Shown here: positions 1 to 64,000 of the stretch, piece after piece
Layout: every line of letters begins with the position of its first letter
Position numbering within the stretch: the stretch's first letter is position 1
Assembly: GCA_002702705.1 (NCBI GenBank)
Contig: PABH01000010.1
Span: 1 to 64,000 of the forward strand
From: Anaerolineaceae bacterium
Lineage (GTDB): Bacteria > Chloroflexota > Anaerolineae > Anaerolineales > Anaerolineaceae
Direction of reading: 5' to 3'
Length of the DNA stretch: 64,000 nt
Notes under the pieces: model-generated
Told to the model about the DNA's origin: nothing
The model's database searches: none
The model's input: the letters and a program-made list of their open reading frames with translations, nothing else
Made by a program: the position numbers and the translations under genes

Positions 1-180
1 AAGCTTTTAGACCCATTCGGAGCATGGGTTTGGTTTTGTCCATTGGGGTTATACTTCATTGCCAATTTTAGTTTACCAACAGTATCTTTGCAAATCTGCG
101 TAATTGAGCTAAAAATAATTAAAAAAATCGTTGGAAACCTCAGCTTATGGTAAGATCAAACAAAAAAAGAGGATCCATCG
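1..180. other. Gene-free left edge of the window
   Basis: No coding region is supported here. The last bases hold a Shine-Dalgarno-like GAGGA (169-173), seven bases before the ATG at 181. A 14-bp direct repeat (TCAGCTTATGGTAA) lies at 140-153 and again at 187-200, so one copy sits just upstream of the start codon and the other inside codons 3-7 of the next gene. No convincing promoter could be assigned. Confidence 0.6.
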
Positions 181-804
181 ATGAAATCAGCTTATGGTAA
201 ATTATGGGATGCGATCAAAGCGGGATATTTTGAACTCGGATCGCTGGTAATATTAAATCTTTATTGGTTAGTTTTTTCATTAACCCTTGTATTGTTACCC
301 GCTGCAACATCAGCGTTATATTACGCAGTTCGGGAAATGATTGCAGGAGAGGTGGATTACTCGCATAAATTATTTTTTAAGGGTTTAAAAATTTACCTTC
401 TTAAAGGCTGGCGCTGGTTTTTACCCAACTTGCTGCTGATCAGTCTTTTTCTCACCAATATCCTCTTGTTTTGGGTGGAAAATGATACCATCACCGTATT
501 GGTAAAAGCTGGCAACCTGGCCTTTTTACTGCTTTGGTTGTGGTTTCAAACATTTTTACTGCCCCTGATGATGGAACAACAAGAACAAAATGTTCGCCTG
601 GCCCTAAGAAATGCACTGGTTGTCTTTTTAAAAAAACCGGGCATTTACGGGGTTACCAGCTTTTTTACAGCGCTATTTATGGTCATCAGTTTCATTCTCA
701 TGATGCCCTGGATCGTAATTACCATTAGTTTCATTGCTTTTATCCAGGTATCTATGCTGCGAACAGCCCTGGCAGAAATGAAAGAGCAAGAGAATCAAGC
801 CTAA
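181..804 (+). CDS. YesL-like (DUF624) integral membrane protein
   Basis: A 207-residue polytopic membrane protein of the YesL/DUF624 type. Hydrophobic segments lie near residues 20-48, 78-100, 103-130 and 153-190. The pattern LNLYWLVFSL followed by LPAATSALYYAVR is the usual N-terminal signature of the family. Family members often sit beside carbohydrate transport genes and have no established biochemical role; no such neighbour is present here. The ATG at 181 has GAGGA seven bases upstream. The gene converges on the msrP-like gene, and the two stop codons overlap (801-804), so there is no room for a separate terminator. Confidence 0.75.
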   Translation: MKSAYGKLWDAIKAGYFELGSLVILNLYWLVFSLTLVLLPAATSALYYAVREMIAGEVDYSHKLFFKGLKIYLLKGWRWFLPNLLLISLFLTNILLFWVENDTITVLVKAGNLAFLLLWLWFQTFLLPLMMEQQEQNVRLALRNALVVFLKKPGIYGVTSFFTALFMVISFILMMPWIVITISFIAFIQVSMLRTALAEMKEQENQA

Positions 805-1733
805 TAATTTATTCTCAAATCCATTCCTTCATAGAGGTAACCGACTTCGTCCTCATATCCATTAAACATAAGTGTTGGGCGGCGTTTTAATTCCCCGATC
901 CGGCGTTCGCTGTCCTGCATCCAGCGCGGATGCGGCACGTTGGGATTAACATTGGAATAAAAACCATATTCATTTGGTGCAGATGTGTTCCAGAATGTGT
1001 CCGGCTGTTGGGCTACCAGTTCGATTTTTTTAATCGATTTTGCACTCTTAAAGCCATATTTCCACGGTACCACCATTCGGATCGGTGCCCCATTTTGGCC
1101 TGGCATTGGTTTTCCATACAAACCGGTTGCCAGTGTTGCCAAGTCATTCTGGGCTTCGTCTAATCTTAATCCTTCCTGGTACGGCCAGGGAAAGGTAGGT
1201 TTGGAAACATTTGGCATTTGTTTTTCATCCATATCGGATTCAAACCGGACATACTGGGCATCTGCGGTGGGTCCTACCACATCCAATAATTTTGACAGAG
1301 AGAAACCTACCCATGGAATTACCATAGACCAACCTTCCACACACCGCAGACGGTAAATCCGTTCTTCCTGCTCAAAATTATCCAAAATATCCTGCATCGT
1401 AAACGTAGTGGGGTTTTTCACCAACCCGGATACTTCAATTTGCCAGTTATCCGTATTGTAATCGCTGGCTAACTCTGCCACTTTCTCCTTAAATAAGGAG
1501 AATTCATAAAAATTGTTATAGGTAGTGATTGATTCGTAAGGGGTTAATTCCTCCCCATCCGGGCCAATGGCCTGCGTGGTAATCACAGCTTCTTCTTCGG
1601 GCGTGGGTGTCACACCGGGTGCACAGGCTGCCAAAACTGCACCTGCGCCAACCAGGGCAGCACTTCGTAAAAATTGTCTGCGATTTATGTAAAACCATTC
1701 CGGTGTAATTTCATCTTTTTTTAGCGGTATCAT
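801..1733 (-). CDS. msrP: MsrP (YedY) molybdoenzyme, periplasmic-type methionine sulfoxide reductase catalytic subunit
   Basis: A 310-residue sulfite-oxidase-fold molybdoenzyme. In Proteobacteria MsrP reduces methionine sulfoxide in exported proteins. The N-terminus has a twin-arginine signal (RRQFLR, 18-23) that runs into a lipobox ending at Cys37, which suggests a Tat-exported lipoprotein. The core RCVEGWSMVIPW has the molybdenum-ligand cysteine at about residue 131, and NGAPIRMVVPWKYGFK and the C-terminal ending (GMDLRINY) closely follow the Escherichia coli protein. GGAGG precedes the ATG. It lies 14 bases after the thioredoxin lipoprotein gene and ends the leftward operon RR-HK-thioredoxin-msrP. 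No gene for the heme membrane partner MsrQ is nearby, so the electron donor is unclear; the linked thioredoxins are candidates (inference). Confidence 0.92.
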   Translation of the reverse strand: MIPLKKDEITPEWFYINRRQFLRSAALVGAGAVLAACAPGVTPTPEEEAVITTQAIGPDGEELTPYESITTYNNFYEFSLFKEKVAELASDYNTDNWQIEVSGLVKNPTTFTMQDILDNFEQEERIYRLRCVEGWSMVIPWVGFSLSKLLDVVGPTADAQYVRFESDMDEKQMPNVSKPTFPWPYQEGLRLDEAQNDLATLATGLYGKPMPGQNGAPIRMVVPWKYGFKSAKSIKKIELVAQQPDTFWNTSAPNEYGFYSNVNPNVPHPRWMQDSERRIGELKRRPTLMFNGYEDEVGYLYEGMDLRINY

Positions 1734-1747
1734 TTTTTCCTCCGTGG

Positions 1748-2332
1748 TTAATATGATTGTTGTAATAATTCCTGAATAACTTGTTCGGTTTGATCGTAAT
1801 TACCTTCACCAATATGTTGGTAACGAATATGCCCATGTTTATCAATCAAAAACAAGGTTGGCCAATAACGGGTTTCATAGGCTCGCCAGTTTTTACCTTC
1901 ATTATCCTGAGTAACCGCGTAAGGTATATCCAGATCTGCCACAGCCTGTTTTAAATTGTCCAGTTCTTTTTCATAACCAAATTCAGGGTAGTGATTTCCA
2001 ATAACCACCAACCCCTGATCTGCATAATTTTCATGCCAATTCTTTATAAAAGGTATCACATTTTTACAATTGATACAGCCAAATGTCCACATTTCGATCA
2101 AAACAACTTTTCCGCGTAAATCGGACAGGCGTAAGACCTGGTCCGTGTTCAACCACACATCGGTGGATAATTCCGGTGCCTCTCCAAAATTCTGTAAGTG
2201 AGAAAGGTCTGCTTCAACCGGAACATCTGCAGGTGGAATCAGTTCGGGTTGTGTATTAAAATTTCCAGCAGATTCTAGCGCGGTACAACCCACCAACAAA
2301 AGACAGATAGTTAACCATAAAAATTGTTTCAT
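1748..2332 (-). CDS. TlpA-like thioredoxin-fold lipoprotein
   Basis: A 194-residue secreted thioredoxin-fold protein. A signal peptide ends in the lipobox LLVGC (Cys16), and the redox-active motif is CINC at residues 86-89 within VVLIEMWTFGCINC. VITQD-type strands and the FLIDKHGHIRYQHIGEG tail match the AhpC/TSA-Redoxin (TlpA/ResA) family, which passes reducing equivalents to exported proteins. The start is set at 2332 because AAGGAG lies eleven bases upstream; an in-frame start seven codons earlier would place charged residues ahead of the signal peptide. The gene lies between the histidine kinase and msrP on the same strand, so a role in reducing or maturing MsrP or other envelope proteins is plausible but not shown. 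Confidence 0.88.
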   Translation of the reverse strand: MKQFLWLTICLLLVGCTALESAGNFNTQPELIPPADVPVEADLSHLQNFGEAPELSTDVWLNTDQVLRLSDLRGKVVLIEMWTFGCINCKNVIPFIKNWHENYADQGLVVIGNHYPEFGYEKELDNLKQAVADLDIPYAVTQDNEGKNWRAYETRYWPTLFLIDKHGHIRYQHIGEGNYDQTEQVIQELLQQSY

Positions 2333-2407
2333 CGGATTCTTTCTCCTTATCAATTCAAGTATAAAAAAGAATCCTTACGAAAAGATTACGCAGTCCTTGT
2401 CGAATAA

Positions 2408-3661
2408 TTAACAACGCTCACATGGTAAATAAAACAAAAAACAAGCCCCTTCTCCCGGCGCACTTTTAACACTGATCTGGCCGCCATGCGCCTCCACAAT
2501 CCCTTTTGTTATGGCTAAACCAAGCCCAGCACCGCCAGTTTTCCGACTGCGTGATTTTTCCCCCCGGTAAAAACGGTCAAATAAGTGGGGCAAGTCCGCT
2601 GTCTGGATACCCTCACCGGTATCACAAACCGACACCAACACCCGATCATCCTCACGAGCCGCACGTACTGTCACAGAACCACCTGGTGGGGTATGGCGCA
2701 AAGCATTTGCAACCAGGTTATTTAACACCCGTCCGATGCGCTGAATATCCATATCGACGGGATCACAATCCGGATCAGCATAACCTTGCAAATCAATCTG
2801 ATTGGTTTGGGCGGTGTGCCGAAAACTTTCCAGGGTATCCGATATTAAATCTGATACGGAACCCCACTCTCGATCTAAGGGCAAGCCGCCTGCATCCAGT
2901 TGTGCCATTTGGAAAAGATCATCAATCAGAGCGGATAAATTCTTTACATCCCGCTGTGCTGTTTTAAAATAACGTTGAATCGTTTCAGGGTCGTCCGCCA
3001 CACCATCCGCCAGCGCTTCCAGAATGGCCCGCACCGAAGTTAAAGGAGTTTGCAAGTCGTGGCTGACCCAGGCAATCAAGTCGGAACGCTGCTGTTCCAA
3101 TTCCGCTTGTTTTTCAGCTGCCAGGCGCAGTTGAGCTGACATTTGATTAAATGTGTATGCCAGGGAAGCCAATTCATCTTTTCCTTCCACCGCCACTTTT
3201 ACCGAAAGGTCACCGGTCGCGATCTGGTCGGCAGCTTTCTCCAAACGCTGTAATCGGCTGGTAATGGAACCGGATAAAAAATAACCCAATGCCATTGCAA
3301 TACCACCCGCAAAAATCAACAGCACTGTGGCTAATAACAAATCATGCTGACTGGCAAACATCAAACGGGCTGTTAACCATACATTTAAAAAGGTTAACAG
3401 GCTGGATAAAGCAGACCCACCCAGCAAAGCCCAACGGATTGAGGTAACGTGATTAGCCCAACCCGTGCGGTAAAAAAAATAACCGCTGGCAATTGAAACA
3501 ACGGCTGTGATACTTAAAAACAGTCCCATCTGTTGAAAATCAGCAGCCGGGGGGCTCATTAATAGATTAAACAGAGCCAGCGTAATAAAGGTTACAACCA
3601 ACACACCCACAATAAACCGCAGCGATTGTGCGGATTGGGTATGGGAATTTTTTCTAATCAT
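2408..3661 (-). CDS. Membrane sensor histidine kinase (HAMP, HisKA, HATPase)
   Basis: A 417-residue sensor kinase with four hydrophobic segments in the first 130 residues and almost no extracytoplasmic loop, followed by a HAMP segment (about 130-185). HisKA carries the phosphoaccepting His201 (WVSHDLQTPLTS). HATPase_c has the N box NNLVANALRHTPPGG, the G1 box DTGEGI and the G2 box GAGLGLAI. The short loops suggest that it senses the membrane or intramembrane redox state rather than a soluble ligand (inference). GAGGTG precedes the ATG, and the gene begins eight bases after the response regulator gene, its evident partner. The arrangement resembles the HprSR-msrPQ linkage of enterobacteria. 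Confidence 0.93.
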   Translation of the reverse strand: MIRKNSHTQSAQSLRFIVGVLVVTFITLALFNLLMSPPAADFQQMGLFLSITAVVSIASGYFFYRTGWANHVTSIRWALLGGSALSSLLTFLNVWLTARLMFASQHDLLLATVLLIFAGGIAMALGYFLSGSITSRLQRLEKAADQIATGDLSVKVAVEGKDELASLAYTFNQMSAQLRLAAEKQAELEQQRSDLIAWVSHDLQTPLTSVRAILEALADGVADDPETIQRYFKTAQRDVKNLSALIDDLFQMAQLDAGGLPLDREWGSVSDLISDTLESFRHTAQTNQIDLQGYADPDCDPVDMDIQRIGRVLNNLVANALRHTPPGGSVTVRAAREDDRVLVSVCDTGEGIQTADLPHLFDRFYRGEKSRSRKTGGAGLGLAITKGIVEAHGGQISVKSAPGEGACFLFYLPCERC

Positions 3662-3669
3662 ATAACACC

Positions 3670-4359
3670 TCAGGGTTCAAATTTATACCCCACTCCCCAT
3701 ACCGTTAATAAATGACGGGGATTCGAGGGATCAGGTTCAATTTTTTCTCTTAACCGGCGGATATGAACGGTAACCGTGCCGGGATCAATATAATCCGAAA
3801 TGCCCCAAATTCTTTCCAGCAGTTGGTCACGGGAAAAAACCTGACGGGGGTGATTGGCCAGATGCCATAATAGTTCATATTCTTTTGAGGTCAAACTGAT
3901 CTCTTTATCCTGTAAATGCACCAACCGGGTTTGGGGATCAATCCGCAAATCATCAAAATCAAGGGTCTGTTCTTTCTGTGATTCTTCCCCGCGATGGGTA
4001 CGGCGGAACACTGCACGCACTCTGCTGACCAATTCCTGCGGGCTGAACGGTTTGACAACATAATCATCTGCACCCATTTCCAAACCGGCAATCCGGTCTG
4101 CTTCGCTGCGGCGTGCGGTTAACATAATGATCGGCACATCACTGCGGTCTCGCAGCCAACGGGTAATCTCATATCCATCTACATTCGGCACCATCAGGTC
4201 CAGGATAAGTAAATCCGGTAATTGTTGTTTTAACTGTTCCAATGCGGTGCCGCCATCATCAAAAGCCATTACCTGATAACCGGCCCGTTTCAGATAAAGC
4301 GAGACGACCTCCGCAATGCTGGGTTCATCTTCCACAAGCATAATTTTTTGTGTGTTCAT
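3670..4359 (-). CDS. OmpR/PhoB-family response regulator
   Basis: A 229-residue response regulator. The receiver domain has the acidic pair E10/D11, phosphoacceptor D54 (LLILDLMVP), T81 and K103 (VVKPF), all canonical. The C-terminal winged helix contains LTSKEYELLWHLANHP and the ending VHIRRLREKIEPDP, then TVWGVGYKF. The ATG at 4359 is preferred, with GGCGG eight bases upstream; a TTG five codons earlier is possible. It heads a leftward operon with the kinase, the thioredoxin lipoprotein and msrP, and faces the methionine-rich lipoprotein gene across about 230 bases that contain phased half-sites typical of this regulator family. Autoregulation and control of both operons are likely (inference). 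Confidence 0.93.
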   Translation of the reverse strand: MNTQKIMLVEDEPSIAEVVSLYLKRAGYQVMAFDDGGTALEQLKQQLPDLLILDLMVPNVDGYEITRWLRDRSDVPIIMLTARRSEADRIAGLEMGADDYVVKPFSPQELVSRVRAVFRRTHRGEESQKEQTLDFDDLRIDPQTRLVHLQDKEISLTSKEYELLWHLANHPRQVFSRDQLLERIWGISDYIDPGTVTVHIRRLREKIEPDPSNPRHLLTVWGVGYKFEP

Positions 4360-4445
4360 AGGGTTTTCCGCCAATCTGGTAAAAAAATATAATGCTTCCG
4401 ACTCTTAATACGAGCATCTACTGATTAAACTATACCCAAGAGTGC

Positions 4446-4536
4446 TTACATGACCAAAACAAAAAGATTACACATTTCTTACAAAAAGGGTGAGTTTCTT
4501 TCACAAACCTGTAAGATTTTCGCAAACAGTTTGTAA
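4446..4536. promoter_or_regulatory. Candidate operator array: 11-bp-phased TTACA / TGTAA half-sites
   Basis: TTACA occurs at 4446, 4468 and 4479, with a weaker AAACA at 4457, so four half-sites start exactly 11 bases apart. Its reverse complement TGTAA occurs at 4510 and 4532, with a weaker CGCAA at 4521, again 11 bases apart. OmpR/PhoB-type regulators bind direct repeats with one-helical-turn phasing. The array lies between the response regulator gene and the divergent methionine-rich lipoprotein gene. The binding protein is inferred to be the adjacent regulator. Confidence 0.6.
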
Positions 4537-4591
4537 GCCCTTTATGTGATCATTGAATTACAAACCCAATTTCAGAAAGGATATGATCAAA

Positions 4592-5380
4592 ATGAAAATT
4601 CAAAAAGGATTACCCTTTGTATTAATCATCCTCGCCCTTGTTTTGGCAGCCTGTGCGCCAGCAGCACTTCCGGTTACCGGAGAGAAAAACGCAGCAATGC
4701 AGGAAGAAACAGCCATGAAAGATGATGCCATGGCCGATGAATCAATGGCCGAAGACACCATGAACAAAGATGATGCCATGGCAGAAGAATCGATGGCCGA
4801 GGACACGATGATGGAAGAAGATTCTCATGGGGAAAGCATGGACGAGGACAAAAAAGATGACACCATGATGGACGAGGACACTATGTCCGAGGGCACTTCA
4901 GACGATTCGATGGATTCAATGATGGAATCCCCGGCATGGTTCTCACATGAGTTTTTAAATGTGAACACCGGTGAAACCTTCACCATTTCCGATCTAAAGG
5001 GCAAAGTTGTGCTGGTTGAAACCATGGCAACCTGGTGTTCCAATTGTTTACGCCAGCAAAAAGAAGTCAAAGCCCTGCATGATCTGATTGGTGAACGGGA
5101 TGATTTTGTCAGCTTTGGCCTGGATATCGACCTGAATGAAAACGCAGAAGCTTTAAAAAACTACGTGGACCAGCAAGGATTTGACTGGACCTATGCCATT
5201 ACCAGTGACACGGTAGCCCGTGAAATTGGCAATTTATACGGCAGCCAATTTTTGAACCCGCCTTCAACCCCAATGTTAATTATCGATCAAAAAGGTGAAG
5301 TACACCTCTTACCCTTTGGTATCAAATCGGCCGCCGATCTTCAGGAAGCCCTACAGCCTTTCTTAGACGGCTCTATGTAA
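4592..5380 (+). CDS. Methionine/acid-rich lipoprotein fused to a thioredoxin-like domain
   Basis: A 262-residue lipoprotein. The signal peptide ends at lipobox LAAC (Cys21). Residues 36-111 form a low-complexity segment with 16 Met in 76 residues, mostly spaced five or six apart and set among Asp, Glu, Ser and Thr. A TlpA/Redoxin-type thioredoxin domain follows, with motif WCSNC (149-152) and STPMLIIDQKG near the cis-proline. The start at 4592 has AAAGG eleven bases upstream. The gene is followed by ccdA and diverges from the two-component/msrP operon. The met-rich segment may be an oxidant sink repaired by MsrP, as described for MrpX in Azospira, or may bind Cu(I); both are inference. No close named homologue was recognised. 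Confidence 0.85.
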   Translation: MKIQKGLPFVLIILALVLAACAPAALPVTGEKNAAMQEETAMKDDAMADESMAEDTMNKDDAMAEESMAEDTMMEEDSHGESMDEDKKDDTMMDEDTMSEGTSDDSMDSMMESPAWFSHEFLNVNTGETFTISDLKGKVVLVETMATWCSNCLRQQKEVKALHDLIGERDDFVSFGLDIDLNENAEALKNYVDQQGFDWTYAITSDTVAREIGNLYGSQFLNPPSTPMLIIDQKGEVHLLPFGIKSAADLQEALQPFLDGSM

Positions 5381-5406
5381 CAAACGATTAATCCAATTCA
5401 TTCATG

Positions 5407-5432
5407 CCGCCGGAAGTGTATTCTTCCGGCGG
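5407..5432 (+). other. Intercistronic GC-rich hairpin before ccdA
   Basis: A perfect 10-bp stem (CCGCCGGAAG / CTTCCGGCGG) with a 6-base loop, located between the met-rich lipoprotein gene and ccdA. No T-run follows, so it is probably not an intrinsic terminator. It could stabilise the upstream mRNA or set differential expression in the operon. Confidence 0.6.
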
Positions 5433-5450
5433 TACTTTACAGGAAAACTT

Positions 5451-6125
5451 ATGATAGAAAGCATCTTCACTTCACTCTCGCTCGGTTTATTAGCCACTAC
5501 CAATCCTTGTGTTTTGCCGCTTTACCCCGGTTTTTTGGCCTATATCAGCGGCGGCCAGGAAAGTTTGCAAAATTCACGCGGCCGGTATTTTTTGGGATTT
5601 TTTGTTCTGGCAGGTGTGTTAACCATGATGCTGGTGTTAGGCGGCATCATCGCTGCATTGGCGGTTTCCATTGGACGGGCTTTGTCGATCATCATTCCTA
5701 TTGCGGATTTGATGATTTTGACCCTCGGTATTTTTATGTTATTTAATATCAATCCCTTTAAGCAAATTCCTCAAATTAATGTCCCCTTTTTAAAACACCC
5801 CTTCGCAAACGCTTATGTATACGGCCTGTTATACGGACCGATTACCCTGCCCTGTTCCGGCCCATTGATTTTGGGCATCTTTGCCTATTCATTTACCGCC
5901 GGGGAAGTCCTCAGCAAACTGACCGTATTTTTCTGGTTCGGAATCGGCTTTGGCATCCCCCTCCTGATCCTCTCCCTGCTTTCCGGCGCCAGCCAGCGTT
6001 GGATCACCCGTCAATTTGCCAAACGCGCCCGGCTGGTCAATCTGATCGGTGGTGTGTTGTTGGTTGGCGTGGCTTTGTTTGATTTGTATGCCAACCGTGG
6101 TTTAATTTTGGCATTTTTTGGATGA
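5451..6125 (+). CDS. ccdA: CcdA-type thiol/electron transporter membrane protein
   Basis: A 224-residue membrane protein with six hydrophobic segments, of the CcdA/DsbD-beta family. These proteins pass electrons from cytoplasmic thioredoxin across the membrane to extracytoplasmic thioredoxin-fold proteins. Two conserved cysteines lie in the expected helices: TNPCVLPLYPGFLAY and LPCSGPLILG. The usual SPC is TNPC here. AGGAAA precedes the ATG. It follows the methionine-rich thioredoxin lipoprotein gene by 70 bases, so the natural acceptors are that protein and the CINC lipoprotein of the divergent operon (inference). Size and topology are normal for the family. Confidence 0.9.
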   Translation: MIESIFTSLSLGLLATTNPCVLPLYPGFLAYISGGQESLQNSRGRYFLGFFVLAGVLTMMLVLGGIIAALAVSIGRALSIIIPIADLMILTLGIFMLFNINPFKQIPQINVPFLKHPFANAYVYGLLYGPITLPCSGPLILGIFAYSFTAGEVLSKLTVFFWFGIGFGIPLLILSLLSGASQRWITRQFAKRARLVNLIGGVLLVGVALFDLYANRGLILAFFG

Positions 6126-6714
6126 GGGTGAAGAACAAACCTTGGGCTACAATCCTTGCCAGTGGTGCAACGATTGTTTGAACTTTTACGTGCTGATAAT
6201 CGAGCCTTGTTTACCATAATCCCAAGGTTGGGTATCTTCCAAAAGCCAGGGTTTCTTGTGGATCATGGTTGGAAAAGACCCTCCGAACTCGGGTTTTTGT
6301 CGAGGGCCATCTTGGCAAGGAATAAGTCGTTGAAAATCTTCCAGGGCAACGAAAAGCGAAACCAAAGCCCGAGTTCTGCTCTGTCCGCAAGGTAAAAAAG
6401 CAGAACTGTGACCTAGGTTTGCGCGTTTGCTGAAGCCATGTTTTGCTAAGAGTCATGATTGAAAAAACGCCTCCGAACTCGGGTTTTTGTCGAGGGCCAT
6501 CTTGGCAAGGAATAAATCATTGAAAATTTTCCAGGGCAACGAAAAGCGAAAACGAAGCCCGAGTTCTGCTCTGTCCGTAAGGTAAAAAAGCAGAACTGTG
6601 ACCTGGGATGCGTGTTTGCTGAAGCCGGGATTGTAGTTAACTAGGAATATATTAGGAGACGATAGATTGGTAACCCTACCGTTGGTAATGCAAGGATCAA
6701 GCCCGGGTTCTGCT
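6126..6714. other. Gene-free region rich in repeats and inverted repeats
   Basis: A 589-base gap without a credible gene. It contains the two ~175-base tandem copies described separately. Before them, a 9-bp inverted pair (AACCTTGGG 6138-6146, CCCAAGGTT 6221-6229) encloses 74 bases. Short open frames on both strands here follow the repeat and have no recognisable product. Confidence 0.6.
6262..6626. repeat. Tandem ~190-bp non-coding repeat with internal stem potential
   Basis: Copy 1 (about 6262-6437) and copy 2 (about 6452-6626) match with few substitutions at a period of 189-190 bases. A third fragment of 18 bases (6699-6716) repeats the AAGCCC[A/G]..TTCTGCTCT part and overlaps the stop codon of the next leftward gene. 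Within each copy GAACTCGGGTTT (6285-6296 in copy 1) can pair with AAGCCCGAGTTC (6365-6376), and GTTCTGCT (6373-6380) with AGCAGAAC (6399-6406); the two pairings compete for the same bases. The substitutions spare these arms. It may be a structured RNA or a small repeat family; its identity is unknown. Confidence 0.75.
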
Positions 6715-7941
6715 CTATAAAGCGGTTTGGGTCTGCCTTCGCAACTTTTGATTAATACGAATCAAGATGATTAGATTGATCACCGAGAGGGCAAACAAAA
6801 CAAACGGCCCAACCTGGCTGAGAAAAAATGGAAAATTACCCACAGACTCAGGGTCCGGTAAAACCGGGATAATGCCGGATAACAAAGCGAACAGATTCCA
6901 GGTACCGTGTATCAAGACAGCTAACACGTAATTACCCAGGGCACGCCCCCAATTTTTATCATAAAACAGGCTTGCCAATCCCCAACCAACCAAACCGGAC
7001 AAGGTGATATGTAATAAACCCGTGCCGGTGCGCCCCAAAAGCAGGGTGAACCATTCTAAGTCGGTTGGGACTCCGATGGATCCGGCGGTTTCTAATAAGG
7101 CAAAACAGGCACCGGCAATCAGGCCGCCCACAAAACCCTGGGAAGGTGTTAGTTTTTTGCCAGCCAGGAACCACAAAGCCATGGGCTTAAATAATTCTTC
7201 CATCAAAGGAATAAAGAGCGAAATCACCAATAAAGCACTGTTCAGAACCCAGGGATTTTGAAGAAAATCAAACACCATGGTTTCTATTTCAACCGGGTCA
7301 ATCAGCCCTTCTGTCAATTGTTCCTGCAAAATCATTAGCTGGTTCAGTAATTCCGGATTACTGCTGACCCACAATCCAACAAAGACCAGGATCGCCACAA
7401 CAAATACCAACTCCAAAAAGATAATAAACGGCATGGTGATGGAAAAATTAAAAGTGATATTTCCCCAGGTACGGAAAGGACTGCCGGTTGATAATTTTTG
7501 AGAGCCAATCCAAACAAACAACAAAATCGGGATTAAGACCAGTAAAAAGATAAAGGGAGAACTAACCAGGCCAAACCAAGAAACCTGGCTGCTGATAATA
7601 GCTAAAATAATAGAAAGAAAAAATAAAATGGCTGCAATAATAAAAAAGGGTGTTTTCCACGTTTTTGGAAATTTTGGTACAGGTTTGTGCATAAAGCGAA
7701 AAACAGCAATCAGCAGGCTATACGCAAAAACCAGTATCAATAAGATCGTAATCCAAAAATAAATCAGGATTGGTGCATTTTGGGCTGCCAAATCCAAACC
7801 GCCAAAAAAACCCATCAACCCGCTGATCAGAAGGAAGAGTGCGGTCGGTAAAGCGGATAATAAACCCAGGCCGCTTAACACAGCCTGGGTAATTGTATAC
7901 ACTTTGGTTCTCGTGGATAAATCAGATTTTGTTTCGATCAT
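6715..7941 (-). CDS. PrsW-like intramembrane metalloprotease family protein
   Basis: A 408-residue polytopic membrane protein with about nine hydrophobic segments. The C-terminal half has the PrsW/CPBP-type signature: the paired glutamates in PLMEELFKPMALW, then ACFALLETAG, and histidine motifs LLHITLSGLVGW and LIHGTWNLFALL. PrsW proteases cleave membrane-bound anti-sigma factors; no sigma/anti-sigma pair is adjacent, so the substrate is unknown. The start codon overlaps the stop of the DsbA-cyclophilin gene (ATGA, 7938-7941), indicating translational coupling. The final codons overlap a repeat fragment at 6699-6716. Confidence 0.82.
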   Translation of the reverse strand: MIETKSDLSTRTKVYTITQAVLSGLGLLSALPTALFLLISGLMGFFGGLDLAAQNAPILIYFWITILLILVFAYSLLIAVFRFMHKPVPKFPKTWKTPFFIIAAILFFLSIILAIISSQVSWFGLVSSPFIFLLVLIPILLFVWIGSQKLSTGSPFRTWGNITFNFSITMPFIIFLELVFVVAILVFVGLWVSSNPELLNQLMILQEQLTEGLIDPVEIETMVFDFLQNPWVLNSALLVISLFIPLMEELFKPMALWFLAGKKLTPSQGFVGGLIAGACFALLETAGSIGVPTDLEWFTLLLGRTGTGLLHITLSGLVGWGLASLFYDKNWGRALGNYVLAVLIHGTWNLFALLSGIIPVLPDPESVGNFPFFLSQVGPFVLFALSVINLIILIRINQKLRRQTQTAL

Positions 7942-9239
7942 TTTTCCGTAATCTGAACATCCAAGATTAAATCACTATCCGCCAGTTTACCGCCTTGCTG
8001 CGGATCAACCGGATTGAGCGCGTTGACAACATCCATACCTTCGATGACCTTGCCAAATACGGTGTAACCACCGTCCAGCGTAGGCTGTGCAGCATAGGTG
8101 ATGAAGAACTGGCTGCCGTTGGTATCCACACCAGCGTTAGCCATACCCAAAACACCTTCCGCATCAAAGGTCAATTCGGAAATTTCATTGGAGAATTCAT
8201 AACCAGGGCCGCCAAAACCGGAACCACTCGGATCACCCGCTTGAGCAACAAAACCGGGCATAACGCGGTGCCAGGCTACGTTATCAAAATAACCATCTCG
8301 GGCCAAAAACACAAAGCTGTTAACGGTCATCGGGGCTTCTTTGGCAAATAATTCAACAACGACATCACCCTTCGTGGTGGTGATGGTGGCTGTGTAAGTC
8401 TTATCAGGATCAATCGTCATCGGAGGACATTCGCTGTAGCGATTTTTATCGAGATCGATCAACCGTAAAATTCCGGACAAACCTTCGTAATCACGGGGGC
8501 CCATGTAAGGAATACCATTGATAGTAATAAATACCGAGGGAGTGCCGGTCAAACCGATATTTTCGGTGACGTTTTTATAATCAGCATCCAGTTTGGCCTG
8601 GGTTTCAGCACTGGTGTAAACTTCATCAAATTTTTCCATATCCAAACCGAGGGACTCAGCCTGGTCACGCAGCCATGTGTCAAATTGTTCCAACGACATG
8701 GTTTCAGCACTCCACTCAGCCTGATTTTCAAAGAGAAGATCATGCATTTCGAAGAATTTACCCTGAGCGCCAGCTGCTTCAGCGGCACGTGCGGCGGGCA
8801 TGGCTTTAGGATGAATACTGATCAAGGGGAAGTGACGAAAAACCAAATTCACCTTGTCAGGATTATCCGCCTGGAAACGTTCTAATTCCGGGGCTGCCAG
8901 GGAACAGTATGGACATTGAAAATCGCTGTAATTGATCACTTGAACTTCAGCGTTCACATCACCCAATACCCAATCATCCTCGCTGGCCAGGGGAACGGGG
9001 GGAATCTGGTCGGCCGGAATTTCCGGGATAAGACTGCCCACTACGGTACACGTTGCCGGACCGCTGGAAATGGGCTGGCTGGGGCCTGCTGGTTGTTCAA
9101 CTTCCGGGCTGTCTACAGCTTCGGTAACAACCGGCTCTTCAACAGCAGTCGGTTCAGTTTTATTGTTTTGTGCCTGGCAGCCAACCAATAATAAACTGGC
9201 TATCAAGATCACAAAGATCATTATTCGCATTTTTCGCAT
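7938..9239 (-). CDS. Lipoprotein with DsbA-like thioredoxin domain fused to cyclophilin PPIase
   Basis: A 433-residue lipoprotein (lipobox LLVGC, Cys21) with an acidic/Pro linker (about 22-88). A DsbA/thioredoxin_4 domain (about 90-255) has CPYC at 109-112 in the context NYSDFQCPYC and GTPSVFITINGIPY. A cyclophilin-type peptidyl-prolyl isomerase domain (about 275-433) has WHRVMPGFVAQAGDP, GMANAGVDTNGSQFFI and LDGGYTVFGKV, so its catalytic arginine and Gln/Phe residues are present. It is predicted to catalyse disulfide exchange and proline isomerisation in exported proteins. The ATG at 9239 has AGG nine bases upstream; a TTG seven codons earlier is less likely. It is coupled to the PrsW-like gene. 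The fusion is unusual; each domain is common alone. Confidence 0.93.
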   Translation of the reverse strand: MRKMRIMIFVILIASLLLVGCQAQNNKTEPTAVEEPVVTEAVDSPEVEQPAGPSQPISSGPATCTVVGSLIPEIPADQIPPVPLASEDDWVLGDVNAEVQVINYSDFQCPYCSLAAPELERFQADNPDKVNLVFRHFPLISIHPKAMPAARAAEAAGAQGKFFEMHDLLFENQAEWSAETMSLEQFDTWLRDQAESLGLDMEKFDEVYTSAETQAKLDADYKNVTENIGLTGTPSVFITINGIPYMGPRDYEGLSGILRLIDLDKNRYSECPPMTIDPDKTYTATITTTKGDVVVELFAKEAPMTVNSFVFLARDGYFDNVAWHRVMPGFVAQAGDPSGSGFGGPGYEFSNEISELTFDAEGVLGMANAGVDTNGSQFFITYAAQPTLDGGYTVFGKVIEGMDVVNALNPVDPQQGGKLADSDLILDVQITEK

Positions 9240-9271
9240 TAAGTTTTTCCTACCTTTCAATTATCAAAACC

Positions 9272-9901
9272 TTACACAGGGTTGGACAAAGATAACGTCT
9301 TTGCCAACACCTGACGAAGGTCTAATTGTACCTTGTTAAAGGGTTGATCTGCATTAACAATTTTCCAACGTTGTGGTTCTTCGGCAGCTAATGCCAGGTA
9401 CCCTTTTCGCACACGTTGGTGAAACGCCAGGGCATAAGCATCCAACCGGTTCCATTCCCCGCCGCTGTTTTTACGGCGGTTCAGGCCGATCTCTACATCC
9501 AGATCAAATAAAATGGTCAAATCGGGTTGTAAACCACCGGTTGCAAAATCCAGCAACTGCCTTAACGTATCCAAGGGCACACCGTGTCCATAACCCTGAT
9601 AAGCCAGGGTGGAATCAGCGTACCGGTCACACAAGATGATGGTGTTGGTTAAAAGCAAAGGCCGCATCACTTCTTCAACCAATTGCGCCCGGGCAGCCAG
9701 AAAAAGTAAGATCTCGGTGCGGGGTTTCATGGCAGTATTTGCCAAATCCCCTAAAATTGCCCGAATCTGATCGCTGATCTCCGTACCGCCCGGTTCACGT
9801 GTGGTATGAACCTGGAAACCTTGTTGGCGCAGCCATAATGCCAATTCCGGCAGCTGGGAAGATTTTCCGCTGCCTTCCGGTCCTTCCAGTGTGATGAACA
9901 T
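9272..9901 (-). CDS. tmk: Thymidylate kinase
   Basis: A 209-residue dTMP kinase of normal length, converting dTMP to dTDP in DNA precursor synthesis. The P-loop is FITLEGPEGSGKSS at the N-terminus, followed by the dTMP-binding TREPGGTEISDQIR and the DRYADSTLAYQGYG (DRY/YQG) signature. The gene follows the R3H ATPase gene by nine bases on the same strand, so the two are probably co-transcribed. Confidence 0.96.
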   Translation of the reverse strand: MFITLEGPEGSGKSSQLPELALWLRQQGFQVHTTREPGGTEISDQIRAILGDLANTAMKPRTEILLFLAARAQLVEEVMRPLLLTNTIILCDRYADSTLAYQGYGHGVPLDTLRQLLDFATGGLQPDLTILFDLDVEIGLNRRKNSGGEWNRLDAYALAFHQRVRKGYLALAAEEPQRWKIVNADQPFNKVQLDLRQVLAKTLSLSNPV

Positions 9902-9910
9902 TCTTTTTGT

Positions 9911-11530
9911 CTACTCTCTGAAGATTCTCACCCGGCGGTTGGGTTCTTTTCCATAAGAATGGGAAACCAACTGTGCCTGGCGGGCCATCTCGTGCTGAAT
10001 ACGGCGAATTGCTGAGGATGCAGGGGGAAGATCAACCCAGCGTTCTCCGTTTAATACATCCCGGATGGCACTTTCGGTATGGCCGGAAGCGTACTGCCAT
10101 TCGTCGCTGTGAACAGCGGTGTCGATATTCAAGTTGTAAATTTCCACCAGGGTCTTTTCCATTTGATTGATGGTGTTTGACCGTAGGAAGTACAATGGAA
10201 TTCCACGATCTTCCGCCTCAATCAGCGGCTGCTGGCGTGAACGATAATAGGTGCGTAAGGTCATCACCAAATCGGCTTCTTCTACCGAGCGTACCAAGAT
10301 AACCGGTACACCCAAACGTTTGGCAGCCTGCTCCAACCGGTTTCGAGCTACCCCATAGGGGTAAATTTTGACCGACTGTAAACGCCCCGTGGTTGGGTCG
10401 CTGGCAGCATTGATCGGGGACTTGGGTTCATGTACACCCTGTCGTTTTCCGACAGGATCTGAAATTCGGCGCATACCCTGCGACATCGGATCACGCTGAT
10501 TGCGGTTATTTTGTTTCGCCGCCACCGGAACCGGGGCCATCTCTGTATGAATCTTGCCGTCTTCATCACGCGAACGCAGTTCCGGCGGAACCGGGTAACC
10601 GCGTAACATGGCATCGACCGATTCAGCTACATCCCCGTGCACCACCATCAAATCACGTTCTTGAATTTCAACCAAAATATCAAAGGTGGGTGGAGAGCGG
10701 CGTTCGAGCACCGTTTTTTGTGTGCCGCGCCGTCTGGCTTCTTCATCCGACAGGGTAACCGATTCGATTCCACCGATCAGGTCCGAGAGGGTCGGGTTAA
10801 GCAGTAAATTTTCCAGCGTACGCCCATGCGCCGTGGCAATCAACTGCACACCCCGCTCGGCAATGGTACGGGCGGCCATTGCTTCCAGTTCCCGGCCAAT
10901 TTCATCAATCACAATCACTTCCGGGTTATGGTTTTCAACCGCCTCAATCATCACTTCGTGCTGTCGAGAAGGTAAAGAAACCTGCATCCGGCGGGCCATC
11001 CCCACTGCGGGGTGGGGCACATCGCCATCACCGCCAATTTCATTCGAGGTATCCACAATGACCACTCGTTTGTGTTCGGCTAAGGTACGTGCGGCTTCCC
11101 GCAGCATGGTCGTTTTTCCGATGCCAGGTTTCCCCAGCAGTAAAACACTTTTATCTGATTCAATTAAATCTTTGATGATATCAATCGTACCGTATACCGC
11201 GCGCCCAATCCGGCTGGTTAAACCAACAATATCACCTTTGCGATTGCGAATGGCAGAGATGCGGTGGAGGGTGCGTTCCATACCGGCGCGATTGTCGGCA
11301 TCAAAGTCTCCAATTTGTGAAGTCGTATAATCCAGGTCTTCCCGGGTAATTTCAGTTTCGGATAAGGCCACTTCTCCCTGTACAAAACGTGCTTTGGGAA
11401 TTCGCCCTAAATCCATCACGATCTCCAGCAAGTTCTCACTGTTATCGGCTTCATCTAACGCTTCGGCAATATGTTTTGGCAAAACGTCTAATAATGCTTG
11501 CAGATCGTCTGTTATTCTTTTTTGATTCAT
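9911..11530 (-). CDS. SpoIIIAA/Ycf45-like AAA ATPase with C-terminal R3H nucleic-acid-binding domain
   Basis: A 539-residue protein. After an N-terminal helical region, an ATPase core related to SpoIIIAA and cyanobacterial Ycf45 has Walker A LLLGKPGIGKTTMLREAAR (about 130-148) and Walker B PEVIVIDEIGRELEA, followed by TAHGRTLENLLLNPTLSDLIGG. A linker leads to a C-terminal R3H domain ending in SSAIRRIQHEMARQAQLVS, with the R-x3-H signature in RRIQH. R3H domains bind single-stranded nucleic acid. In bacteria of this kind it is not a sporulation gene; its cellular role is undefined. It heads a two-gene unit with tmk. Confidence 0.85.
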   Translation of the reverse strand: MNQKRITDDLQALLDVLPKHIAEALDEADNSENLLEIVMDLGRIPKARFVQGEVALSETEITREDLDYTTSQIGDFDADNRAGMERTLHRISAIRNRKGDIVGLTSRIGRAVYGTIDIIKDLIESDKSVLLLGKPGIGKTTMLREAARTLAEHKRVVIVDTSNEIGGDGDVPHPAVGMARRMQVSLPSRQHEVMIEAVENHNPEVIVIDEIGRELEAMAARTIAERGVQLIATAHGRTLENLLLNPTLSDLIGGIESVTLSDEEARRRGTQKTVLERRSPPTFDILVEIQERDLMVVHGDVAESVDAMLRGYPVPPELRSRDEDGKIHTEMAPVPVAAKQNNRNQRDPMSQGMRRISDPVGKRQGVHEPKSPINAASDPTTGRLQSVKIYPYGVARNRLEQAAKRLGVPVILVRSVEEADLVMTLRTYYRSRQQPLIEAEDRGIPLYFLRSNTINQMEKTLVEIYNLNIDTAVHSDEWQYASGHTESAIRDVLNGERWVDLPPASSAIRRIQHEMARQAQLVSHSYGKEPNRRVRIFRE

Positions 11531-11935
11531 TTTTCCAAATACCTATTTATTAATTTTAAAGCAAACCATCGAAACTTAGATTCGATGTGCCACTTTTATC
11601 AGGAGTTAACAAAGTGGTGTCTTTCTTTGCGATGATTCTACCACCCTTATGATGGATTTATTATCCTTGTGATAGCCTTATCATCCCCATAGATTAGTTG
11701 CGTAGATTGCTCATTTTCATACTCCCTTTTCGGGATACGATCCCATTTCGGGATGTTAATTTTTATTTTGGTTAATCTTACCCGATTAAGATAAAAATTT
11801 TATTAACTTTACGAAGTTATCGACAAATTTTATCTTGTTTTTATGATTTTGTCCCCCCCTAAAAGAATTAATTCCGTACTGGCGGATTGGGGAGGGTCAT
11901 GGTGCAGCTAGTTGCTGAGAATTAAATAAAAACTT
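11531..11935. other. AT-rich intergenic region with small hairpins
   Basis: A 405-base gap between two leftward genes with no credible gene. A 7-bp stem lies at 11567-11587 (CATCGAA / TTCGATG), an inverted pair CCACTTT (11590-11596) / AAAGTGG (11611-11617), and two mutually exclusive small stems around the repeated CGGGAT at 11731-11754. The region presumably holds the promoter and 5' leader of the R3H ATPase gene and the end of the MFS transcript; no clear intrinsic terminator was seen. Confidence 0.5.
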
Positions 11936-13240
11936 TTATGTTGAAGCTTCAATCCGTTTCTTTTTTTGCTTTTGGAAAATCTCAAGGAAAAAGAGGATAA
12001 AACCTAAAATACCGATCCCTCCAGCCAGAATTAAGGAAGGCCCGTATCCAATCCAGGCGGATAACCACGGTGCTAAGAGCGGTGCGGCAATCATGGAAAG
12101 ATACTGCAAGCTTTGGGCAACCGCAACAAAGGTTGCGCTGTGGGCGGGTGGAACACGCGTCATTAATTCATCAAAAAACACCAGGTTTAATCCGGCCTGA
12201 AAAATACCATTTAACCCCGCAAAAATAACCACCGGCCAAACCTGGTGGCTGATACCAACAAATATCGGAAAGAGGGATGCACCAAATGTAGTAGCCAGTA
12301 ACACCAGCTGCGAACCGCGCCGCCGTGTTTGCCGCATCCAAAAGAAGTAACCAATGATGACGGTGGTGTTAGCTGCGATATTAATTAAAGCAATCCAATA
12401 ATCGGAGGCACTTAAGGTGCGAACATAATAAATTGGCAAAAGGGGCGCCGCCAAGGCTGCGCCGGTTAAAAACACAAATCGTTTCCAGATAAAGGAGATA
12501 AACGGCTTCTCAGCCCAAATGAGGTGAAAATAATCCGAAAGTTTTTCACGAATGGAATGGGCCAGGCTGGGTTCTGCAGGTGGATTATCAGGAATATTAA
12601 TCCGGCTGGAAAAATAAAAACTTAACAAACCGCCCAAGGAAAGTACCATAAACACGATTTGATAATTTAAAGGAAAGGGTAAAACGTCTAAAAACTTACC
12701 AGCAACAAAAGCGGTTACTGCGTTGGAAAACCCCAATACAGACCAGCGGTGAGTCATCAATTCATAGCGCCCGGCAGAGCCCGCCACCTGGTTCATCACA
12801 ACCGAAAAGGTGACATTCAAAATGGTTTGCGGAATGGTCACCAAAGCCCACAACCCCAAAATACCAAAAACAGCCAACCGCTCCGGCATTAAGAGGACGA
12901 CCAAGCCGGTGAGACCATAACTCAGCAGCACGGCCAGACGGGCAAAACTGAACCAGGGCACAATATTTTTTCGGGTTTGTAAAAATTGTCCAATCGGTAA
13001 GGCTAATATCAAACCCGTGATGGCAGGCATAAAGGTTAACATGCTGACCTGGAAGGTATCGGCACCTAAACGGGTTAATAACACCGGCAGGAAGGGTGCT
13101 AACGCGCTGGAAAGCCCCACGCCAATAGCATCAATTTGCACATTTCGAAAATTGACACGATCCATCTCCGGTGCGTTCTGCGGGATGTTAAACCAACGGT
13201 AAATGGAATAGGTTAGTGTTTTAAAAGGTTTTAAACGCAT
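11936..13240 (-). CDS. Major facilitator superfamily transporter
   Basis: A 434-residue protein with about twelve hydrophobic segments and the two-halved layout of MFS carriers, including PIGQFLQTRKN in the position of the 2-3 loop motif. The substrate cannot be told from sequence. The ATG at 13240 is chosen because AAGG lies eight bases upstream; an in-frame GTG six codons earlier is weaker. Flanking genes stand apart by several hundred bases on each side, so it is probably monocistronic and context gives no hint of its substrate. Confidence 0.85.
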   Translation of the reverse strand: MRLKPFKTLTYSIYRWFNIPQNAPEMDRVNFRNVQIDAIGVGLSSALAPFLPVLLTRLGADTFQVSMLTFMPAITGLILALPIGQFLQTRKNIVPWFSFARLAVLLSYGLTGLVVLLMPERLAVFGILGLWALVTIPQTILNVTFSVVMNQVAGSAGRYELMTHRWSVLGFSNAVTAFVAGKFLDVLPFPLNYQIVFMVLSLGGLLSFYFSSRINIPDNPPAEPSLAHSIREKLSDYFHLIWAEKPFISFIWKRFVFLTGAALAAPLLPIYYVRTLSASDYWIALINIAANTTVIIGYFFWMRQTRRRGSQLVLLATTFGASLFPIFVGISHQVWPVVIFAGLNGIFQAGLNLVFFDELMTRVPPAHSATFVAVAQSLQYLSMIAAPLLAPWLSAWIGYGPSLILAGGIGILGFILFFLEIFQKQKKKRIEAST

Positions 13241-13608
13241 GGTGGTTACCTTAATCACAAATAAAAATTAGTACAGTTTATCCACCGTTCAAATCTCTGC
13301 TTGCCAAGGTTTATTATACGCCCAACTATTTTCTTTTAGATTAACAATCCAAAGATAATAGATAAGATTTATGAATTTAATATCCATAAGTGCAATAAAC
13401 CACCTTTGGCAAAAGTGATTAATTTCGTTTTGGGGTATCAATTGATCCAATAAAACTATAATCGTTCTCCAAAATTAATATAGCAAGATTCAATCTTTTT
13501 AAATTTAATGTGGAGCGGATAAGTGCAAGAATAGAGATACTCATTTAATGCAAACATGATCTTCATTTAGGGCTTTTCTATTTTACCTGGATACCTTTCA
13601 CCATTTCC
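13241..13608. other. Divergent gene-free region
   Basis: An AT-rich stretch between the MFS gene and the metB-like promoter. No gene, repeat or strong hairpin is visible. It must contain the leftward promoter of the MFS gene, but none could be assigned with confidence. Confidence 0.5.
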
Positions 13609-13637
13609 TTGACGTACCTTCTTTTATCCGGTAAACT
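13609..13637 (+). promoter_or_regulatory. Sigma-70-type promoter for the metB-lysC leader
   Basis: TTGACG (13609-13614), a 17-base spacer and TAAACT (13632-13637). Transcription would begin near 13644, giving a leader of about 205 bases ahead of the metB-like start codon. Confidence 0.6.
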
Positions 13638-13661
13638 CGCCCAATAGGAAATTTAATCATA

Positions 13662-13772
13662 ATGTATCAAACCAAACAACTGCCACTTTATAAAGACATG
13701 GTGATTTCAAAATCGATGTTGATGCCGCGTATACATACGAGGGCAGTTGCCGTGTTTACAAACGCAAAATAG
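13662..13772 (+). CDS. Putative leader peptide (Met-containing) of the metB-lysC operon
   Basis: A 36-codon open frame entirely within the leader. AGGAA lies eleven bases before the ATG. Met codons occur at positions 1, 13, 19 and 21 (…SMLMP…), and Ile, Thr and Lys codons are also frequent; these are the end products of the pathways served by the downstream enzymes. The TAG at 13770 falls in the loop of a 7-bp hairpin (CAAACGC / GCGTTTG, 13759-13778). Competing stems and a terminator follow. The role as an attenuator peptide is inferred; the frame has no other recognisable function. Confidence 0.5.
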   Translation: MYQTKQLPLYKDMVISKSMLMPRIHTRAVAVFTNAK

Positions 13773-13826
13773 CGTTTGCGTACCGTTATTAATTCACCAG
13801 GCTGCCTTCTACAGGCAGCTTTTTTT
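13677..13826 (+). promoter_or_regulatory. Candidate transcription attenuator of metB-lysC
   Basis: Three pairings are mutually exclusive. CAACTGCC (13677-13684) can pair with GGCAGTTG (13742-13749). GAGGGCAG (13739-13746) can instead pair with CTGCCTTC (13802-13809; one G-U). CTGCCT is also the 5' arm of the terminator at 13801-13826. Formation of the second pairing would block the terminator. Sensing could be by ribosome stalling in the leader frame at 13662-13772 or by a ligand-binding RNA. No SAM-I or T-box consensus was recognised. Confidence 0.55.
13801..13826 (+). terminator. Intrinsic terminator in the metB-lysC leader
   Basis: Stem GCTGCCT / AGGCAGC (13801-13807 with 13813-13819), a five-base loop, then seven T. 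It ends 22 bases before the metB-like start codon, so read-through is required for expression. Confidence 0.8.
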
Positions 13827-13848
13827 ATCTTTCACCCAGGAGTTCCCC

Positions 13849-15075
13849 ATGTTAAAAAAAGACAACCTTTCCCAAACTTCCAACTGGCTAGAGTCAACGC
13901 AAGCTGTACATGCCGGAGAAAATCGTAACCGGCCCTATCATTCACTGATTGACCCGATTGTGCAGACATCAACCTATGTGTTTGACGATTATGATGATAT
14001 TCAACAGTTTATTAAAGAACAGAATGAAGGCCTGCCCACAGATCGTTTGGATTATGGCCGTTACGGGAACCCAACCGTGCGCGTGGTGGAAGAGCGTCTG
14101 GCGGCGTTAGAACACGGTGAATCTGCCTTATTATTTGCTTCCGGAATGGCGGCCGTTACCACTACCTTACTGAGTTTTTTATCCAGTGGGGATCATATCA
14201 TCCTGACTGATGATTGTTACCGCCGCACACGAGAATTTGGGATCAATTTTTTAAAGCGGTTTGGTGTGGATAGCAGCGTAGTGCCGATGGGTGATTACGA
14301 TGCGTTGGAAGCAGCCATCCAAAAAAACACCCGTTTTATCATCAGTGAAACACCAACCAATCCTTATTTACGGGTTTTAGATGTGGAACGGGTGGTTTCA
14401 CTCGCCAAAAAACACGGCATTAAAACCCTGGTTGACAGCACATTCGCAACCCCGTTTAATCTGCGCCCTCTGGATTATGGGATTGATCTGGTAGTACACT
14501 CCGGCACCAAATATCTAAGCGGTCATCACGACATTTTATCTGGTGTGGTGGTGGGTTCCGCGGAGGACATCACCTTGATTCGAGATCATGTCTGCACCCT
14601 GGGTCCGGTAGCAGATCCCCAGAATGCATATTTATTATTACGCGGTTTAAAGACCCTCGCCTTGCGCTTGCGCCATCAAAATGACAGCGCATTCCAGGTA
14701 GCGCGCTTCTTGGAAAACCAACCTTCCATCAATACGGTCTATTACCCTGGACTTGAATCCCACCCCGACCATGACGTAGCACTTCGACAGATGCACGGTT
14801 TTGGCGGGGTGGTTTCTTTTACCCTTAACGCCAACCTTGAACAAACTGCCCGTTTTATTGATCACTTAAAAATCCCGTTTATTACCCCCTCGCTAGGTGG
14901 AGCAGAGAGTCTGATAAACCAGCCTTCATTAATGTCCTATTATTCACTGACTCCGGCGGAACGGGAAGAAATTGGCATCCACGATAATTTGGTGCGATAC
15001 GCGGTTGGTTTGGAAGATGCGAAAGATTTAATAAACGATCTGGCGCAAGCACTGGTTAAGTTTGAATCAAAATAA
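13849..15075 (+). CDS. Trans-sulfuration PLP enzyme (cystathionine gamma-synthase-like)
   Basis: A 408-residue Cys/Met-metabolism PLP enzyme. The cofactor lysine lies in LVVHSGTKYLSGHHD. ESALLFASGMAAVTTTLLS, ETPTNPYLRVLDV and the PSLGGAESLINQPS segment are family signatures. Members include cystathionine gamma-synthase, cystathionine gamma-lyase and homocysteine-forming sulfhydrylases, which sequence motifs alone do not separate here. Pairing with aspartokinase favours a biosynthetic role toward methionine. CAGGAG precedes the ATG at 13849; an upstream in-frame TTG would begin inside the leader hairpins and is rejected. Expression is probably governed by the upstream attenuator. Confidence 0.9.
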   Translation: MLKKDNLSQTSNWLESTQAVHAGENRNRPYHSLIDPIVQTSTYVFDDYDDIQQFIKEQNEGLPTDRLDYGRYGNPTVRVVEERLAALEHGESALLFASGMAAVTTTLLSFLSSGDHIILTDDCYRRTREFGINFLKRFGVDSSVVPMGDYDALEAAIQKNTRFIISETPTNPYLRVLDVERVVSLAKKHGIKTLVDSTFATPFNLRPLDYGIDLVVHSGTKYLSGHHDILSGVVVGSAEDITLIRDHVCTLGPVADPQNAYLLLRGLKTLALRLRHQNDSAFQVARFLENQPSINTVYYPGLESHPDHDVALRQMHGFGGVVSFTLNANLEQTARFIDHLKIPFITPSLGGAESLINQPSLMSYYSLTPAEREEIGIHDNLVRYAVGLEDAKDLINDLAQALVKFESK

Positions 15076-15083
15076 GGTACCCT

Positions 15084-16520
15084 ATGGCACAAAATAAAAG
15101 AGAAACCCTGGTTATGAAATTCGGCGGCACTTCGGTTGGCACACCGGAAGCGATCCGCTTTGGTTTAGAAATTGTTCGGCAGGCACAAAAGGATTGGAAA
15201 CACGTGGTGGTTGTCAGCTCCGCTTTTTCTCAGGTAACCGATGCTTTATATCAAAGTGCGGTTCAGGCTTCACGCGGTAATCTGACAGTTTTTGAGCAAA
15301 CTTACCAGATGTTAAAAAAACGCCATTTTTTGGCAGTGGAAGAATTAATTAATGAAGATTCCCTCAAACTTCAAACCCTCTCCACCGTTACGGAATTATT
15401 AACCCTTTTTTCCAGTTTGGTACAGGCGATCAGTGTATTAGGAGAAGCATCTCCGCGTGCATTAGATACGGTCGTCAGTATGGGGGAACGTTTGGCGGTA
15501 ACCGTTTTGGCGGCAGCTTTTTCGGATGCAGGTATCAAAACCCAGGCGGTAGATGCCAGCCAAATTATCGTGACCGACAATCAATTTCAAAATGCTGCTC
15601 CACTTTTTGATCTAACGCAAGCCAAGGTTCAAATTGGCTTACTCCCATTATTGGAGGCGGGTTTTATTCCGGTTGTAACCGGTTTTTTGGGCGCAACTGA
15701 AGAAGGAATTCGCACCACGTTGGGACGTGGCGGCAGTGATTATTCCGCTGCAATATTAGGAGTGGTATTGGAAGCTGGCGAAGTGTGGATTTGGACCGAT
15801 GTGAATGGGGTAATGACTGCTGACCCTCGATTAGCCAGGGATGCTGAAACAATTCCGGTTTTATCATATCGGGAAGTGTCAGAATTAGCTTATTTTGGTG
15901 CCAAAGTGCTGCATCCGAAAACGATCCGTCCCGTCGTCGAGGCAGGTATTCCGCTACGGGTATTAAATACATTTGATCGAACAAAACCAGGCACGTTAAT
16001 TCAAGAACAACTTTCGGAGAAGGAAATTGAAATCTCCTCAAACAGCACCATCATTAAAGCGGTGACTGCCATCAAAGGTGTACAGTTGATTACCGTGGAA
16101 GGTCGCGGTATGTTGGGTGTACCTGGTGTGGCAGCCCGGATTTTCAGTGCGGTAGCAACCACCGGCGCCACCGTACCGCTGATCACAGAAGCCTCTTCCG
16201 AACAATCCTTATGTTTTGCTGTTCCCGTAGAGATGGCAGCCTGTGTGATCGACGTGTTGGAAAAAACACTTGCGGATGAAATTTACCGGCGTAATATCGA
16301 CCGAGTTTGGGCCAGTGAGGAAGTGGTGATCGTCACAGCCGTTTGCCCGCACATGCGTCATAAACTGGGTGTTGCGGGTAAGGTATTTTCAGCGTTAGCA
16401 GACCACGAAGTGAACGTCCTTGCCATTGCACATGGTTCCTCTGAAGTTTCCATCAGTCTGGTGGTTGCTACACAAGATCTGGAGACCACGATCAAAGCCC
16501 TACATGGATTAACGCGGTAG
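15084..16520 (+). CDS. lysC: Aspartate kinase (monofunctional, ACT-regulated)
   Basis: A 478-residue aspartokinase, the first step of Lys/Thr/Met synthesis. The N-terminal signature is VMKFGGTSVGTPEAIR; the catalytic domain continues with TLGRGGSDYSAAILG and VWIWTDVNGVMTADPR (to about residue 300). Two ACT domains follow (VQLITVEGRGMLGVPGVAARIFSAV in the first). The length and arrangement fit a lysine- or threonine-sensitive single-function enzyme rather than the fusion with homoserine dehydrogenase. It starts eight bases after the metB-like gene with AAGG six bases upstream, so it shares the attenuated transcript. Confidence 0.95.
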   Translation: MAQNKRETLVMKFGGTSVGTPEAIRFGLEIVRQAQKDWKHVVVVSSAFSQVTDALYQSAVQASRGNLTVFEQTYQMLKKRHFLAVEELINEDSLKLQTLSTVTELLTLFSSLVQAISVLGEASPRALDTVVSMGERLAVTVLAAAFSDAGIKTQAVDASQIIVTDNQFQNAAPLFDLTQAKVQIGLLPLLEAGFIPVVTGFLGATEEGIRTTLGRGGSDYSAAILGVVLEAGEVWIWTDVNGVMTADPRLARDAETIPVLSYREVSELAYFGAKVLHPKTIRPVVEAGIPLRVLNTFDRTKPGTLIQEQLSEKEIEISSNSTIIKAVTAIKGVQLITVEGRGMLGVPGVAARIFSAVATTGATVPLITEASSEQSLCFAVPVEMAACVIDVLEKTLADEIYRRNIDRVWASEEVVIVTAVCPHMRHKLGVAGKVFSALADHEVNVLAIAHGSSEVSISLVVATQDLETTIKALHGLTR

Positions 16521-16860
16521 ATAATGCCTTCAAAATAGATAAATCAAGACCAGTCTCGCCAAATTTTTTCTCTTCATTTGGGCAGGATCATCCAAAAGGT
16601 TGAGAAAAATCTGTCTGGGTTCAATCATTGTAGGGAAGAAAAAACAATCGGATTTTGATATAAATAAAACATCAAGACAGGGCACAAACCTCAACATCAC
16701 AAACAACGCCGCAATCAATACGAGGTCACTGGCTCTTAATGGCTGTTGGCCATGTAACGCCTGCTTATTATTGGTAGATTTGAGTACCGTTACAGTCTTT
16801 TGATCTCTTGGGGATTAGGAAACTGCCGCGCCTGTTCTTGGGTGTCAGGCCTCGGCAAGA
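16521..16860. other. Gene-free region downstream of lysC with a nested hairpin
   Basis: About 340 bases with only short, unsupported open frames. At 16824-16857 a nested stem forms: TGCCG (16824-16828) with CGGCA (16853-16857) and GCCTG (16830-16834) with CAGGC (16846-16850), around an 11-base loop. It lies just before the terminator at 16861-16913. Confidence 0.5.
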
Positions 16861-16913
16861 AAAACCCTCTGCTGTTCAAAGTTTCGAACCAAAACTATAC
16901 AGCACAGGGTTTT
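16861..16913. terminator. Bidirectional terminator between lysC and the methyltransferase gene
   Basis: AAAACCCTCTGCTGT (16861-16875) pairs with ACAGCACAGGGTTTT (16899-16913) with one mismatch, giving a 15-base stem flanked by A and T runs on both sides. The right arm encodes the last codons of the leftward methyltransferase gene. Confidence 0.75.
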
Positions 16914-17488
16914 TTCTTTAACCAATACCACAGCTGCGGTTTAGGATCATCTTCATATTTAAGAATGCAAAAATGATCTCCAAACAGTGCGCGAATCTCC
17001 TCAATGGTCAAACCAATATTTAAACCACTGGATTCAGCTGGTTGAAAAGCCAGGATCATATAAACGGCACCTGGCTCCAAAATTTTGTTTAACCCAGCCG
17101 CATAATCCAATCTTCCCTGAGGAGATAAACCATGTAAACAGCCCATATCCAAAGCAAATTGAGTTGGCGGAATTTGATATTGATCCAATTGGGTCACATC
17201 TCCATGAATAAAATGGGTGTTTTCCGCCACACCAGCTTGTTTTGCTTTTTTTCTGGCCTTACGAATTGGTTTTTTAATAAAATCAATTCCGGTCACCTGC
17301 CAACCTAAGCGAGCCATATAAATACAGTTTGTTCCGGTTCCACAGCCCAAATCAAGGGCGTGCCCATATTTGGGCAGCTGTTTAAACTGCTCAATGACCT
17401 CGGGTGGGGTTTGGTTGGTATCCCAGCGCGGTTTTTGAAAATGGTAGATTAAAGAAAAAAATAATTTTCGCATTGATTGATGAATCAT
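16895..17488 (-). CDS. Class I SAM-dependent methyltransferase
   Basis: A 197-residue Rossmann methyltransferase. Motif I is HALDLGCGTGTNCIYMA, followed by WQVTGIDFIKKPIRKARKKA (acidic residue for the ribose) and a motif at FALDMGCLHGLSPQGR. The last resembles small thiopurine/tellurite-type methyltransferases, but the acceptor is unknown. No strong ribosome-binding site precedes the ATG at 17488; an in-frame ATG at codon 6 is an alternative. The gene stands alone; its last codons form one arm of the shared terminator with lysC. Confidence 0.82.
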   Translation of the reverse strand: MIHQSMRKLFFSLIYHFQKPRWDTNQTPPEVIEQFKQLPKYGHALDLGCGTGTNCIYMARLGWQVTGIDFIKKPIRKARKKAKQAGVAENTHFIHGDVTQLDQYQIPPTQFALDMGCLHGLSPQGRLDYAAGLNKILEPGAVYMILAFQPAESSGLNIGLTIEEIRALFGDHFCILKYEDDPKPQLWYWLKKKPCAV

Positions 17489-17650
17489 CTTAAAATTAAT
17501 CCATTAAAAAAACAAGCAATTGTACTCGCCCCGCATCTTCTTACAATGTTATTTTGCAAATCACCCTGCCTGGACTGCCCCTTTGATAGATTATAAAAAA
17601 GATATATAATATCGGTAAATTACAAACAAATGGTTGAATGGCGGTAAGGT

Positions 17651-18223
17651 ATGACGGATCATCACCACTTGGTGGATGAAGCAAAAAAGATCATTTCCGA
17701 TTTGGATTTGTTACAAACCTTGGAACAATATGGGGAAGCTCGTGTGGTGGGAAGTGTCGCTCTGGAACTAATAGTAAAGCGTGACATTGATCTGCATGTG
17801 TTGGTGAATACGGATGATCTTTCTGCGGTGGCAGAGAAAATCAGTGTGGATTTAAAAAAGAATCATCGCGTTAAGGAAGTAACGATTTATCGTGACCGCA
17901 CAAATTACGGGGTGAAACTTTCAATTACTGATTTTCCTGGTGATAGCGGTAATTGGTTGATTGAAATTTGGATTACCGATTGGATTGAAAACACTCAATT
18001 TGCCTTTACCGAATTACTTCAACGTACGCTGACCCACCAACAGCGTGAAATTATCATGCAAATTAAAGAAGATTTTTATTATCAAGGCTTTTTAAAAGAA
18101 GAACTACGCACCCTCATTTATCGGGCGGTTTTGGAAGGTGGCGTACGTAACAGCCAGGATTTTTTAGCCTGGAATGTCGGTTTGTTTAGGGGAAATGATA
18201 AAAAACAAAACGGCTTGTTTTAA
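17651..18223 (+). CDS. Nucleotidyltransferase-fold protein, unknown substrate
   Basis: A 190-residue protein with a minimal nucleotidyltransferase motif: VVGSVALELIVKRDIDLHVLV has the GS and the D-x-D acidic pair spaced as in the Pol-beta/MNT superfamily. The rest (about 80-190) is alpha-helical and not recognised. Such proteins can be antitoxins, drug-modifying enzymes or housekeeping proteins of unknown role. No HEPN-type partner is adjacent, so a toxin-antitoxin module is not supported. A GGTAAGG-like purine stretch precedes the ATG. Confidence 0.65.
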   Translation: MTDHHHLVDEAKKIISDLDLLQTLEQYGEARVVGSVALELIVKRDIDLHVLVNTDDLSAVAEKISVDLKKNHRVKEVTIYRDRTNYGVKLSITDFPGDSGNWLIEIWITDWIENTQFAFTELLQRTLTHQQREIIMQIKEDFYYQGFLKEELRTLIYRAVLEGGVRNSQDFLAWNVGLFRGNDKKQNGLF

Positions 18224-18233
18224 CAATCAATGG

Positions 18234-18554
18234 TTACTGGCGTATACGGCGGGTGAAATAACCGGGGACAACGGAGGTTAAAATTTCATCCACTTCTTCC
18301 CGTGCCATTTCAGAAATTTCTTCACAAGCATTTGCGTTACCCCCAGCGACAATGCTAATTAACATAAATCGTTCGCGATCTGGGGAGTTTTTTGCCAGGG
18401 CAATTGTTGCCGGTGTTATGGTTCCATTTAAAACCTGCCACACCACAGCCGCCGTGATCGGGTGTAGTTTGCTGACCATCGTCACCCATTCCTGTGGAAG
18501 CGGCGGCGGTTGGCGGAAAGATTGAGGAGCGATTGATATTTCGAATTCTGGCAT
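18234..18554 (-). CDS. Hypothetical protein
   Basis: A 106-residue protein of unrecognised family. It begins MPEFEISIAPQ and ends with acidic and basic helices (EEISEMAREEVDEILTS, YFTRRIRQ). It has no signal peptide or membrane segment. The ATG at 18554 is preferred because AGGA lies six to nine bases upstream; a longer frame begins at 18638. The gene converges on the nucleotidyltransferase-fold gene with ten bases between the stop codons. Confidence 0.55.
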   Translation of the reverse strand: MPEFEISIAPQSFRQPPPLPQEWVTMVSKLHPITAAVVWQVLNGTITPATIALAKNSPDRERFMLISIVAGGNANACEEISEMAREEVDEILTSVVPGYFTRRIRQ

Positions 18555-18686
18555 TTCTATTCCTGGAAAAAATTTGTCTTCCCTCAGACCATTGTAGGAT
18601 ACCTTAAAAAGCAAAAAACTTCCACCCCTTCTTTGCACAATTCACACTTTCAGGCACGGAAGGTTAACTGATATTTATTATTTCAT

Positions 18687-19490
18687 TTATTCATTTTCCG
18701 GAAGACTGATATCCACATAGTCAAATTCCACAATAATGGGTGTAACGTTATAAGACGAAGCAGATATGCCGATCTTACCTTCGGTTAAGACAGAGTCATC
18801 AATCGTTTTTGTTTTAATATCATTAATCCACAAAGTTAACGTCTCGCCCTCACAAGAAACCGCATAATTGTTAAACTCCCGCCCCGTGCGAATTTGGTTC
18901 GAACCGCCATTCACCAGAAAGACATATTCCCCATCAGCCAATGTCCCGTCATAACGCAGGATGGTATATAAGCCATCACTGCCAATATTAAATTCATACC
19001 AGCCGCTGTTTTGTTCGTAACGACAGATCAGGCTGACGCTGGTAGGGGTTTTACCTCGATTTTCCACTGAAGTGCTGATCTTTACATCAGTATATGTATA
19101 ATCGTCATACATCAGGTAGGCATAAATATCCTTATCAATCAATTCAAAGACTACCCGTCCACGATCACGATAAATTTGCGTTTTGTCTTCACTGCCGCTG
19201 GTGATAAACCAACTCCACCCACTGATATCATTTTCAAACTCTTCCAGGCGGAAAGATTCATTTTGTAAAACAACTTCTTCGGTTGGTTCCGGCTCAGGAG
19301 TATCTGCGATGGAACCTTCGCTCATCGCCGTTGGGATAATTGTTGGCAGCTGCCGGGTTGGCTCCGGCTTCTGGGTGGGCTGAACGGATTCAACAGGCAA
19401 GACAGTCGGTTCAGGGGTAGATAAAATTGAACTACAGGCGGATAAAAGGATACTGATTAGGATAATGGGAATGAATCGTTTTGGTTTCAT
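18687..19490 (-). CDS. Lipoprotein with a LamG/DUF1080-like beta-sandwich domain
   Basis: A 267-residue lipoprotein. A signal peptide ends at SACSS, then a Pro/Thr/Glu-rich linker (about 25-80). The C-terminal 180 residues resemble the concanavalin-like fold of DUF1080/LamG proteins: strands such as YEFNIGSDGLYTILRY, NNYAVSCEGETLTLWIND and VLTEGKIGISASSYN. Such domains usually bind glycans or serve as structural modules; no catalytic residues can be named. GAAGGA precedes the ATG at 19490. The gene is isolated from its neighbours. Confidence 0.7.
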   Translation of the reverse strand: MKPKRFIPIILISILLSACSSILSTPEPTVLPVESVQPTQKPEPTRQLPTIIPTAMSEGSIADTPEPEPTEEVVLQNESFRLEEFENDISGWSWFITSGSEDKTQIYRDRGRVVFELIDKDIYAYLMYDDYTYTDVKISTSVENRGKTPTSVSLICRYEQNSGWYEFNIGSDGLYTILRYDGTLADGEYVFLVNGGSNQIRTGREFNNYAVSCEGETLTLWINDIKTKTIDDSVLTEGKIGISASSYNVTPIIVEFDYVDISLPENE

Positions 19491-19652
19491 TTTTCCTTCA
19501 ATGGATCGTGTTGGTTTTACTTTACCGTTTTCGATGATAGAGGTCAAGCAAATCGACCATTAAAACAAAACCAAAAGACCTATGTTTGTAAAGCAATTTT
19601 TTTGATCAACTTTTGATTACGGATTACAGAATATTTTAGTACAATAGTACCT

Positions 19653-20756
19653 ATGAGTCTGAAGGAATTACCCCGCAATCAGGTGTTGTATGGGGATTGT
19701 TTGGAGATCTTAAACCAACTGCCAGTCGAGTCGGTGGATGTTGTTTTTGCTGACCCACCCTATAACCTGCAGCTAAAACAAGCCTTGTGGCGGCCGGATT
19801 TATCCCAGGTGGATGCTGTTAACGATTCATGGGATCAATTTGATGATTTTGCCGCGTACGACCGTTTTACGCGGGCGTGGTTGGCTGCCTGCCGCAGGGT
19901 ACTTAAACCGGATGGTACCTTGTGGGTAATAGGCAGTTATCATAATATTTTTCGGGTGGGCTCCATTCTGCAAGATTTAAAATACTGGATTTTAAACGAC
20001 GTCGTCTGGATTAAGTCCAATCCGATGCCAAACTTTCGCGGGGTGCGGTTAACCAATGCCCACGAAACCCTGATTTGGGCGCAGCGTGACCGGGGTGCCT
20101 CGTATACGTTTAATCATCATGCTCTGAAACAAATCAACGAAAACCTGCAGGTTCGCAGCGATTGGTATTTCCCGATATGTAAGGGGAAAGAGCGCCTGCG
20201 TGATAATGGTGAAAAAGTTCATTCCACCCAAAAACCGTTGGCCTTGTTATATCGGGTGCTGCTGGCCAGTACCAATCCGGGAGATGTTGTCCTTGATCCG
20301 TTTTTTGGCACCGGTACCACAGGGGTTGCCGCCAAACAATTAAACCGCACATGGATCGGCATTGAACGCGATGAACGGTATGCAAAATTCGCCAAAAAAC
20401 GAATTGATGAAACCCCAGCCTTTGACAACAAATTTACCATTCCTACACCAAACCCACGCCGCCGGAGGCGTTTACCTTTTGGGTCATTAATCGAATATGG
20501 CCTATTAAAACCGGGCACGAAATTGTATTATCAAAATAAGGATACCCATATTGCGGAAGTAATGGCAGATGGCACTTTGTTGTTAGAGGAACAACGAGGA
20601 TCCATCCATCAATTAGCCCGAAAGATTCAACCCGGCCCGGTAAATGGCTGGCAAGTTTGGTATTATCAGGATAGTGATAATGGTTCCCGCTATCCGGTTG
20701 ATCATTTACGTCAAACCTTAAGAGATTTATATTTTTCCCAGGAAGAGGATTTATGA
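19653..20756 (+). CDS. CcrM-type (beta-class) adenine DNA methyltransferase with RAMA domain
   Basis: A 367-residue DNA methyltransferase. Motif IV DPPYNLQLKQ comes before the SAM-binding motif I DPFFGTGTTGVAAKQL, the order of the beta class (CcrM, M.HinfI). HSTQKPLALLYRVL is the conserved segment before motif I. The C-terminal region (about 270-350: YGLLKPGTKLYYQNKDTHIAE … GPVNGWQVWYY) fits a RAMA domain, which in CcrM contributes to DNA recognition. The family usually methylates GANTC adenines. No restriction endonuclease gene is adjacent, so it is an orphan regulatory-type enzyme (inference). Its stop overlaps the start of the peptidase gene (ATGA, 20753-20756). Confidence 0.88.
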   Translation: MSLKELPRNQVLYGDCLEILNQLPVESVDVVFADPPYNLQLKQALWRPDLSQVDAVNDSWDQFDDFAAYDRFTRAWLAACRRVLKPDGTLWVIGSYHNIFRVGSILQDLKYWILNDVVWIKSNPMPNFRGVRLTNAHETLIWAQRDRGASYTFNHHALKQINENLQVRSDWYFPICKGKERLRDNGEKVHSTQKPLALLYRVLLASTNPGDVVLDPFFGTGTTGVAAKQLNRTWIGIERDERYAKFAKKRIDETPAFDNKFTIPTPNPRRRRRLPFGSLIEYGLLKPGTKLYYQNKDTHIAEVMADGTLLLEEQRGSIHQLARKIQPGPVNGWQVWYYQDSDNGSRYPVDHLRQTLRDLYFSQEEDL

Positions 20757-22534
20757 ACCAAACGACATATCAACAAACCCGGTGGAGTTTAGCAGACTTA
20801 TTCCCCGGGCCGCAGTCAAAAGAATTGGAAACCGCGTTTGAAACCGTTTCCAAAAAAGTTGGGGTGATCGAAGCCCGTCGGGATGAACTAACCGATACGA
20901 TCACCGTGGAAAAATTTTTAGACTTTGTAAAAGCTTTAGATGAAGTAACCGTATTGGTGCACAAAATCTACACCTTTGCCGGTCTTCTGTTTTCAGAAGA
21001 TACCCAAGATCAGACCGCCCAAGGCCTGATGGCAAAAGTAGAACAGTTCGCCGCTGAAATGACCAACCGAACCCTGTTCTTTAACCTATGGTGGAAAGCT
21101 TTGTCCCAAGAAAAAGCCCAGCAGTTGATCGAAAACAGTGGTGATTATGCCTACTGGTTAGAGGCAATCCGTTTATTTATTCCGCACACCTTAAGTGAAG
21201 CGGAAGAAAAAATCATCAATACCAAAAACGTAACTGGGGTAAGTGCGCTTCAGATGGTTTATTCTTCCATCACCAACCGCTACGTTTTTAAAATCACGGT
21301 GGACGGAGAAGAAAAATCACTGACCCGTGGGGAATTAATGATGTACGTCCGAAATGCCGATCCCGAGATTCGAGCGGCGGCTTATCAGGAATTGTATCGG
21401 GTCTATGGCGATGATGGTTCCATTCTTGGACAAATTTACCAAACCCTGGTCCGCGACTGGCGGAATGAACAGATTGAATTAAGACACCATGCTGAGCCAA
21501 TTTCCGCGCGCAACCTGGTCAATGATATTCCTGATGAGGTTGTGAATACCTTACTAGACGTTTGTAAAAAGAACGCCGTCGTTTTCCAACGTTTCTTTAA
21601 ATTAAAAGCAAAATGGCTAGGGGTAGATACATTACGCCGTTACGACTTATATGCTCCGGTGGTTAAATCAGATAAACAATATGCTTTTGAAGATGCGGCA
21701 GACCTTGTTTTGGATGCGTTTAATAAGTTTGATCCCAAATTCGCAACCTTAGCGAAGCGGGTTTTTGACAATAACCATTTGGATAGTGAAGTGCGTAAAG
21801 GCAAACGCGGCGGCGCATTCTGTTGGCCTTCCGGTCCGGATCTGACCCCCTGGGTGATGCTCAATTACCAGGGACGGGCAGATGATGTCTCCACGATGGC
21901 ACATGAACTCGGCCATGCAGTCCACGGCATGTTAGCAGAAGATCATTCCATCCTTACCTTCCATTCCAACCTACCGCTGGCCGAAACCGCTTCGACCTTT
22001 GGGGAAATGGTGCTGGTGGATTATTTATTGGATAAGGAAGAAGATGAAGCCGTACGGCGTGACATTTTGTTCAGCCAGGTAGATGGAGCCTATGCGACCA
22101 TCATGCGGCAGGCTTATTTTGCCATGTTTGAGCGGGAAGCGCATGAGATGATTAAAAATGGCGCATCCGTTAATGAACTGGCAGAAGCATATCAAAAAAA
22201 TCTGCAAGAGCAGTTTGGCGATTCCATTGAAGTCAGTGATGAGTTTAAATGGGAATGGGTCTCTATACCGCATATTTTTGATGTTCCTTTTTATGTTTAC
22301 GCCTACACCTTTGGTCAGTTGTTGGTGCTTTCGCTTTACCAACAATACAAAGCGGAGGGTGAATCCTTTATTCCGCGTTATACCAAGATTCTTTCAACTG
22401 GTGGCGCACAAGCCCCCGTGGAACTGCTTTCCGATGCCGGCATTGATGTTTACTCCAGTGAATTTTGGCAAGGCGGTTTTGATGTATTGGATCAGATGAT
22501 TGGACAGCTGGAATCTCTACCGATTCCTGAATGA
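20753..22534 (+). CDS. M3-family oligoendopeptidase F-like metallopeptidase
   Basis: A 593-residue zinc peptidase of the PepF clade. The active-site motif is MAHELGHAVHGMLAEDH (HExxH, about 385-395), with the third ligand glutamate region PLAETASTFGEMV. The downstream IPHIFDVPFYVYAYTFGQL helix is the family's substrate-site segment. It degrades cytoplasmic oligopeptides. Translationally coupled to the CcrM-type gene by a 4-base overlap; this pairing has no obvious functional meaning. Length is normal for the family. Confidence 0.94.
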   Translation: MNQTTYQQTRWSLADLFPGPQSKELETAFETVSKKVGVIEARRDELTDTITVEKFLDFVKALDEVTVLVHKIYTFAGLLFSEDTQDQTAQGLMAKVEQFAAEMTNRTLFFNLWWKALSQEKAQQLIENSGDYAYWLEAIRLFIPHTLSEAEEKIINTKNVTGVSALQMVYSSITNRYVFKITVDGEEKSLTRGELMMYVRNADPEIRAAAYQELYRVYGDDGSILGQIYQTLVRDWRNEQIELRHHAEPISARNLVNDIPDEVVNTLLDVCKKNAVVFQRFFKLKAKWLGVDTLRRYDLYAPVVKSDKQYAFEDAADLVLDAFNKFDPKFATLAKRVFDNNHLDSEVRKGKRGGAFCWPSGPDLTPWVMLNYQGRADDVSTMAHELGHAVHGMLAEDHSILTFHSNLPLAETASTFGEMVLVDYLLDKEEDEAVRRDILFSQVDGAYATIMRQAYFAMFEREAHEMIKNGASVNELAEAYQKNLQEQFGDSIEVSDEFKWEWVSIPHIFDVPFYVYAYTFGQLLVLSLYQQYKAEGESFIPRYTKILSTGGAQAPVELLSDAGIDVYSSEFWQGGFDVLDQMIGQLESLPIPE

Positions 22535-22608
22535 GGATAAAACAGTTAATTTAGGTAACACAAAGGGAAAGATAATTTTTTCCGGGAGACAAAAATCAAA
22601 TCTCCCCA

Positions 22609-22637
22609 TTGACTTATCACCCCCGATGATGTACCAT
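22609..22637 (+). promoter_or_regulatory. Promoter of the pheA attenuator transcript
   Basis: TTGACT (22609-22614), a 17-base spacer and TACCAT (22632-22637). The leader-peptide ATG begins nine bases after the -10 hexamer, so the transcript would start at or very near that ATG and would be leaderless. A 6-bp hairpin (GGGAGA / TCTCCC, 22584-22606) lies immediately upstream. Confidence 0.6.
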
Positions 22638-22645
22638 AACCAACA

Positions 22646-22726
22646 ATGAAAACACCAACTGCGAACACCTTTTTTTATTTTTATTTTTTTACCCCATTCA
22701 AAAGAACGGGTGTTTCATCTTGGTAA
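22646..22726 (+). CDS. Phe/Tyr-rich leader peptide of the pheA operon
   Basis: A 26-codon frame. Codons 9-15 read Phe-Phe-Tyr-Phe-Tyr-Phe-Phe, and another Phe is at 18, so eight of ten central codons are aromatic. The gene downstream is prephenate dehydratase, the Phe-specific enzyme, and then DAHP synthase, the first shikimate step. No Shine-Dalgarno is present; the promoter position implies a leaderless start. The stop codon (22724-22726) directly follows the segment-2 stem arm. The layout equals that of enterobacterial pheL, but the peptide sequence is unrelated. Confidence 0.85.
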   Translation: MKTPTANTFFYFYFFTPFKRTGVSSW

Positions 22727-22780
22727 GGTTTTCAAAAACAAACGGTTAACGAATTCCAAACAGAAAGCAGGACGTGAAGC
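22655..22780 (+). promoter_or_regulatory. Ribosome-mediated attenuator of pheA-DAHP synthase
   Basis: Segment 1 (22655-22669, CCAA…GAACACC) pairs with segment 2 (22709-22723, GGTGTTT…TTGG) around a 4x4 internal loop. Segment 2 (22712-22722, GTTTCATCTTG) can instead pair with segment 3 (22768-22780), 11 pairs with a 2-base bulge. Segment 3 is also the 5' arm of the terminator at 22770-22805. A ribosome held at the Phe/Tyr codons (22670-22699) would mask segment 1 and free 2:3; one reaching the stop at 22724 would mask segment 2 and allow termination. Sequence supports all stems; function is inferred. Confidence 0.78.
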
Positions 22781-22805
22781 ACAAAAAAGCTCACGTCCTT
22801 TTTTT
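22770..22805 (+). terminator. Intrinsic terminator before pheA
   Basis: Perfect stem GGACGTGA / TCACGTCC (22770-22777 with 22791-22798), a 13-base loop and seven T (22799-22805). It ends 28 bases before the pheA start codon. Confidence 0.9.
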
Positions 22806-22833
22806 ATTCTTATCACAAGCCAAAGGAGTTTTT

Positions 22834-23682
22834 ATGAATCGGATAGCATTTCAAGGGATCAACGGAGCGTACTCGCAGGAAGCCATTATTCAATACTTTG
22901 GGGAGGAAGCCGAAACCATCCCCTGCCATGCCTTTAAAGACTTATTTTCTTTGGTCGAAAACCAGGAAGCCGAATACGCTATTTTACCGGTCGAAAACGC
23001 AGTCGCAGGTTCAGTGAACCAATCATACGAACTGCTTGCGGAACACGATCTGACGGTATACGCCGAAATTATTTTGCGCGTTCGCCATACCCTGATGACC
23101 CTGCCCGAAACCAACCTGGAGGAAATTCATACCGTGCGCTCCCATCCTCAGGCCCTCTCGCAGTGTCAAAACTATCTGCGGCGGCATAACTTCACTGCTG
23201 AACCTCACTTTGATACCGCAGGCAGCGCCCGTGACCTGGCCCTGAAGCCCGAACCCGGCGTAGCGGTGATTGCTTCCGCTCTGGCTGCCAAACTCTACAA
23301 TCTTAAAATTATTGAGCAAGGCATTGAAGATTTTTCCTTTAACTTCACCCGCTTTTTATTACTCTCCTATAAAAAACCATCTCGTGCACAAAAAAATAAA
23401 ACCTCTATCGTTTTCGCCTCTTCACACACCCCAGGTGTGTTATATAACTGCCTGGGCGAATTTGCCAAACGAAATATCAATCTGACCAAGATCGAATCCC
23501 GCCCTCGTTTGAACAAACCCTGGCAGTATCTGTTTTACCTCGATTTTGAAGGCCACGCCCAAGACCCGAAGGTCGAAGCGGCTTTAATGGGTGTGTTACG
23601 CTTGGCCTCATTTGTAAAACTGTTAGGTTCCTACCAGGCAGCCGATACCCCACAAGAAGAAATCGAAAGAGAGATACCATGA
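22834..23682 (+). CDS. pheA: Prephenate dehydratase with ACT domain
   Basis: A 282-residue monofunctional prephenate dehydratase: prephenate to phenylpyruvate, the committed step to phenylalanine. The catalytic domain opens with [15 protein letters not shown] and contains [19 protein letters not shown] and the TRF motif in [11 protein letters not shown]. The C-terminal ACT domain has the ESRP motif ([22 protein letters not shown]), which allows allosteric inhibition by Phe. AAAGGAG precedes the ATG at 22834; the longer frame would start inside the terminator. Control is therefore predicted at two levels, attenuation and feedback. The stop overlaps the next start (ATGA). Confidence 0.96.
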
Positions 23683-24692
23683 TCATCATTATGCAAAAAG
23701 ATGCCACCCAACGCCAGGTGAATAACGTCGTAGCTCGATTACAACAAATGGGCTGCCAGGCTTTTTGTTCTGAAGGCACCGAAAATACGGTCATCGGTAT
23801 TAACAATCACCAGCACAAATTAAACCAGACCGTGATTGAGAACCTGCCAGGCGTGGCGCGGTTAATGCCCGTCAGCAAACCCTACAAACTCGCCAGCCGT
23901 GATTTTCACCCCGCGGATACCACCATCTCGATTGGAAATCTGACCATTGGTGCCAATCATCTGACCGTCATTGCAGGACCCTGCTCGGTAGAAAACAAAG
24001 AACAAATTCTGACCACCGCCCACGCCGTGAAAACCGCCGGGGCACACATCCTGCGCGGCGGAGCCTACAAACCACGTAGTTCACCCTATGCTTTTCAGGG
24101 TTTAGGGGAAGCTGGTCTGGAACTGTTGGCGTTGGCACGGGAAGAAACAGGTTTACCCATCATCACCGAGGTGTTGGACCCCGAAACGGTACCCCTGGTG
24201 CGTGCATATGCTGACATTTTACAGATTGGCGCACGTAATATGCAAAATTACTCTTTGCTACATGCAGTTGGAGAAGCCCAACATCCCGTTTTGTTAAAAC
24301 GCAGTATGATGGCCACCGTGGATGAATTTTTAATGGCAGCCGAATATATTCTCTCTCACGGCAACCAGCAGGTCATTTTATGTGAACGCGGTATTCGCAC
24401 CTATGAAACTTCGACACGAAACACCTTTGATATCAATGCCATCCCCGTCTTAAAAGAACACACCCACCTGCCTATTTTTGCCGATCCCAGCCACGCCACC
24501 GGCAAACGCAGTTTGGTTGCATCCATTGCCAAAGCTGCTGTGGCTGCCGGTGCGGACGGGCTTGCCATTGAAGTGCACCCCAATCCGGATATTGCCCTAT
24601 CTGATGGGGCTCAATCTCTCACACCGCCCCAATTTACCGAATTAATGCGGCAGGTTCAAAAATTAGCAGCTGCTTTGGAAAAAGAAGCATAA
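23679..24692 (+). CDS. DAHP synthase, type I-beta (3-deoxy-7-phosphoheptulonate synthase)
   Basis: A 337-residue enzyme joining phosphoenolpyruvate and erythrose-4-phosphate to enter the shikimate pathway. An N-terminal ferredoxin-like regulatory domain (about 1-70) precedes a KDO8P/DAHP-type barrel: [33 protein letters not shown] and [14 protein letters not shown] are diagnostic. The N-terminal domain of this class usually confers feedback sensitivity to aromatic amino acids. It overlaps pheA by four bases and so falls under the same attenuator, which ties entry to the pathway to Phe/Tyr supply. Confidence 0.95.
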
Positions 24693-24898
24693 TGCCGATT
24701 TGAGTAAATTAGGGTTCATTTCCTGTTCAATGCGGATGATGGATTTCTTTTTGAGTCAAAACACGATTTATGTAATTTATGTTTAAACAATGAGAAGCCG
24801 ATCCAATCGGTGTTTTATCGTTTTCCACTTCGTTTTATCCGTGATAAAATTTAACAGTATTTTTTATGAAAATTTATTAAAATCGAGGCAACAGGCTG

Positions 24899-25210
24899 AT
24901 GGCAAAAAACAAATTCGACAGTGTCATTGAAGCAATACGCGTATCAACAGATGGGGAATTGATGCTGGCAAGATTATATGACCGGCGCGGCGCCGTATTT
25001 TCAGATCACAAACTGGTAAATCGTGCTGACTTAATTAAGCGTCTTCAAGAAGGGCAAACCATTCTATGCGGCAGCCGAATCCAATTTTTAGGTTCTGAAT
25101 TTGATACGGGCAAAAAGCTGCATCTTGTATCCACACAAGGAAAGTCGGTCATTGTTTTAGGTGAAGGCCAGCCGCAGCAAGATCAATTAACTGGTATACC
25201 TCATTTTTAA
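24899..25210 (+). CDS. Hypothetical protein upstream of a GT2 glycosyltransferase
   Basis: A 103-residue soluble protein of unrecognised family. The first 70 residues look like a small alpha/beta fold (FDSVIEAIRVSTDGELMLAR, then DRRGAVFSDHKLVNRADLIKRL), ending with a Gln-rich tail. The stop codon shares one base with the start of the glycosyltransferase gene, so the two are coupled. No catalytic motif, signal peptide or membrane helix is seen. Confidence 0.6.
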   Translation: MAKNKFDSVIEAIRVSTDGELMLARLYDRRGAVFSDHKLVNRADLIKRLQEGQTILCGSRIQFLGSEFDTGKKLHLVSTQGKSVIVLGEGQPQQDQLTGIPHF

Positions 25211-25947
25211 TGTCCGACCCCTTACTTTCAATTATTATTCCTGCCTATAATGAGGCCGAACGGCTGCCTCCTTCGTTAGAAAAGGTGCAGGCTTATATTA
25301 ATCAGCAGACCTATGAAACCGAGGTTATCGTTGTTGAGAATGGCAGCACGGATAACACCTACGCCTTAGCCACCGCTTTCACACAAACGATGCCAAACTT
25401 AAGAGTCATTCGTGAAGAAAAAAGCGGGAAGGGTCTGGCTGTACGCAGCGGTATGTTGGCCGCCAGAGGGAAAGTACGTATTTTTTGTGATGCCGATTTT
25501 TCCATGCCGGTGGAAGAGATCAGTAAATTTGTGCCGCCGCAATTAAATTCAATGGAAGTGGCCATTGCCTCACGAGAATTACCTCAATCGAAACGGGTGA
25601 ATGAACCAGAATACCGCCATTGGATCGGTCGTATTTTTAACACGATGGTGCGGTGGAGCATCTTACCGGGCTTGCAGGACACACAGTGCGGATTTAAAGC
25701 ATTCAGTGCTGATGTTGCCGAACAAGTCTTTCAGCTACAAACCCTACCAGGCTGGTCTTTTGATGCTGAGGTATTGGTAATCGCCCGGCAATTAGGATAC
25801 CAAATTAAAGAAATTCCGATTACCTGGTATTACAAACCCGGCACTCGTCTTAATATCATTCAGGATTCCATTAATATGGCAATCGATTTGTGGAAAATTC
25901 GCCGGAATGCCCGCCGAGGGAACTATGCGCGAACGAAAAAAGTTTAA
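25210..25947 (+). CDS. GT2 family glycosyltransferase (dolichyl-phosphate glucosyl/mannosyltransferase-like)
   Basis: A 245-residue GT-A enzyme. It opens with LLSIIIPAYNEAERLPPSLEKV, has the nucleotide-binding VENGSTDNTY and the metal-binding FCDADFSMP (D-x-D), and the GLQDTQCGFKAFSADVAEQVF segment typical of ALG5/DPM-like enzymes that load a sugar onto a polyprenyl phosphate. There is no C-terminal membrane anchor. The three GT-C type proteins encoded elsewhere in the window would need such lipid-linked donors (inference). The 3' end overlaps the rnhB gene. Confidence 0.88.
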   Translation: MSDPLLSIIIPAYNEAERLPPSLEKVQAYINQQTYETEVIVVENGSTDNTYALATAFTQTMPNLRVIREEKSGKGLAVRSGMLAARGKVRIFCDADFSMPVEEISKFVPPQLNSMEVAIASRELPQSKRVNEPEYRHWIGRIFNTMVRWSILPGLQDTQCGFKAFSADVAEQVFQLQTLPGWSFDAEVLVIARQLGYQIKEIPITWYYKPGTRLNIIQDSINMAIDLWKIRRNARRGNYARTKKV

Positions 25948-26611
25948 CAATCTGCCGAAAACGCCCTCACTGGAATTTGAAAACAAACACTGGGTGCAGT
26001 TCAGCAGCATCGCTGGCCTGGATGAAGCCGGACGCGGCGCATGGGCTGGGCCGGTTTCTGCCGCTGCTGTGGTACTTCCACAAATCCCAAAATTAGAACA
26101 AACCTTAAGCGGGGTAAAAGATTCCAAATTGATGATACCCAAGCAGCGTGATTTTTGGGCTGGGGTTATTAAAACTGTGGCGATTACTTGGGGTATCGGG
26201 TTTAGTACAGCCTCCGAAATTGATGAAATGGGTATCATCGCCGCTACACGGCTGGCCATGCAGCGAGCCTTATCGCAGCTTAATCCACAACCCCAGTTCC
26301 TTTTAATCGATGCCTTGGTACTGCCTGCTGTAAAACTGCCGCAAGAAGCGCTTATCAAAGGAGATCAGCGTTGTTTAAGTATCGCAGCTGCTTCAGTTTT
26401 GGCAAAAACAGCCAGAGATGCCCATATGTGTACCCAAGACCAACTTTATCCAAATTTTGGATTTTCCTCCCATAAAGGATACGGCACCAAACGCCATCAG
26501 CTTGCCCTAACAACCAACGGACCCAGCCCCATTCATCGGAAAAGTTTTAAACCAATTCAAATCTTAAATACCTTATATCAAAACACGGACTTTAACGATT
26601 ATTCCGATTAG
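25925..26611 (+). CDS. rnhB: Ribonuclease HII
   Basis: A 228-residue RNase HII, which removes ribonucleotides from DNA. The catalytic DEAGRG motif is in IAGLDEAGRGAWAGPVSAA, with later acidic residues in KDSKLM, FLLIDAL and SVLAKTARDAHM. GAGGG lies four bases before the ATG at 25925; a frame opening six codons earlier is also possible. It overlaps the end of the GT2 gene by about 20 bases. An N-terminal extension of some 35 residues before the first catalytic strand is longer than in E. coli. Confidence 0.93.
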   Translation: MRERKKFNNLPKTPSLEFENKHWVQFSSIAGLDEAGRGAWAGPVSAAAVVLPQIPKLEQTLSGVKDSKLMIPKQRDFWAGVIKTVAITWGIGFSTASEIDEMGIIAATRLAMQRALSQLNPQPQFLLIDALVLPAVKLPQEALIKGDQRCLSIAAASVLAKTARDAHMCTQDQLYPNFGFSSHKGYGTKRHQLALTTNGPSPIHRKSFKPIQILNTLYQNTDFNDYSD

Positions 26612-26838
26612 TTTACGACAACACAGCAGTTGCTACCCTTAAGTTGTGGGAATTCAATTTTTTCTTTATTCATTGACGCTGCAGAAGGAGTGTATAAGAT
26701 TAACCTCTGTAAGCAGGATGGAAATACACTTGTTCATAAAGCTGCCCAACGAAAGGCAATCTTAAGGGGACCTATTTATCAAAATAAAAAAATAAATTTA
26801 ACATATTTATAACATTATACAAATATTGTACAGATTGT

Positions 26839-26866
26839 TTTACCTGCAACTCTGTTCCATTATAAT
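26839..26866 (+). promoter_or_regulatory. Possible promoter of the polytopic membrane protein gene
   Basis: TTTACC (26839-26844), a 16-base spacer and TATAAT (26861-26866), 31 bases before the start codon at 26898. The -10 is perfect, the -35 weak. The preceding 230 bases from 26612 hold no gene. Confidence 0.45.
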
Positions 26867-26897
26867 TAAGACATTCTGATCTTAAAGGAATCCCAAA

Positions 26898-27938
26898 ATG
26901 GAACAAACCATCGATAACAAAAAAAGAACAAATAACCAGTTGGATCGCAGTGCTCAATTTGCTTTATGGGGCGGCATTCTGTTTAGTTTTGTTTTTACCG
27001 GCATCATTGCCCTGGCCGGGCAACGCCTGGAGAGCATTCAGCTCCTGCCTGATGCAGGTGCATCATGGTACTACTGGAAACTACCCAATCCAACCTTTTG
27101 GACCAGAGCCACAGCCTGGGGATTTTATCTTTTACACCAACTCACCATTTGGGGATTGATCTATTATGCCCAGAAAAATGTTAAAAAATATACCAAAGGT
27201 CTCCATAAGGTTAACTATTGGGCTTTGGGAGCAAATGCCTTTTTTATCCTGCTCCATTTTGTCCAAACCCACCTGTGGTACGATGGGCTGGCGCAGGACG
27301 TTTCCATTTTTTCATCACAAGGGTCAGTAATCGTCTTGCTGGTTTGGGTATTATTAATGGAAAACAACCGGCGCGGTATGTTTTTTGGTAAAAAATTACC
27401 GATTGGAAAATCCATTATACAATTTGCGAAAAAATACCACGGCTATTTTTTCGCTTGGGCTATTATTTACACCTTTTGGTATCACCCCATGGTTAACACC
27501 AGCGGTCATTTGATTGGCTTCATTTACATGTTTTTACTGATGCTGCAAGGCAGTCTGTTTTTCACCCGCATTCATATTAACCGCTGGTGGATGGTCACAC
27601 AGGAAGCCACAGTTGCTGTTCACGGCACATTGGTCGCGGTGATGCAAGGAAACGGCCTATGGCCCATGTTTTTATTCGGCTTAAGCGGTATCTTCGTTAT
27701 CACCCAAATGTATGGCATTCCGCTAAAAAATTGGCAGCGTACCACCATCTTGGCTGCCTATGTCGTATCCGTAGTAGGCGTATATGCCAATGTAGGTTTT
27801 GGTAAAATTTTCCAAATCTTCGGCATTCCCCTGATTGAATATACTGGCGCCGTGGTGTTAGCCCTCTTGTTTGGCGGCGGTTTGTGGCTGTATGGTAAAC
27901 TCAAACCCCAGTCAGCGGCCTTGGAAGCAAACGTTTAG
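26898..27938 (+). CDS. Polytopic membrane protein with conserved-looking His residues, unknown function
   Basis: A 346-residue protein with about nine or ten hydrophobic segments and no recognised family. Histidines occur at or near membrane boundaries (LLHQLTIWG, LLHFVQTHLWYD, YHPMVNTSGHLIGF, TRIHINRW, AVHGTLVAV), a pattern that would suit heme b or quinol binding. It converges on the cytochrome b gene of the electron-transfer operon, with 32 bases between the stops. AAAGGA precedes the ATG. A role in the same redox system is suggested by position and histidines only. Confidence 0.65.
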   Translation: MEQTIDNKKRTNNQLDRSAQFALWGGILFSFVFTGIIALAGQRLESIQLLPDAGASWYYWKLPNPTFWTRATAWGFYLLHQLTIWGLIYYAQKNVKKYTKGLHKVNYWALGANAFFILLHFVQTHLWYDGLAQDVSIFSSQGSVIVLLVWVLLMENNRRGMFFGKKLPIGKSIIQFAKKYHGYFFAWAIIYTFWYHPMVNTSGHLIGFIYMFLLMLQGSLFFTRIHINRWWMVTQEATVAVHGTLVAVMQGNGLWPMFLFGLSGIFVITQMYGIPLKNWQRTTILAAYVVSVVGVYANVGFGKIFQIFGIPLIEYTGAVVLALLFGGGLWLYGKLKPQSAALEANV

Positions 27939-27970
27939 AAATTTTTCTTAACCTCTGTCTTTTACGAAGT

Positions 27971-28771
27971 TTAATATAATAAAACTGCGTAATAAATTGC
28001 TGCCCCAATATGGATAAAGGAAACGATAAACAAGGTCAATCCCAATGGAATATGAACGGTATGCCACAAAGCTAATAAGCGGCGTGCGGCAGCCAATCCA
28101 CGAATTTGGCGTAATAAACGCTCATATTTTCGGCGGGTCATTGCCAACTCGAGCGATTTTTGTTTGGTTTGCCCTGATTGTTTGGCTCGTATTTCAAGGC
28201 TCTTAAGGATAAAAAGCAAATCAAACCAAAACCGTAAAAGCACACTTGAATTGGTGCTATTATTCCCATTTATTTTGCGAATGGGTTGGGTTGTTTCATC
28301 ATTTTTTAGTCGTAAAAGTTGGATTTCTAACAGACGGGCAGAATTTTCAAGTTCCTGAAGGCTGATTTCAGCTCCGTTAGCAGCTCGCGGAACAGCGGTA
28401 TAAATATACCTGCCAACAAAACCACTAAGAACCATCATGATAGTTAGCAGGCTTAAAACACCTGCCAATCCACGGAACTGCCAGCCGGGATGAATAAGAA
28501 CCATGAACGGTCCAACCAAACCCGTAAAAATATGAAATTCTAACCAATTAGACATCTTTCCCCATCTCGCGCCGCGTTTGCTTCGTTTCCGCAACGAATA
28601 TAATGTTTCTGTCATTATCATGAGGATAAAACCCAACACACCCAGGCTGTGCCCCCACAGACTGCTGGCAGATGGCACTTCCTTGGTTACTGTTTGAATT
28701 AGAATATACGACAAGGTAATAAATACCATGGCAATCATTGAAAAAATTAACTCTCGGGATTTAGTTAACAT
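27971..28771 (-). CDS. Membrane b-type cytochrome, two-heme pattern
   Basis: A 266-residue membrane protein with five hydrophobic segments. Two H-x13-H pairs are visible: H80/H94 (FHIFTGLVGPFMVLIH) and H240/H254 (HIPLGLTLFIVSFIH), with an extra His at 237. This is the geometry of bis-histidine hemes b in a four-helix bundle, as in cytochrome b subunits that exchange electrons with quinones. A basic cytoplasmic-type stretch separates the middle helices. It is the last gene of the leftward operon with two multiheme cytochromes, a ferredoxin and an FAD oxidoreductase, and overlaps the latter by 11 bases. It is likely the membrane hub of that pathway (inference). Confidence 0.78.
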   Translation of the reverse strand: MLTKSRELIFSMIAMVFITLSYILIQTVTKEVPSASSLWGHSLGVLGFILMIMTETLYSLRKRSKRGARWGKMSNWLEFHIFTGLVGPFMVLIHPGWQFRGLAGVLSLLTIMMVLSGFVGRYIYTAVPRAANGAEISLQELENSARLLEIQLLRLKNDETTQPIRKINGNNSTNSSVLLRFWFDLLFILKSLEIRAKQSGQTKQKSLELAMTRRKYERLLRQIRGLAAARRLLALWHTVHIPLGLTLFIVSFIHIGAAIYYAVLLY

Positions 28772-30107
28772 GGTTCTGCCTGTAATTTTCCCAGAAGGAA
28801 GATATGGTGTCTGCTAAAGAAGCATGTGGTGAAAGTAGTTTCTCTCGAATCAAACCGATATTAATTTGTTCTCGAATCAAAACCTGCAGCGGCCGGGAGA
28901 GGGTCTGATCCCCCATAACTACCGCACCCACGATGTTATTTGTGCTTACATATAAACGAAGCCGATTTTCCTCCTGATATGTTTCAGCCACAACTGCTTC
29001 CGGTTGTTTTCGCCAGATTTCACTGTCACCACGCATGATGCCAGTTACATCCGCATCGCCTTGAAATGATTTTCCTTTAAAAGCATCCTTTCCGACCCGC
29101 CCTATGATTGTCGTGATTAAACCACCCAGCCGAGTGACATTAAATGGATATTTTTTTTCATATATATAGTTTCCACCGGCCATATTAAGTCCTGCATACC
29201 AACCTTGTTCGATAGCCGGGTTCCATAAACTATCTACAACATATTCTCCACTTTGCCTGTCATACACTTGAGCAATATCCCCTGCTGCAAAAACGTCAGG
29301 CTGGCTGGTGTGCAAACCCGAATCTACAATCACCCCGCGCTGCGTATTTAACCCTGCTTGAAGAGCTAAATCAATCCGCGGTTTAATGCCGATTGCAAAT
29401 GCAACAATCTGGCATTGGTATTCAATTTTTTTATCTTGTTGCTGAGCCAACACGCCAACAACCCGCCCTCTGCGGCCATAGATTTCTATTAAGTTTGTAA
29501 ATTTGTGAATCTGGATTCCATCATGGTTCAGACGGTCTTCCACCATGCGAGATTCGACATCATCCAGCACACTGCTCCAATAACGTTCCCCACGAAGAAA
29601 ATAATGAACCTTTACCCCACTCGCCACTAGGCCTTCGGCTAATTCAAGGGCAGTAATACCACCGCCAATAACTACTGCCGATCTTGCCTTTCGGGCTTTT
29701 TTAAGTATTTCCTCAGCATCTTCCATTGAATCAAGTTTAACCACACCATCCAGATCCCCTCCCGGTACTTGTGGGAGTGCAGCAGTCGCACCCGTTGCTA
29801 ACAACAAACGATCATATAAAAAATGTTTCCCATTCGCTGTTGCCACTTGATGACGATCTAATGCTATAGAGTTAACGGGTTGATGGATGATCTGAATTCC
29901 TAGATCCTTGAAATAATTGTTTTTAAATGGAAATAGTTGGTTTTTGGGAACTTCACCGGCAAGCAAATAAGCCAGGCCGGGACGAGAATAATAACCATAT
30001 GGGTCGTTCGTAAATACCCGAATGGATCCACGCTGATCTTGTTGACGAATGGCTCCTGCTGCAGCAATACCTGCAGCGCCACTGCCAATAATAATGTAAT
30101 TAGCCAT
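28761..30107 (-). CDS. FAD/NAD(P)-dependent pyridine nucleotide oxidoreductase
   Basis: A 448-residue two-dinucleotide-binding flavoprotein. FAD binding: YIIIGSGAAGIAAAGAIR at the N-terminus and DVFAAGDIAQV near residue 275. NAD(P) binding: SAVVIGGGITALELAEGL near 145-160. YYSRPGLAYLLAGE resembles NirB and rubredoxin/ferredoxin reductases rather than enzymes with a redox disulfide. It lies between the ferredoxin gene (21 bases) and the cytochrome b gene (11-base overlap). It probably links NAD(P)H to the ferredoxin/cytochrome chain; direction of flow cannot be told. Confidence 0.88.
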   Translation of the reverse strand: MANYIIIGSGAAGIAAAGAIRQQDQRGSIRVFTNDPYGYYSRPGLAYLLAGEVPKNQLFPFKNNYFKDLGIQIIHQPVNSIALDRHQVATANGKHFLYDRLLLATGATAALPQVPGGDLDGVVKLDSMEDAEEILKKARKARSAVVIGGGITALELAEGLVASGVKVHYFLRGERYWSSVLDDVESRMVEDRLNHDGIQIHKFTNLIEIYGRRGRVVGVLAQQQDKKIEYQCQIVAFAIGIKPRIDLALQAGLNTQRGVIVDSGLHTSQPDVFAAGDIAQVYDRQSGEYVVDSLWNPAIEQGWYAGLNMAGGNYIYEKKYPFNVTRLGGLITTIIGRVGKDAFKGKSFQGDADVTGIMRGDSEIWRKQPEAVVAETYQEENRLRLYVSTNNIVGAVVMGDQTLSRPLQVLIREQINIGLIREKLLSPHASLADTISSFWENYRQNHVN

Positions 30108-30128
30108 TCAAACTATCCTATGTAATAC

Positions 30129-30410
30129 TTATTGGGATGAACTATGTTCAAAACGCAGTACACCTCTTGGGCATCGCTGAACGCATTCTCCGCAAGTTAA
30201 ACATTTACTTTCTTGTATTGCCAACCCACGTAAGGCAAACGACCGTACATCCACGCCAATTGGACAATTGAATGAACAGATACCGCATTGCACACAACGG
30301 CTCTGGTCGGGAAGTATAAAACCGGAAACCAGCGTTTCTCTTTTTTTTATTGTTTCTCGAATCGCGGCACCGATTAAGGTTGTATTTGATATTTCTTGAT
30401 TAATCGTCAT
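30129..30410 (-). CDS. Ferredoxin with two [4Fe-4S] clusters
   Basis: A 93-residue protein with two CxxCxxCxxxCP motifs (CVQCGICSFNCP and CLTCGECVQRCP), so an 8Fe-8S dicluster ferredoxin. The N-terminal 35 residues carry no recognisable domain. The ATG at 30410 follows GGAAGAA; longer frames to 30452 would overlap the cytochrome gene more deeply. As drawn, the gene overlaps the 3' end of the 20-heme cytochrome gene by 11 bases. It probably carries electrons between the flavoprotein and the cytochrome b. Confidence 0.88.
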   Translation of the reverse strand: MTINQEISNTTLIGAAIRETIKKRETLVSGFILPDQSRCVQCGICSFNCPIGVDVRSFALRGLAIQESKCLTCGECVQRCPRGVLRFEHSSSQ

Positions 30411-32271
30411 GTTTTCTTCCATCACTGTGGCATTCCATACATCGTACCACAAAATTTGAGATCCCTTCTTCCTGGTGTTTGTGAGTTAATTCATTCTCAT
30501 TATGACAATTAAAACAAGTCCATTCTGTGCCACCGGATGGATGACATTGAGCACAAACACTGTTTGCATTACCGTGATTCAACGGGAAACTGTGACTGAA
30601 ATTGGCTGACTCCCACGAATCAGTATTATGACAACTTGAGCACTGTCCTGAGAAGTGGTTGTTGGGTTTGTCACCGGAATGGCAGCCCTGGCAGTCGGTT
30701 GCACCAGCTGCAGAATGACTAAAACTGGCTGAGCCCCATGAATTGGTGTTATGACAGCTTGAACACTGCCCTGAGAAGTGGTTGTTCGGTTTATCACCTG
30801 AATGGCAACTTTGGCAATCCGTAGCTCCGGCATTTGCATGACTGAAACTTGCTGGTTTCCAGGCGTTGGTGGTGTGGCAGCTTGAACACTGTCCTGAAAA
30901 ATGGTTGTTCGGTTTGTTACCACTGTGACAACCCTGACAATCGGTTAATCCAGCCGCTGCATGGTCAAGATTGGCCGGTTTCCAGGCGTTGGTATTATGG
31001 CAGCTTGAACACTGCCCTGAGAAGTGGTTGTTCGGCTTGTTACCGCTGTGACAACCCTGACAATCGGTTAATCCAGCCGCTGCATGGTTAAAGCTGGCTG
31101 GCCTCCAGGCGTTGGTATTATGACAGCTTGAACACTGTCCTGAGAAGTGGTTGTTCGGTTTGTTACCGTTGTGACAACCCTGACAATCGGTTAATCCAGC
31201 CGCTGCATGGTCAAGATTGGCTGGTTTCCAGGCATTGGTATTATGACAGCTTGAACACTGTCCTGAGAAGTGGTTGTTTGGTTTGTTACCACTGTGACAA
31301 CCCTGACAATCCGTCGCTCCAGCCACTGCGTGATCAAAACTGGCTGGTTTCCAGGCATTGGTGTTATGGCAGCTTGAACACTGCCCTGAGAAGTGATTGT
31401 TGGGCTTATCACCGGAATGACAACTCTGACAATCCGTCGCTCCAACCGCTGCATGATCAAAACTGGCTGGTTTCCACGCGCTGGTTGTGTGACATGTGGA
31501 GCAAACCATCCCATCAAAATGGTTAATCGGAACAACATTGGAATGACAAACCGCACATTGATTGGGTGTGCCAGCGTATGTCATATTGGAATGACAATTC
31601 TGACAGGTTAATTCAGCATGTTTTCCGGTAAGTGGGAAAAAAGCGTGTGATGCTCCTGCACTTCCTGGTAAAAACGGGACCATGCGCGGGTCTACAAAAT
31701 CCGGCTCCTGGTTTGAAGAATCAGAAGGATCGTTGGCCTGTTCTAAAGCAGAATTTTCGCCTTGGGATAATGTAAACAAAGCGGACAGCGGATTAGAAAC
31801 ATCCATCGCTAGAAATTTTAACCCGGCTATTTTCGCTTGAAGTGTATTAAATTCTTGTGGGTAGGTTTCAGCTAAAAATGTATAAAGAAGCATCTTGTCT
31901 TGAATTGAGTTAAGTTCTTTAACAAATTCTTCACGAAGATTGGACTCTGATTCTGCTGAGACGAATTGAAAGCGGTTAATAACATGGTCTAATTCAATTA
32001 ATACGCTATTAATCCTGGGTATTTCTTCAACTTGTCCCTCAACTTGTTCCATATCCTGAATTCGTTTTTCTAACAAATCAAGTTCATAACTGGCTTTGCT
32101 GGTTGGATCAAAATAAAATACCAGTAACGCATGTTCTAAATTTTCTTGAATTGGAAAAAGAGCCTGCTCCGCATGAAATGGTGCAATCCTAACAAACGCC
32201 AATACCATTGCACTTGAACCAAATAGTAACAACAACAAAAAAAGAATAGCTATGATTAGTGTTTTACGCAT
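30400..32271 (-). CDS. 20-heme c-type cytochrome with seven tandem 41-residue diheme repeats
   Basis: A 623-residue protein with 20 CxxCH heme-attachment motifs. An N-terminal hydrophobic helix (about 5-28) can be a signal or anchor; a helical, acidic region follows (about 40-200) without hemes. Seven near-identical 41-residue units carry two hemes each (CQGCHSGNKPNNHFSG then QCSSCHNTNAW), flanked by three motifs before and three after. Each unit also has HF and DH/SH histidines able to act as distal ligands. Such repeats make long heme wires on the outer face of the cell. It follows the 15-heme gene by 23 bases. No homologue by name was recognised. Confidence 0.92.
   Translation of the reverse strand: MRKTLIIAILFLLLLLFGSSAMVLAFVRIAPFHAEQALFPIQENLEHALLVFYFDPTSKASYELDLLEKRIQDMEQVEGQVEEIPRINSVLIELDHVINRFQFVSAESESNLREEFVKELNSIQDKMLLYTFLAETYPQEFNTLQAKIAGLKFLAMDVSNPLSALFTLSQGENSALEQANDPSDSSNQEPDFVDPRMVPFLPGSAGASHAFFPLTGKHAELTCQNCHSNMTYAGTPNQCAVCHSNVVPINHFDGMVCSTCHTTSAWKPASFDHAAVGATDCQSCHSGDKPNNHFSGQCSSCHNTNAWKPASFDHAVAGATDCQGCHSGNKPNNHFSGQCSSCHNTNAWKPANLDHAAAGLTDCQGCHNGNKPNNHFSGQCSSCHNTNAWRPASFNHAAAGLTDCQGCHSGNKPNNHFSGQCSSCHNTNAWKPANLDHAAAGLTDCQGCHSGNKPNNHFSGQCSSCHTTNAWKPASFSHANAGATDCQSCHSGDKPNNHFSGQCSSCHNTNSWGSASFSHSAAGATDCQGCHSGDKPNNHFSGQCSSCHNTDSWESANFSHSFPLNHGNANSVCAQCHPSGGTEWTCFNCHNENELTHKHQEEGISNFVVRCMECHSDGRKHDD
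30571..31431 (-). repeat. Seven 123-bp coding repeats in the 20-heme cytochrome gene
   Basis: Seven consecutive 123-base units, beginning at 31431 and stepping exactly 123 bases (for example 31431, 30693), each encoding 41 residues with two CxxCH motifs. Identity is high at DNA level, including third positions, so recent duplication or gene conversion is likely. Confidence 0.9.
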
Positions 32272-32294
32272 TATGGTACGCTCCCTTGTTTAAA

Positions 32295-33527
32295 TCAATC
32301 ATGGGTCTCACCATCCCAGTGGCAGGCAACACAATCCATTAACTGATCTCCAAAAATATTTTCTTCGGCATGTTCATTTATAAATTCAACGTCTTGAGAC
32401 TCATGACAGCCTTCACATGTATACTGTGCATACGTCTGAGTATGGCATGTGATGCAGTCGATTTCACCATCTTCTCTATGGTTGAGTGGGAAGGTATGGA
32501 CTCGGAGTGAGGCTGGCAGCCATGCTTGTGTTGTATGACATGCAGCACAATTTAGACTAAAGCTTCCAGCATGGATCTCTGGTTCAGCATGACAGGAAGA
32601 GCATTCAGTAGGAGTATTCTTGAAATGAAAATCTACATGGCAAGATTGGCATGATACATTGGTATGGGCACCATCCAAAACAAAAACAGTCCGATGATCA
32701 AAATTTTTCATTCGATCCAGGCCATCATGACAATCTATGCAGTTCAAGCCAAATTCTTCAGTGTGCGTTTGGACAAATTCCGGTTCCTGCTTTTGATGAC
32801 AATCCTTACAAACCGAAGGAATTATTTCCAAGGTGTTTGGTTGGTGACAAGAATTACAGGTTAATGCCAGGCCCTGATAATCACGCTGATGCAGGACCAA
32901 TCGAAAATCAAATTGTTCATGATCAAAACCCATTCCTTGCCACATGGCCGGTTTCCAATTCAGGGTTGTATGGCACTCGGAACAATCTTGTGGAAAAAGA
33001 CCTTTATGTTGAATTGGTTCAGCATGACAATCGGCGCAAACGGAACTGATTTGAAAATCATTTTGTGCATGACAATCCTGACAGCCAAGTAATAAATGGT
33101 TACCTGAAAGCGGAAACTTCGTTATCGAATGATCAAAGGTTTGTAAAGCATCCCGAACCATATCAAAATTACGGCCTTTATGATCTGAATGACAGGAACG
33201 ACAGGAATCTCCATCATCCCACAACCCATGCAAACCACTCTTCTGTTGAATCTGACCAGCTATATCCTGGTGGCATTGCAAACAACTCGTGCCCTGACTA
33301 TTTTTAAAAGGTTGATGACAAAGTTCACATTGTTGTTCTATATCTGCATGAGATGACGCATTTGCATAAACAATTCCTCTTGTATTTTGTGCAGATAAGG
33401 GACCAGGGCTAAAAATAATACTTCCTTTAAATAAAAATACCGCGGTCAAAAGGACGATAGCCGCTATAGCAAGAATAATACTTAATGGTGAAAACAAAGC
33501 TGCACCAGTGTTTTTAATTAATTTCAT
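32295..33527 (-). CDS. 15-heme c-type cytochrome
   Basis: A 410-residue protein with one N-terminal membrane helix (about 15-38) and 15 CxxCH motifs spread irregularly, in contrast to the repeat protein downstream. Several units follow the pattern of multiheme cytochromes of the NapC/NrfB-like or extracellular kind (for example FDHSITKFPLSGNHLLLGCQ, VHTFPLNHREDGEIDCITCH). Many histidines outside the motifs can supply the sixth ligand. AAAGG lies six bases before the ATG at 33527; the longer frame to 33605 has no such site. First gene of the leftward electron-transfer operon. Confidence 0.92.
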   Translation of the reverse strand: MKLIKNTGAALFSPLSIILAIAAIVLLTAVFLFKGSIIFSPGPLSAQNTRGIVYANASSHADIEQQCELCHQPFKNSQGTSCLQCHQDIAGQIQQKSGLHGLWDDGDSCRSCHSDHKGRNFDMVRDALQTFDHSITKFPLSGNHLLLGCQDCHAQNDFQISSVCADCHAEPIQHKGLFPQDCSECHTTLNWKPAMWQGMGFDHEQFDFRLVLHQRDYQGLALTCNSCHQPNTLEIIPSVCKDCHQKQEPEFVQTHTEEFGLNCIDCHDGLDRMKNFDHRTVFVLDGAHTNVSCQSCHVDFHFKNTPTECSSCHAEPEIHAGSFSLNCAACHTTQAWLPASLRVHTFPLNHREDGEIDCITCHTQTYAQYTCEGCHESQDVEFINEHAEENIFGDQLMDCVACHWDGETHD

Positions 33528-33814
33528 TATTACCTTTAACGCGCGATAAGATATTATATATCTATATAGTCGCATTTGCCGCAAAAAAGTTACACAACTA
33601 CCCAATTAGTCAGGTGGATTCTCCCCTATTGCAGGATGACAGCCAGTCTAGTTATTGGTTTAATGGAGATTACCCTGATGAAAAAGTGAGTATATTAAAG
33701 ATGAGCCTGTAAGTAGAAAAACAAAATACCCAAACATAATCAAATATGTTTTTATCATCATAAAAGATTCTTTATCAGGATTGGTTTACAGCCATTCCTT
33801 ACACAGGAGAAATC

Positions 33815-34744
33815 ATGAAATTCACGAATCGTCCTTATCAAAACGAGACCGATTACACCCGTATTCGCGCTTTTTTACGCAAGGTTCATCTCTTAAACAA
33901 CCGTATCGAAAAATCCTGGCCGGTAGCACGGCTGGATTATTGGCGCTGGCATGTCGCCTTAAACTGCCAGGAAATTCACGATATCAGCCCCCTTATTCAC
34001 CTTTGGGAAGATGAGCAAGGAGAGCTGGTGGCTGTCTTAACCCCGGAAGGGGATAATGATGTCCATATCCAAATTGATCCTCGCTATCAGAGCATGGCAT
34101 TGGAAACCGAAATGATTACACTGGCGGAGGAAAAACAATCTCTTCGCTCAAAATCGGGGAATGAAAAGTTATTTGTTTGGGTGGATGATCCCAATCCAAT
34201 CCGCACAGAAATCCTGACCTTGCGTGGCTATCAAGCACATACCAGCATCGAACACCAACACTACCGCGACCTGACCCAACCTCTGCCGCCTACCCCGCAA
34301 ACACCAGGTTACATCATCCGTTCCTTGGGCGGGATCGAGGAATTACCATCTCGAAGTTGGGCTTCCTGGCGGGCATTTCATCCAAATTCACCGGATGAGG
34401 AATACGAAGGTTGGGAATGGTATTTAAATATCCAACGCTGCCCGCTTTACCGCCGTGACCTGGATATCATTGCCGAGGCACCTGACGGAAGCGTCGCCGC
34501 TTTCTGCACACTGTGGTATGACGATGTGACTCAAACCGGTTATTTTGAACCAGTCGGCACCGTGCCGGAGCACCAGCAGCGTGGTTTGGGAAAAACCATG
34601 ATGATCGAAGCCATGCGGCGGTTAAAGAATATGAATGGGTTGGTGGCGATGGTTGGTGGATACAGCCCAGCAGCCAACGCCTTATACGGTTCGGTAGTTT
34701 CACCCGATGAATATTTAATGATTCCCTGGGTAAAGGAACTATAA
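33815..34744 (+). CDS. GNAT family acetyltransferase
   Basis: A 309-residue protein. The C-terminal half carries the GNAT acetyl-CoA motif (GTVPEHQQRGLGKTMMIEAMRRL; Q/RxxGxG/A in QRGLGKT), followed by GGYSPAANALYGSVV. The N-terminal half is probably a second, degenerate GNAT fold, as in many proteins of about 300 residues in this family. The acceptor is unknown. AGGAG precedes the ATG. The gene stands alone, convergent with clpC. Confidence 0.82.
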   Translation: MKFTNRPYQNETDYTRIRAFLRKVHLLNNRIEKSWPVARLDYWRWHVALNCQEIHDISPLIHLWEDEQGELVAVLTPEGDNDVHIQIDPRYQSMALETEMITLAEEKQSLRSKSGNEKLFVWVDDPNPIRTEILTLRGYQAHTSIEHQHYRDLTQPLPPTPQTPGYIIRSLGGIEELPSRSWASWRAFHPNSPDEEYEGWEWYLNIQRCPLYRRDLDIIAEAPDGSVAAFCTLWYDDVTQTGYFEPVGTVPEHQQRGLGKTMMIEAMRRLKNMNGLVAMVGGYSPAANALYGSVVSPDEYLMIPWVKEL

Positions 34745-34850
34745 ACCCAAAACATGGTCTTGATTACTTTATGGGAAATCCGGTTAACCCTCAACAGGGT
34801 AGAAATAACATAAAAGTTAAAGTGACAAAAGAGCACATTTAATATAAAAA

Positions 34851-34873
34851 ACCCCTCCAGGTTCAGGAGGGGT
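34851..34873 (-). terminator. Intrinsic terminator of clpC
   Basis: Stem ACCCCTCC / GGAGGGGT (34851-34858 with 34866-34873), seven-base loop. In the leftward direction it is followed by TTTTTATATT. It begins eight bases after the clpC stop. Confidence 0.85.
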
Positions 34874-34880
34874 CATTTGT

Positions 34881-37418
34881 TTAGATACTAACTTCCAGGC
34901 TTTCTTCCGGTTCATCTTCTGACGGGTTTTCCGCTGGGGTGAAGGTGAACACATCATTTTCCGGGTCCCAATCAATGATGACAAGGTCGCCGTTTTTAAA
35001 CTCACCTGCCAGCAGGGCATCAGACAACCGATCTTCGATACGATTGGTAATTACCCGGCGCAGCGGACGAGCACCCATATCCGGGTCATAACCTTCTTCA
35101 GCTAACCGTTCCATTGCTTGCTCCGTAGCCCGCAGGGTCAAATCATGCTCCTGCAAACGGTTTGCAACTTTGGCTAGTTCCAGGTTAACAATGGTGCTAA
35201 TATGCTGTCTGCTCAAACTGCGGAAGACTAATACACCATCCAAACGGTTGATAAATTCCGGTCGGAAAACTCGCTTGAGGGAATCAAGCAGTTTTTTGCG
35301 CATTTCATCATAAGCACCCTGCTCTGCCTTTTCTTCATCAATTTCCAACGAAAAACCAAGGCTTTGCTGCCGTTTGATGACATCAGCACCAATATTGGAG
35401 GTCATCACAATGATGGCGTTGCGGAAATCAACCTTATGCCCTCGGGCATCAGAAAGATGTCCTTCTTCCATGATCTGGAGCAGCATATTGAGCGCTTCCG
35501 GGTGAGCTTTTTCAATTTCATCAAACACCACAATTGAATACGGACGGCGGCGGATGGCTTCAGTCAATTGACCGGCATCATCAAATCCAACATATCCGGG
35601 AGGGGCACCCACCAAACGGCTGATGGAGTGTCGTTCCATAAACTCGGACATATCCAATTGAATCAGAGCATCTTCACTACCAAACAAAAAGTGTGCCAAA
35701 ACTTTGGTTAGTTCGGTCTTACCTACGCCAGTTGGTCCTAAGAAAATAAAGGAACCAATCGGGCGGCGTGGATCTTTGAGACCAGCCCGAGCACGGCGTA
35801 CCGCTTTGGAAATCATCTCAATCGCTTCATCCTGCCCAACAATTCGGTTCTTTAATTCCATTTCCATGGAAAGCAGGCGCGTAGATTCTTCCTGTGCCAT
35901 TTGCATCACCGGAACACCAGTCCACATGGATACCACTTCGGCAATATCTTCACTGCCCACTACTGGACTGCTGTCACGATTCCATTCGTTTCGTAAAACA
36001 TCCAACTGTCGTTCCAGGTCCAGGCGGCGGTCTTCTAATTGATCTGCTTCTTCATCGTCGCCATCTTCCTGAATCAAAGCCTGTTTTCGGCGGATTTCGC
36101 GCAGTTCGGTCATGATTTCTTTTGAGCTTTTTGCCGTATTACTCTTGTACATACGGACCCGGGAAGAGGCTTCATCGATCAGGTCGATTGCCTTATCGGG
36201 TAAAAAGCGCGCGCTGACATATCGTGAGGAAAAATTGACAGCAGCGTCAATCGCCTCATCGGAAATGATCAACCGGTGATGCTCTTCATACGCACCACGA
36301 ATGCCCTTCAAAATGGCAATGGCTTCTTCCTGGCTGGGTTCTTCCACCGTGATCGATTGGAAACGACGTTCGAGTGCCGCATCACTTTCGATATTTTTAC
36401 GGTACTCATCCAGTGTAGTTGCTCCAATCACTTGAAGCTCTCCACGTGACAAGGCAGGCTTAAGAATATTAGCAGCATCCACTGAAGAACCTGCCGATCC
36501 CGCACCAACCAACATGTGAACCTCGTCAATGAAGAGGATCGCTCCGGATGCTTTTAATTCGTCAATCACTCGTTTTAAACGTTCTTCAAATTGACCGCGG
36601 TACATGGTACCGGCTACCAAAGAGCCTACATCCAACTGTAAGACCTGTTTGTCCAACAGCGGCGCAGGGACATCCCCTTCCACAATACGTTGGGCAAGGC
36701 CCTCCACAATGGCTGTTTTTCCCACACCAGGCTCCCCAATCAAAGCAGGGTTGTTTTTGGTGCGGCGAGCCAATATTTGAATCACGCGTTCAATTTCCAT
36801 CTGACGGCCAATGACCGGGTCCAGTTTGTTCTCTTCAGCCAAACTGGTCAGATCGGTCGCCATCTGGTCAATTAACGGCGTTTTTGCGTCTTTTTTCTGG
36901 TCCTGGCGTGCGGTTTTGCCACGCGGCGCTGTCGCACTGGCACTGGCACTCTTCGAAGTCGGCTTCTTGGCAGAAGAACCGCCTTCCTGTAATACGCGGC
37001 GAGTCTGACGGCGGATTTGCTCCGGCGTTACACCCAGTTTGCGTAATACTTCCATCGCCAATCCCTGATCCGAACGGACCAGAGCTAATAAAATATGTTC
37101 TGTACCAATATAATGATGCCCCATCTGGCGTGCTTCTTCAATTGCAAATTCCAATACTTCCTGCACTCCAGGGGATAAATCTAACCGTTTATTGGACGAA
37201 TCACTTCGTCCGCCAAGGCGTTCCACCATTTCGCGTACTCGTTCTGTGTCTAAACCCAGATCACGTAATACACGACCGGCAACTCCGCCTTCTTCTTGAA
37301 TCAGCCCGACCAAAATATGTTCGGTACCGATTGCATCCTGGCGCATCCTTTCAGCTTCTTGATGAGCCAGGCTGAGTACACGTCGAGCCCGCTGGGTAAA
37401 ACGTTCCATTCCAGCCAT
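34881..37418 (-). CDS. clpC: ClpC-type ATP-dependent protease ATPase subunit
   Basis: An 845-residue Hsp100 ATPase that unfolds substrates for ClpP. Two Clp-N repeats (about 5-145) start with [19 protein letters not shown] basic Ser/Ala linker is followed by AAA module 1 ([18 protein letters not shown]), a coiled middle domain (about 410-480), and AAA module 2 ([43 protein letters not shown]). The short middle domain fits ClpC rather than ClpB. A strong AGGAGG precedes the ATG. No mcsA/mcsB/ctsR genes are adjacent and no CIRCE element was seen upstream. Confidence 0.95.
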
Positions 37419-37767
37419 GGCAACCTCCTAATTCTCACTTCGCTTTTTTTTTACCACTAATCTTATAACAAGCGAAAACTTCCATTAACATCATGGGCAA
37501 AGCCCAAACAATAAATTTCTACTTGTACTTCGATTCTACCAGCTTTTAAAGGCTTGTCGAGTCTACCCTTCCCGCTGTATAGGCTTCTAATACAATTCTG
37601 ATGAAATTCAGATAAAGAAAAAAGGACAAAAGACCGAAAGAATGAGTAGAATCTATCAAAAAACTTTACTTTATTTGCATAATATAACCAATTATATAGA
37701 GAATCTTATTAGGCAATTCCTCGATAAATACGGATAAAAAAATTTCTGAAAGCTATAATTAATTCTA
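37419..37767. other. AT-rich divergent intergenic region
   Basis: About 350 bases between clpC and the rightward glycosyltransferase gene. Apart from the clpC ribosome-binding site no confident feature was found; several AT-rich hexamers could serve as -10 elements, but none has a good partner. Confidence 0.5.
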
Positions 37768-39204
37768 ATGAATAAGAATTGGAAAATTATATTTAAACCA
37801 TTCCTAATATGGTTCTTACTTGCCGTTTTATCAATATTCTTTTTTAATATTTTCGGTAACCTAGCACAAGATGATGCTTTTATTACCTTTCGATATGCTA
37901 AAAATATTGCTTCAGGATATGGTTTTGTTTATAACAATGGTGAGTGGGTACTAGGAACAACAACACCACTGTACACTTTAGTTTTGGCAGTAGTGGCATT
38001 TTTTTCCAATCCAGATATATTACGAATAAGTATTGTCATAAATACAATTAGTTTATGGCTGGCGGCAGGATTTCTTTATGAAATGGTTAAATCATTTGAT
38101 AAACAAGGGGCAATTTTCATATCTTTCTTTTTTATCACAAGTCCGTTTCTACGCAATTTTGTTGGCATGGAAAGTTATTTTATGCTTTTCTTATTAATCC
38201 TCACTGTTTATCTCTACCGTCAAAAGATTTCTTGGGTTGCTGGAGTTACAAATGGTTTGCTTGTACTCGTCAGGTATGAAATGATTTTTTTGTCTTTATT
38301 GTTTTTTTTATGGGAAATCTGGAAAAAGAAAAAATTTCCGTATTGGATGGTGCCTGGAGGTATTTTGGTATTAGGCTGGATTATTTACGCCACACTTGTA
38401 TTTGGCTCTCCAATCCCGCTCTCTGCATCTGCCAAGCTTATTGCTCCAAAACATTCATTTTTGTTAGGCGGTGCAGCATATTTATACTTATTGGTTAAGG
38501 AGTATCCTGCCGCGATAATAATGATTCTTTTTGCTTTAGCCGGTCTCTTAAGTTTGGTAAAGAAGAGAGATCTAAAAAAAGAATATGGATTGATCCTCTT
38601 ATTCAGCTTTCTTTATACAGTCGCAGCCGCATTAACTGCCGGTGCCTTTCCTTGGTATTACGCTCCTTTATTACCTGGTTTTTCAGTTTTAGTATTATTA
38701 GGGATAAATACATTTTCAAATCCAAAAATTTTTTTTACGCCCCAAAAGCCTCATAAAAAAAACAGCCAAATAAAAAAGACAATCCGTATTATTTGTTTTG
38801 TTATTTTAATTTCTATCCAACTTTTCTTGCTCGGGAATAGCTTTGTTTTAACAAAAGATCAATTTGGTGATTCTCGTTATGCTGCCTATAAACAAATTGC
38901 GGATTATGTACGACTCGATTCCAATAGACAAGCAACCCTGGCTTCTTTTGAAATCGGATATCTGGGTTATTTTTCAAATCGTTATATCATTGATATCGCG
39001 GGGTTAGTGACACCAGGTTTATTACCATGGGTAGATGAGGGCGCTGAGAAAACCTTATATCATGCCATTCGCCTCTATTCTCCTGATTATGTTGTAATTC
39101 CTTGTCAAAATCAAAAACAATCAGAAATTATTGAGGACTTTAATCGATATCAATTAAAGTCCAAATATGAAAAACAATTTTGTTTATATGAAAAATTATC
39201 CTAA
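37768..39204 (+). CDS. GT-C type membrane glycosyltransferase-like protein
   Basis: A 478-residue protein with about eleven hydrophobic segments. The first extracytoplasmic loop has an acidic pair in NLAQDDAFITFRYAKNIASGYG, the hallmark of GT-C enzymes that use polyprenyl-phosphate sugars (GT39/GT83-like), followed by WVLGTTTPLYTLVLA. The C-terminal 100 residues form a soluble domain. Substrate and acceptor are unknown. Its codons are markedly richer in A and T than those of clpC or the peptidase nearby. The 3' end overlaps that of the convergent GT87-like gene by nine bases. Confidence 0.72.
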   Translation: MNKNWKIIFKPFLIWFLLAVLSIFFFNIFGNLAQDDAFITFRYAKNIASGYGFVYNNGEWVLGTTTPLYTLVLAVVAFFSNPDILRISIVINTISLWLAAGFLYEMVKSFDKQGAIFISFFFITSPFLRNFVGMESYFMLFLLILTVYLYRQKISWVAGVTNGLLVLVRYEMIFLSLLFFLWEIWKKKKFPYWMVPGGILVLGWIIYATLVFGSPIPLSASAKLIAPKHSFLLGGAAYLYLLVKEYPAAIIMILFALAGLLSLVKKRDLKKEYGLILLFSFLYTVAAALTAGAFPWYYAPLLPGFSVLVLLGINTFSNPKIFFTPQKPHKKNSQIKKTIRIICFVILISIQLFLLGNSFVLTKDQFGDSRYAAYKQIADYVRLDSNRQATLASFEIGYLGYFSNRYIIDIAGLVTPGLLPWVDEGAEKTLYHAIRLYSPDYVVIPCQNQKQSEIIEDFNRYQLKSKYEKQFCLYEKLS

Positions 39205-40287
39205 ATAATTGGTATTAATATCTTTTTCTTTTCTGAAAAGATATAACAAGATTACAGGTGCAATGATTGTAAAGGTTAACCAAGCACGGTCTAAACCATA
39301 AAAGAATATAATAGTTATCCAACCTGGTAATGATGCTAGCACACCAACTTTTAAAACTTTTTTGTTTTTAAACAATGCCACCAATTGTAATAAATCATAA
39401 TCATGGATTAAAGGGTTGATAATGAAACTTGTAATCATAAATAAGTCAAAGGTTAGGTTTTTTTTATTTAGATACCAAACGAAAGAAATCAGTAAAAAAG
39501 ATAAAATCACCAAGATTACCCAATACCCTAATACTGAGGGAGAAATTAAATAAAATAATAACCGAGGCACCAGTCCCGCTAAAGCTCTTTCAAATAATGG
39601 TCTAGGAGAAGCAAGCCATAATTGAAGCCAATTAGGTGAAATTATAAAACCAGGAATTTGTAATATAAGAGATACACCAATAAATGAATAAATTTGTAAT
39701 GGTATTTTTTTGTTGATTTTTAAAAACCTACCCCACTGGATCCCAGCCCAAATCAATGGGAATATTGCAAGCTGAGGCTTCATCGTCATTATTGCTAACC
39801 AAACTCCTCCCATGAATTCATCAGGTTGTTTGTTTTTTCGATAACCCCATAAACCCAACAAGCCAAACACAGATGTCTGTCCACCCAAAAAATGGGAACC
39901 TACGGGAGAGAAAAGAAGAATCAATGGATTAAATTTGCTAATGAATAAAGCAGTAATGACTGGGATCGATAGCCACAAAATCATACTAATCGACCGAGGT
40001 AAATGAAAAAAAAACGAAAATAAAATTACATACGGAAAAGGATAATAACTATTTTCTCCATATATTTCACCCCCACTCGTTAATTGTTTCCCAATCCTCA
40101 TAAATGTTTCATAATCAATTGGCCCCTGATCATTTTTTACAATAAAAAAAATATACAGAATATAGGGAATTAATAACAAAATTAGCAAAACCCAACGAAA
40201 AATAGCCGGGTGGAAAAAAGCTTTTTTTGCACTTAACCAGAGATCAGAAGTTTTTTTTATCAATTCATCAAATACGCCAACAACCAA
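39196..40287 (-). CDS. GT87/DUF2029-type membrane glycosyltransferase-like protein
   Basis: A 363-residue protein with nine or ten hydrophobic segments. YETFMRIGKQLTSGGEIYG and YPFPYVILFSFFFHL followed by LGGQTSVFGLLGLWGYRK and MTMKPQLAIFPLIWAG fit the DUF2029/GT87 family, which includes mycobacterial alpha-mannosyltransferases using polyprenyl-phosphomannose. The start is uncertain: the frame has no ATG near its 5' end, and TTG codons at 40287 or 40263 are the candidates, both inside or touching the end of the M42 peptidase gene. Coupling to that gene is likely. Confidence 0.72.
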   Translation of the reverse strand: MVVGVFDELIKKTSDLWLSAKKAFFHPAIFRWVLLILLLIPYILYIFFIVKNDQGPIDYETFMRIGKQLTSGGEIYGENSYYPFPYVILFSFFFHLPRSISMILWLSIPVITALFISKFNPLILLFSPVGSHFLGGQTSVFGLLGLWGYRKNKQPDEFMGGVWLAIMTMKPQLAIFPLIWAGIQWGRFLKINKKIPLQIYSFIGVSLILQIPGFIISPNWLQLWLASPRPLFERALAGLVPRLLFYLISPSVLGYWVILVILSFLLISFVWYLNKKNLTFDLFMITSFIINPLIHDYDLLQLVALFKNKKVLKVGVLASLPGWITIIFFYGLDRAWLTFTIIAPVILLYLFRKEKDINTNYLG

Positions 40288-41306
40288 TCGGTAGTGGCTA
40301 CCAGCGCATCGGTATGTGTGCGCTCGTAGTTATGCGAAGCATCGACACCAGGGCCGATCAGAGCAACCCGCACATTTCCACCAGCCCGCCAGAAGGCTTC
40401 TCCATCCGAACCGTAATAGGGGTAAATATCAACCTTGTATGGAATTTCATATTGATCTGCTAATTCACGCAGGCGATTGCTCAAGCCGTGGTGGTAAGGT
40501 CCGCCGGAATCTTTTACGCATATGGAAGCGTAAAACTCATCCGAGGTTTGACCGTCGCCCACAGCGGCCATATCCACCGCCACTAATTCCTCAACTTCTG
40601 CGGGAATCCCCGTTGAAGCACCATGTCCAACTTCTTCATAATTACTGATCAGGATATAGGTAGTTTGTAAGGGTTTTAATTTTGCATCGGAAAAGGCTTT
40701 TACCGCAGTCACAATATTCGCCACACAGGCTTTGTCGTCCAGATGGCGGCTGCGAACAAAACCATTGGCAACCTCTACCCGCGGGTCAAACGCCACAAAA
40801 TCACCGATCTGAATACCCAAAGCAGATGTCTGTTCGGCATTGTTTGTCTTAACATCAAGCCGGACCTCCATCGCGTCATCATCACGTTTGCTCTCTCCGG
40901 TAGCAGCGCCATATACATGGGTAGAGGCTTTGTTAATCAACAAAGAACCGCGGATTTCTTTTCCAGCTTGTGTGAAAACCGTACAGCCTTCGCCTTCTAC
41001 TGTGTTCCAGGCATATCCGCCCAACTTGGTCAATTTTAATCGGCCATTATTCTTAATTTCTTTAACCATTGCACCCAGTGTATCCACATGGGCCGTTAAT
41101 GCCCTGGGATGATCTGATTTTTGCCCTTCCCATTTCACAACCAATGCCCCTTTACGGGTACGAGAAAATTCCAGGCCGGAAAAAGATCTTAACGCTTTTT
41201 CCGTAAAATCAATAGCTGCATCGGCAAAACCGGTCGGACTAGGCGTATTTAATAAACCAGTCAAAAAATTAATCATATAAGACGTATCAATTTTGGGGAT
41301 ATACAT
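40260..41306 (-). CDS. M42 family metallo-aminopeptidase
   Basis: A 348-residue co-catalytic zinc peptidase. ALTAHVDTLGAMV supplies a metal-binding His/Asp, SRHLDDKACVANIV the bridging Asp, SNYEEVGHGAS the catalytic Glu pair, and VDMAAVG and DASHNYERTH further ligands. M42 enzymes are cytoplasmic oligomeric aminopeptidases. AGGG lies upstream of the ATG at 41306. The gene is followed with overlap by the GT87-like gene, which has no clear functional tie. Confidence 0.92.
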   Translation of the reverse strand: MYIPKIDTSYMINFLTGLLNTPSPTGFADAAIDFTEKALRSFSGLEFSRTRKGALVVKWEGQKSDHPRALTAHVDTLGAMVKEIKNNGRLKLTKLGGYAWNTVEGEGCTVFTQAGKEIRGSLLINKASTHVYGAATGESKRDDDAMEVRLDVKTNNAEQTSALGIQIGDFVAFDPRVEVANGFVRSRHLDDKACVANIVTAVKAFSDAKLKPLQTTYILISNYEEVGHGASTGIPAEVEELVAVDMAAVGDGQTSDEFYASICVKDSGGPYHHGLSNRLRELADQYEIPYKVDIYPYYGSDGEAFWRAGGNVRVALIGPGVDASHNYERTHTDALVATTDWLLAYLMN

Positions 41307-41379
41307 AACCGACCCTACTTCCTTTTTTTGAATATAGTAATGAAATTAAGCCAATATTATCGTTGGACCAAGTGCAAAA

Positions 41380-41805
41380 CTACAAAAAATCTTGCCCTTC
41401 AAAGGATGAAATTACTGCACGCCATTCCGTTGAAACGGGCACAGTTTTTTGCTGATTGTAATCATACGTCACCATAATTGTTTCTGCTCGTGCCAAAACC
41501 TGTTGCGTGGCATCGTCTCGAATTTCATAGGAGAACTCCAGGCTTTTATTGCCGATTTTCTCCGTTCGCATCCAAACATGGATGGGCTGATCTGGCATAA
41601 TCGGTGCCAAATAGCGGATATGAATATCTGCTACAATCAATGGAAAATTCAAAAAATGATTCCCATTAAACAAACCCAGTTCCTTTAAATAAGATAATCT
41701 GGCCTGTTCCAAAAAAGTTAAATAACGGGCATTATTTACATGCCATTGAGGATCCAAATCCCCATACCGGACAGCAATTGGAATTGAAAATTTATAATCA
41801 GTCAT
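41380..41805 (-). CDS. Acyl-CoA thioesterase, 4HBT (YbgC/FadM) type
   Basis: A 141-residue single hot-dog domain. The active-site region VRYGDLDPQWHVNNARYLTFLEQAR has the usual Asp (DLDPQWHVNN) and is followed by IRYLAPIMPDQPIHVWMRTEKIG and SLEFSYEIRD. Such enzymes hydrolyse acyl-CoA or 4-hydroxybenzoyl-CoA type thioesters; the chain preference is unknown. It lies 73 bases upstream of the M42 peptidase gene and may be co-transcribed with it. Confidence 0.9.
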   Translation of the reverse strand: MTDYKFSIPIAVRYGDLDPQWHVNNARYLTFLEQARLSYLKELGLFNGNHFLNFPLIVADIHIRYLAPIMPDQPIHVWMRTEKIGNKSLEFSYEIRDDATQQVLARAETIMVTYDYNQQKTVPVSTEWRAVISSFEGQDFL

Positions 41806-41989
41806 ATAAGAATTATACTTCAGCGAAAATAAAATGAAGTAATTTTTTAGATGAATTGTTATCTTTTGTTAACCAGTATATTAATTATGGAATATACTTA
41901 TCAATACAGATCATTCGGAACAATTTTTCATTTTACAAAATTTTAGAGTACAGCAAAATAAAAATTCTGGGGAAGGGGATTCTATTTTC

Positions 41990-43462
41990 ATGTGGGGTGG
42001 GAAGAAGCACAACCTTTGGTTGATAATGATTTTAACAACTGCTTTTTTACTGCGGTTATATCAATTAGGCCAAGACAGTTTTTGGTTTGACGAAGCAGGT
42101 GTTGTTGTTGCCGCAAGTGCTGAAACACTTTCAGAAACATTACAAGTTGCTCAAAGCCATGTTTCAGCCATGCCATTTAATTATTTACAAACACGATTTT
42201 TATTAAATTTTGGCAACACAGAAGCATGGTTGAGATTACCCTCTGCCATTTGGGGTACGTTAGCAGTATATGCTCTTTATAAACTCACACAATTTTTAAC
42301 AAACAAAAAAACTGCTCTACTTGCTTCATTGTTTTTAACAATTCATCCACTTCATATTTATTATTCACAAGAATTACGATTTTATTCCTCGGGAACATTT
42401 TTTTATCTTTTCGGAACTTTTTTATTATTATTGGCAATGAAAAAAAACAAAATTTTCGATTGGGGACTTGCAGTTTTTGTGATTCTGATTGGTGCATACG
42501 ATTTTCCTTATACGGTCTTTGCATGGATGAATGTTGTTTTTATTAGCGCGGTTACACCGAATTTTCACACTAAAGATAAATGGCGAAATTTATTTATCAG
42601 TGGTGTAATCATTGGGATAGGTTTCTTACCAGGTTATTTATTTTTCGGAATCGAGAAGCCAATGAATTATGCTGTATCGACTGATTTAGTTATTCAAAAT
42701 CTATTACAAGGTATGGGCTGGCTTCCCTATATCGTAGCAGTAAAACTTGTTTCTTATTGGATGGGTTTTTTATTGTTCTTATCCTTTATTATTTCCGTTG
42801 TGGTACTTATAAAACAGAAAGTTTACAATATATTGATTTTCTTGATCTCCAATCTTTTGCAAATTGGTTTAATTATTGCCTCCGTGATTCATTTAAATTA
42901 TTTTATATCCGCAAGACAGTTTTTGGTTTTCCTTCCCACGGGATTAATTTGTTCGTCTTATTTACTTGTATTTTTATTAGACTATTCCCAACCAATATTT
43001 TTTAGAAACGCAAAATTTACAAGCCAGAATTTAACGCTTATCCGAAAAATTAATTTTATTTTTGCTGCAAGCATTATGTTTCTTACAGTAATCCTCGCAA
43101 TCCCAGCGTTAACAAATTATTATCAATCAACCAAAAGCTATGCAAGAGAAGTTTCAAAGATCCTTGGTTCGCAGATTCAACCTACGGATATAATTTTATG
43201 TGTGCCAGAATTTGAACCACTATTGTTTAAATATTATCTCCAAAAAAATAATGTACCATTGATAGAAGATCAATTAATTGGATTAAATATAAATGATTTG
43301 ACTCAACTGGAAATCGATAAAAAAACAGTTTATTTAATCACTCGTTCAGATTTAAAATCAGAAGAGGTAGAGCTTATCTTTGATAAAGGATTTAAACTTG
43401 CTTGGATAGGACAGGCAAAGAATTCTGGAGTTCATCGCTTATACCTTCACACCAAATATTAA
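41990..43462 (+). CDS. GT39-like membrane glycosyltransferase
   Basis: A 490-residue protein with about eleven hydrophobic segments. LYQLGQDSFWFDEAGVVV holds the catalytic-type acidic pair (DE) of GT39 family enzymes, and IHPLHIYYSQELRFYS is the second family motif. These proteins move a sugar from a polyprenyl phosphate onto proteins or lipids outside the cytoplasm. Like the gene at 37768 it is visibly AT-rich (many TTA, ATT and AAA codons). A GGGGAAGGGG purine run precedes the ATG. Confidence 0.85.
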   Translation: MWGGKKHNLWLIMILTTAFLLRLYQLGQDSFWFDEAGVVVAASAETLSETLQVAQSHVSAMPFNYLQTRFLLNFGNTEAWLRLPSAIWGTLAVYALYKLTQFLTNKKTALLASLFLTIHPLHIYYSQELRFYSSGTFFYLFGTFLLLLAMKKNKIFDWGLAVFVILIGAYDFPYTVFAWMNVVFISAVTPNFHTKDKWRNLFISGVIIGIGFLPGYLFFGIEKPMNYAVSTDLVIQNLLQGMGWLPYIVAVKLVSYWMGFLLFLSFIISVVVLIKQKVYNILIFLISNLLQIGLIIASVIHLNYFISARQFLVFLPTGLICSSYLLVFLLDYSQPIFFRNAKFTSQNLTLIRKINFIFAASIMFLTVILAIPALTNYYQSTKSYAREVSKILGSQIQPTDIILCVPEFEPLLFKYYLQKNNVPLIEDQLIGLNINDLTQLEIDKKTVYLITRSDLKSEEVELIFDKGFKLAWIGQAKNSGVHRLYLHTKY

Positions 43463-43695
43463 TTATTCGTAACTGAACATTCCCTTCTGTAAAAATCTCA
43501 CTATAAGTAAAACCTATATAAAATTGGACAAATCAATCCAAATACCATGCAAATTGTACAATAAAGCGTTTTTTGTTCCACCAAATGTCATTTATGAGGG
43601 ATGATAAATAACACTTGTTTGGTAAAAAATAGTATAATACACTAAATTGATAAGTTGACTTTTTTTACCTACTTTTACGAATAAAGGAAAAGATT

Positions 43696-44109
43696 ATGCA
43701 AATAACCCGCCAAGCAGATTATGCTTTACGAGCCATGCTCTATTTATCACGTATGGATCCAGATGCCCGCGCTGCAACAAGCCAAATTGCTGATATCCAA
43801 CAAATCCCACCTTCATTTTTAGCTAAGATCATCTCCCAATTATCCATCGCTGGGCTGATTCACACCTCTCGCGGTGCCCGGGGTGGCGTTTCTTTAGCGC
43901 GTAATCCAGAAGATATTTCCGTTTTGGATGTGGTTGAATCCATTGATGGTCCCATCGCACTGAATGAGTGCACCCATGGTACCGGAAGCTGCCCCTTCGG
44001 TGAGGAATGTCCTTTACAACCATTGTGGTGTGGCGCACAAGCCGAACTGATACAAAAACTCCGAAATACTAATTTTGCCCAATTGAACAAACAAAAAGAA
44101 GCTGCTTAA
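43696..44109 (+). CDS. Rrf2-family transcriptional regulator with three-cysteine cluster site
   Basis: A 137-residue regulator. The winged helix is MQITRQADYALRAMLYLSR … GLIHTSRGARGGVSLAR. The Fe-S ligand loop has three cysteines in NECTHGTGSCPFGEECPLQPLWC (four Cys in total), close to the IscR/NsrR layout, so it probably senses redox, nitric oxide or Fe-S status. TATAAT lies at 43633-43638 and AAAGGAAA just before the ATG. The targets are unknown; a small hypothetical gene follows after six bases. Confidence 0.92.
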   Translation: MQITRQADYALRAMLYLSRMDPDARAATSQIADIQQIPPSFLAKIISQLSIAGLIHTSRGARGGVSLARNPEDISVLDVVESIDGPIALNECTHGTGSCPFGEECPLQPLWCGAQAELIQKLRNTNFAQLNKQKEAA

Positions 44110-44115
44110 TTTGTT

Positions 44116-44364
44116 ATGAACGAAGGGATCCCTATCCAAAGACAGTTTGTTTTGGTGTCAAACCAGGGAAATATTGTCATCGATTGGGGTAGCCAGCAAT
44201 ACCAGGATGTGTTTTCTGGAGAATATCTTTCTTTTAATGAAAACCAGCCGCTTAACCCCATTCAAGAAGCCGATTTGATTTGGTTAAAAAATGCTGGTAT
44301 CATCCACGCTTTTAATGTGCAGCAAGTTTATTTTTCAAACTTACCACAACCGATAAAAAAATAA
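44116..44364 (+). CDS. Small hypothetical protein downstream of the Rrf2 regulator
   Basis: An 82-residue protein of unrecognised family, apparently soluble, with an aromatic-rich middle (NIVIDWGSQQYQDVFSGEY). It begins six bases after the Rrf2 gene and so is probably co-transcribed and perhaps autoregulated with it. A terminator follows at 44406-44451. No motif allows a functional call. Confidence 0.55.
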   Translation: MNEGIPIQRQFVLVSNQGNIVIDWGSQQYQDVFSGEYLSFNENQPLNPIQEADLIWLKNAGIIHAFNVQQVYFSNLPQPIKK

Positions 44365-44405
44365 AGTTAAAACGGACCAAAACACATATTTGTGTGTGAA
44401 TAAGT

Positions 44406-44451
44406 AAAAACATGATTTAACCCTCTTTATTTCGGGGCAATTCATGTTTTT
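44406..44451. terminator. Bidirectional terminator between convergent genes
   Basis: AAAAACATGA (44406-44415) pairs with TCATGTTTTT (44442-44451); an inner CCC/GGG contact adds stability. A and T runs on the two sides suit both the hypothetical gene (rightward) and the L-2-hydroxyglutarate oxidase gene (leftward). Confidence 0.75.
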
Positions 44452-44491
44452 TATAATTAAAAATCTTCAGGGGTTTAAACGACCAATCGAA

Positions 44492-45712
44492 TTACCGCGT
44501 TGTTAATCCAAAGTTTTTTTCAGCCATTTGGGCAATTGATTCACCAATGGAAATAGAAGCGGTTGCAGCGGGTGAAGGTGCATTTAACACATGTACCTGG
44601 TGTTCTGCCTCTACGATGCGGAAATCATCCACTAATTTACCGGACGGTTCCAAAGCCTGCGCCCGCACCCCAGAACCGGACGGAAACACATCATCCATAG
44701 CCAGTTCTGGCACCAAACGGCGGAGCGCTTTGACAAAAGACGCCTTGCTAAAAGAACGGTATGTTTCTCCAATACTCATTTTCCAATACTTAAAAGCCAT
44801 TCGCCAGAATCCAATATACCCCGCAAATTGGGCAATATCATAAATGGAAAAATCCGATTTTTTATATCCCTCACGTTTAAAAGCCAGCACTGCATTCGGG
44901 CCTGCTTCTACTCCGCCGTGGATCATACGGGTAAAATGCACACCCAGGAAGGGAAATCTAGGATCGGGAACAGGATAAATCAGATTCTTAACCAAATGAT
45001 GCTTTTCAGGGACTACTTCATAATATTCTCCCCGAAAAGGTAAAATTTGCAACCCAGGGTCCACCCCGCAGGCTTTCGCGATCCGGTCAGATTGTAACCC
45101 GGCACAATTGATTAGATTGCGGCAGTGAATCTCTCCCTGAGAGGTCTCCAGCGTAATTTGACCATTTTGGGAATGAAAGCCGGTAAAACGTGTATTGGTA
45201 AGAATTTCCCCACCCTGCTCCTGGACAATCTTTGCATACATTTTTGTAACATCGGTGTAATTTACAATGCCGGTCTGAGGAACAAACAAACCATCGATGC
45301 CGACCACATGCGGTTCATATTCTTTAATTTCTTCCGGAGACAATCGTTTGATTCCCACCAGCCCATTCGCTTTTCCGCGTTCTTCCAGTGTATTTAAAGC
45401 CGGAATTTCTCTGGGGCTGGTTGCCACAACCACTTTTCCACAGCGATCATGTTTAATACCATGCGTCTCACAAAATTGATACATGGCCTCCCGTCCGCGA
45501 GTACAGTTTAAAGCTTTTAACGAACCGGGCTTGTAATATAATCCGGAATGGATCACCCCACTGTTATGCCCGGTTTGGTGGGCCGCAACTTCACTTTCAG
45601 CTTCCAATACTACCAACGAAATTTGATACTGTTTGGTTAACGCCATAGCGGTTGCCAGCCCGACGATGCCGCCGCCAATAATGGCTATATCATAGGTTTG
45701 GGTTGTACTCAT
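44492..45712 (-). CDS. lhgO: L-2-hydroxyglutarate oxidase
   Basis: A 406-residue FAD enzyme of the DAO superfamily. The dinucleotide motif DIAIIGGGIVGLATAMALT is at the N-terminus, followed by AAHQTGHNSGVIHSGLYYKPGS, which is highly typical of LhgO/L2HGDH. C-terminal SGVRAQAL and HVLNAPSPAATASISIGE complete the family pattern. It oxidises L-2-hydroxyglutarate to 2-oxoglutarate and delivers electrons to the quinone pool. GGCGG-like bases precede the ATG. The gene stands alone. Confidence 0.94.
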   Translation of the reverse strand: MSTTQTYDIAIIGGGIVGLATAMALTKQYQISLVVLEAESEVAAHQTGHNSGVIHSGLYYKPGSLKALNCTRGREAMYQFCETHGIKHDRCGKVVVATSPREIPALNTLEERGKANGLVGIKRLSPEEIKEYEPHVVGIDGLFVPQTGIVNYTDVTKMYAKIVQEQGGEILTNTRFTGFHSQNGQITLETSQGEIHCRNLINCAGLQSDRIAKACGVDPGLQILPFRGEYYEVVPEKHHLVKNLIYPVPDPRFPFLGVHFTRMIHGGVEAGPNAVLAFKREGYKKSDFSIYDIAQFAGYIGFWRMAFKYWKMSIGETYRSFSKASFVKALRRLVPELAMDDVFPSGSGVRAQALEPSGKLVDDFRIVEAEHQVHVLNAPSPAATASISIGESIAQMAEKNFGLTTR

Positions 45713-45810
45713 TCTTTGCCGCCTTCAGTAGAAAATTGATGATTTGAGTTTAACAAAGTTGAGTGAAGAAGTGAACCATTTGTGTAGTCTAAAATAAGTG
45801 AAAAAGTTTT

Positions 45811-46290
45811 TTACACTTCACCAAACGTCGCGGTAATAAAAGCAGCCATAACAAAATAAATTGCCCACACCAGGATTGTGATTCCTCCAATTGCTGCAAA
45901 CCGTAACAAAGGAGAAAGGTTGGATCGAGCCAACCGAATATTAAAAATAAACCCAAGCAGCGCCAAAATAGCACCCAGCATACCGCCATATAAGACCAAA
46001 ATAAGTGGTACGCCAGCCCAAACATATTGATGCCACTTTAAGGGAGGAGCCACATAAATTGTCTTTCCATCCACCCTTAAACGCGGAACCGTATCAAAAA
46101 AGGCACTTTGGATATATACGCTGACCGGTTTTCCGTTTTTACCTTTAAGAATCAGCTCGTTGCGTTTTTTACCAGGCCTTGCTGGCTCATCATTTACAAA
46201 AATCTTAATCGGCGTAATGAATCCGGCGACCTGTACTTCTACTTTTTTATTTTCACAACCGGGGATATCGACTGGGTAACGAGTGGGCAT
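45811..46290 (-). CDS. Hypothetical membrane protein with N-terminal soluble domain
   Basis: A 159-residue protein. The first 85 residues are predicted beta-rich (YPVDIPGCENKKVEVQ, KRNELILKGKNGKPVSVYIQ); three hydrophobic segments follow (about 92-115, 125-145 with basic junction). No family was recognised. A very strong GGAGGAGG lies before the ATG at 46290, so the longer frame to 46368 is rejected. The gene is separated by about 95 bases from hemH, upstream on the same strand. Confidence 0.62.
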   Translation of the reverse strand: MPTRYPVDIPGCENKKVEVQVAGFITPIKIFVNDEPARPGKKRNELILKGKNGKPVSVYIQSAFFDTVPRLRVDGKTIYVAPPLKWHQYVWAGVPLILVLYGGMLGAILALLGFIFNIRLARSNLSPLLRFAAIGGITILVWAIYFVMAAFITATFGEV

Positions 46291-46384
46291 AGAGAAACCT
46301 CCTCCAAGGGGATTAATTAATTTTACCCCAGACTTGACCGAAATCCCTCTAAAGTCACCATTTTTCACAAGGCTTTTCGCAAAG

Positions 46385-47371
46385 TTACACCGAAAAAAGT
46401 TTTCTTTTCTCCAGATAGGGCCGCACTATTTCCGCCAAAGCCAAAACGTGAAGGTCCGTATCATTTAAGGCCGGAATATACTGAAGTTGCTTTCCTCCAG
46501 CAGAATAAAATTCTTCTGCCAATTCGATTTCAATTTCGTGTAAAGTTTCCAGGCAGTCTATTGTAAATCCTGGGGTAAAAACCTGCACACGCTGAACACC
46601 TTGTTTTGCCCAATCCAGCAAAATCTCTTTTGTATTGGGTTTTAACCACGCTCCACCACCAAACCGGGATTGAAAACCCACTACATAGGTCGATGGATTC
46701 AGATTTAACATCTCTGCCAATTTTTTCACGGTAACGTGGCACTGATCATAATAGGGATCACCATTTTGAATCCGTTTCACTGGTAAACCATGAAAACTAA
46801 ATAAAATTTTCTCGGCAGGGGCATGTTGTTTCCAAAAATTGGAGATGTGTTGTGAAAGAGCCGTTAAATAAGCGGGATGATCAAAATATTGAGCCAGGAT
46901 AGTTGTCGGTATATTCGATTGGTTGAGGGTATGAATGATCGAAGCCGTGGTCGCGCTGGAAAATTGAGGGAAAAGCGGCAATATGACAATATGTTCAATA
47001 CCGGATTGCCTGATTTGTCCCACTACATTTGACAAGGACAACTGCCCATATAACATTGCCGGTAAAACAAAAACCGATTGATTTTCCTGAAGTTTTTCTT
47101 GGAGTTTATGACATAAATTGTTGGTATATTGGAGCAGAGGGCTGCCATCCTCTCGCCAAATCCGTTGATATTTGGCAGTTGAACGCCGTGGACGGGTCCT
47201 TAGAATGATATTGTTTAAGATCGGTTTCCACAACCAACCAGGTAAATCCACCACATGCGGATCACTGAGAAATTCTGCCAGGTAGGTCCTCACCGCTGCA
47301 GGGGTCGGCGAGGAAGGACTGCCCGTATTTACCAATACAACAGCTGTGGTTTCAGGTCTGGTTTGTTTCAT
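46385..47371 (-). CDS. hemH: Ferrochelatase
   Basis: A 328-residue heme-synthesis enzyme that inserts Fe(II) into porphyrin. AVVLVNTGSPSSPTPAAVRTYL opens the chain, the catalytic histidine lies in ILFSFHGLPVKRIQNGDPYYDQC, and VVGFQSRFGGGAWLKPNT and the glutamate-bearing PGFTIDCLETLHEIEIEL segment follow. The heme demand of the multiheme cytochrome operon makes it relevant, although it is not linked to it. It overlaps the NUDIX gene by 20 bases without a clear ribosome-binding site, so translational coupling is likely. Confidence 0.95.
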   Translation of the reverse strand: MKQTRPETTAVVLVNTGSPSSPTPAAVRTYLAEFLSDPHVVDLPGWLWKPILNNIILRTRPRRSTAKYQRIWREDGSPLLQYTNNLCHKLQEKLQENQSVFVLPAMLYGQLSLSNVVGQIRQSGIEHIVILPLFPQFSSATTASIIHTLNQSNIPTTILAQYFDHPAYLTALSQHISNFWKQHAPAEKILFSFHGLPVKRIQNGDPYYDQCHVTVKKLAEMLNLNPSTYVVGFQSRFGGGAWLKPNTKEILLDWAKQGVQRVQVFTPGFTIDCLETLHEIEIELAEEFYSAGGKQLQYIPALNDTDLHVLALAEIVRPYLEKRKLFSV

Positions 47372-47798
47372 GAAAATTCAACGGTTCATCCGGCCAAACG
47401 CCGTGTAGCGCTGCTTCAATCAAGGGGATCAATGGTGCCGGCCGAACATCAATTGATCTCAATTCACGGATTTTTTTCCAAATTGCACAATAGGTTCCAT
47501 TTTCGTCAGGATACAAACCGATCATTTCCGGCCCTTTGCCTGCCCCAAACAAACCGCCCTTCTCGGTCACCTGGTAATAATATTGGGGTGAATCAAAAAA
47601 AGTAACCACGGCTACCAATTTTTCTGGGATCACATCCAACCCTAATTCTTCCAAAGCTTCTCGGACAACCGCTTGCGTTGGACTTTCATTTTCTTCGATC
47701 TGGCCACCCGGTAAAATAAAATAATGCTGTCCTCCACGGTATCTTTCGATGAGGGCAACTTTATCTTCTTTAATCAAAATCAAACCAGCCCTGCTCAT
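47352..47798 (-). CDS. NUDIX hydrolase
   Basis: A 148-residue protein with a full Nudix box: GGQIEENESPTQAVVREALEELGL, matching GX5EX7REUXEEXGU. The substrate (nucleotide sugar, oxidised nucleotide or similar) is unknown. The start overlaps the preceding gene's stop by four bases, and its end overlaps hemH, giving a tightly coupled run of three genes. Confidence 0.92.
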   Translation of the reverse strand: MSRAGLILIKEDKVALIERYRGGQHYFILPGGQIEENESPTQAVVREALEELGLDVIPEKLVAVVTFFDSPQYYYQVTEKGGLFGAGKGPEMIGLYPDENGTYCAIWKKIRELRSIDVRPAPLIPLIEAALHGVWPDEPLNFHETNQT

Positions 47799-48163
47799 CT
47801 TGGCTTAAGCAAATCCCAAATGACAAAAATGGAAAAGAGAATCATTACCCCAAATAAAACCACAAAAACCGGGCTGCTGTGATCGATATAATAACCACTC
47901 GCCTGGACCACCGCATACAATAACATGCCCACAGCCAAGGGGTAAAATCGTTGAGCCCAGGGCTGTTTTTTAAGCAGTCCATAACCCGCTAAAATCAACA
48001 TCAAACCGGTTAAGGATTCAGCGGTGATATGCGTGATTGTCGTAAACGGGGCGGTTTCAAATTCCGGAACTTGTTTGGTGAAAATTAACATTGTCCATAA
48101 GGCTAACATGGAAAAACCAATGAAAAGAAATACATAAGCAAACACAGAGGGAGTTTTTTTCAT
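47795..48163 (-). CDS. Small four-helix membrane protein, unknown function
   Basis: A 122-residue protein with four hydrophobic segments (for example FAYVFLFIGFSMLALWTMLIF and SPVFVVLFGVMILFSIFVIW). GAGG lies five bases before the ATG at 48163; the longer frame to 48244 would overlap the helicase-loader gene. It is coupled to the NUDIX gene by ATGA. No family was recognised. Confidence 0.62.
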   Translation of the reverse strand: MKKTPSVFAYVFLFIGFSMLALWTMLIFTKQVPEFETAPFTTITHITAESLTGLMLILAGYGLLKKQPWAQRFYPLAVGMLLYAVVQASGYYIDHSSPVFVVLFGVMILFSIFVIWDLLKPR

Positions 48164-48203
48164 CGATACCTCACAAACAAGATGGTTGAAAACCGAGAGC
48201 AAA

Positions 48204-49613
48204 TTAGCGTTTTTTGCTGGAACTTCGCCCCAGATCAGGAGCATTCACATAAGCCGGTGCCAGAATAGCATAAATAGAACACAAACGGTTATCCAACATA
48301 CGACTCCGTATGCGGGGATCCATTTCACCCAATTCATTTGATGTGGTAATCACGGTGGGCAGTTTGGCATTATACCGATAGTTAAAAATCTGGTACAGTT
48401 TTTCACGTGCCCAGGGGGTAGCGGACTGGGTGCCCAAGTCATCCAGAATTAATAACGGTGCAGATCGCACCTGTTCAAACAATCGGTCATACGAAACACT
48501 GCTGTTCGGGCTGAACGTAGCCCGCAAGTGATCAAGAAAATCCGGCACAACAACAAAGATAGGCTCTTCACCCAAACCTGAACGATAATTACCAATGGCA
48601 GCCGCCAGATGGGTTTTACCGCAGCCATAGGGACCAGTTAACACCAGCCAACCCTGTGGTGTTTCCGCAAAATCAGAGGCTGCCCGAAAAGCGGTACTTA
48701 AGCTTCGTTTTTGATTTGGATCGAGATTTTCACGTTCACGTAGGTTAAACGTACCAAACGTACTGTCGGTTAACAAACCCAGGGTGGATATTGTGTTCAC
48801 TTGTTCTTCACGTACGGGAGAACGAAAATCGGGTGCCAGAATTTTTACCAGAGAAACCAATTCCGGATCTTTTAATCTTGAACGAATGCGACCTTCTATC
48901 TCATCCAAACTTTGATTACTGGTAATCACCGTTGGCAAGCGATGTACATAACGATAATTTAAGATTTGGTATAACTTTTCTTCCGACCAGGGTGTGGCAT
49001 TTTGGGTACCCAAATCATCCAAAATCAATAAGTGTATATTGCGGATCTCTTCAAAACGTTGTTCAAAGGTCGATTCCGGTGAACTATAAGAAAAACGAAG
49101 CCAATCCAACAAATCCGGCACGGTCAGGAATAATACCGCCTGGCCACGCTGTAAGACTTCATTCGCAATGGCAGCCGCCAGATGGGTTTTTCCGCAGCCA
49201 TAAGTACCCATAAACAACAACCAGCCGCTTGGGTTTTGTGAAAAATGTGTGGCCTGATTATGGGCAATCTGCAGCGATGCAGATTGCTGGTCACCCAATC
49301 CCATCCGTCCCTCCGGACGAAAACTTTCAAGGGTCATATGTTTGAATGCGGAGAGATTGCTGAGGCGGTACAATCGCTCCTGAGCTTGATGAGCTACATC
49401 CGCCTGACGGCAAACACAAACCTTAATTTTCCCAAAATCGGGATGGGTAATGGGAAGATCTTGGTGAACCCAACCCACACCGGCACATATCGGACAATTA
49501 GGATCGCCTAATGTTTCTGACCGGGTTTGTTGATCAGAACTTGACGTATTGTCCAAATTCTCCGTCGATGTATTTTTTTGGATCTTCTTGAGCGTTTCGT
49601 CGATCTTTTTCAT
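48204..49613 (-). CDS. DnaC/DnaI-like helicase loader with two tandem AAA+ modules
   Basis: A 469-residue protein. A possible zinc site is CPIC (40-43) with CVC (66-68). AAA+ module 1 has Walker A GTYGCGKTHLAAAIA (136-150), Walker B LLILDDLGTQNATPW (about 195-209), sensor-1 TVITSN and arginine-rich GRIRSRL. Module 2 has Walker A GPYGCGKTHLAAAIG (327-341), Walker B LLILDDLGTQSATPW, TVITTSNE and DPRIRSRM. Single-module proteins of this family load DnaB onto DNA. Both sites keep their catalytic residues. It overlaps the DnaD-like gene by 80 bases and lies downstream of dnaB, which fixes its likely partner. The duplication in one chain is unusual. Confidence 0.88.
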   Translation of the reverse strand: MKKIDETLKKIQKNTSTENLDNTSSSDQQTRSETLGDPNCPICAGVGWVHQDLPITHPDFGKIKVCVCRQADVAHQAQERLYRLSNLSAFKHMTLESFRPEGRMGLGDQQSASLQIAHNQATHFSQNPSGWLLFMGTYGCGKTHLAAAIANEVLQRGQAVLFLTVPDLLDWLRFSYSSPESTFEQRFEEIRNIHLLILDDLGTQNATPWSEEKLYQILNYRYVHRLPTVITSNQSLDEIEGRIRSRLKDPELVSLVKILAPDFRSPVREEQVNTISTLGLLTDSTFGTFNLRERENLDPNQKRSLSTAFRAASDFAETPQGWLVLTGPYGCGKTHLAAAIGNYRSGLGEEPIFVVVPDFLDHLRATFSPNSSVSYDRLFEQVRSAPLLILDDLGTQSATPWAREKLYQIFNYRYNAKLPTVITTSNELGEMDPRIRSRMLDNRLCSIYAILAPAYVNAPDLGRSSSKKR

Positions 49614-50238
49614 CGCGCCCTCTTTCTTCCCAGGATTTTAAAATTGCTTCGATATACCGCCAACGACGGACATTATTCTCAACTGCAATCCGAATGGCGT
49701 CTTCCACCCAAACGGGTGAATAGGTTTCTTCTGCTTCTTGTAAAATATCGGCCATCATGGGGGTTAATGGGCCAATATTGGTTTCGTACAATTGGAAAAT
49801 ATTTGGTCTTTCCGCTTCTGGCCGGCGAATTGATTGAATTTTATCTTGCGGTGACCAGGCTCCTTCTTGATAGCCTGTAAATGCAGCCCGGCCATGAGGT
49901 GTATTTAAGAAATAGACAGCCTCCGTTAAATCTTGTGTATCTTTATGGGCTGTTAAGAATGTTCCTCGTTTTACGGATCGATTCAAGCCTTCATTTAAGT
50001 TTTTCATCATTACAGCATAGGAATTACCTAAACCGGATAAAAATGCTTTATCTTCCAGAAAATCTTGATAACGGATAAAACGCAGGCTGCCTTCTTGCTG
50101 GTCTAAAAACCAAAACGCATACAGGGTAACTTTAAACTCAACAACATGATCGATGATAGGTAAAAGGTCATGAAAAAATGGTTCCGGGATTGGAACAAGA
50201 TGGGTTTTTTGATTTGAGAATCCCTGAAACTGTTTCAC
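49534..50238 (-). CDS. DnaD-domain replication protein
   Basis: A 234-residue protein. The C-terminal half contains a DnaD/DnaB_2 domain (about 130-205): YETNIGPLTPMMADILQEAE … VWVEDAIRIAVENNVRRWRYIEAILKSW, with the YxxxIxxxW signature. In Firmicutes such proteins (DnaD, DnaB) open origin DNA and help load the replicative helicase. The N-terminal half is probably a winged helix. Translation starts at GTG with AGGA eight bases upstream, the stop of dnaB lying within that site. The gene stands between dnaB and the loader, which supports a primosome role. Confidence 0.8.
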   Translation of the reverse strand: MKQFQGFSNQKTHLVPIPEPFFHDLLPIIDHVVEFKVTLYAFWFLDQQEGSLRFIRYQDFLEDKAFLSGLGNSYAVMMKNLNEGLNRSVKRGTFLTAHKDTQDLTEAVYFLNTPHGRAAFTGYQEGAWSPQDKIQSIRRPEAERPNIFQLYETNIGPLTPMMADILQEAEETYSPVWVEDAIRIAVENNVRRWRYIEAILKSWEERGRDEKDRRNAQEDPKKYIDGEFGQYVKF

Positions 50239-50243
50239 CGTGC

Positions 50244-51605
50244 TTATCCTCGGGCCGCGTTTTCAAAACTGGCTAAATTATTACGGAAAACAAGTTCAAT
50301 ACCAGGATGGGTAGGACCATTCCGGTGTTTGGCAACGATGATCTCGGCAAGGTTTTGTTTTGGACTATCCGCGTCCATTGCATCGGGGCGGTGGATAAAC
50401 ATGACAATATCCGCATCCTGCTCTAAAGAACCGGATTCGCGCAAATCAGACAAAACAGGACGTTTATCGGCGCGTTGTTCCACCGCACGAGAAAGCTGAG
50501 CACCCACCAAAACCGGCACATTTAATTCACGAGCCAGCACTTTTAAATTTCGGGAGATGTAAGAAACTTCCTGCACACGGTTATCGGTGCGGGTATCACC
50601 AGACATCAACTGTAAATAATCAACAACGATCAAATCAAGCTGATGTTCCATGTGCAGCCGGCGGCATTTGGTGCGCAAGGATAGTGGGGTAATGGCGGGC
50701 GTATCATCCAGCCAAACTCTGGTATTGCCCAAAACTTCAATGGCCTGGTTAAATTTTGACCATTCATCATCTTGGAGCTTTCCAGTTCGCAATCGTTGAG
50801 TATCAATGGCGGTTTCTTGGGCAATCAACCGCTGCACCAACTGCTCATTCGCCATTTCCAATGAAAATACGGCCACATGCTTTTTGTGTTTTTGGGCAGC
50901 ATTTTTTGCCACCGAAAGCATAAATCCGGTTTTACCCATACCAGGACGGCCCGCAATAATTAAAAGATCCGACTTCTGTAAACCACCCAATAATTTATCC
51001 AGATCAAACAATCCGGTCGGAACCCCCATGATCTCGTCAGTACGTTGTGAAAGTTGATCAACCCGTTCGTAATAATTACTTAACACGGTTTGTATGGGTT
51101 GAAGATCATTCGTAATTCGACGTTCGCTTAAACCAAATACCGATTTTTCCGCTTCATCCAACAGAGAGTCTACACTTTTGGAACGGTCGAAAGCCTGTTT
51201 TGCAAGATTATTGGCTGCTTCCAACATTCTGCGGCGCATGGCGTTTTCTTCCACAATTTCGGAATACGCCTGAGCATGCAGGGAAGTTGGCGTTTGATTA
51301 ATCAGGGTTGTAATGTAGGGCGGACCGCCAACTTCGTCCAAGTGACCGCGTTCAATTAAGGTATCACAAACTGTCAGAAAGTCGATCGGGGTCCGTTGTT
51401 CACTAAGGGTCGTAAATACTTCCCAGATCCACCGATTTCGGACGATATAAAAATCATCAGCTCTTAATTTTTGTGCCAGATCAAAATAACTATCCGGATT
51501 AATTAAAACAGCACCCAAAACCGCTTCTTCAGCTTCTCGGCTGTGCGGCTGCTGGGTGTCGATGGTTGAAGTTGTTTCTTCTGGCTCGTAATATTCTTCG
51601 CTCAT
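50244..51605 (-). CDS. dnaB: Replicative DNA helicase DnaB
   Basis: A 453-residue hexameric helicase. The N-terminal domain starts at PHSREAEEAVLGAVLINPDSYF. The RecA-like C-terminal domain has Walker A IIAGRPGMGKTGFMLSVA (about 212-230), AVFSLEMANEQLVQRL, Walker B LIVVDYLQLMSG and SDLRESGSLEQDADIVMF. No intein is present. It heads the operon dnaB / DnaD-like / loader. GGAA precedes the ATG. Confidence 0.97.
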   Translation of the reverse strand: MSEEYYEPEETTSTIDTQQPHSREAEEAVLGAVLINPDSYFDLAQKLRADDFYIVRNRWIWEVFTTLSEQRTPIDFLTVCDTLIERGHLDEVGGPPYITTLINQTPTSLHAQAYSEIVEENAMRRRMLEAANNLAKQAFDRSKSVDSLLDEAEKSVFGLSERRITNDLQPIQTVLSNYYERVDQLSQRTDEIMGVPTGLFDLDKLLGGLQKSDLLIIAGRPGMGKTGFMLSVAKNAAQKHKKHVAVFSLEMANEQLVQRLIAQETAIDTQRLRTGKLQDDEWSKFNQAIEVLGNTRVWLDDTPAITPLSLRTKCRRLHMEHQLDLIVVDYLQLMSGDTRTDNRVQEVSYISRNLKVLARELNVPVLVGAQLSRAVEQRADKRPVLSDLRESGSLEQDADIVMFIHRPDAMDADSPKQNLAEIIVAKHRNGPTHPGIELVFRNNLASFENAARG

Positions 51606-51874
51606 GGTTTATTCCAACGTCTTGATTTTTGATGGCGTAATTGTATCGTAATTATTTACAACCATGCCTTAAAATAATTATAGCTGGTTAATATGAAAAA
51701 AATTATCCTATCAGCAGATGATTTTCATCTTCTGCTGCCTGGAAGGTCTTCACAGAGGAAGGTCTTGCTCGATTATCGTTTTGTTTTTGGGTAAAAAATT
51801 TAAAAAGAAACATTCACAAGGGTTTAAATTATTATCTTCCACCCCAAGGTATCTATTTACCAGTCTAACTCGCC

Positions 51875-52471
51875 CTATTCATCTTGAGACGGGGAATCTT
51901 CTTCATCGGAATCGTCAAGAGAGTCCACATCCAATTTACCAAGAAAATCTTTAAAAATGGACAAACGTTCCTCACTCTCTTCATCAACCGTCTCTTTTTC
52001 CTTATTAAACGGTTGTGTTTGGCTCTGATCAACTTCGGTCTGATCTTGAATATCCGTTTCAGGAATAATACCAGCGGAATCCATAACCTCTTCCGAAACC
52101 AAAATTTTTGAATGGGTACGAGCAGCTAATGCCAAAGCATCCGATGGGCGGGAATCAATTTCAATAGTCATATCATTAATTTCCACGACCAGATTGCCAT
52201 AAAAGACGTCGTCTCTTAAAGATAAAACTTCCACCCGCAGCAGTCGAGCATTCAGGCTGTTAATGATGTTTTTTAATAAATCATGCGTTTGTGGTCTGGA
52301 TACTTCAATCTCTTGCAGCGCGATTGTGATCGATTCGGCTTCATATGGCCCAATCCAGATCGGCAAATAACGTTCCGCGTTGATATCACGCAATACGACA
52401 ATTCTTTGTTGATTCGTTAAACTTACGCGTACGCTATCTATGATGACTTCGATCATCTTACCATTCGACAT
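51875..52471 (-). CDS. Bifunctional nuclease (BFN/DUF151) domain protein
   Basis: A 198-residue protein. The first 135 residues are a BFN domain: QRIVVLRDINAERYLPIWIGPYEAESI and IDSRPSDALALAART are its two core motifs. The C-terminal 60 residues are acidic and disordered, rich in Glu, Asp, Ser and Gln, ending EEDSPSQDE. The family was named for nuclease activity in a plant homologue; the role in bacteria is unsettled. GGAGG lies five bases before the ATG at 52471, which excludes a longer frame. Confidence 0.88.
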   Translation of the reverse strand: MSNGKMIEVIIDSVRVSLTNQQRIVVLRDINAERYLPIWIGPYEAESITIALQEIEVSRPQTHDLLKNIINSLNARLLRVEVLSLRDDVFYGNLVVEINDMTIEIDSRPSDALALAARTHSKILVSEEVMDSAGIIPETDIQDQTEVDQSQTQPFNKEKETVDEESEERLSIFKDFLGKLDVDSLDDSDEEDSPSQDE

Positions 52472-52687
52472 TAAAACCTCCCGCGCAAAGGTGCGGCATA
52501 GTATATTCTGATTTATTCTAACATGTGCAGGTATGGCTTGCAAATTACCGTACACAAAAAGATGATTTATTTTGGAAATTTATTCTGGAAAGCGGGTAGT
52601 GTTTTCAATAACTAAGTAGCATTTGTTTTTTGGTCACTTCCTTGTAATATTAAACAAACAACGTTGTATGTCTTGAATTGGAGTTAT

Positions 52688-53515
52688 ATGGAAAATATTT
52701 TTAATGTGTTTCCTTGGATGAAAGATATAGCTGATTTTTTAGTTGATTATCCGTTAGTAAAGGATTTAATCCGCATCGGAATCTATTTTTTAGTGGCCTG
52801 GGTTTTTCAGCGATTTTCAAGAATAATGATTAAGCCATTTTTGAATATCATGCGCCTGAAACCAGGGTATAAAATGAATCCGGAAAGAAAACAAACCCTT
52901 GAAAGTTTACTTTCCAGCGGATTCACTGGGGTAGCCTATTTTATTGCTCTTTTAGCCAGCATCGGTTTGTTTGTGGATGTTTCTACCCTGGCATGGACAG
53001 TAGGTTTGTTTAGTGCAGCTTTTGGTTTGGGAGCTCGCCCTATTATCAGTGATATTTTAACCGGCATCGGTTTTATTTTTGAAGATACCTTTTCCGTAGG
53101 CGAAAAAGTGGAAGTATTGGAAATTGAAGGGGTGATCGAAGAAATTAATCTGCGGACAACATTAATCCGTGCACCTTCCGGAGAACTGTACGTTATCCCC
53201 AATGGGGAGATTCGCACCATTCGCAATTTCAGCCGCGGCAGATTTTCCATGGCACGGGTTCATATCAAAATAAATGCTGTTGACCTGACGCCAGTATTGG
53301 ATTTATTGGAAAAAATCGAAGACGAAGCCGTATTAATGCTGCCAAATATGTTAGAAACCTGGAAAGTTTTATCAGAAGAAGGCAGCATTGGGCAGCATAC
53401 CCAGTTAACACTGCTGGTAAAAACACGCTATGGCCGGGCTGCTGAACTGCAGCCGAGGTTATTATCTTTTTTACACGAAAAATTTTCGGAAAACGACATC
53501 GTACTGATGGATTAA
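52688..53515 (+). CDS. MscS-family mechanosensitive channel
   Basis: A 275-residue small-conductance channel protein. Three hydrophobic segments (about 25-45, 75-100 and 105-130) lead to the pore-lining helix region ALAWTVGLFSAAFGLGARPIISDILTG (given from about 105), then the MscS beta domain (GFIFEDTFSVGEKVEV, IPNGEIRTIRNFSRG). It opens on hypo-osmotic stretch. The ATG at 52688 has GGAG four bases upstream; an upstream TTG frame is rejected. Confidence 0.9.
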   Translation: MENIFNVFPWMKDIADFLVDYPLVKDLIRIGIYFLVAWVFQRFSRIMIKPFLNIMRLKPGYKMNPERKQTLESLLSSGFTGVAYFIALLASIGLFVDVSTLAWTVGLFSAAFGLGARPIISDILTGIGFIFEDTFSVGEKVEVLEIEGVIEEINLRTTLIRAPSGELYVIPNGEIRTIRNFSRGRFSMARVHIKINAVDLTPVLDLLEKIEDEAVLMLPNMLETWKVLSEEGSIGQHTQLTLLVKTRYGRAAELQPRLLSFLHEKFSENDIVLMD

Positions 53516-53841
53516 CAAATCAATTAACAATTCCCTAACAAGTTATGTTAAAAAAACTTGACCGCTATGTTTTTTTAAGGTTTAAGGTATAATACGATTA
53601 CGAAGCGTTTTCTGGTGCTAAAACATACATGTAAACACTACAACTGAATCAATTGGTATCATCAATTTTATTAAGGGGGCACCTATATCGCATTCGTTCA
53701 ATTACCGGTAATGATATGCAAATATTCCTGAAGGGAATGAAAATCACTCACAAACAATTTAAAAAAGTGAGTCGATATTTATGTTCTAAAAATAAAATTT
53801 TTATTATAAAATAATAATTACTTTAGATTGAGGTGTTATTC
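53516..53841. other. Intergenic region with palindromes and a TATAAT box
   Basis: About 325 bases without a gene. TATAAT at 53588-53593 may be the -10 box of the following regulator gene, though the nearest good -35 (TTGACC, 53558-53563) lies 24 bases away. A perfect 12-bp palindrome ATTACCGGTAAT (53701-53712) and an inverted pair ACTCAC (53746-53751) / GTGAGT (53767-53772) could be operator or leader structures. Confidence 0.5.
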
Positions 53842-54507
53842 TTGGCAGCAAAAATACTGGTCATTGAAGGAAAACGAGCAGAACGCTCTTCATTTGTTGG
53901 GGGTTTGACCAAAAAATCATATCAAGTGGTCAGCGTACCCAGTGGAAATGCTGCTTCTACCCGTTTAACAAAAGAAGTTTTTGATTTAATTATTGTTGAT
54001 GCCGATTCGATGCGTACCAGCGGGAAACGAATCTGCCAATCTTTAAGGACAAAAATCGACCTCCCCATTATCTTAATTATTGGACCCGACATTAAGAATC
54101 AAGAGGATTTTGAAGCGGATGTTGTTCTCGTACTCCCCTTCACATTACAAAAATTATTAAACCGCATTAAGATGCTTTTACCTGTCAAACCCAGTAATGA
54201 ATTGATCAAAGCAGGCCCATTAGAATTGGATTTGGCACAACGTTGGGTTCAAATTGGGGATAAACACGTTGGACTTACACCACGTCTGGTACGTCTGATG
54301 CAGGCGTTAATGGAACACCCCGGTGAAGTATTTGAACGAGAAGACTTATTTAAATTTGTTTGGGAAACTGAATATACAGGCGATACCCGCACCCTTGATG
54401 TCCATGTCAGCTGGTTACGCCAGGCAATTGAAGAAGATCCCCGTCATCCCGACTATATTAAAACCGTGCGCGGCGTTGGTTATCGTTTGGATTTAAGTAA
54501 AAAATAA
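53842..54507 (+). CDS. OmpR-type transcription factor with atypical receiver domain
   Basis: A 221-residue protein. The C-terminal winged helix is canonical (LTPRLVRLMQALMEHPGEVFERE; TLDVHVSWLRQAIEEDP; VRGVGYRL). The N-terminal receiver keeps an aspartate at about 53 (LIIVDADSM), but the N-terminal acidic pair is reduced to one Glu (VIEGK) and the conserved Lys before Pro-Phe is Leu (VLVLPFTLQKL). Phosphorylation by a standard kinase is therefore doubtful. No kinase gene is adjacent. The start is set at TTG 53842, eight bases after GAGG; a GTG at 53833 is the alternative. Confidence 0.8.
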   Translation: MAAKILVIEGKRAERSSFVGGLTKKSYQVVSVPSGNAASTRLTKEVFDLIIVDADSMRTSGKRICQSLRTKIDLPIILIIGPDIKNQEDFEADVVLVLPFTLQKLLNRIKMLLPVKPSNELIKAGPLELDLAQRWVQIGDKHVGLTPRLVRLMQALMEHPGEVFEREDLFKFVWETEYTGDTRTLDVHVSWLRQAIEEDPRHPDYIKTVRGVGYRLDLSKK

Positions 54508-54535
54508 AGATTTTTTTGGTGTGATTAAGAATTAA

Positions 54536-54562
54536 AAACTGACCATTGAGGTCGGTTTTTTT
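54536..54562 (+). terminator. Intrinsic terminator after the atypical regulator gene
   Basis: Stem AAACTGACC / GGTCGGTTT (54536-54544 with 54550-54558, one G-U pair), a five-base loop and a T run. Confidence 0.85.
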
Positions 54563-54650
54563 ATTAAGTGACTTGCTCGGATCGAAACTTATTCGAAGGT
54601 GTTCTCTTTTATGCGATATAATTTTTCTTTCAATCAGGAGATAATCACCC

Positions 54651-55583
54651 ATGCCGCAACGTGTATTAATCATACTTAACCCCATTGCCAATCATGACCG
54701 CTCCGTTCAGGTCGCCGAAAGCCTAAAAACGAAGTTAGCACAAACTTCCCCGCTGTCTGATGCCCCACAAATTGATTGGGTTGTTTCCCAACGCGCCAAA
54801 GAGACAATATGGCTAGCTCAGGAATCCGGAACACATGGTTACAATCTGGTCATTGCCGCTGGTGGTGATGGAACCGTTCATGAGGTCATTAATGGCCTGA
54901 TGCAGATCCCGCCGGAAAAACGTCCCTTGTTAGGAATCCTTCCCCTTGGTTCCGGAAACGATTTTGCCCACATTTTAGGGCTGCCCATCGATCCATGGTC
55001 AGCTATTCAAACTTGTTTAAATGGGCAGCCAAAAGCTTTGGATATTGGGCTGGTTAGCGATGAATCGAACCGCAGGGAATATTTTAATAACACACTCGGC
55101 ATTGGTTTTGATGCTGTGGTCACCATCCATACCAAACGGATCAAACGAATTCACGGCTTTATGATGTACCTGATCGCCACTTTAAAAACGATTTTTATGG
55201 ATTTTCCCCAGATGGATTTAACTGTGGAAAGTGATGAAAAAAGCTGGCAGCAGCCCACCATCATGTTAACCATTGGAAATGGCCCTCGGGAAGGTGGTGG
55301 TTTTTTGGTAACACCCGAGGCCAAAGTAGACGATGGAATATTCCATTATGCAGCCATCGGAAAAGTTTCTCGTTTCATGATGCTGCGTCTGGTGCCCGAA
55401 GTGATGAAGGGAACCCATGGTCGTTTCCAACAAATTCAAATGGGTACCTGCCGAAAAATGACCATCCACAGCAAGCAGCCTTTATATGCTCATTGTGACG
55501 GGGAGGTTTTTTCCGGCTTTGGTGATACTTTCTATCAATTCACAATTGAGATTCAACCAGGCGCGATCCGAGTCATGAAATGA
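54651..55583 (+). CDS. Diacylglycerol/lipid kinase family protein (YegS/DagK type)
   Basis: A 310-residue lipid kinase. The nucleotide-binding region has ILNPIANHD, the glycine-rich VIAAGGDGTVHEVINGL (GGDGT) and LGILPLGSGNDFAHILGLP. It phosphorylates diacylglycerol or related lipids, feeding phosphatidic acid into membrane lipid synthesis. CAGGAG precedes the ATG. The stop overlaps the plsY start (ATGA, 55580-55583), and the pair makes a coherent phospholipid unit. Confidence 0.9.
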   Translation: MPQRVLIILNPIANHDRSVQVAESLKTKLAQTSPLSDAPQIDWVVSQRAKETIWLAQESGTHGYNLVIAAGGDGTVHEVINGLMQIPPEKRPLLGILPLGSGNDFAHILGLPIDPWSAIQTCLNGQPKALDIGLVSDESNRREYFNNTLGIGFDAVVTIHTKRIKRIHGFMMYLIATLKTIFMDFPQMDLTVESDEKSWQQPTIMLTIGNGPREGGGFLVTPEAKVDDGIFHYAAIGKVSRFMMLRLVPEVMKGTHGRFQQIQMGTCRKMTIHSKQPLYAHCDGEVFSGFGDTFYQFTIEIQPGAIRVMK

Positions 55584-56194
55584 ATTTAACTGTTTTTCTT
55601 TACGCAATAGGCTTTGCATTCTTAGGTTACCTGAGCGGATCGTTACCTTTTTCCATTTGGGTCACACGACTAATTAAAGGAGTCGATGTTCGTGACAGCG
55701 GTTCCGGGCATGCGACCACAACCAATACCTTTCGGCAAGCTGGTTTTCTACCGGGGGCCCTGGTGTTGATTCTGGATATTACCAAAGGCTTTTTACCCAC
55801 CTGGCTGGCTTTACGGTATGCCCCCACAGGATGGATCATCCCCCTCACCGCTTTTTTAACCGTGGTAGGGCACTGTTGGCCTGTATTTGCCGGATTTCGC
55901 GGCGGTATGGGGATGGCCTCTGCGCAAGGCGCACTGCTGGCCGCGGCACCCTTGGCGGTACCGGTTTGTGTTGGTTTTGTCGTTTTACTGATGTTGATCT
56001 TAAAACACAGCGCCCGTGCCAGTATTTTCGCTGGTCTCAGTTTTGCACCATTGGTATGGCTGGTGGGTCTGCGGGGTATCGTAATTTGGGTAGCACTGGC
56101 TGTTGGCTTGGTAATCGCCATCCGTTATCTGATCGATTGGAACCGGGAATATAAAGAACTTTGGCTGGATCGGGATAAAAAAACAACCGATTGA
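55580..56194 (+). CDS. plsY: Glycerol-3-phosphate acyltransferase PlsY
   Basis: A 204-residue membrane enzyme that acylates glycerol-3-phosphate from acyl-phosphate. Family motifs: YLSGSLPFSIWVTRL, DVRDSGSGHATTTNTFRQAG (motif 1), and VVGHCWPVFAGFRGGMGMA. The usual SGNxGxTN is SGHATTTN here and the usual GGKGVAT is GGMGMAS, so two family motifs are altered. Six hydrophobic segments are present. It is coupled to the lipid kinase gene. It could act on a variant donor or be less active; that is inference. Confidence 0.85.
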   Translation: MNLTVFLYAIGFAFLGYLSGSLPFSIWVTRLIKGVDVRDSGSGHATTTNTFRQAGFLPGALVLILDITKGFLPTWLALRYAPTGWIIPLTAFLTVVGHCWPVFAGFRGGMGMASAQGALLAAAPLAVPVCVGFVVLLMLILKHSARASIFAGLSFAPLVWLVGLRGIVIWVALAVGLVIAIRYLIDWNREYKELWLDRDKKTTD

Positions 56195-56212
56195 TCTGAG
56201 TGGACAGTTGGT

Positions 56213-56230
56213 TTTTTGGTGTACCAAAAA
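56213..56230. terminator. Possible short terminator between plsY and the PHP-CBS-DUF294 gene
   Basis: TTTTTGG (56213-56219) pairs with CCAAAAA (56224-56230) around TGTA. The stem is short and AT-rich; it lies between converging stops and could serve both strands weakly. Confidence 0.4.
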
Positions 56231-56237
56231 CTTTAAT

Positions 56238-59200
56238 TTAAATACCACCCAAAAAGTCATAACTGATCTTCTTTTGCACAGCGGAAATTTGGGAGAAGGC
56301 CTGTTTTAACAATTCTTGTTGAATATAACCCAGTTTGGCTGGATGGATAATATTTTGTGGCGAAAGCCCCGCCTGGATTGCACTCATCTGATTCTGAAGA
56401 CGGAGCTGCATTAATACATCATACGCGGCGATCATCTCGTCTCGATTGGCTGGAAGAATGATGTTTCTTTCGCACAGGGCTTTAATCCGTTCCACAGTGT
56501 GGGTCTGGTTAAGTTGATGCTTTAACGCATATAAGCGGGCATAACTCACAATCGGCATCATCGCGTCTTTCAGGTTAATTTCTCCGGCGTGTTCGGTGGC
56601 TCCTCCACTCAGATAAATATTTCCCAAAAGGCGAACCGGCGGTTTAAATTGGATCGCGTTTTGGGCAAAATAATGGAAAAAGGCAGTTTCATCTTTTAAT
56701 ACGCCGTGAATAAAATGACGTAAATCCAAAGCCAGGTCCGTATCTCCATAAACCGGGCGAAAGTCAAAAAAGATACTCAAATTGATGATTTCTTGCGGTT
56801 CAGGATTTTGGATCCAATCCACAAATGCTGCTTCCCAATCCGATAAGGAACGACACCAACGCGGATTATTTGCCATTACCTGTCCTGCACACAAGGTATA
56901 CCCTGCTTTGTCCAACCCCCGACAAACGATGGCCCCCAACTTTAGGAAATACGCCTGTACCTGATCAGGTGCCATGTGTTCGGAAGGAGAATAAATAATG
57001 CCATTGTCCTGATCTGTTAATAAGGTCTGTTCCTGGCGTCCCTGGCTGCCCATGCTGATAAATACAAATGGGGCTGGCGGCGGACCCAATTCTGCCACTG
57101 CCAATTGAATTAACCGCTCCGTGACGGCATCACAAATCCCTGCTAACATATTGGTAACATGCTGGGGGCGCAGGCTGCTGTCTAAAAGTGTTTTGGCTAA
57201 AGCCGGTGCCAGGGCAGCATGGCGAGCCACCACTTCTGCCGTCTCCGCACGAGATATTTCACGCGATAAAACAATCGGGCCGTACCGGTGAAATTGGATC
57301 AGTGATTTATTGTCAATCACATTGACAATTTTTCCATTCTGATCTTCCACCGCCAAATGGCGGACCCCTCTTTCTTCCATTCGATTTAACGCTTCATAAA
57401 TCAAGGCGTTTTCTGATATTTTGGTCAGGGGAGAACTCATGATGGTGTGAATCGGCGAATCAAGGGGTATATTTTCAGCCAGCACCCTGGCACGCAAATC
57501 GTGGTCGGTAATAATGCCAATAATGGCCGAGTTTTCGCTTGCTACAAGCGAAGCCGTAACGTTTTGTTCTGTCATTAACCGGGTTAACTCTTGAATAGTG
57601 GTGAACATATTACAAACCACCACATTCCTGCCCAGGCGGTTAATCGGTTCATGTAAAAACAACAAGGATGCCTGCAATTTTTCAATCAGCGCTTCTCGTG
57701 CCGTTTTTTGTTTCCACGCCGCCGTCACATCTTCCAACACACCATCAATATATCGAGCATGGGATTTTTCATCCGTCACCAAACGAGCGGAAAGAGAAAT
57801 ATACCGAACGGTTGAGGTTTCAGTGATCCAATAAATCAGGTGATTCCGGATTTCGCCTTTGTTAATTAATGTTTCCATCACGGAATCAAATTCTGCGGCA
57901 TCCGAAAACAACTGTGCCAAAGTGGGTTGGGATTCATGGTACTGCGAAAAAAAGACCTCAGTGGCAGGGTTCATTTCTAATAAAGCCCCTTGACGGGCAG
58001 CACTGGCCCGGAATAACCCGATTGGAACAGTTTGGGCTGCATGGAAAATAGATTGTTCTGCCAATAGACCGGATTGCGCACTTACATCTTTGGTTAATAA
58101 AATAAATCCTCGTTGGCCTGCAAAATTAATTGGATTCACAGTAATCACCGTTTCCAACTGCTGTCCACCCGCTTGTTTTAAGAAGCCATGAAAAACTTTA
58201 CCGGTTTGGATTTTATCATTGGAAATCAAATTCAAATGTTCCCAGATAGGCAAGTTATCCGCCTCTCGGGGCAGCAAATCACTCAATTCCAAAAATTCCA
58301 ATTGCTGGGATGTATACCCAGTCATTTGTAAAAATACCGGGTTCACGTACTGGAAGCGGTCGTCCACGATCAAAACAGTACCTTCTGTGGTGGATTCAAT
58401 TAAGGCATGGTATCGCTCGGTGGATTCCCCAAGATCATCCACTACTTCCTGGCGTTCATGTTCAACACGCAAACTCTGCTGCAAAACGAAGATCAATAAA
58501 ATCACCACCGCACCTGAAATAATGAATGAGGTATTGATCAGGCTCTGTTCGAGGCGGGTTATCTCCTGATGAACATCATCAATATAAATACCCGTACCGA
58601 TCACCCAGCCCCAAGGTTCAAATCCTTTCACATAAGACTCTTTCGGTTCCAAGCGCTGGGGATCATCATTCCACTGCCAGACGTAATCAATATAACCTTC
58701 CCCTTCCCGCCGCACCATATCTGCAAATTCAACAAAAATCGCAACACCGCGCGGATCCTTGAAGCCGGATAAGTCCTGTCCGTTTAAGTCAGCCCGATAA
58801 GGATGCATAATCATTTTTGGCGACAAATCCTGAATCCAAAAATAGTCTTTTCCTTCCGGACCATAACGCAGCGATTCAATCCGGTTAATTGCCAATGCTT
58901 GAGCCTCCTCTTTTGTAAACAAACCATTTTCTTCATCCCGCTGGTAAGATGCCAAAATACTATAAGCGGAGTTTGTGAGTTCTCGGATCATTTCATGTTT
59001 TCGATCCATTAAGGTTTCTTCAAAGGAAGGTAAAATAATTCCCCAAATCGAAGCCAAAAATAACGTGATGGCAATTAACGTTGGCAAAAAGATGCGTAAA
59101 ACATAAGAACGGCGCCGAAAGTGTTTTGGTTTTGAGGGTTTGTTTACCCCATTGGTTTTACTTTCAACTGCCCTCTTTTGTAAAGCGGAAGCGTTGATTG

Positions 59201-59948
59201 AAAAGTTTGCCGTGTTAAAAAGCGCCTGTCGAAAAAGGCTCCATTTTTCATACGGCATTTGAATGGCAAATGAATTGACTGAGAGTCCATTCATCGCATG
59301 GAAATCCGTGCCCGCACTCACCAGCAGGTCATATTTTTCCGCTAGTTGGGTTAACATGGCGGTTTCTTCTTCCGTATAAGCACTGTAAATTGCTTCGATC
59401 CCATCCAGGCCTCGTTCTTTTAATTCCGAGATAAGGATTTCCAATTGATCCGGATCCGTTTCATAAAGCAAAGGGTGTGCCAAAAAAGCCAGACCTTTGG
59501 CATTGTGCAGCAGGGTTATCCCATCTTCCAGATCAAGAACACCATCCTGCGCTCGGCTGACAGCCTCTATTTCATTTACATATCCGGCATGGTTGGCACC
59601 TAATTTCCGTAAGGAACCGGCAATGCTGTGAACTTCCAAATCATGCACCTGGCGCAAAGAGAGTAAAGTGGCTAACAATTCAGGGGTTTCGGGATCAAAT
59701 CCATAACCCAGGATGTGAATTTCTCGCCCCCGGTACTGAGTGGATAATTCAAGTCCAGAAATACAGACCACATTCCTTTTTTTTAATGCTTCCTGAAAAC
59801 GAGGCAAACCTTCCAGACTGTTATGATCTGTCAGCGCAGTATAACGCACCCCGGCGGCTGCCAGATGGCCTGCCAAAACCTCAGGGGTTAATTCGCCATC
59901 ACTAAACATCGTGTGGCTGTGAAAATTCACTGGAATCGTATTTTTCAT
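56238..59948 (-). CDS. PHP - Cache - PAS - CBS - DUF294 nucleotidyltransferase fusion protein
   Basis: A 1236-residue multidomain protein. Residues 1-225 form a PHP phosphoesterase with all metal motifs (HSHTMFSDG 10-18, DH 41-42, GLEL with E67, H78, H158, GTDFH 213-217). A membrane helix (283-305), an sCache_2-type sensor (about 310-465: KDYFWIQDLSPKMIMHPY) and a second helix (472-492) follow. Then PAS (about 510-630), a second PAS-like region, a CBS pair (about 790-900), and a DUF294 GlnD-like nucleotidyltransferase (MGSQGRQEQTLLTDQDNG) with its C-terminal helical domain. It is downstream of the ActP-like symporter gene; CBS-DUF294 proteins often accompany such symporters. The N-terminal PHP addition is unusual. 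Role: inferred extracellular-ligand sensing coupled to nucleotide or protein modification. Confidence 0.85.
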   Translation of the reverse strand: MKNTIPVNFHSHTMFSDGELTPEVLAGHLAAAGVRYTALTDHNSLEGLPRFQEALKKRNVVCISGLELSTQYRGREIHILGYGFDPETPELLATLLSLRQVHDLEVHSIAGSLRKLGANHAGYVNEIEAVSRAQDGVLDLEDGITLLHNAKGLAFLAHPLLYETDPDQLEILISELKERGLDGIEAIYSAYTEEETAMLTQLAEKYDLLVSAGTDFHAMNGLSVNSFAIQMPYEKWSLFRQALFNTANFSINASALQKRAVESKTNGVNKPSKPKHFRRRSYVLRIFLPTLIAITLFLASIWGIILPSFEETLMDRKHEMIRELTNSAYSILASYQRDEENGLFTKEEAQALAINRIESLRYGPEGKDYFWIQDLSPKMIMHPYRADLNGQDLSGFKDPRGVAIFVEFADMVRREGEGYIDYVWQWNDDPQRLEPKESYVKGFEPWGWVIGTGIYIDDVHQEITRLEQSLINTSFIISGAVVILLIFVLQQSLRVEHERQEVVDDLGESTERYHALIESTTEGTVLIVDDRFQYVNPVFLQMTGYTSQQLEFLELSDLLPREADNLPIWEHLNLISNDKIQTGKVFHGFLKQAGGQQLETVITVNPINFAGQRGFILLTKDVSAQSGLLAEQSIFHAAQTVPIGLFRASAARQGALLEMNPATEVFFSQYHESQPTLAQLFSDAAEFDSVMETLINKGEIRNHLIYWITETSTVRYISLSARLVTDEKSHARYIDGVLEDVTAAWKQKTAREALIEKLQASLLFLHEPINRLGRNVVVCNMFTTIQELTRLMTEQNVTASLVASENSAIIGIITDHDLRARVLAENIPLDSPIHTIMSSPLTKISENALIYEALNRMEERGVRHLAVEDQNGKIVNVIDNKSLIQFHRYGPIVLSREISRAETAEVVARHAALAPALAKTLLDSSLRPQHVTNMLAGICDAVTERLIQLAVAELGPPPAPFVFISMGSQGRQEQTLLTDQDNGIIYSPSEHMAPDQVQAYFLKLGAIVCRGLDKAGYTLCAGQVMANNPRWCRSLSDWEAAFVDWIQNPEPQEIINLSIFFDFRPVYGDTDLALDLRHFIHGVLKDETAFFHYFAQNAIQFKPPVRLLGNIYLSGGATEHAGEINLKDAMMPIVSYARLYALKHQLNQTHTVERIKALCERNIILPANRDEMIAAYDVLMQLRLQNQMSAIQAGLSPQNIIHPAKLGYIQQELLKQAFSQISAVQKKISYDFLGGI

Positions 59949-59955
59949 AAGAATT

Positions 59956-59990
59956 TATGGCGGGATGATTTTATTGTACATCCCGCCATA
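59956..59990 (-). other. Perfect 12-bp hairpin abutting the start codon of the PHP-CBS-DUF294 gene
   Basis: TATGGCGGGATG (59956-59967) pairs with CATCCCGCCATA (59979-59990) around 11 bases. In the leftward transcript the stem ends seven bases before the ATG at 59948, and no Shine-Dalgarno is visible. T residues lie before, not after, the stem, so it does not look like an intrinsic terminator. Confidence 0.7.
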
Positions 59991-60002
59991 AAAAATTGGT
60001 AG

Positions 60003-61898
60003 TTAAGCTTTGATAATACCTTTCTTGGGAGTCAAAAGTGAAACAACCACCAGGGTGATAAAACTTAATGGAATCGAGACAATCCCAGGGTTGGATAACG
60101 GAATGGGTGCATCCAAAGGACTTAAACCATATAGAGAGAATAATTCTGGTGAAAGGGCAATCATGCCAAGGGAAACCACAATACCCACAATGATTGACGC
60201 TGCAATCCCCTTGGCCGTGGTTTTTTTCCAGAACAGGAGCATGATGATCGCCGGCAAATTAGCTGAAGCTGCCACGGCAAAAGCCAAGCCCACCAGGAAG
60301 GACACATTCATACCCTTAAACAGGATACCAAGCAAGATAGCAATTCCACCAACCACAAAGGCCGAAATTTTCCCCGCATTCACTTTTTGGCGGTCATCCA
60401 TCTTAATCTTAAAATAACGATCAAACAAGTCGTGGGCAATTGCACCGGAAGCAGCAACAATCAAACCGCTGACTGTGCCCAGAATGGTAGCAAACGCTAT
60501 TGCCGAAATGATCGCGAATAACATTTCTCCAAAAGAGCGGGCCAATAATGGAGCAGACATATTGTTATCCGCTGGGTTAATAACACCATTTGTCATAGCG
60601 CCCAAACCCATAAATAAGGTCAGAATATAAAAGAAACCAATAGCTGCGATGGCAACAATGGTTGATTTACGGGCGCTGGCCGGGTTTGGTACGGTGTAAT
60701 AACGAATCAAAATATGGGGTAAAGCAGCCGTTCCCAGGAAAAGCGCCAACATTAAGGAAAGAAAGTCAATCCGCTCTAGTGGGGTTCCTTCGACCTTAAA
60801 TTTCAAACCGGGACGCATTATTTTGTCACCGCTGACTTCTTTTGGATAATAAACCGTAACCTTATCCCCGCCTTCGCTGACAAAACTGGCGTTTTTCCAG
60901 GTTCGTACAATGGTATCTTTATCGGTCAATGTCGCTAGAAACTCAAAAATACCCAATCGCCCCGTATTGACATTTTCTTCTCCGCGGATTTGTTCCAAAT
61001 TACTCACCTGACGTAATTCGTTATCCACAGATTCCGGCGCGCCATTAATCCATTTTTCATTACCTTTAAATACAACCGATTGGGTTTCTTTTAAGGTCAG
61101 GACACCATCATGTTCATAAAGGTACCACCAGCCTTCCAATCCTTCGTGTTCCATTTTTACAAATTCCAAACCACTCTTAAGGGAGGCTTGTTCCAATACG
61201 GTCCAACCAGGTTCAGAAACCTGAAACTGATCACCAGACATTGTAGCTTCCAGATTAGTGTATTGATAAAATGGCACCTTGCCGCCCTGATCCGGCTGTG
61301 TGGACAAACCCCGGATTAAAACGGCACCCACCAAAACGGATGAGAAAATAATTAACAACGTTCCTTTTAAAAATTGAACATAGGTTGTGGATGCCATTCC
61401 GGCTGTAGCAACAATCGTAATAACGATTGCACCGACCATAATAACACCCCATGCGTGCGGAATCCCCAGCAAGGGTTCTACCAACACGCCCGCACCTACC
61501 ATTTGCGGGATGAGATAACAAATAGAAACAATCAGGGTGCTGATTGCAGCAAAAAGTTTAATGCCGCGCGAGTTATAGTTGGCATCCAACGCATCGGTGA
61601 ACGTATATTTTCCCAAACGTTTCATCGGTTCTGCGACCACAAATAAGGCCACAATCCAACCAGCCAGATACCCAATCGAATACAAAAAACCGTCATAACC
61701 GACGGTTGCAATCATGCCGCAGATTCCCAAAAATGAAGCCGCAGAAAGATAGTCGCCTGCAAATGCAATCCCATTGACGCTCCAATGGATTTTCCCACCA
61801 GCAGCATAATATCCGCTGGATGTTTTTGCTCGATTACCCAAATAAAGGGAAAGCCCTATCACAAAAACTACAAAGATGAAAAAGATGATCACTGCCAT
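60003..61898 (-). CDS. ActP-like sodium:solute symporter (acetate-type) with extra soluble insertion
   Basis: A 631-residue SSS-family transporter. SAASFLGICGMIATVGYDGF, LYSIGYLAGWIVALFVVAEP and YLIPQMVGAGVLVEPLLG closely follow ActP acetate permeases; GLAFAVAASANLPAIIMLLFW is another family helix. A segment of about 165 residues (205-370) that is hydrophilic and extracytoplasmic in appearance is inserted between two membrane helices, as in the longer symporter subgroup. Substrate is probably acetate or a related short carboxylate. It begins four bases after the DUF485-like gene and is followed by the PHP-CBS-DUF294 gene. Confidence 0.88.
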   Translation of the reverse strand: MAVIIFFIFVVFVIGLSLYLGNRAKTSSGYYAAGGKIHWSVNGIAFAGDYLSAASFLGICGMIATVGYDGFLYSIGYLAGWIVALFVVAEPMKRLGKYTFTDALDANYNSRGIKLFAAISTLIVSICYLIPQMVGAGVLVEPLLGIPHAWGVIMVGAIVITIVATAGMASTTYVQFLKGTLLIIFSSVLVGAVLIRGLSTQPDQGGKVPFYQYTNLEATMSGDQFQVSEPGWTVLEQASLKSGLEFVKMEHEGLEGWWYLYEHDGVLTLKETQSVVFKGNEKWINGAPESVDNELRQVSNLEQIRGEENVNTGRLGIFEFLATLTDKDTIVRTWKNASFVSEGGDKVTVYYPKEVSGDKIMRPGLKFKVEGTPLERIDFLSLMLALFLGTAALPHILIRYYTVPNPASARKSTIVAIAAIGFFYILTLFMGLGAMTNGVINPADNNMSAPLLARSFGEMLFAIISAIAFATILGTVSGLIVAASGAIAHDLFDRYFKIKMDDRQKVNAGKISAFVVGGIAILLGILFKGMNVSFLVGLAFAVAASANLPAIIMLLFWKKTTAKGIAASIIVGIVVSLGMIALSPELFSLYGLSPLDAPIPLSNPGIVSIPLSFITLVVVSLLTPKKGIIKA

Positions 61899-61902
61899 GA
61901 GA

Positions 61903-62223
61903 TTATGATTTCCCCTTCTTTTTGGTATTGGATTTTAAATGTTTCTTTTTACCCTTTTTCTCCAATTCCGCTTCTTTTTTACGGCACATGGCATCATAAA
62001 CCAGCGCCTCCAAGAGCGCTACAATGATGAGCGCAAAGCCATACACAGTCGCCAGGTTGAGCCCAAAAAAAATGATGACACCCATCGTTTGTGGACTGAT
62101 CAAATTGATGGCTACAAATCCGGCATAAAACAATGCGTAAAAACTAAACATCCAGATGCCAAGACGCACCTTGTATAACCTCGCAGGATCTTTTCCTGAA
62201 GGTGTTGCGGGTTCATGCAACAT
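61903..62223 (-). CDS. DUF485/DUF4212-like small membrane protein of the symporter
   Basis: A 106-residue protein with two hydrophobic segments (WMFSFYALFYAGFVAINLI and VYGFALIIVALLEALVYDA) and a very basic Lys-rich tail. Size, topology and location directly before an ActP-like gene match the YjcH (DUF485) or DUF4212 partner proteins of these symporters. The function of the partner is unknown. AAGGAG lies before the ATG at 62223; this is the first gene of the operon. Confidence 0.8.
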   Translation of the reverse strand: MLHEPATPSGKDPARLYKVRLGIWMFSFYALFYAGFVAINLISPQTMGVIIFFGLNLATVYGFALIIVALLEALVYDAMCRKKEAELEKKGKKKHLKSNTKKKGKS

Positions 62224-62317
62224 ATATTAACTCCTTGTTTATCTGTTGGGGGGATTGGTAAATTTTATTATAGCGAAATCAATAAAAAAACACCATTAAA
62301 AATGGAATTAAATAGTT

Positions 62318-62351
62318 AATATATTCACAATCTGAAGTTTGTGAATATATT
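62318..62351. promoter_or_regulatory. Long inverted repeat upstream of the symporter operon
   Basis: AATATATTCACAA (62318-62330) pairs with TTGTGAATATATT (62339-62351) around eight bases. A T run follows only on the rightward strand, where no gene ends, and the position about 95 bases upstream of the symporter operon suits an operator. It might also serve as a terminator for the phosphatase gene. Confidence 0.5.
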
Positions 62352-62381
62352 TTTTAGTTATAAAAACTACCGCTCAAACTA

Positions 62382-62879
62382 TTAATTTTCAGGAAATATC
62401 AAATCCTGAATAAATCCCACCTGTTTTTCATTTTCTAACGCGTTAGGCACAAATTGCCGAACCCAAAATATCGCTTGGTCAGTAGGCCAGCCAAAATGCA
62501 GTCGTGCCAAACCAGCCAAAAACGTACCGGTGCGTCCGATGCCAGCGAAACAATGCACCGCAATATGATTACCCTGTTTAATCAGATCAAGCGCATCCTT
62601 AACAGCCGACAAATATGCCTGTGTATCTGAGGGAGCTTCAAAATCTTCAATGGGGAGATGAATCATCCGAATGCCTGCTTTCTGATAACAAACACGCAAA
62701 TCACAATTGGCATGGGTACACCATTCAAATTCCTCCACCAATGTAAAAACATGGTTTACTTTCGCCCGGCTCATTTCATTTAAAGTGCTCACCCCGGCAT
62801 CAAAAGGGCCAAATGGCATTGGGGCTCGGTAAACCTTACCTGGTAAATCAAATGGTATCAATGTCAAATTGGTTTTCAT
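62382..62879 (-). CDS. Dual-specificity/tyrosine phosphatase family protein
   Basis: A 165-residue phosphatase. The P-loop HCFAGIGRTGTFLAGL matches HCxxGxxRTG, and the upstream VNHVFTLVEEFEW and LPIEDFEAPSD supply the general-acid loop. The substrate may be phosphotyrosine, phosphoserine/threonine or phosphoinositide-like. It begins four bases after the YgbA-like gene and is probably co-transcribed with it. Confidence 0.9.
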   Translation of the reverse strand: MKTNLTLIPFDLPGKVYRAPMPFGPFDAGVSTLNEMSRAKVNHVFTLVEEFEWCTHANCDLRVCYQKAGIRMIHLPIEDFEAPSDTQAYLSAVKDALDLIKQGNHIAVHCFAGIGRTGTFLAGLARLHFGWPTDQAIFWVRQFVPNALENEKQVGFIQDLIFPEN

Positions 62880-62883
62880 ATGT

Positions 62884-63237
62884 CTACTTAGCGTTAACTT
62901 TTTTCTTTAACGGCTGCGGTTTGCGAAAACCATCCATCAAATGCAGTACAGCTAACCAGGGGTGTTCCTTTAACATACGTGGACCTGCATACCGCATCAC
63001 CTGTCGAATTTCTTCCCGCCTGGTTTTAAGATAACAATGCGTTAAGCAGTTGGCACAGGTTGTCTTTTTTTCCTGATAGGGACACTTCTCCAAACGTTTT
63101 TGGGCATACTGCTGCAGTTGATCACAAGAATCACACAATCCATCACCAGTAGAACCATGTTTATCCCGGCAATATAATTTAATCATCAAGTCAACGGTCT
63201 TCTGTTCCCGTATCAAACGTGGATGGTTAATCGTCAT
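62884..63237 (-). CDS. YgbA-family (nitrous oxide-stimulated promoter) protein
   Basis: A 117-residue cysteine-rich protein. It has CDSCDQL, KCPYQEKKTTCANCLTHCY and the ending MRYAGPRMLKEHPWLAVLHLMDG, which is the signature of the YgbA/"nitrous oxide-stimulated promoter" family. Enterobacterial members are controlled by the nitric oxide sensor NsrR and help growth after nitrosative stress. The cysteines may bind zinc or an Fe-S cluster. No NsrR site was identified; the Rrf2-type regulator elsewhere in the window is not linked. Confidence 0.85.
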   Translation of the reverse strand: MTINHPRLIREQKTVDLMIKLYCRDKHGSTGDGLCDSCDQLQQYAQKRLEKCPYQEKKTTCANCLTHCYLKTRREEIRQVMRYAGPRMLKEHPWLAVLHLMDGFRKPQPLKKKVNAK

Positions 63238-63472
63238 GCTTTACCCTTTAATATTTTTATGAATTTCGCAAGTGGTAATAAATAGACAAATATTATCCTT
63301 AAACGATATAAGGATTATACCCATTTATTCCCACCGAGAGATTAATATAAATTAAAAAATGGATGGTTTAACTTAAATATTTTTTAATGGTTCTTCTCAT
63401 TAAATGTACAACATAAGTATAAATCCGCTCACCCCTCTTTTTTTAATTTTACAAATTTTTTCGTGTAAAAAA

Positions 63473-64000
63473 TTAACTCTTTGGTGATTCTTCCGGACCT
63501 GAACCACGCGGAAAAGTCAATAATGATTTGATTTTTTGTTTGGTTTCGCTTTGTTCGTCAATTGCCATTTTCCAAAATGCTACCTGAGCAGATGTCGAAG
63601 GCAAACGACGATGCTGTCCTAAGTAAATATCTTGAGCAAGATCAAGCCCATTAATTTTCACTGCAGCCACCTGATCACACACAATTCGGCGAGCAACCAG
63701 CATCGAAACAAAACCAACCCCAACTCCTTCTTGCACCGCAAACGCAATAGCTTCCGAGTTTCCCAATGTTAATACGCGCCGTAATTCTCCTACATCAAAA
63801 CCATGCTGTGCCAACCCATCCCGAACGACGGAATAGGTTCCGGAGCTTTCTTCACGCATGATCATGTTTACCTTACGTAACTCATCTAATTCGATCGAGC
63901 CCCGTTTCGCCCAGGGGTGATTTCGGGGAACAATCAAAACAATCGGTTCAGAAATAAATTTATGAAACTCAACATCGTTATGATAAGTATATATGCTGGA
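63473..64000 (-). CDS. LysR-family regulator, C-terminal part only (runs off the window)
   Basis: An open frame of 175 codons continues without a stop to the right edge. It encodes the effector-binding domain of a LysR regulator: EPIVLIVPRNHPWAKRGSIELDEL, then EESSGTYSVVRDGLAQHGF and VQEGVGVGFVSMLVARR, a layout seen in CysB/CbbR-like members. The DNA-binding helix-turn-helix lies outside the window. The gene is separated by 235 gene-free bases from the YgbA-like gene. Confidence 0.88.
   Translation of the reverse strand, partial: SSIYTYHNDVEFHKFISEPIVLIVPRNHPWAKRGSIELDELRKVNMIMREESSGTYSVVRDGLAQHGFDVGELRRVLTLGNSEAIAFAVQEGVGVGFVSMLVARRIVCDQVAAVKINGLDLAQDIYLGQHRRLPSTSAQVAFWKMAIDEQSETKQKIKSLLTFPRGSGPEESPKS

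Follow-up and report, generated by a model that had tools for sequence, protein, structure and literature searches.

A stretch of 64,000 nucleotides from an Anaerolineaceae bacterium (contig PABH01000010.1, here called the window) contains a gene cluster that is probably, at moderate confidence, a single regulon for the repair of oxidized surface proteins. One of its two thioredoxin lipoproteins, Tlp2, is predicted on strong sequence evidence to use selenocysteine at the presumed attacking position in many relatives. All six genes described in an earlier note on this DNA were confirmed in position. Genes for MsrP (msrP, 801..1733), Tlp2 (tlp2, 1748..2353), a sensor histidine kinase (2408..3661; HATPase_c, HisKA and HAMP domains) and an OmpR/PhoB-type response regulator (3670..4374; Response_reg and Trans_reg_C) are encoded on the minus strand. 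Genes metTrx (4583..5380) and ccdA (5451..6125) are on the plus strand. The operons have DUF624 and PrsW genes as neighbors in the window. The earlier description of an extracytoplasmic methionine-repair locus with a two-component system was supported. Neither the selenocysteine forms of Tlp2 nor the regulator box described below had been noticed at that stage.

MsrP was identified as a TAT-exported, lipobox-bearing molybdopterin methionine sulfoxide reductase subunit. It scored 433.6 bits against NCBIfam NF003767 (cut-off 207) and 22.8 bits for TAT_signal (cut-off 22.7), and also matched PF00174. The RCVE motif, the Cys of which we take to be the molybdenum ligand, was present in the window MsrP and in 55/55 MsrP sequences compared. 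RR and a lipobox were located inside the first 100 residues in 52/54 named relatives, the two exceptions being frames with long upstream extensions. MsrQ directly followed MsrP in 49/49 relatives with enough sequence. This is not so in the window, and the location of its msrQ outside the operon counts against the single-regulon reading. MsrQ had been noted as missing and CcdA proposed as its possible replacement. The gene is absent only from this contig end and sits on another contig of the same genome (G000:C9; 182.9 bits, cut-off 130). MsrP passed the cut-off in 124 sampled genomes. Of these, 14 had no MsrQ match, and no MetTrx orthologue was found in these 14, where no match was stronger than E 1e-8 (orthologues score E 1e-45 or better). 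The genomic msrQ, the operon MsrQ of all 49 relatives and the 14 genomes without MetTrx led to rejection of CcdA as a stand-in for MsrQ. The proposal that CcdA and the thioredoxins feed MsrP instead of MsrQ, which the position of the window msrQ had favored, is therefore largely refuted and very improbable.

Window Tlp2 has the lipobox LVGC and the active site CINC (2066..2077, minus strand), in which the first Cys codon is TGT. The ATG at 2332 is the more likely start. Tlp2 is a DipZ-type thioredoxin by sequence and by fold. It matched PF00578, its family profile matched DipZ 2hyx with an E of 4.4e-51, and structure comparison gave 5cyy with a Z of 24.0 and an rmsd of 1.2 over 150 aligned residues (AF2 model, mean pLDDT 88.2). 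An in-frame TGA stands at the first Cys position of the CxxC motif in 45 of the 80 named Tlp2 relatives; the window copy has Cys. A SECIS-like hairpin lies right after the UGA and includes covarying pairs. All eight of its pairs were formed in 37/45 TGA genes compared to 2/35 Cys genes. Assembly error or pseudogene formation was ruled out for the family since a single codon is hit in 45 loci and the hairpin covaries. The pseudogene reading does hold for one locus (G152/L105), where Tlp2 is a decayed remnant. Because standard gene callers read UGA as a stop, annotations probably split or miss the UGA form of tlp2.

The genome of the window contains tRNA-Sec, SelB and a UGA-containing paralogue, though the Tlp2 of its locus is the Cys form. 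tRNA-Sec was over the gathering score in all five UGA-Tlp2 genomes scanned (G031, G135, G172, G179, and G183) and was found in 15/20 genomes scanned overall. Of the order's 201 genomes, 149 had SelB over the cut-off, among them the host of the window and most hosts of Cys-type Tlp2. The suggestion that the Sec/Cys state tracks the Sec machinery of the host thus found no support. SelB was weak in two genomes with a confirmed active-site UGA (G019 and G172; completeness 90 and 70; best E 8.8e-58 and 6.9e-17, respectively). In G036 and G159 one candidate TGA each was flagged, with the active-site position unconfirmed (the motif missed L142) and a best SelB E of 2.1e-30 and 5.1e-26, respectively. 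At least 14 changes between Sec and Cys were counted on the tree, and no direction is claimed for them as only 9/78 inner branches were starred. Repeated exchange at one catalytic position within one operon offers natural pairs for study of the benefit of selenium under oxidative stress.

MetTrx is composed of a signal, a Met-rich acidic linker (4652..4930, plus strand; 93 aa with 16 Met and 32 Asp/Glu) and a TlpA/ResA-like thioredoxin domain of the Redoxin/AhpC-TSA type. The lipobox is LAAC, the active site is CSNC (5036..5047, plus strand) and the start is at ATG 4583 or 4592. Across residues 31-110 the AF2 block means were 45-52, compared with 81-98 for the thioredoxin domain. The earlier proposal that a Met-rich segment and a thioredoxin are joined in one polypeptide is borne out by this arrangement. 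The linker was Met-rich in 25/25 named MetTrx, L198 among them, all of them at msrP loci. Such a stretch is unusual in this neighborhood, with 213 of 215 other lipoprotein-like N-termini from the fetched loci having four or fewer Met in up to 70 residues; this control was picked by a simple pattern and contains some spurious frames and Tlp2 copies. A Met-rich tail was found in 8/8 MetTrx linked to MsrP and the two-component system and in 3/10 others (Fisher p 0.004, not a true probability since rows are related and the contigs of L106, L094, and L107 are short). The lipobox pattern missed L104 (4 Met) and L109 (0 Met), which were left out of the test; with them the counts are 8/8 and 3/12. A Met-poor MetTrx (1 Met) beside MsrPQ in L036 and Met-rich MetTrx with no MsrP nearby in L093, L094, and L102 count against the main reading. 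The tail is probably sacrificial, an oxidant sink that MsrP would repair. CcdA (PF02683, 47.1 bits) is presumed to carry thiol electrons across the membrane. Its second Cys motif, of the PCSGP type, was present in 25/25 sequences compared and its first in 21/25, the window included.

The kinase has four apparent membrane segments, judged by eye, and two short outer loops. The loops contain conserved Met, His, and Asp. In the outer-loop M-F-x-S-x-H-D motif, M101, F102, H106, and D107 were present in 46 of the 47 kinases compared, the remaining one being gapped, and M-x-PP motifs were also conserved. The HprSR comparison made in the earlier note did not extend to membership, as the regulator scored 167.7 bits against the HprR model NF008567 (cut-off 353). 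Related 11-bp direct repeats lie ahead of both operons. The copy ahead of tlp2-msrP reads GTAATCTTTTCGTAA on the minus strand (2375..2389). TTACACATTTCTTAC (4468..4482, minus strand) matches the repeat pattern in the divergent control region. The repeat was found upstream of tlp2 in 29/44 regions, after exclusion of 7 of 51 regions of odd length, compared to a mean of 0.29 in shuffles and 1/968 coding windows. Strict GTAA-N7-GTAA occurred in only 3/25 divergent regions, a point against the single-regulon reading, so a weaker box-profile scan with mononucleotide shuffles was used there. The profile exceeded the 95% shuffle score in 21/25 of these regions, and the best site in the window overlaps the repeat. 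The repeats are putative regulator boxes for both operons.

The gene set is conserved yet not rigid, and its exceptions count against the single-regulon reading. The earlier note had suggested a search for it across Chloroflexota, and co-occurrence was found: Tlp2 adjoins MsrP in 54/80 named loci and 22 loci are complete with seven genes. The kinase and regulator were upstream in 44/68 loci with enough sequence, and 7 of these 44 had no MsrP beside Tlp2. MetTrx was present in 22 of the 34 loci that have MsrP, the two-component system and at least 4,200 bases upstream; the other 12 showed none. No MetTrx was found at the 26 named loci without MsrP, 19 of which had at least 4,200 bases upstream. 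Named and unnamed loci overlap (e.g., L176 and L098, L197 and L100) and must not be summed. A DsbA-like gene followed msrQ in 28/46 loci.

In the proposed mechanism the kinase and regulator would detect envelope stress, most likely reactive chlorine or oxygen, and the regulator would switch on both operons through the direct repeats. MsrP, fed by the MsrQ encoded elsewhere in the genome, would reduce methionine sulfoxide of surface proteins and also restore the tail of MetTrx, which would act as a renewable oxidant sink. Gene families and gene pairing suggest that CcdA keeps MetTrx and Tlp2 reduced, with cytosolic thioredoxin as the electron source. These two may then reduce oxidized cysteines or peroxides, a branch beyond the reach of MsrP, with selenocysteine performing the Tlp2 step in many relatives and Cys in the window copy. 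To our knowledge MsrP needs no thiols, which makes the substrates proposed for the two thioredoxins tentative and counts against this mechanism. The genome has one MsrA, which by eye has no export signal, and no match to MsrB, so the thioredoxins have no evident client of the pneumococcal type. A variant has two electron supplies, with quinones feeding MsrP via MsrQ and CcdA serving the thiol/selenenyl side via a selenol Tlp2, possibly also reducing MsrP or, in cis, the oxidized Met-rich tail. This is unlikely. If true, it would give MsrP a thiol or selenol partner unlike any MsrPQ system found described.

A copper response is possible, at low probability. The kinase would sense Cu(I) by its outer-loop Met and His, the acidic tail would bind surface copper and MsrP would keep the tail Met reduced, similar to CusSR and MsrPQ for CusF in E. 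coli. MsrPQ of that species is copper-induced via CusSR and repairs CusF (PMC9302797). The conserved loop motifs would also suit copper, which counts against the preferred reading. The tail, however, has many Asp/Glu but little His, and by eye no fixed metal motif is shared between relatives. The kinase (165.4 against 292.55 bits) and regulator (182.7 against 279.2 bits) are below the cut-offs for heavy-metal CopRS-type systems, which still leaves room for copper, and the DUF624 and PrsW genes flanking the operons in the window are not copper genes. General thiol-redox or disulfide quality control seems improbable. Here Tlp2, MetTrx, and CcdA would mature surface proteins or cytochromes, with MsrP a passenger and the Met tail a flexible spacer. 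It would fit the DipZ type of Tlp2, its 26/80 named loci without MsrP, the DsbA-like gene after msrQ and the MetTrx-CcdA pairs whose tails are Met-free and whose fetched flanks show no MsrP (L103, L108, and L110; L106 is on a 3-kb contig). Against it are the absence of MetTrx from the named MsrP-less Tlp2 loci, the Met-rich tail of every named MetTrx and the related boxes ahead of both operons.

Repair of oxidized surface proteins by a single regulon remains the preferred reading. Tlp2 resembles the thioredoxin module of mycobacterial DipZ in fold and sequence. In DipZ this module and a CcdA-like membrane part form one protein, whereas Tlp2 is a separate lipoprotein. Members of A1 matched nine NCBIfam families, the sole one with a selenoprotein motif being NF041054 (WAxxUGC; 6/28, best E 3.6e-05). 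Prx-like thiol:disulfide oxidoreductase selenoproteins (PF00578, UxxC) are already listed in PMC13188914 as a broad class with Sec at the first CxxC position. In the literature searched, none was described in a context that has MsrPQ, MetTrx and a two-component system.

Two-component control of MsrPQ is shared with HprSR/CusSR-msrPQ of E. coli (PMC9302797), but here the kinase has no large outer domain, the repeats are direct in place of the inverted HprR/CusR box and extra genes are present. A Met-rich extracytoplasmic polypeptide is encoded with MsrPQ in Azospira (MrpX) and Brucella (BcrX), and PMC8315932, on Brucella but describing Azospira too, interprets it as a sink for HOCl that MsrP restores. 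The Brucella peptide and MsrPQ are HOCl-induced according to the same paper. MetTrx likewise has a Met-rich extracytoplasmic segment linked to MsrP. MrpX and BcrX are separate small MXKDX-repeat peptides, that of Brucella under an ECF sigma factor. MetTrx is not such a peptide, with no MXKDX repeat seen in its tail by eye. In the Anaerolineae locus the Met-rich segment is instead the acidic tail of a thioredoxin lipoprotein, and the locus has a two-component system, two thioredoxins and CcdA. In pneumococcus, CcdA and the Etrx lipoproteins serve surface methionine sulfoxide repair (PMC3914529). Etrx1/Etrx2-CcdA1/CcdA2-MsrAB2 is similar in that CcdA and two surface lipoproteins of thioredoxin fold are encoded in two operons, and Etrx2 is a structural neighbor of Tlp2 (Z 18.2). 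The repair enzyme in that account is a thiol-based MsrAB fed by Etrx, whereas the Anaerolineae locus has a molybdenum-type MsrP with MsrQ, a single CcdA at the locus, the Met-rich tail and selenocysteine forms. The cluster would unite two separately known designs of extracytoplasmic Met repair, the Met-rich sink with MsrPQ and the CcdA-fed surface thioredoxin lipoproteins, in one regulated unit from a little-studied group of bacteria, and would place selenocysteine in it.

The six gene positions proposed in an earlier note were borne out on re-examination of the window (G000:C12:1-64000), which is the contig start in a genome of 5.9 Mb. MsrP scored 433.6 bits on NF003767 (cut-off 207) and has a lipobox after its TAT signal. 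Both thioredoxin-fold proteins have a lipobox, with active site CINC in Tlp2 and CSNC in MetTrx. The contig ends 800 bases downstream of msrP, where a DUF624 gene lies on the opposite strand. Two direct copies of a stretch of about 150 bases, in which no gene is evident, were seen by eye after ccdA (6270-6620). At 7938-9260 one lipoprotein-like frame combines a thioredoxin domain of DsbA type with a cyclophilin domain.

Neighbourhood comparison found MsrQ-MsrP-Tlp2-HK-RR (HK, kinase; RR, response regulator) opposite MetTrx-CcdA in seven other genomes of the order (loci L095, L096, L097, L098, L100, L101 and L105). At L105 Tlp2 is being lost and the other genes of the locus are kept. Its decayed Tlp2 is a remnant between HK and msrP (1900-2320), the frame broken in several places. 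A species-level scan, one genome per species, gave 281 confirmed Tlp2 relatives. The best 80 of these (the named loci), mostly on contigs from metagenome-assembled genomes, are all in Chloroflexota according to the tree listing. The expected co-occurrence of the gene set in Chloroflexota held, with MsrP adjoining Tlp2 in 54 and the locus complete in 22 of these best 80 of 281. MsrQ follows MsrP in all 49 named loci with at least 2,600 bases downstream. HK and RR lie upstream of Tlp2 in 44 of 68 named loci with at least 2,600 bases (37 with MsrP, 7 without). MetTrx was present in 22 of 34 loci with MsrP, HK and RR and at least 4,200 bases upstream, and none was seen in the other 12. It was found in none of the 26 named loci without MsrP, 19 of which have at least 4,200 bases upstream. 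The counting rules are slightly low (L164 is rearranged; in L195 and L225 the kinase was lost to a long alternative Tlp2 frame). At 28 of the 46 loci that extend far enough (L166, L176, L185 and L240 among them), msrQ is followed after 0.3-1 kb by a DsbA-like gene whose product appears to be membrane-anchored. The next gene is nucleoside-kinase-like in four loci read closely by eye.

The Tlp2 frame of several relatives is interrupted by an in-frame TGA, which falls precisely on the position of the first CxxC cysteine (WTFG-TGA-INC). An alignment of 28 members, window included, had TGA in 19 and Cys in 9. Across the named loci (best 80 of 281) the codon is TGA in 45, TGC in 23 and TGT in 12. 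An eight-pair hairpin starts 18 bases past the TGA, with loop GUU in 39 of 45. All eight pairs are present in 37 of 45 TGA genes versus 2 of 35 Cys genes, and paired cells amount to 96% versus 55%; slid pairing partners gave 47-63%. Two pairs swap TA and CG across genes. The TGA-type hairpin was not found in loci L186 and L214. The hairpin is consistent with a bacterial SECIS element. The window's Tlp2 is the Cys form, although tRNA-Sec (72.4 bits, gathering 47), SelB (377.2 bits) and a UGA paralogue exist in its genome, and the TGA-type hairpin is absent from its predicted fold. A tRNA-Sec scan of 20 genomes gave weak matches in every one and 15 above cut-off. The paralogue (L244 on G000:C30, about 3202-5070, minus strand) is an NHL-repeat-type thioredoxin whose in-frame TGA occupies the corresponding active-site position (WTYC-TGA-INC) and is followed by a hairpin; it is likely a selenoprotein. 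At least 14 Sec/Cys exchanges of Tlp2 were placed on a weakly supported tree.

The earlier note had MsrQ missing and CcdA possibly replacing it. msrQ is in fact present in the window's genome: one ferric-reductase-like protein on contig G000:C9, encoded beside genes of unrelated look by eye, reached 182.9 bits against the MsrQ model, whose cut-off is 130. In a sample of 201 genomes of the order, 124 had MsrP above cut-off and 106 had MsrQ above cut-off. The match tables gave 14 genomes with MsrP above cut-off and no MsrQ match, seven in the window's family (G081, G097, G105, G127, G134, G155, G168) and the rest being G067, G092, G142, G164, G181, G182 and G196. No MetTrx match in any of the 14 was better than E 1e-8 (orthologues reach at least 1e-45), and Tlp2 matches were confined to distant ones (E ~1e-39) in G092, G164 and G182. 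Because these genomes lack MetTrx orthologues and the window's genome has msrQ, the CcdA module was rejected as an MsrQ stand-in.

The window's MetTrx linker has 93 residues, with 16 Met and 32 Asp/Glu. Its predicted confidence is low (block means 45-52) and the thioredoxin fold after it is well predicted. Between relatives the tails vary in sequence and keep their composition. A Met-rich linker is present in each of the 25 named MetTrx: in 24 of them Met numbers 5-21, making up 9-25% of the linker, and the 25th, L198, comes from a separate look; the L185 linker boundary was drawn too long. In all eight order members with MsrP, HK and RR, window included, MetTrx has 8-18 Met. The other 12 order members comprise three Met-rich cases (L093, 16; L094, 10; L102, 10) and nine with 0-4 Met. 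L036 is a counter-example, with 1 Met beside MsrPQ and no HK-RR pair. The L193 locus, which has MsrPQ, HK and RR and lacks MetTrx, encodes at 2829-3455 a Met-rich lipoprotein that contains a DM13 domain (PF10517), beside an ApbE-like and a ferric-reductase-like frame seen by eye. Near a distant Tlp2 homologue, L111 (8095-8820) encodes another kind of thioredoxin lipoprotein, whose acidic tail is rich in Met and has repeated DDEMMEDDEAMM.

Of 51 regions upstream of tlp2, 7 were dropped for length, and 29 of the remaining 44 contain the putative regulator box GTAA-N7-GTAA; shuffles averaged 0.29. The box occurred in 1 of 968 coding windows, and other spacings gave 0 or 1. With a profile built from the 29 regions, 21 of the 25 divergent regions scored above the 95% level of the shuffles and 12 above the 99% level, and the exact repeat was in only 3 of the 25. 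Within the 64-kb window it stands at six places, two at the control regions (2375 and 4468). The kinase lacks a large outer domain, and its short loops keep, across 47 kinases, Met35 (45), Pro37 (46), Met45 (38), and Met101, Phe102, His106 and Asp107 (46 each).

Gene content, its conservation, the UGA with its hairpin, the Met-rich tails and the related boxes are direct observations. In the known families MsrP reduces methionine sulfoxide (MetO) with electrons from MsrQ, and CcdA is an outward carrier of thiol electrons. The MetTrx tail would be a sink repaired by MsrP, CcdA would serve both thioredoxins, Tlp2 would handle oxidized thiols or peroxides, and the inducer would be an oxidant. Since the only MsrA match in the window's genome lacks a signal for export and MsrB gave no match there, MsrP may be its sole surface MetO reductase as far as these searches go.

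The best Tlp2 match was DipZ of M. tuberculosis (2hyx, E 4.4e-51), followed by plant SOQ1 and human NHLRC2 and, lower, ResA and Etrx2. By structure, too, Tlp2 was closest to DipZ, with Z 24.0 and rmsd 1.2 over 150 residues against 5cyy. No NCBIfam model was above its cut-off for the window's Tlp2. MetTrx is ResA/TlpA-like by family matches. A literature search, its coverage largely outside subscription journals, turned up no paper describing a selenothioredoxin together with MsrPQ. PF00578 UxxC selenoproteins are a broad class in a 2026 review, in whose available portions 'Chloroflex' is absent (PMC13188914); 'Chloroflex' and 'thioredoxin' are both absent from those of the deep-Sep paper (PMC12013277). 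Copper also induces MsrPQ of E. coli, via CusSR (PMC9302797). The nearest known systems are Brucella bcrXQP (PMC8315932) and pneumococcal Etrx/CcdA/MsrAB2 (PMC3914529).
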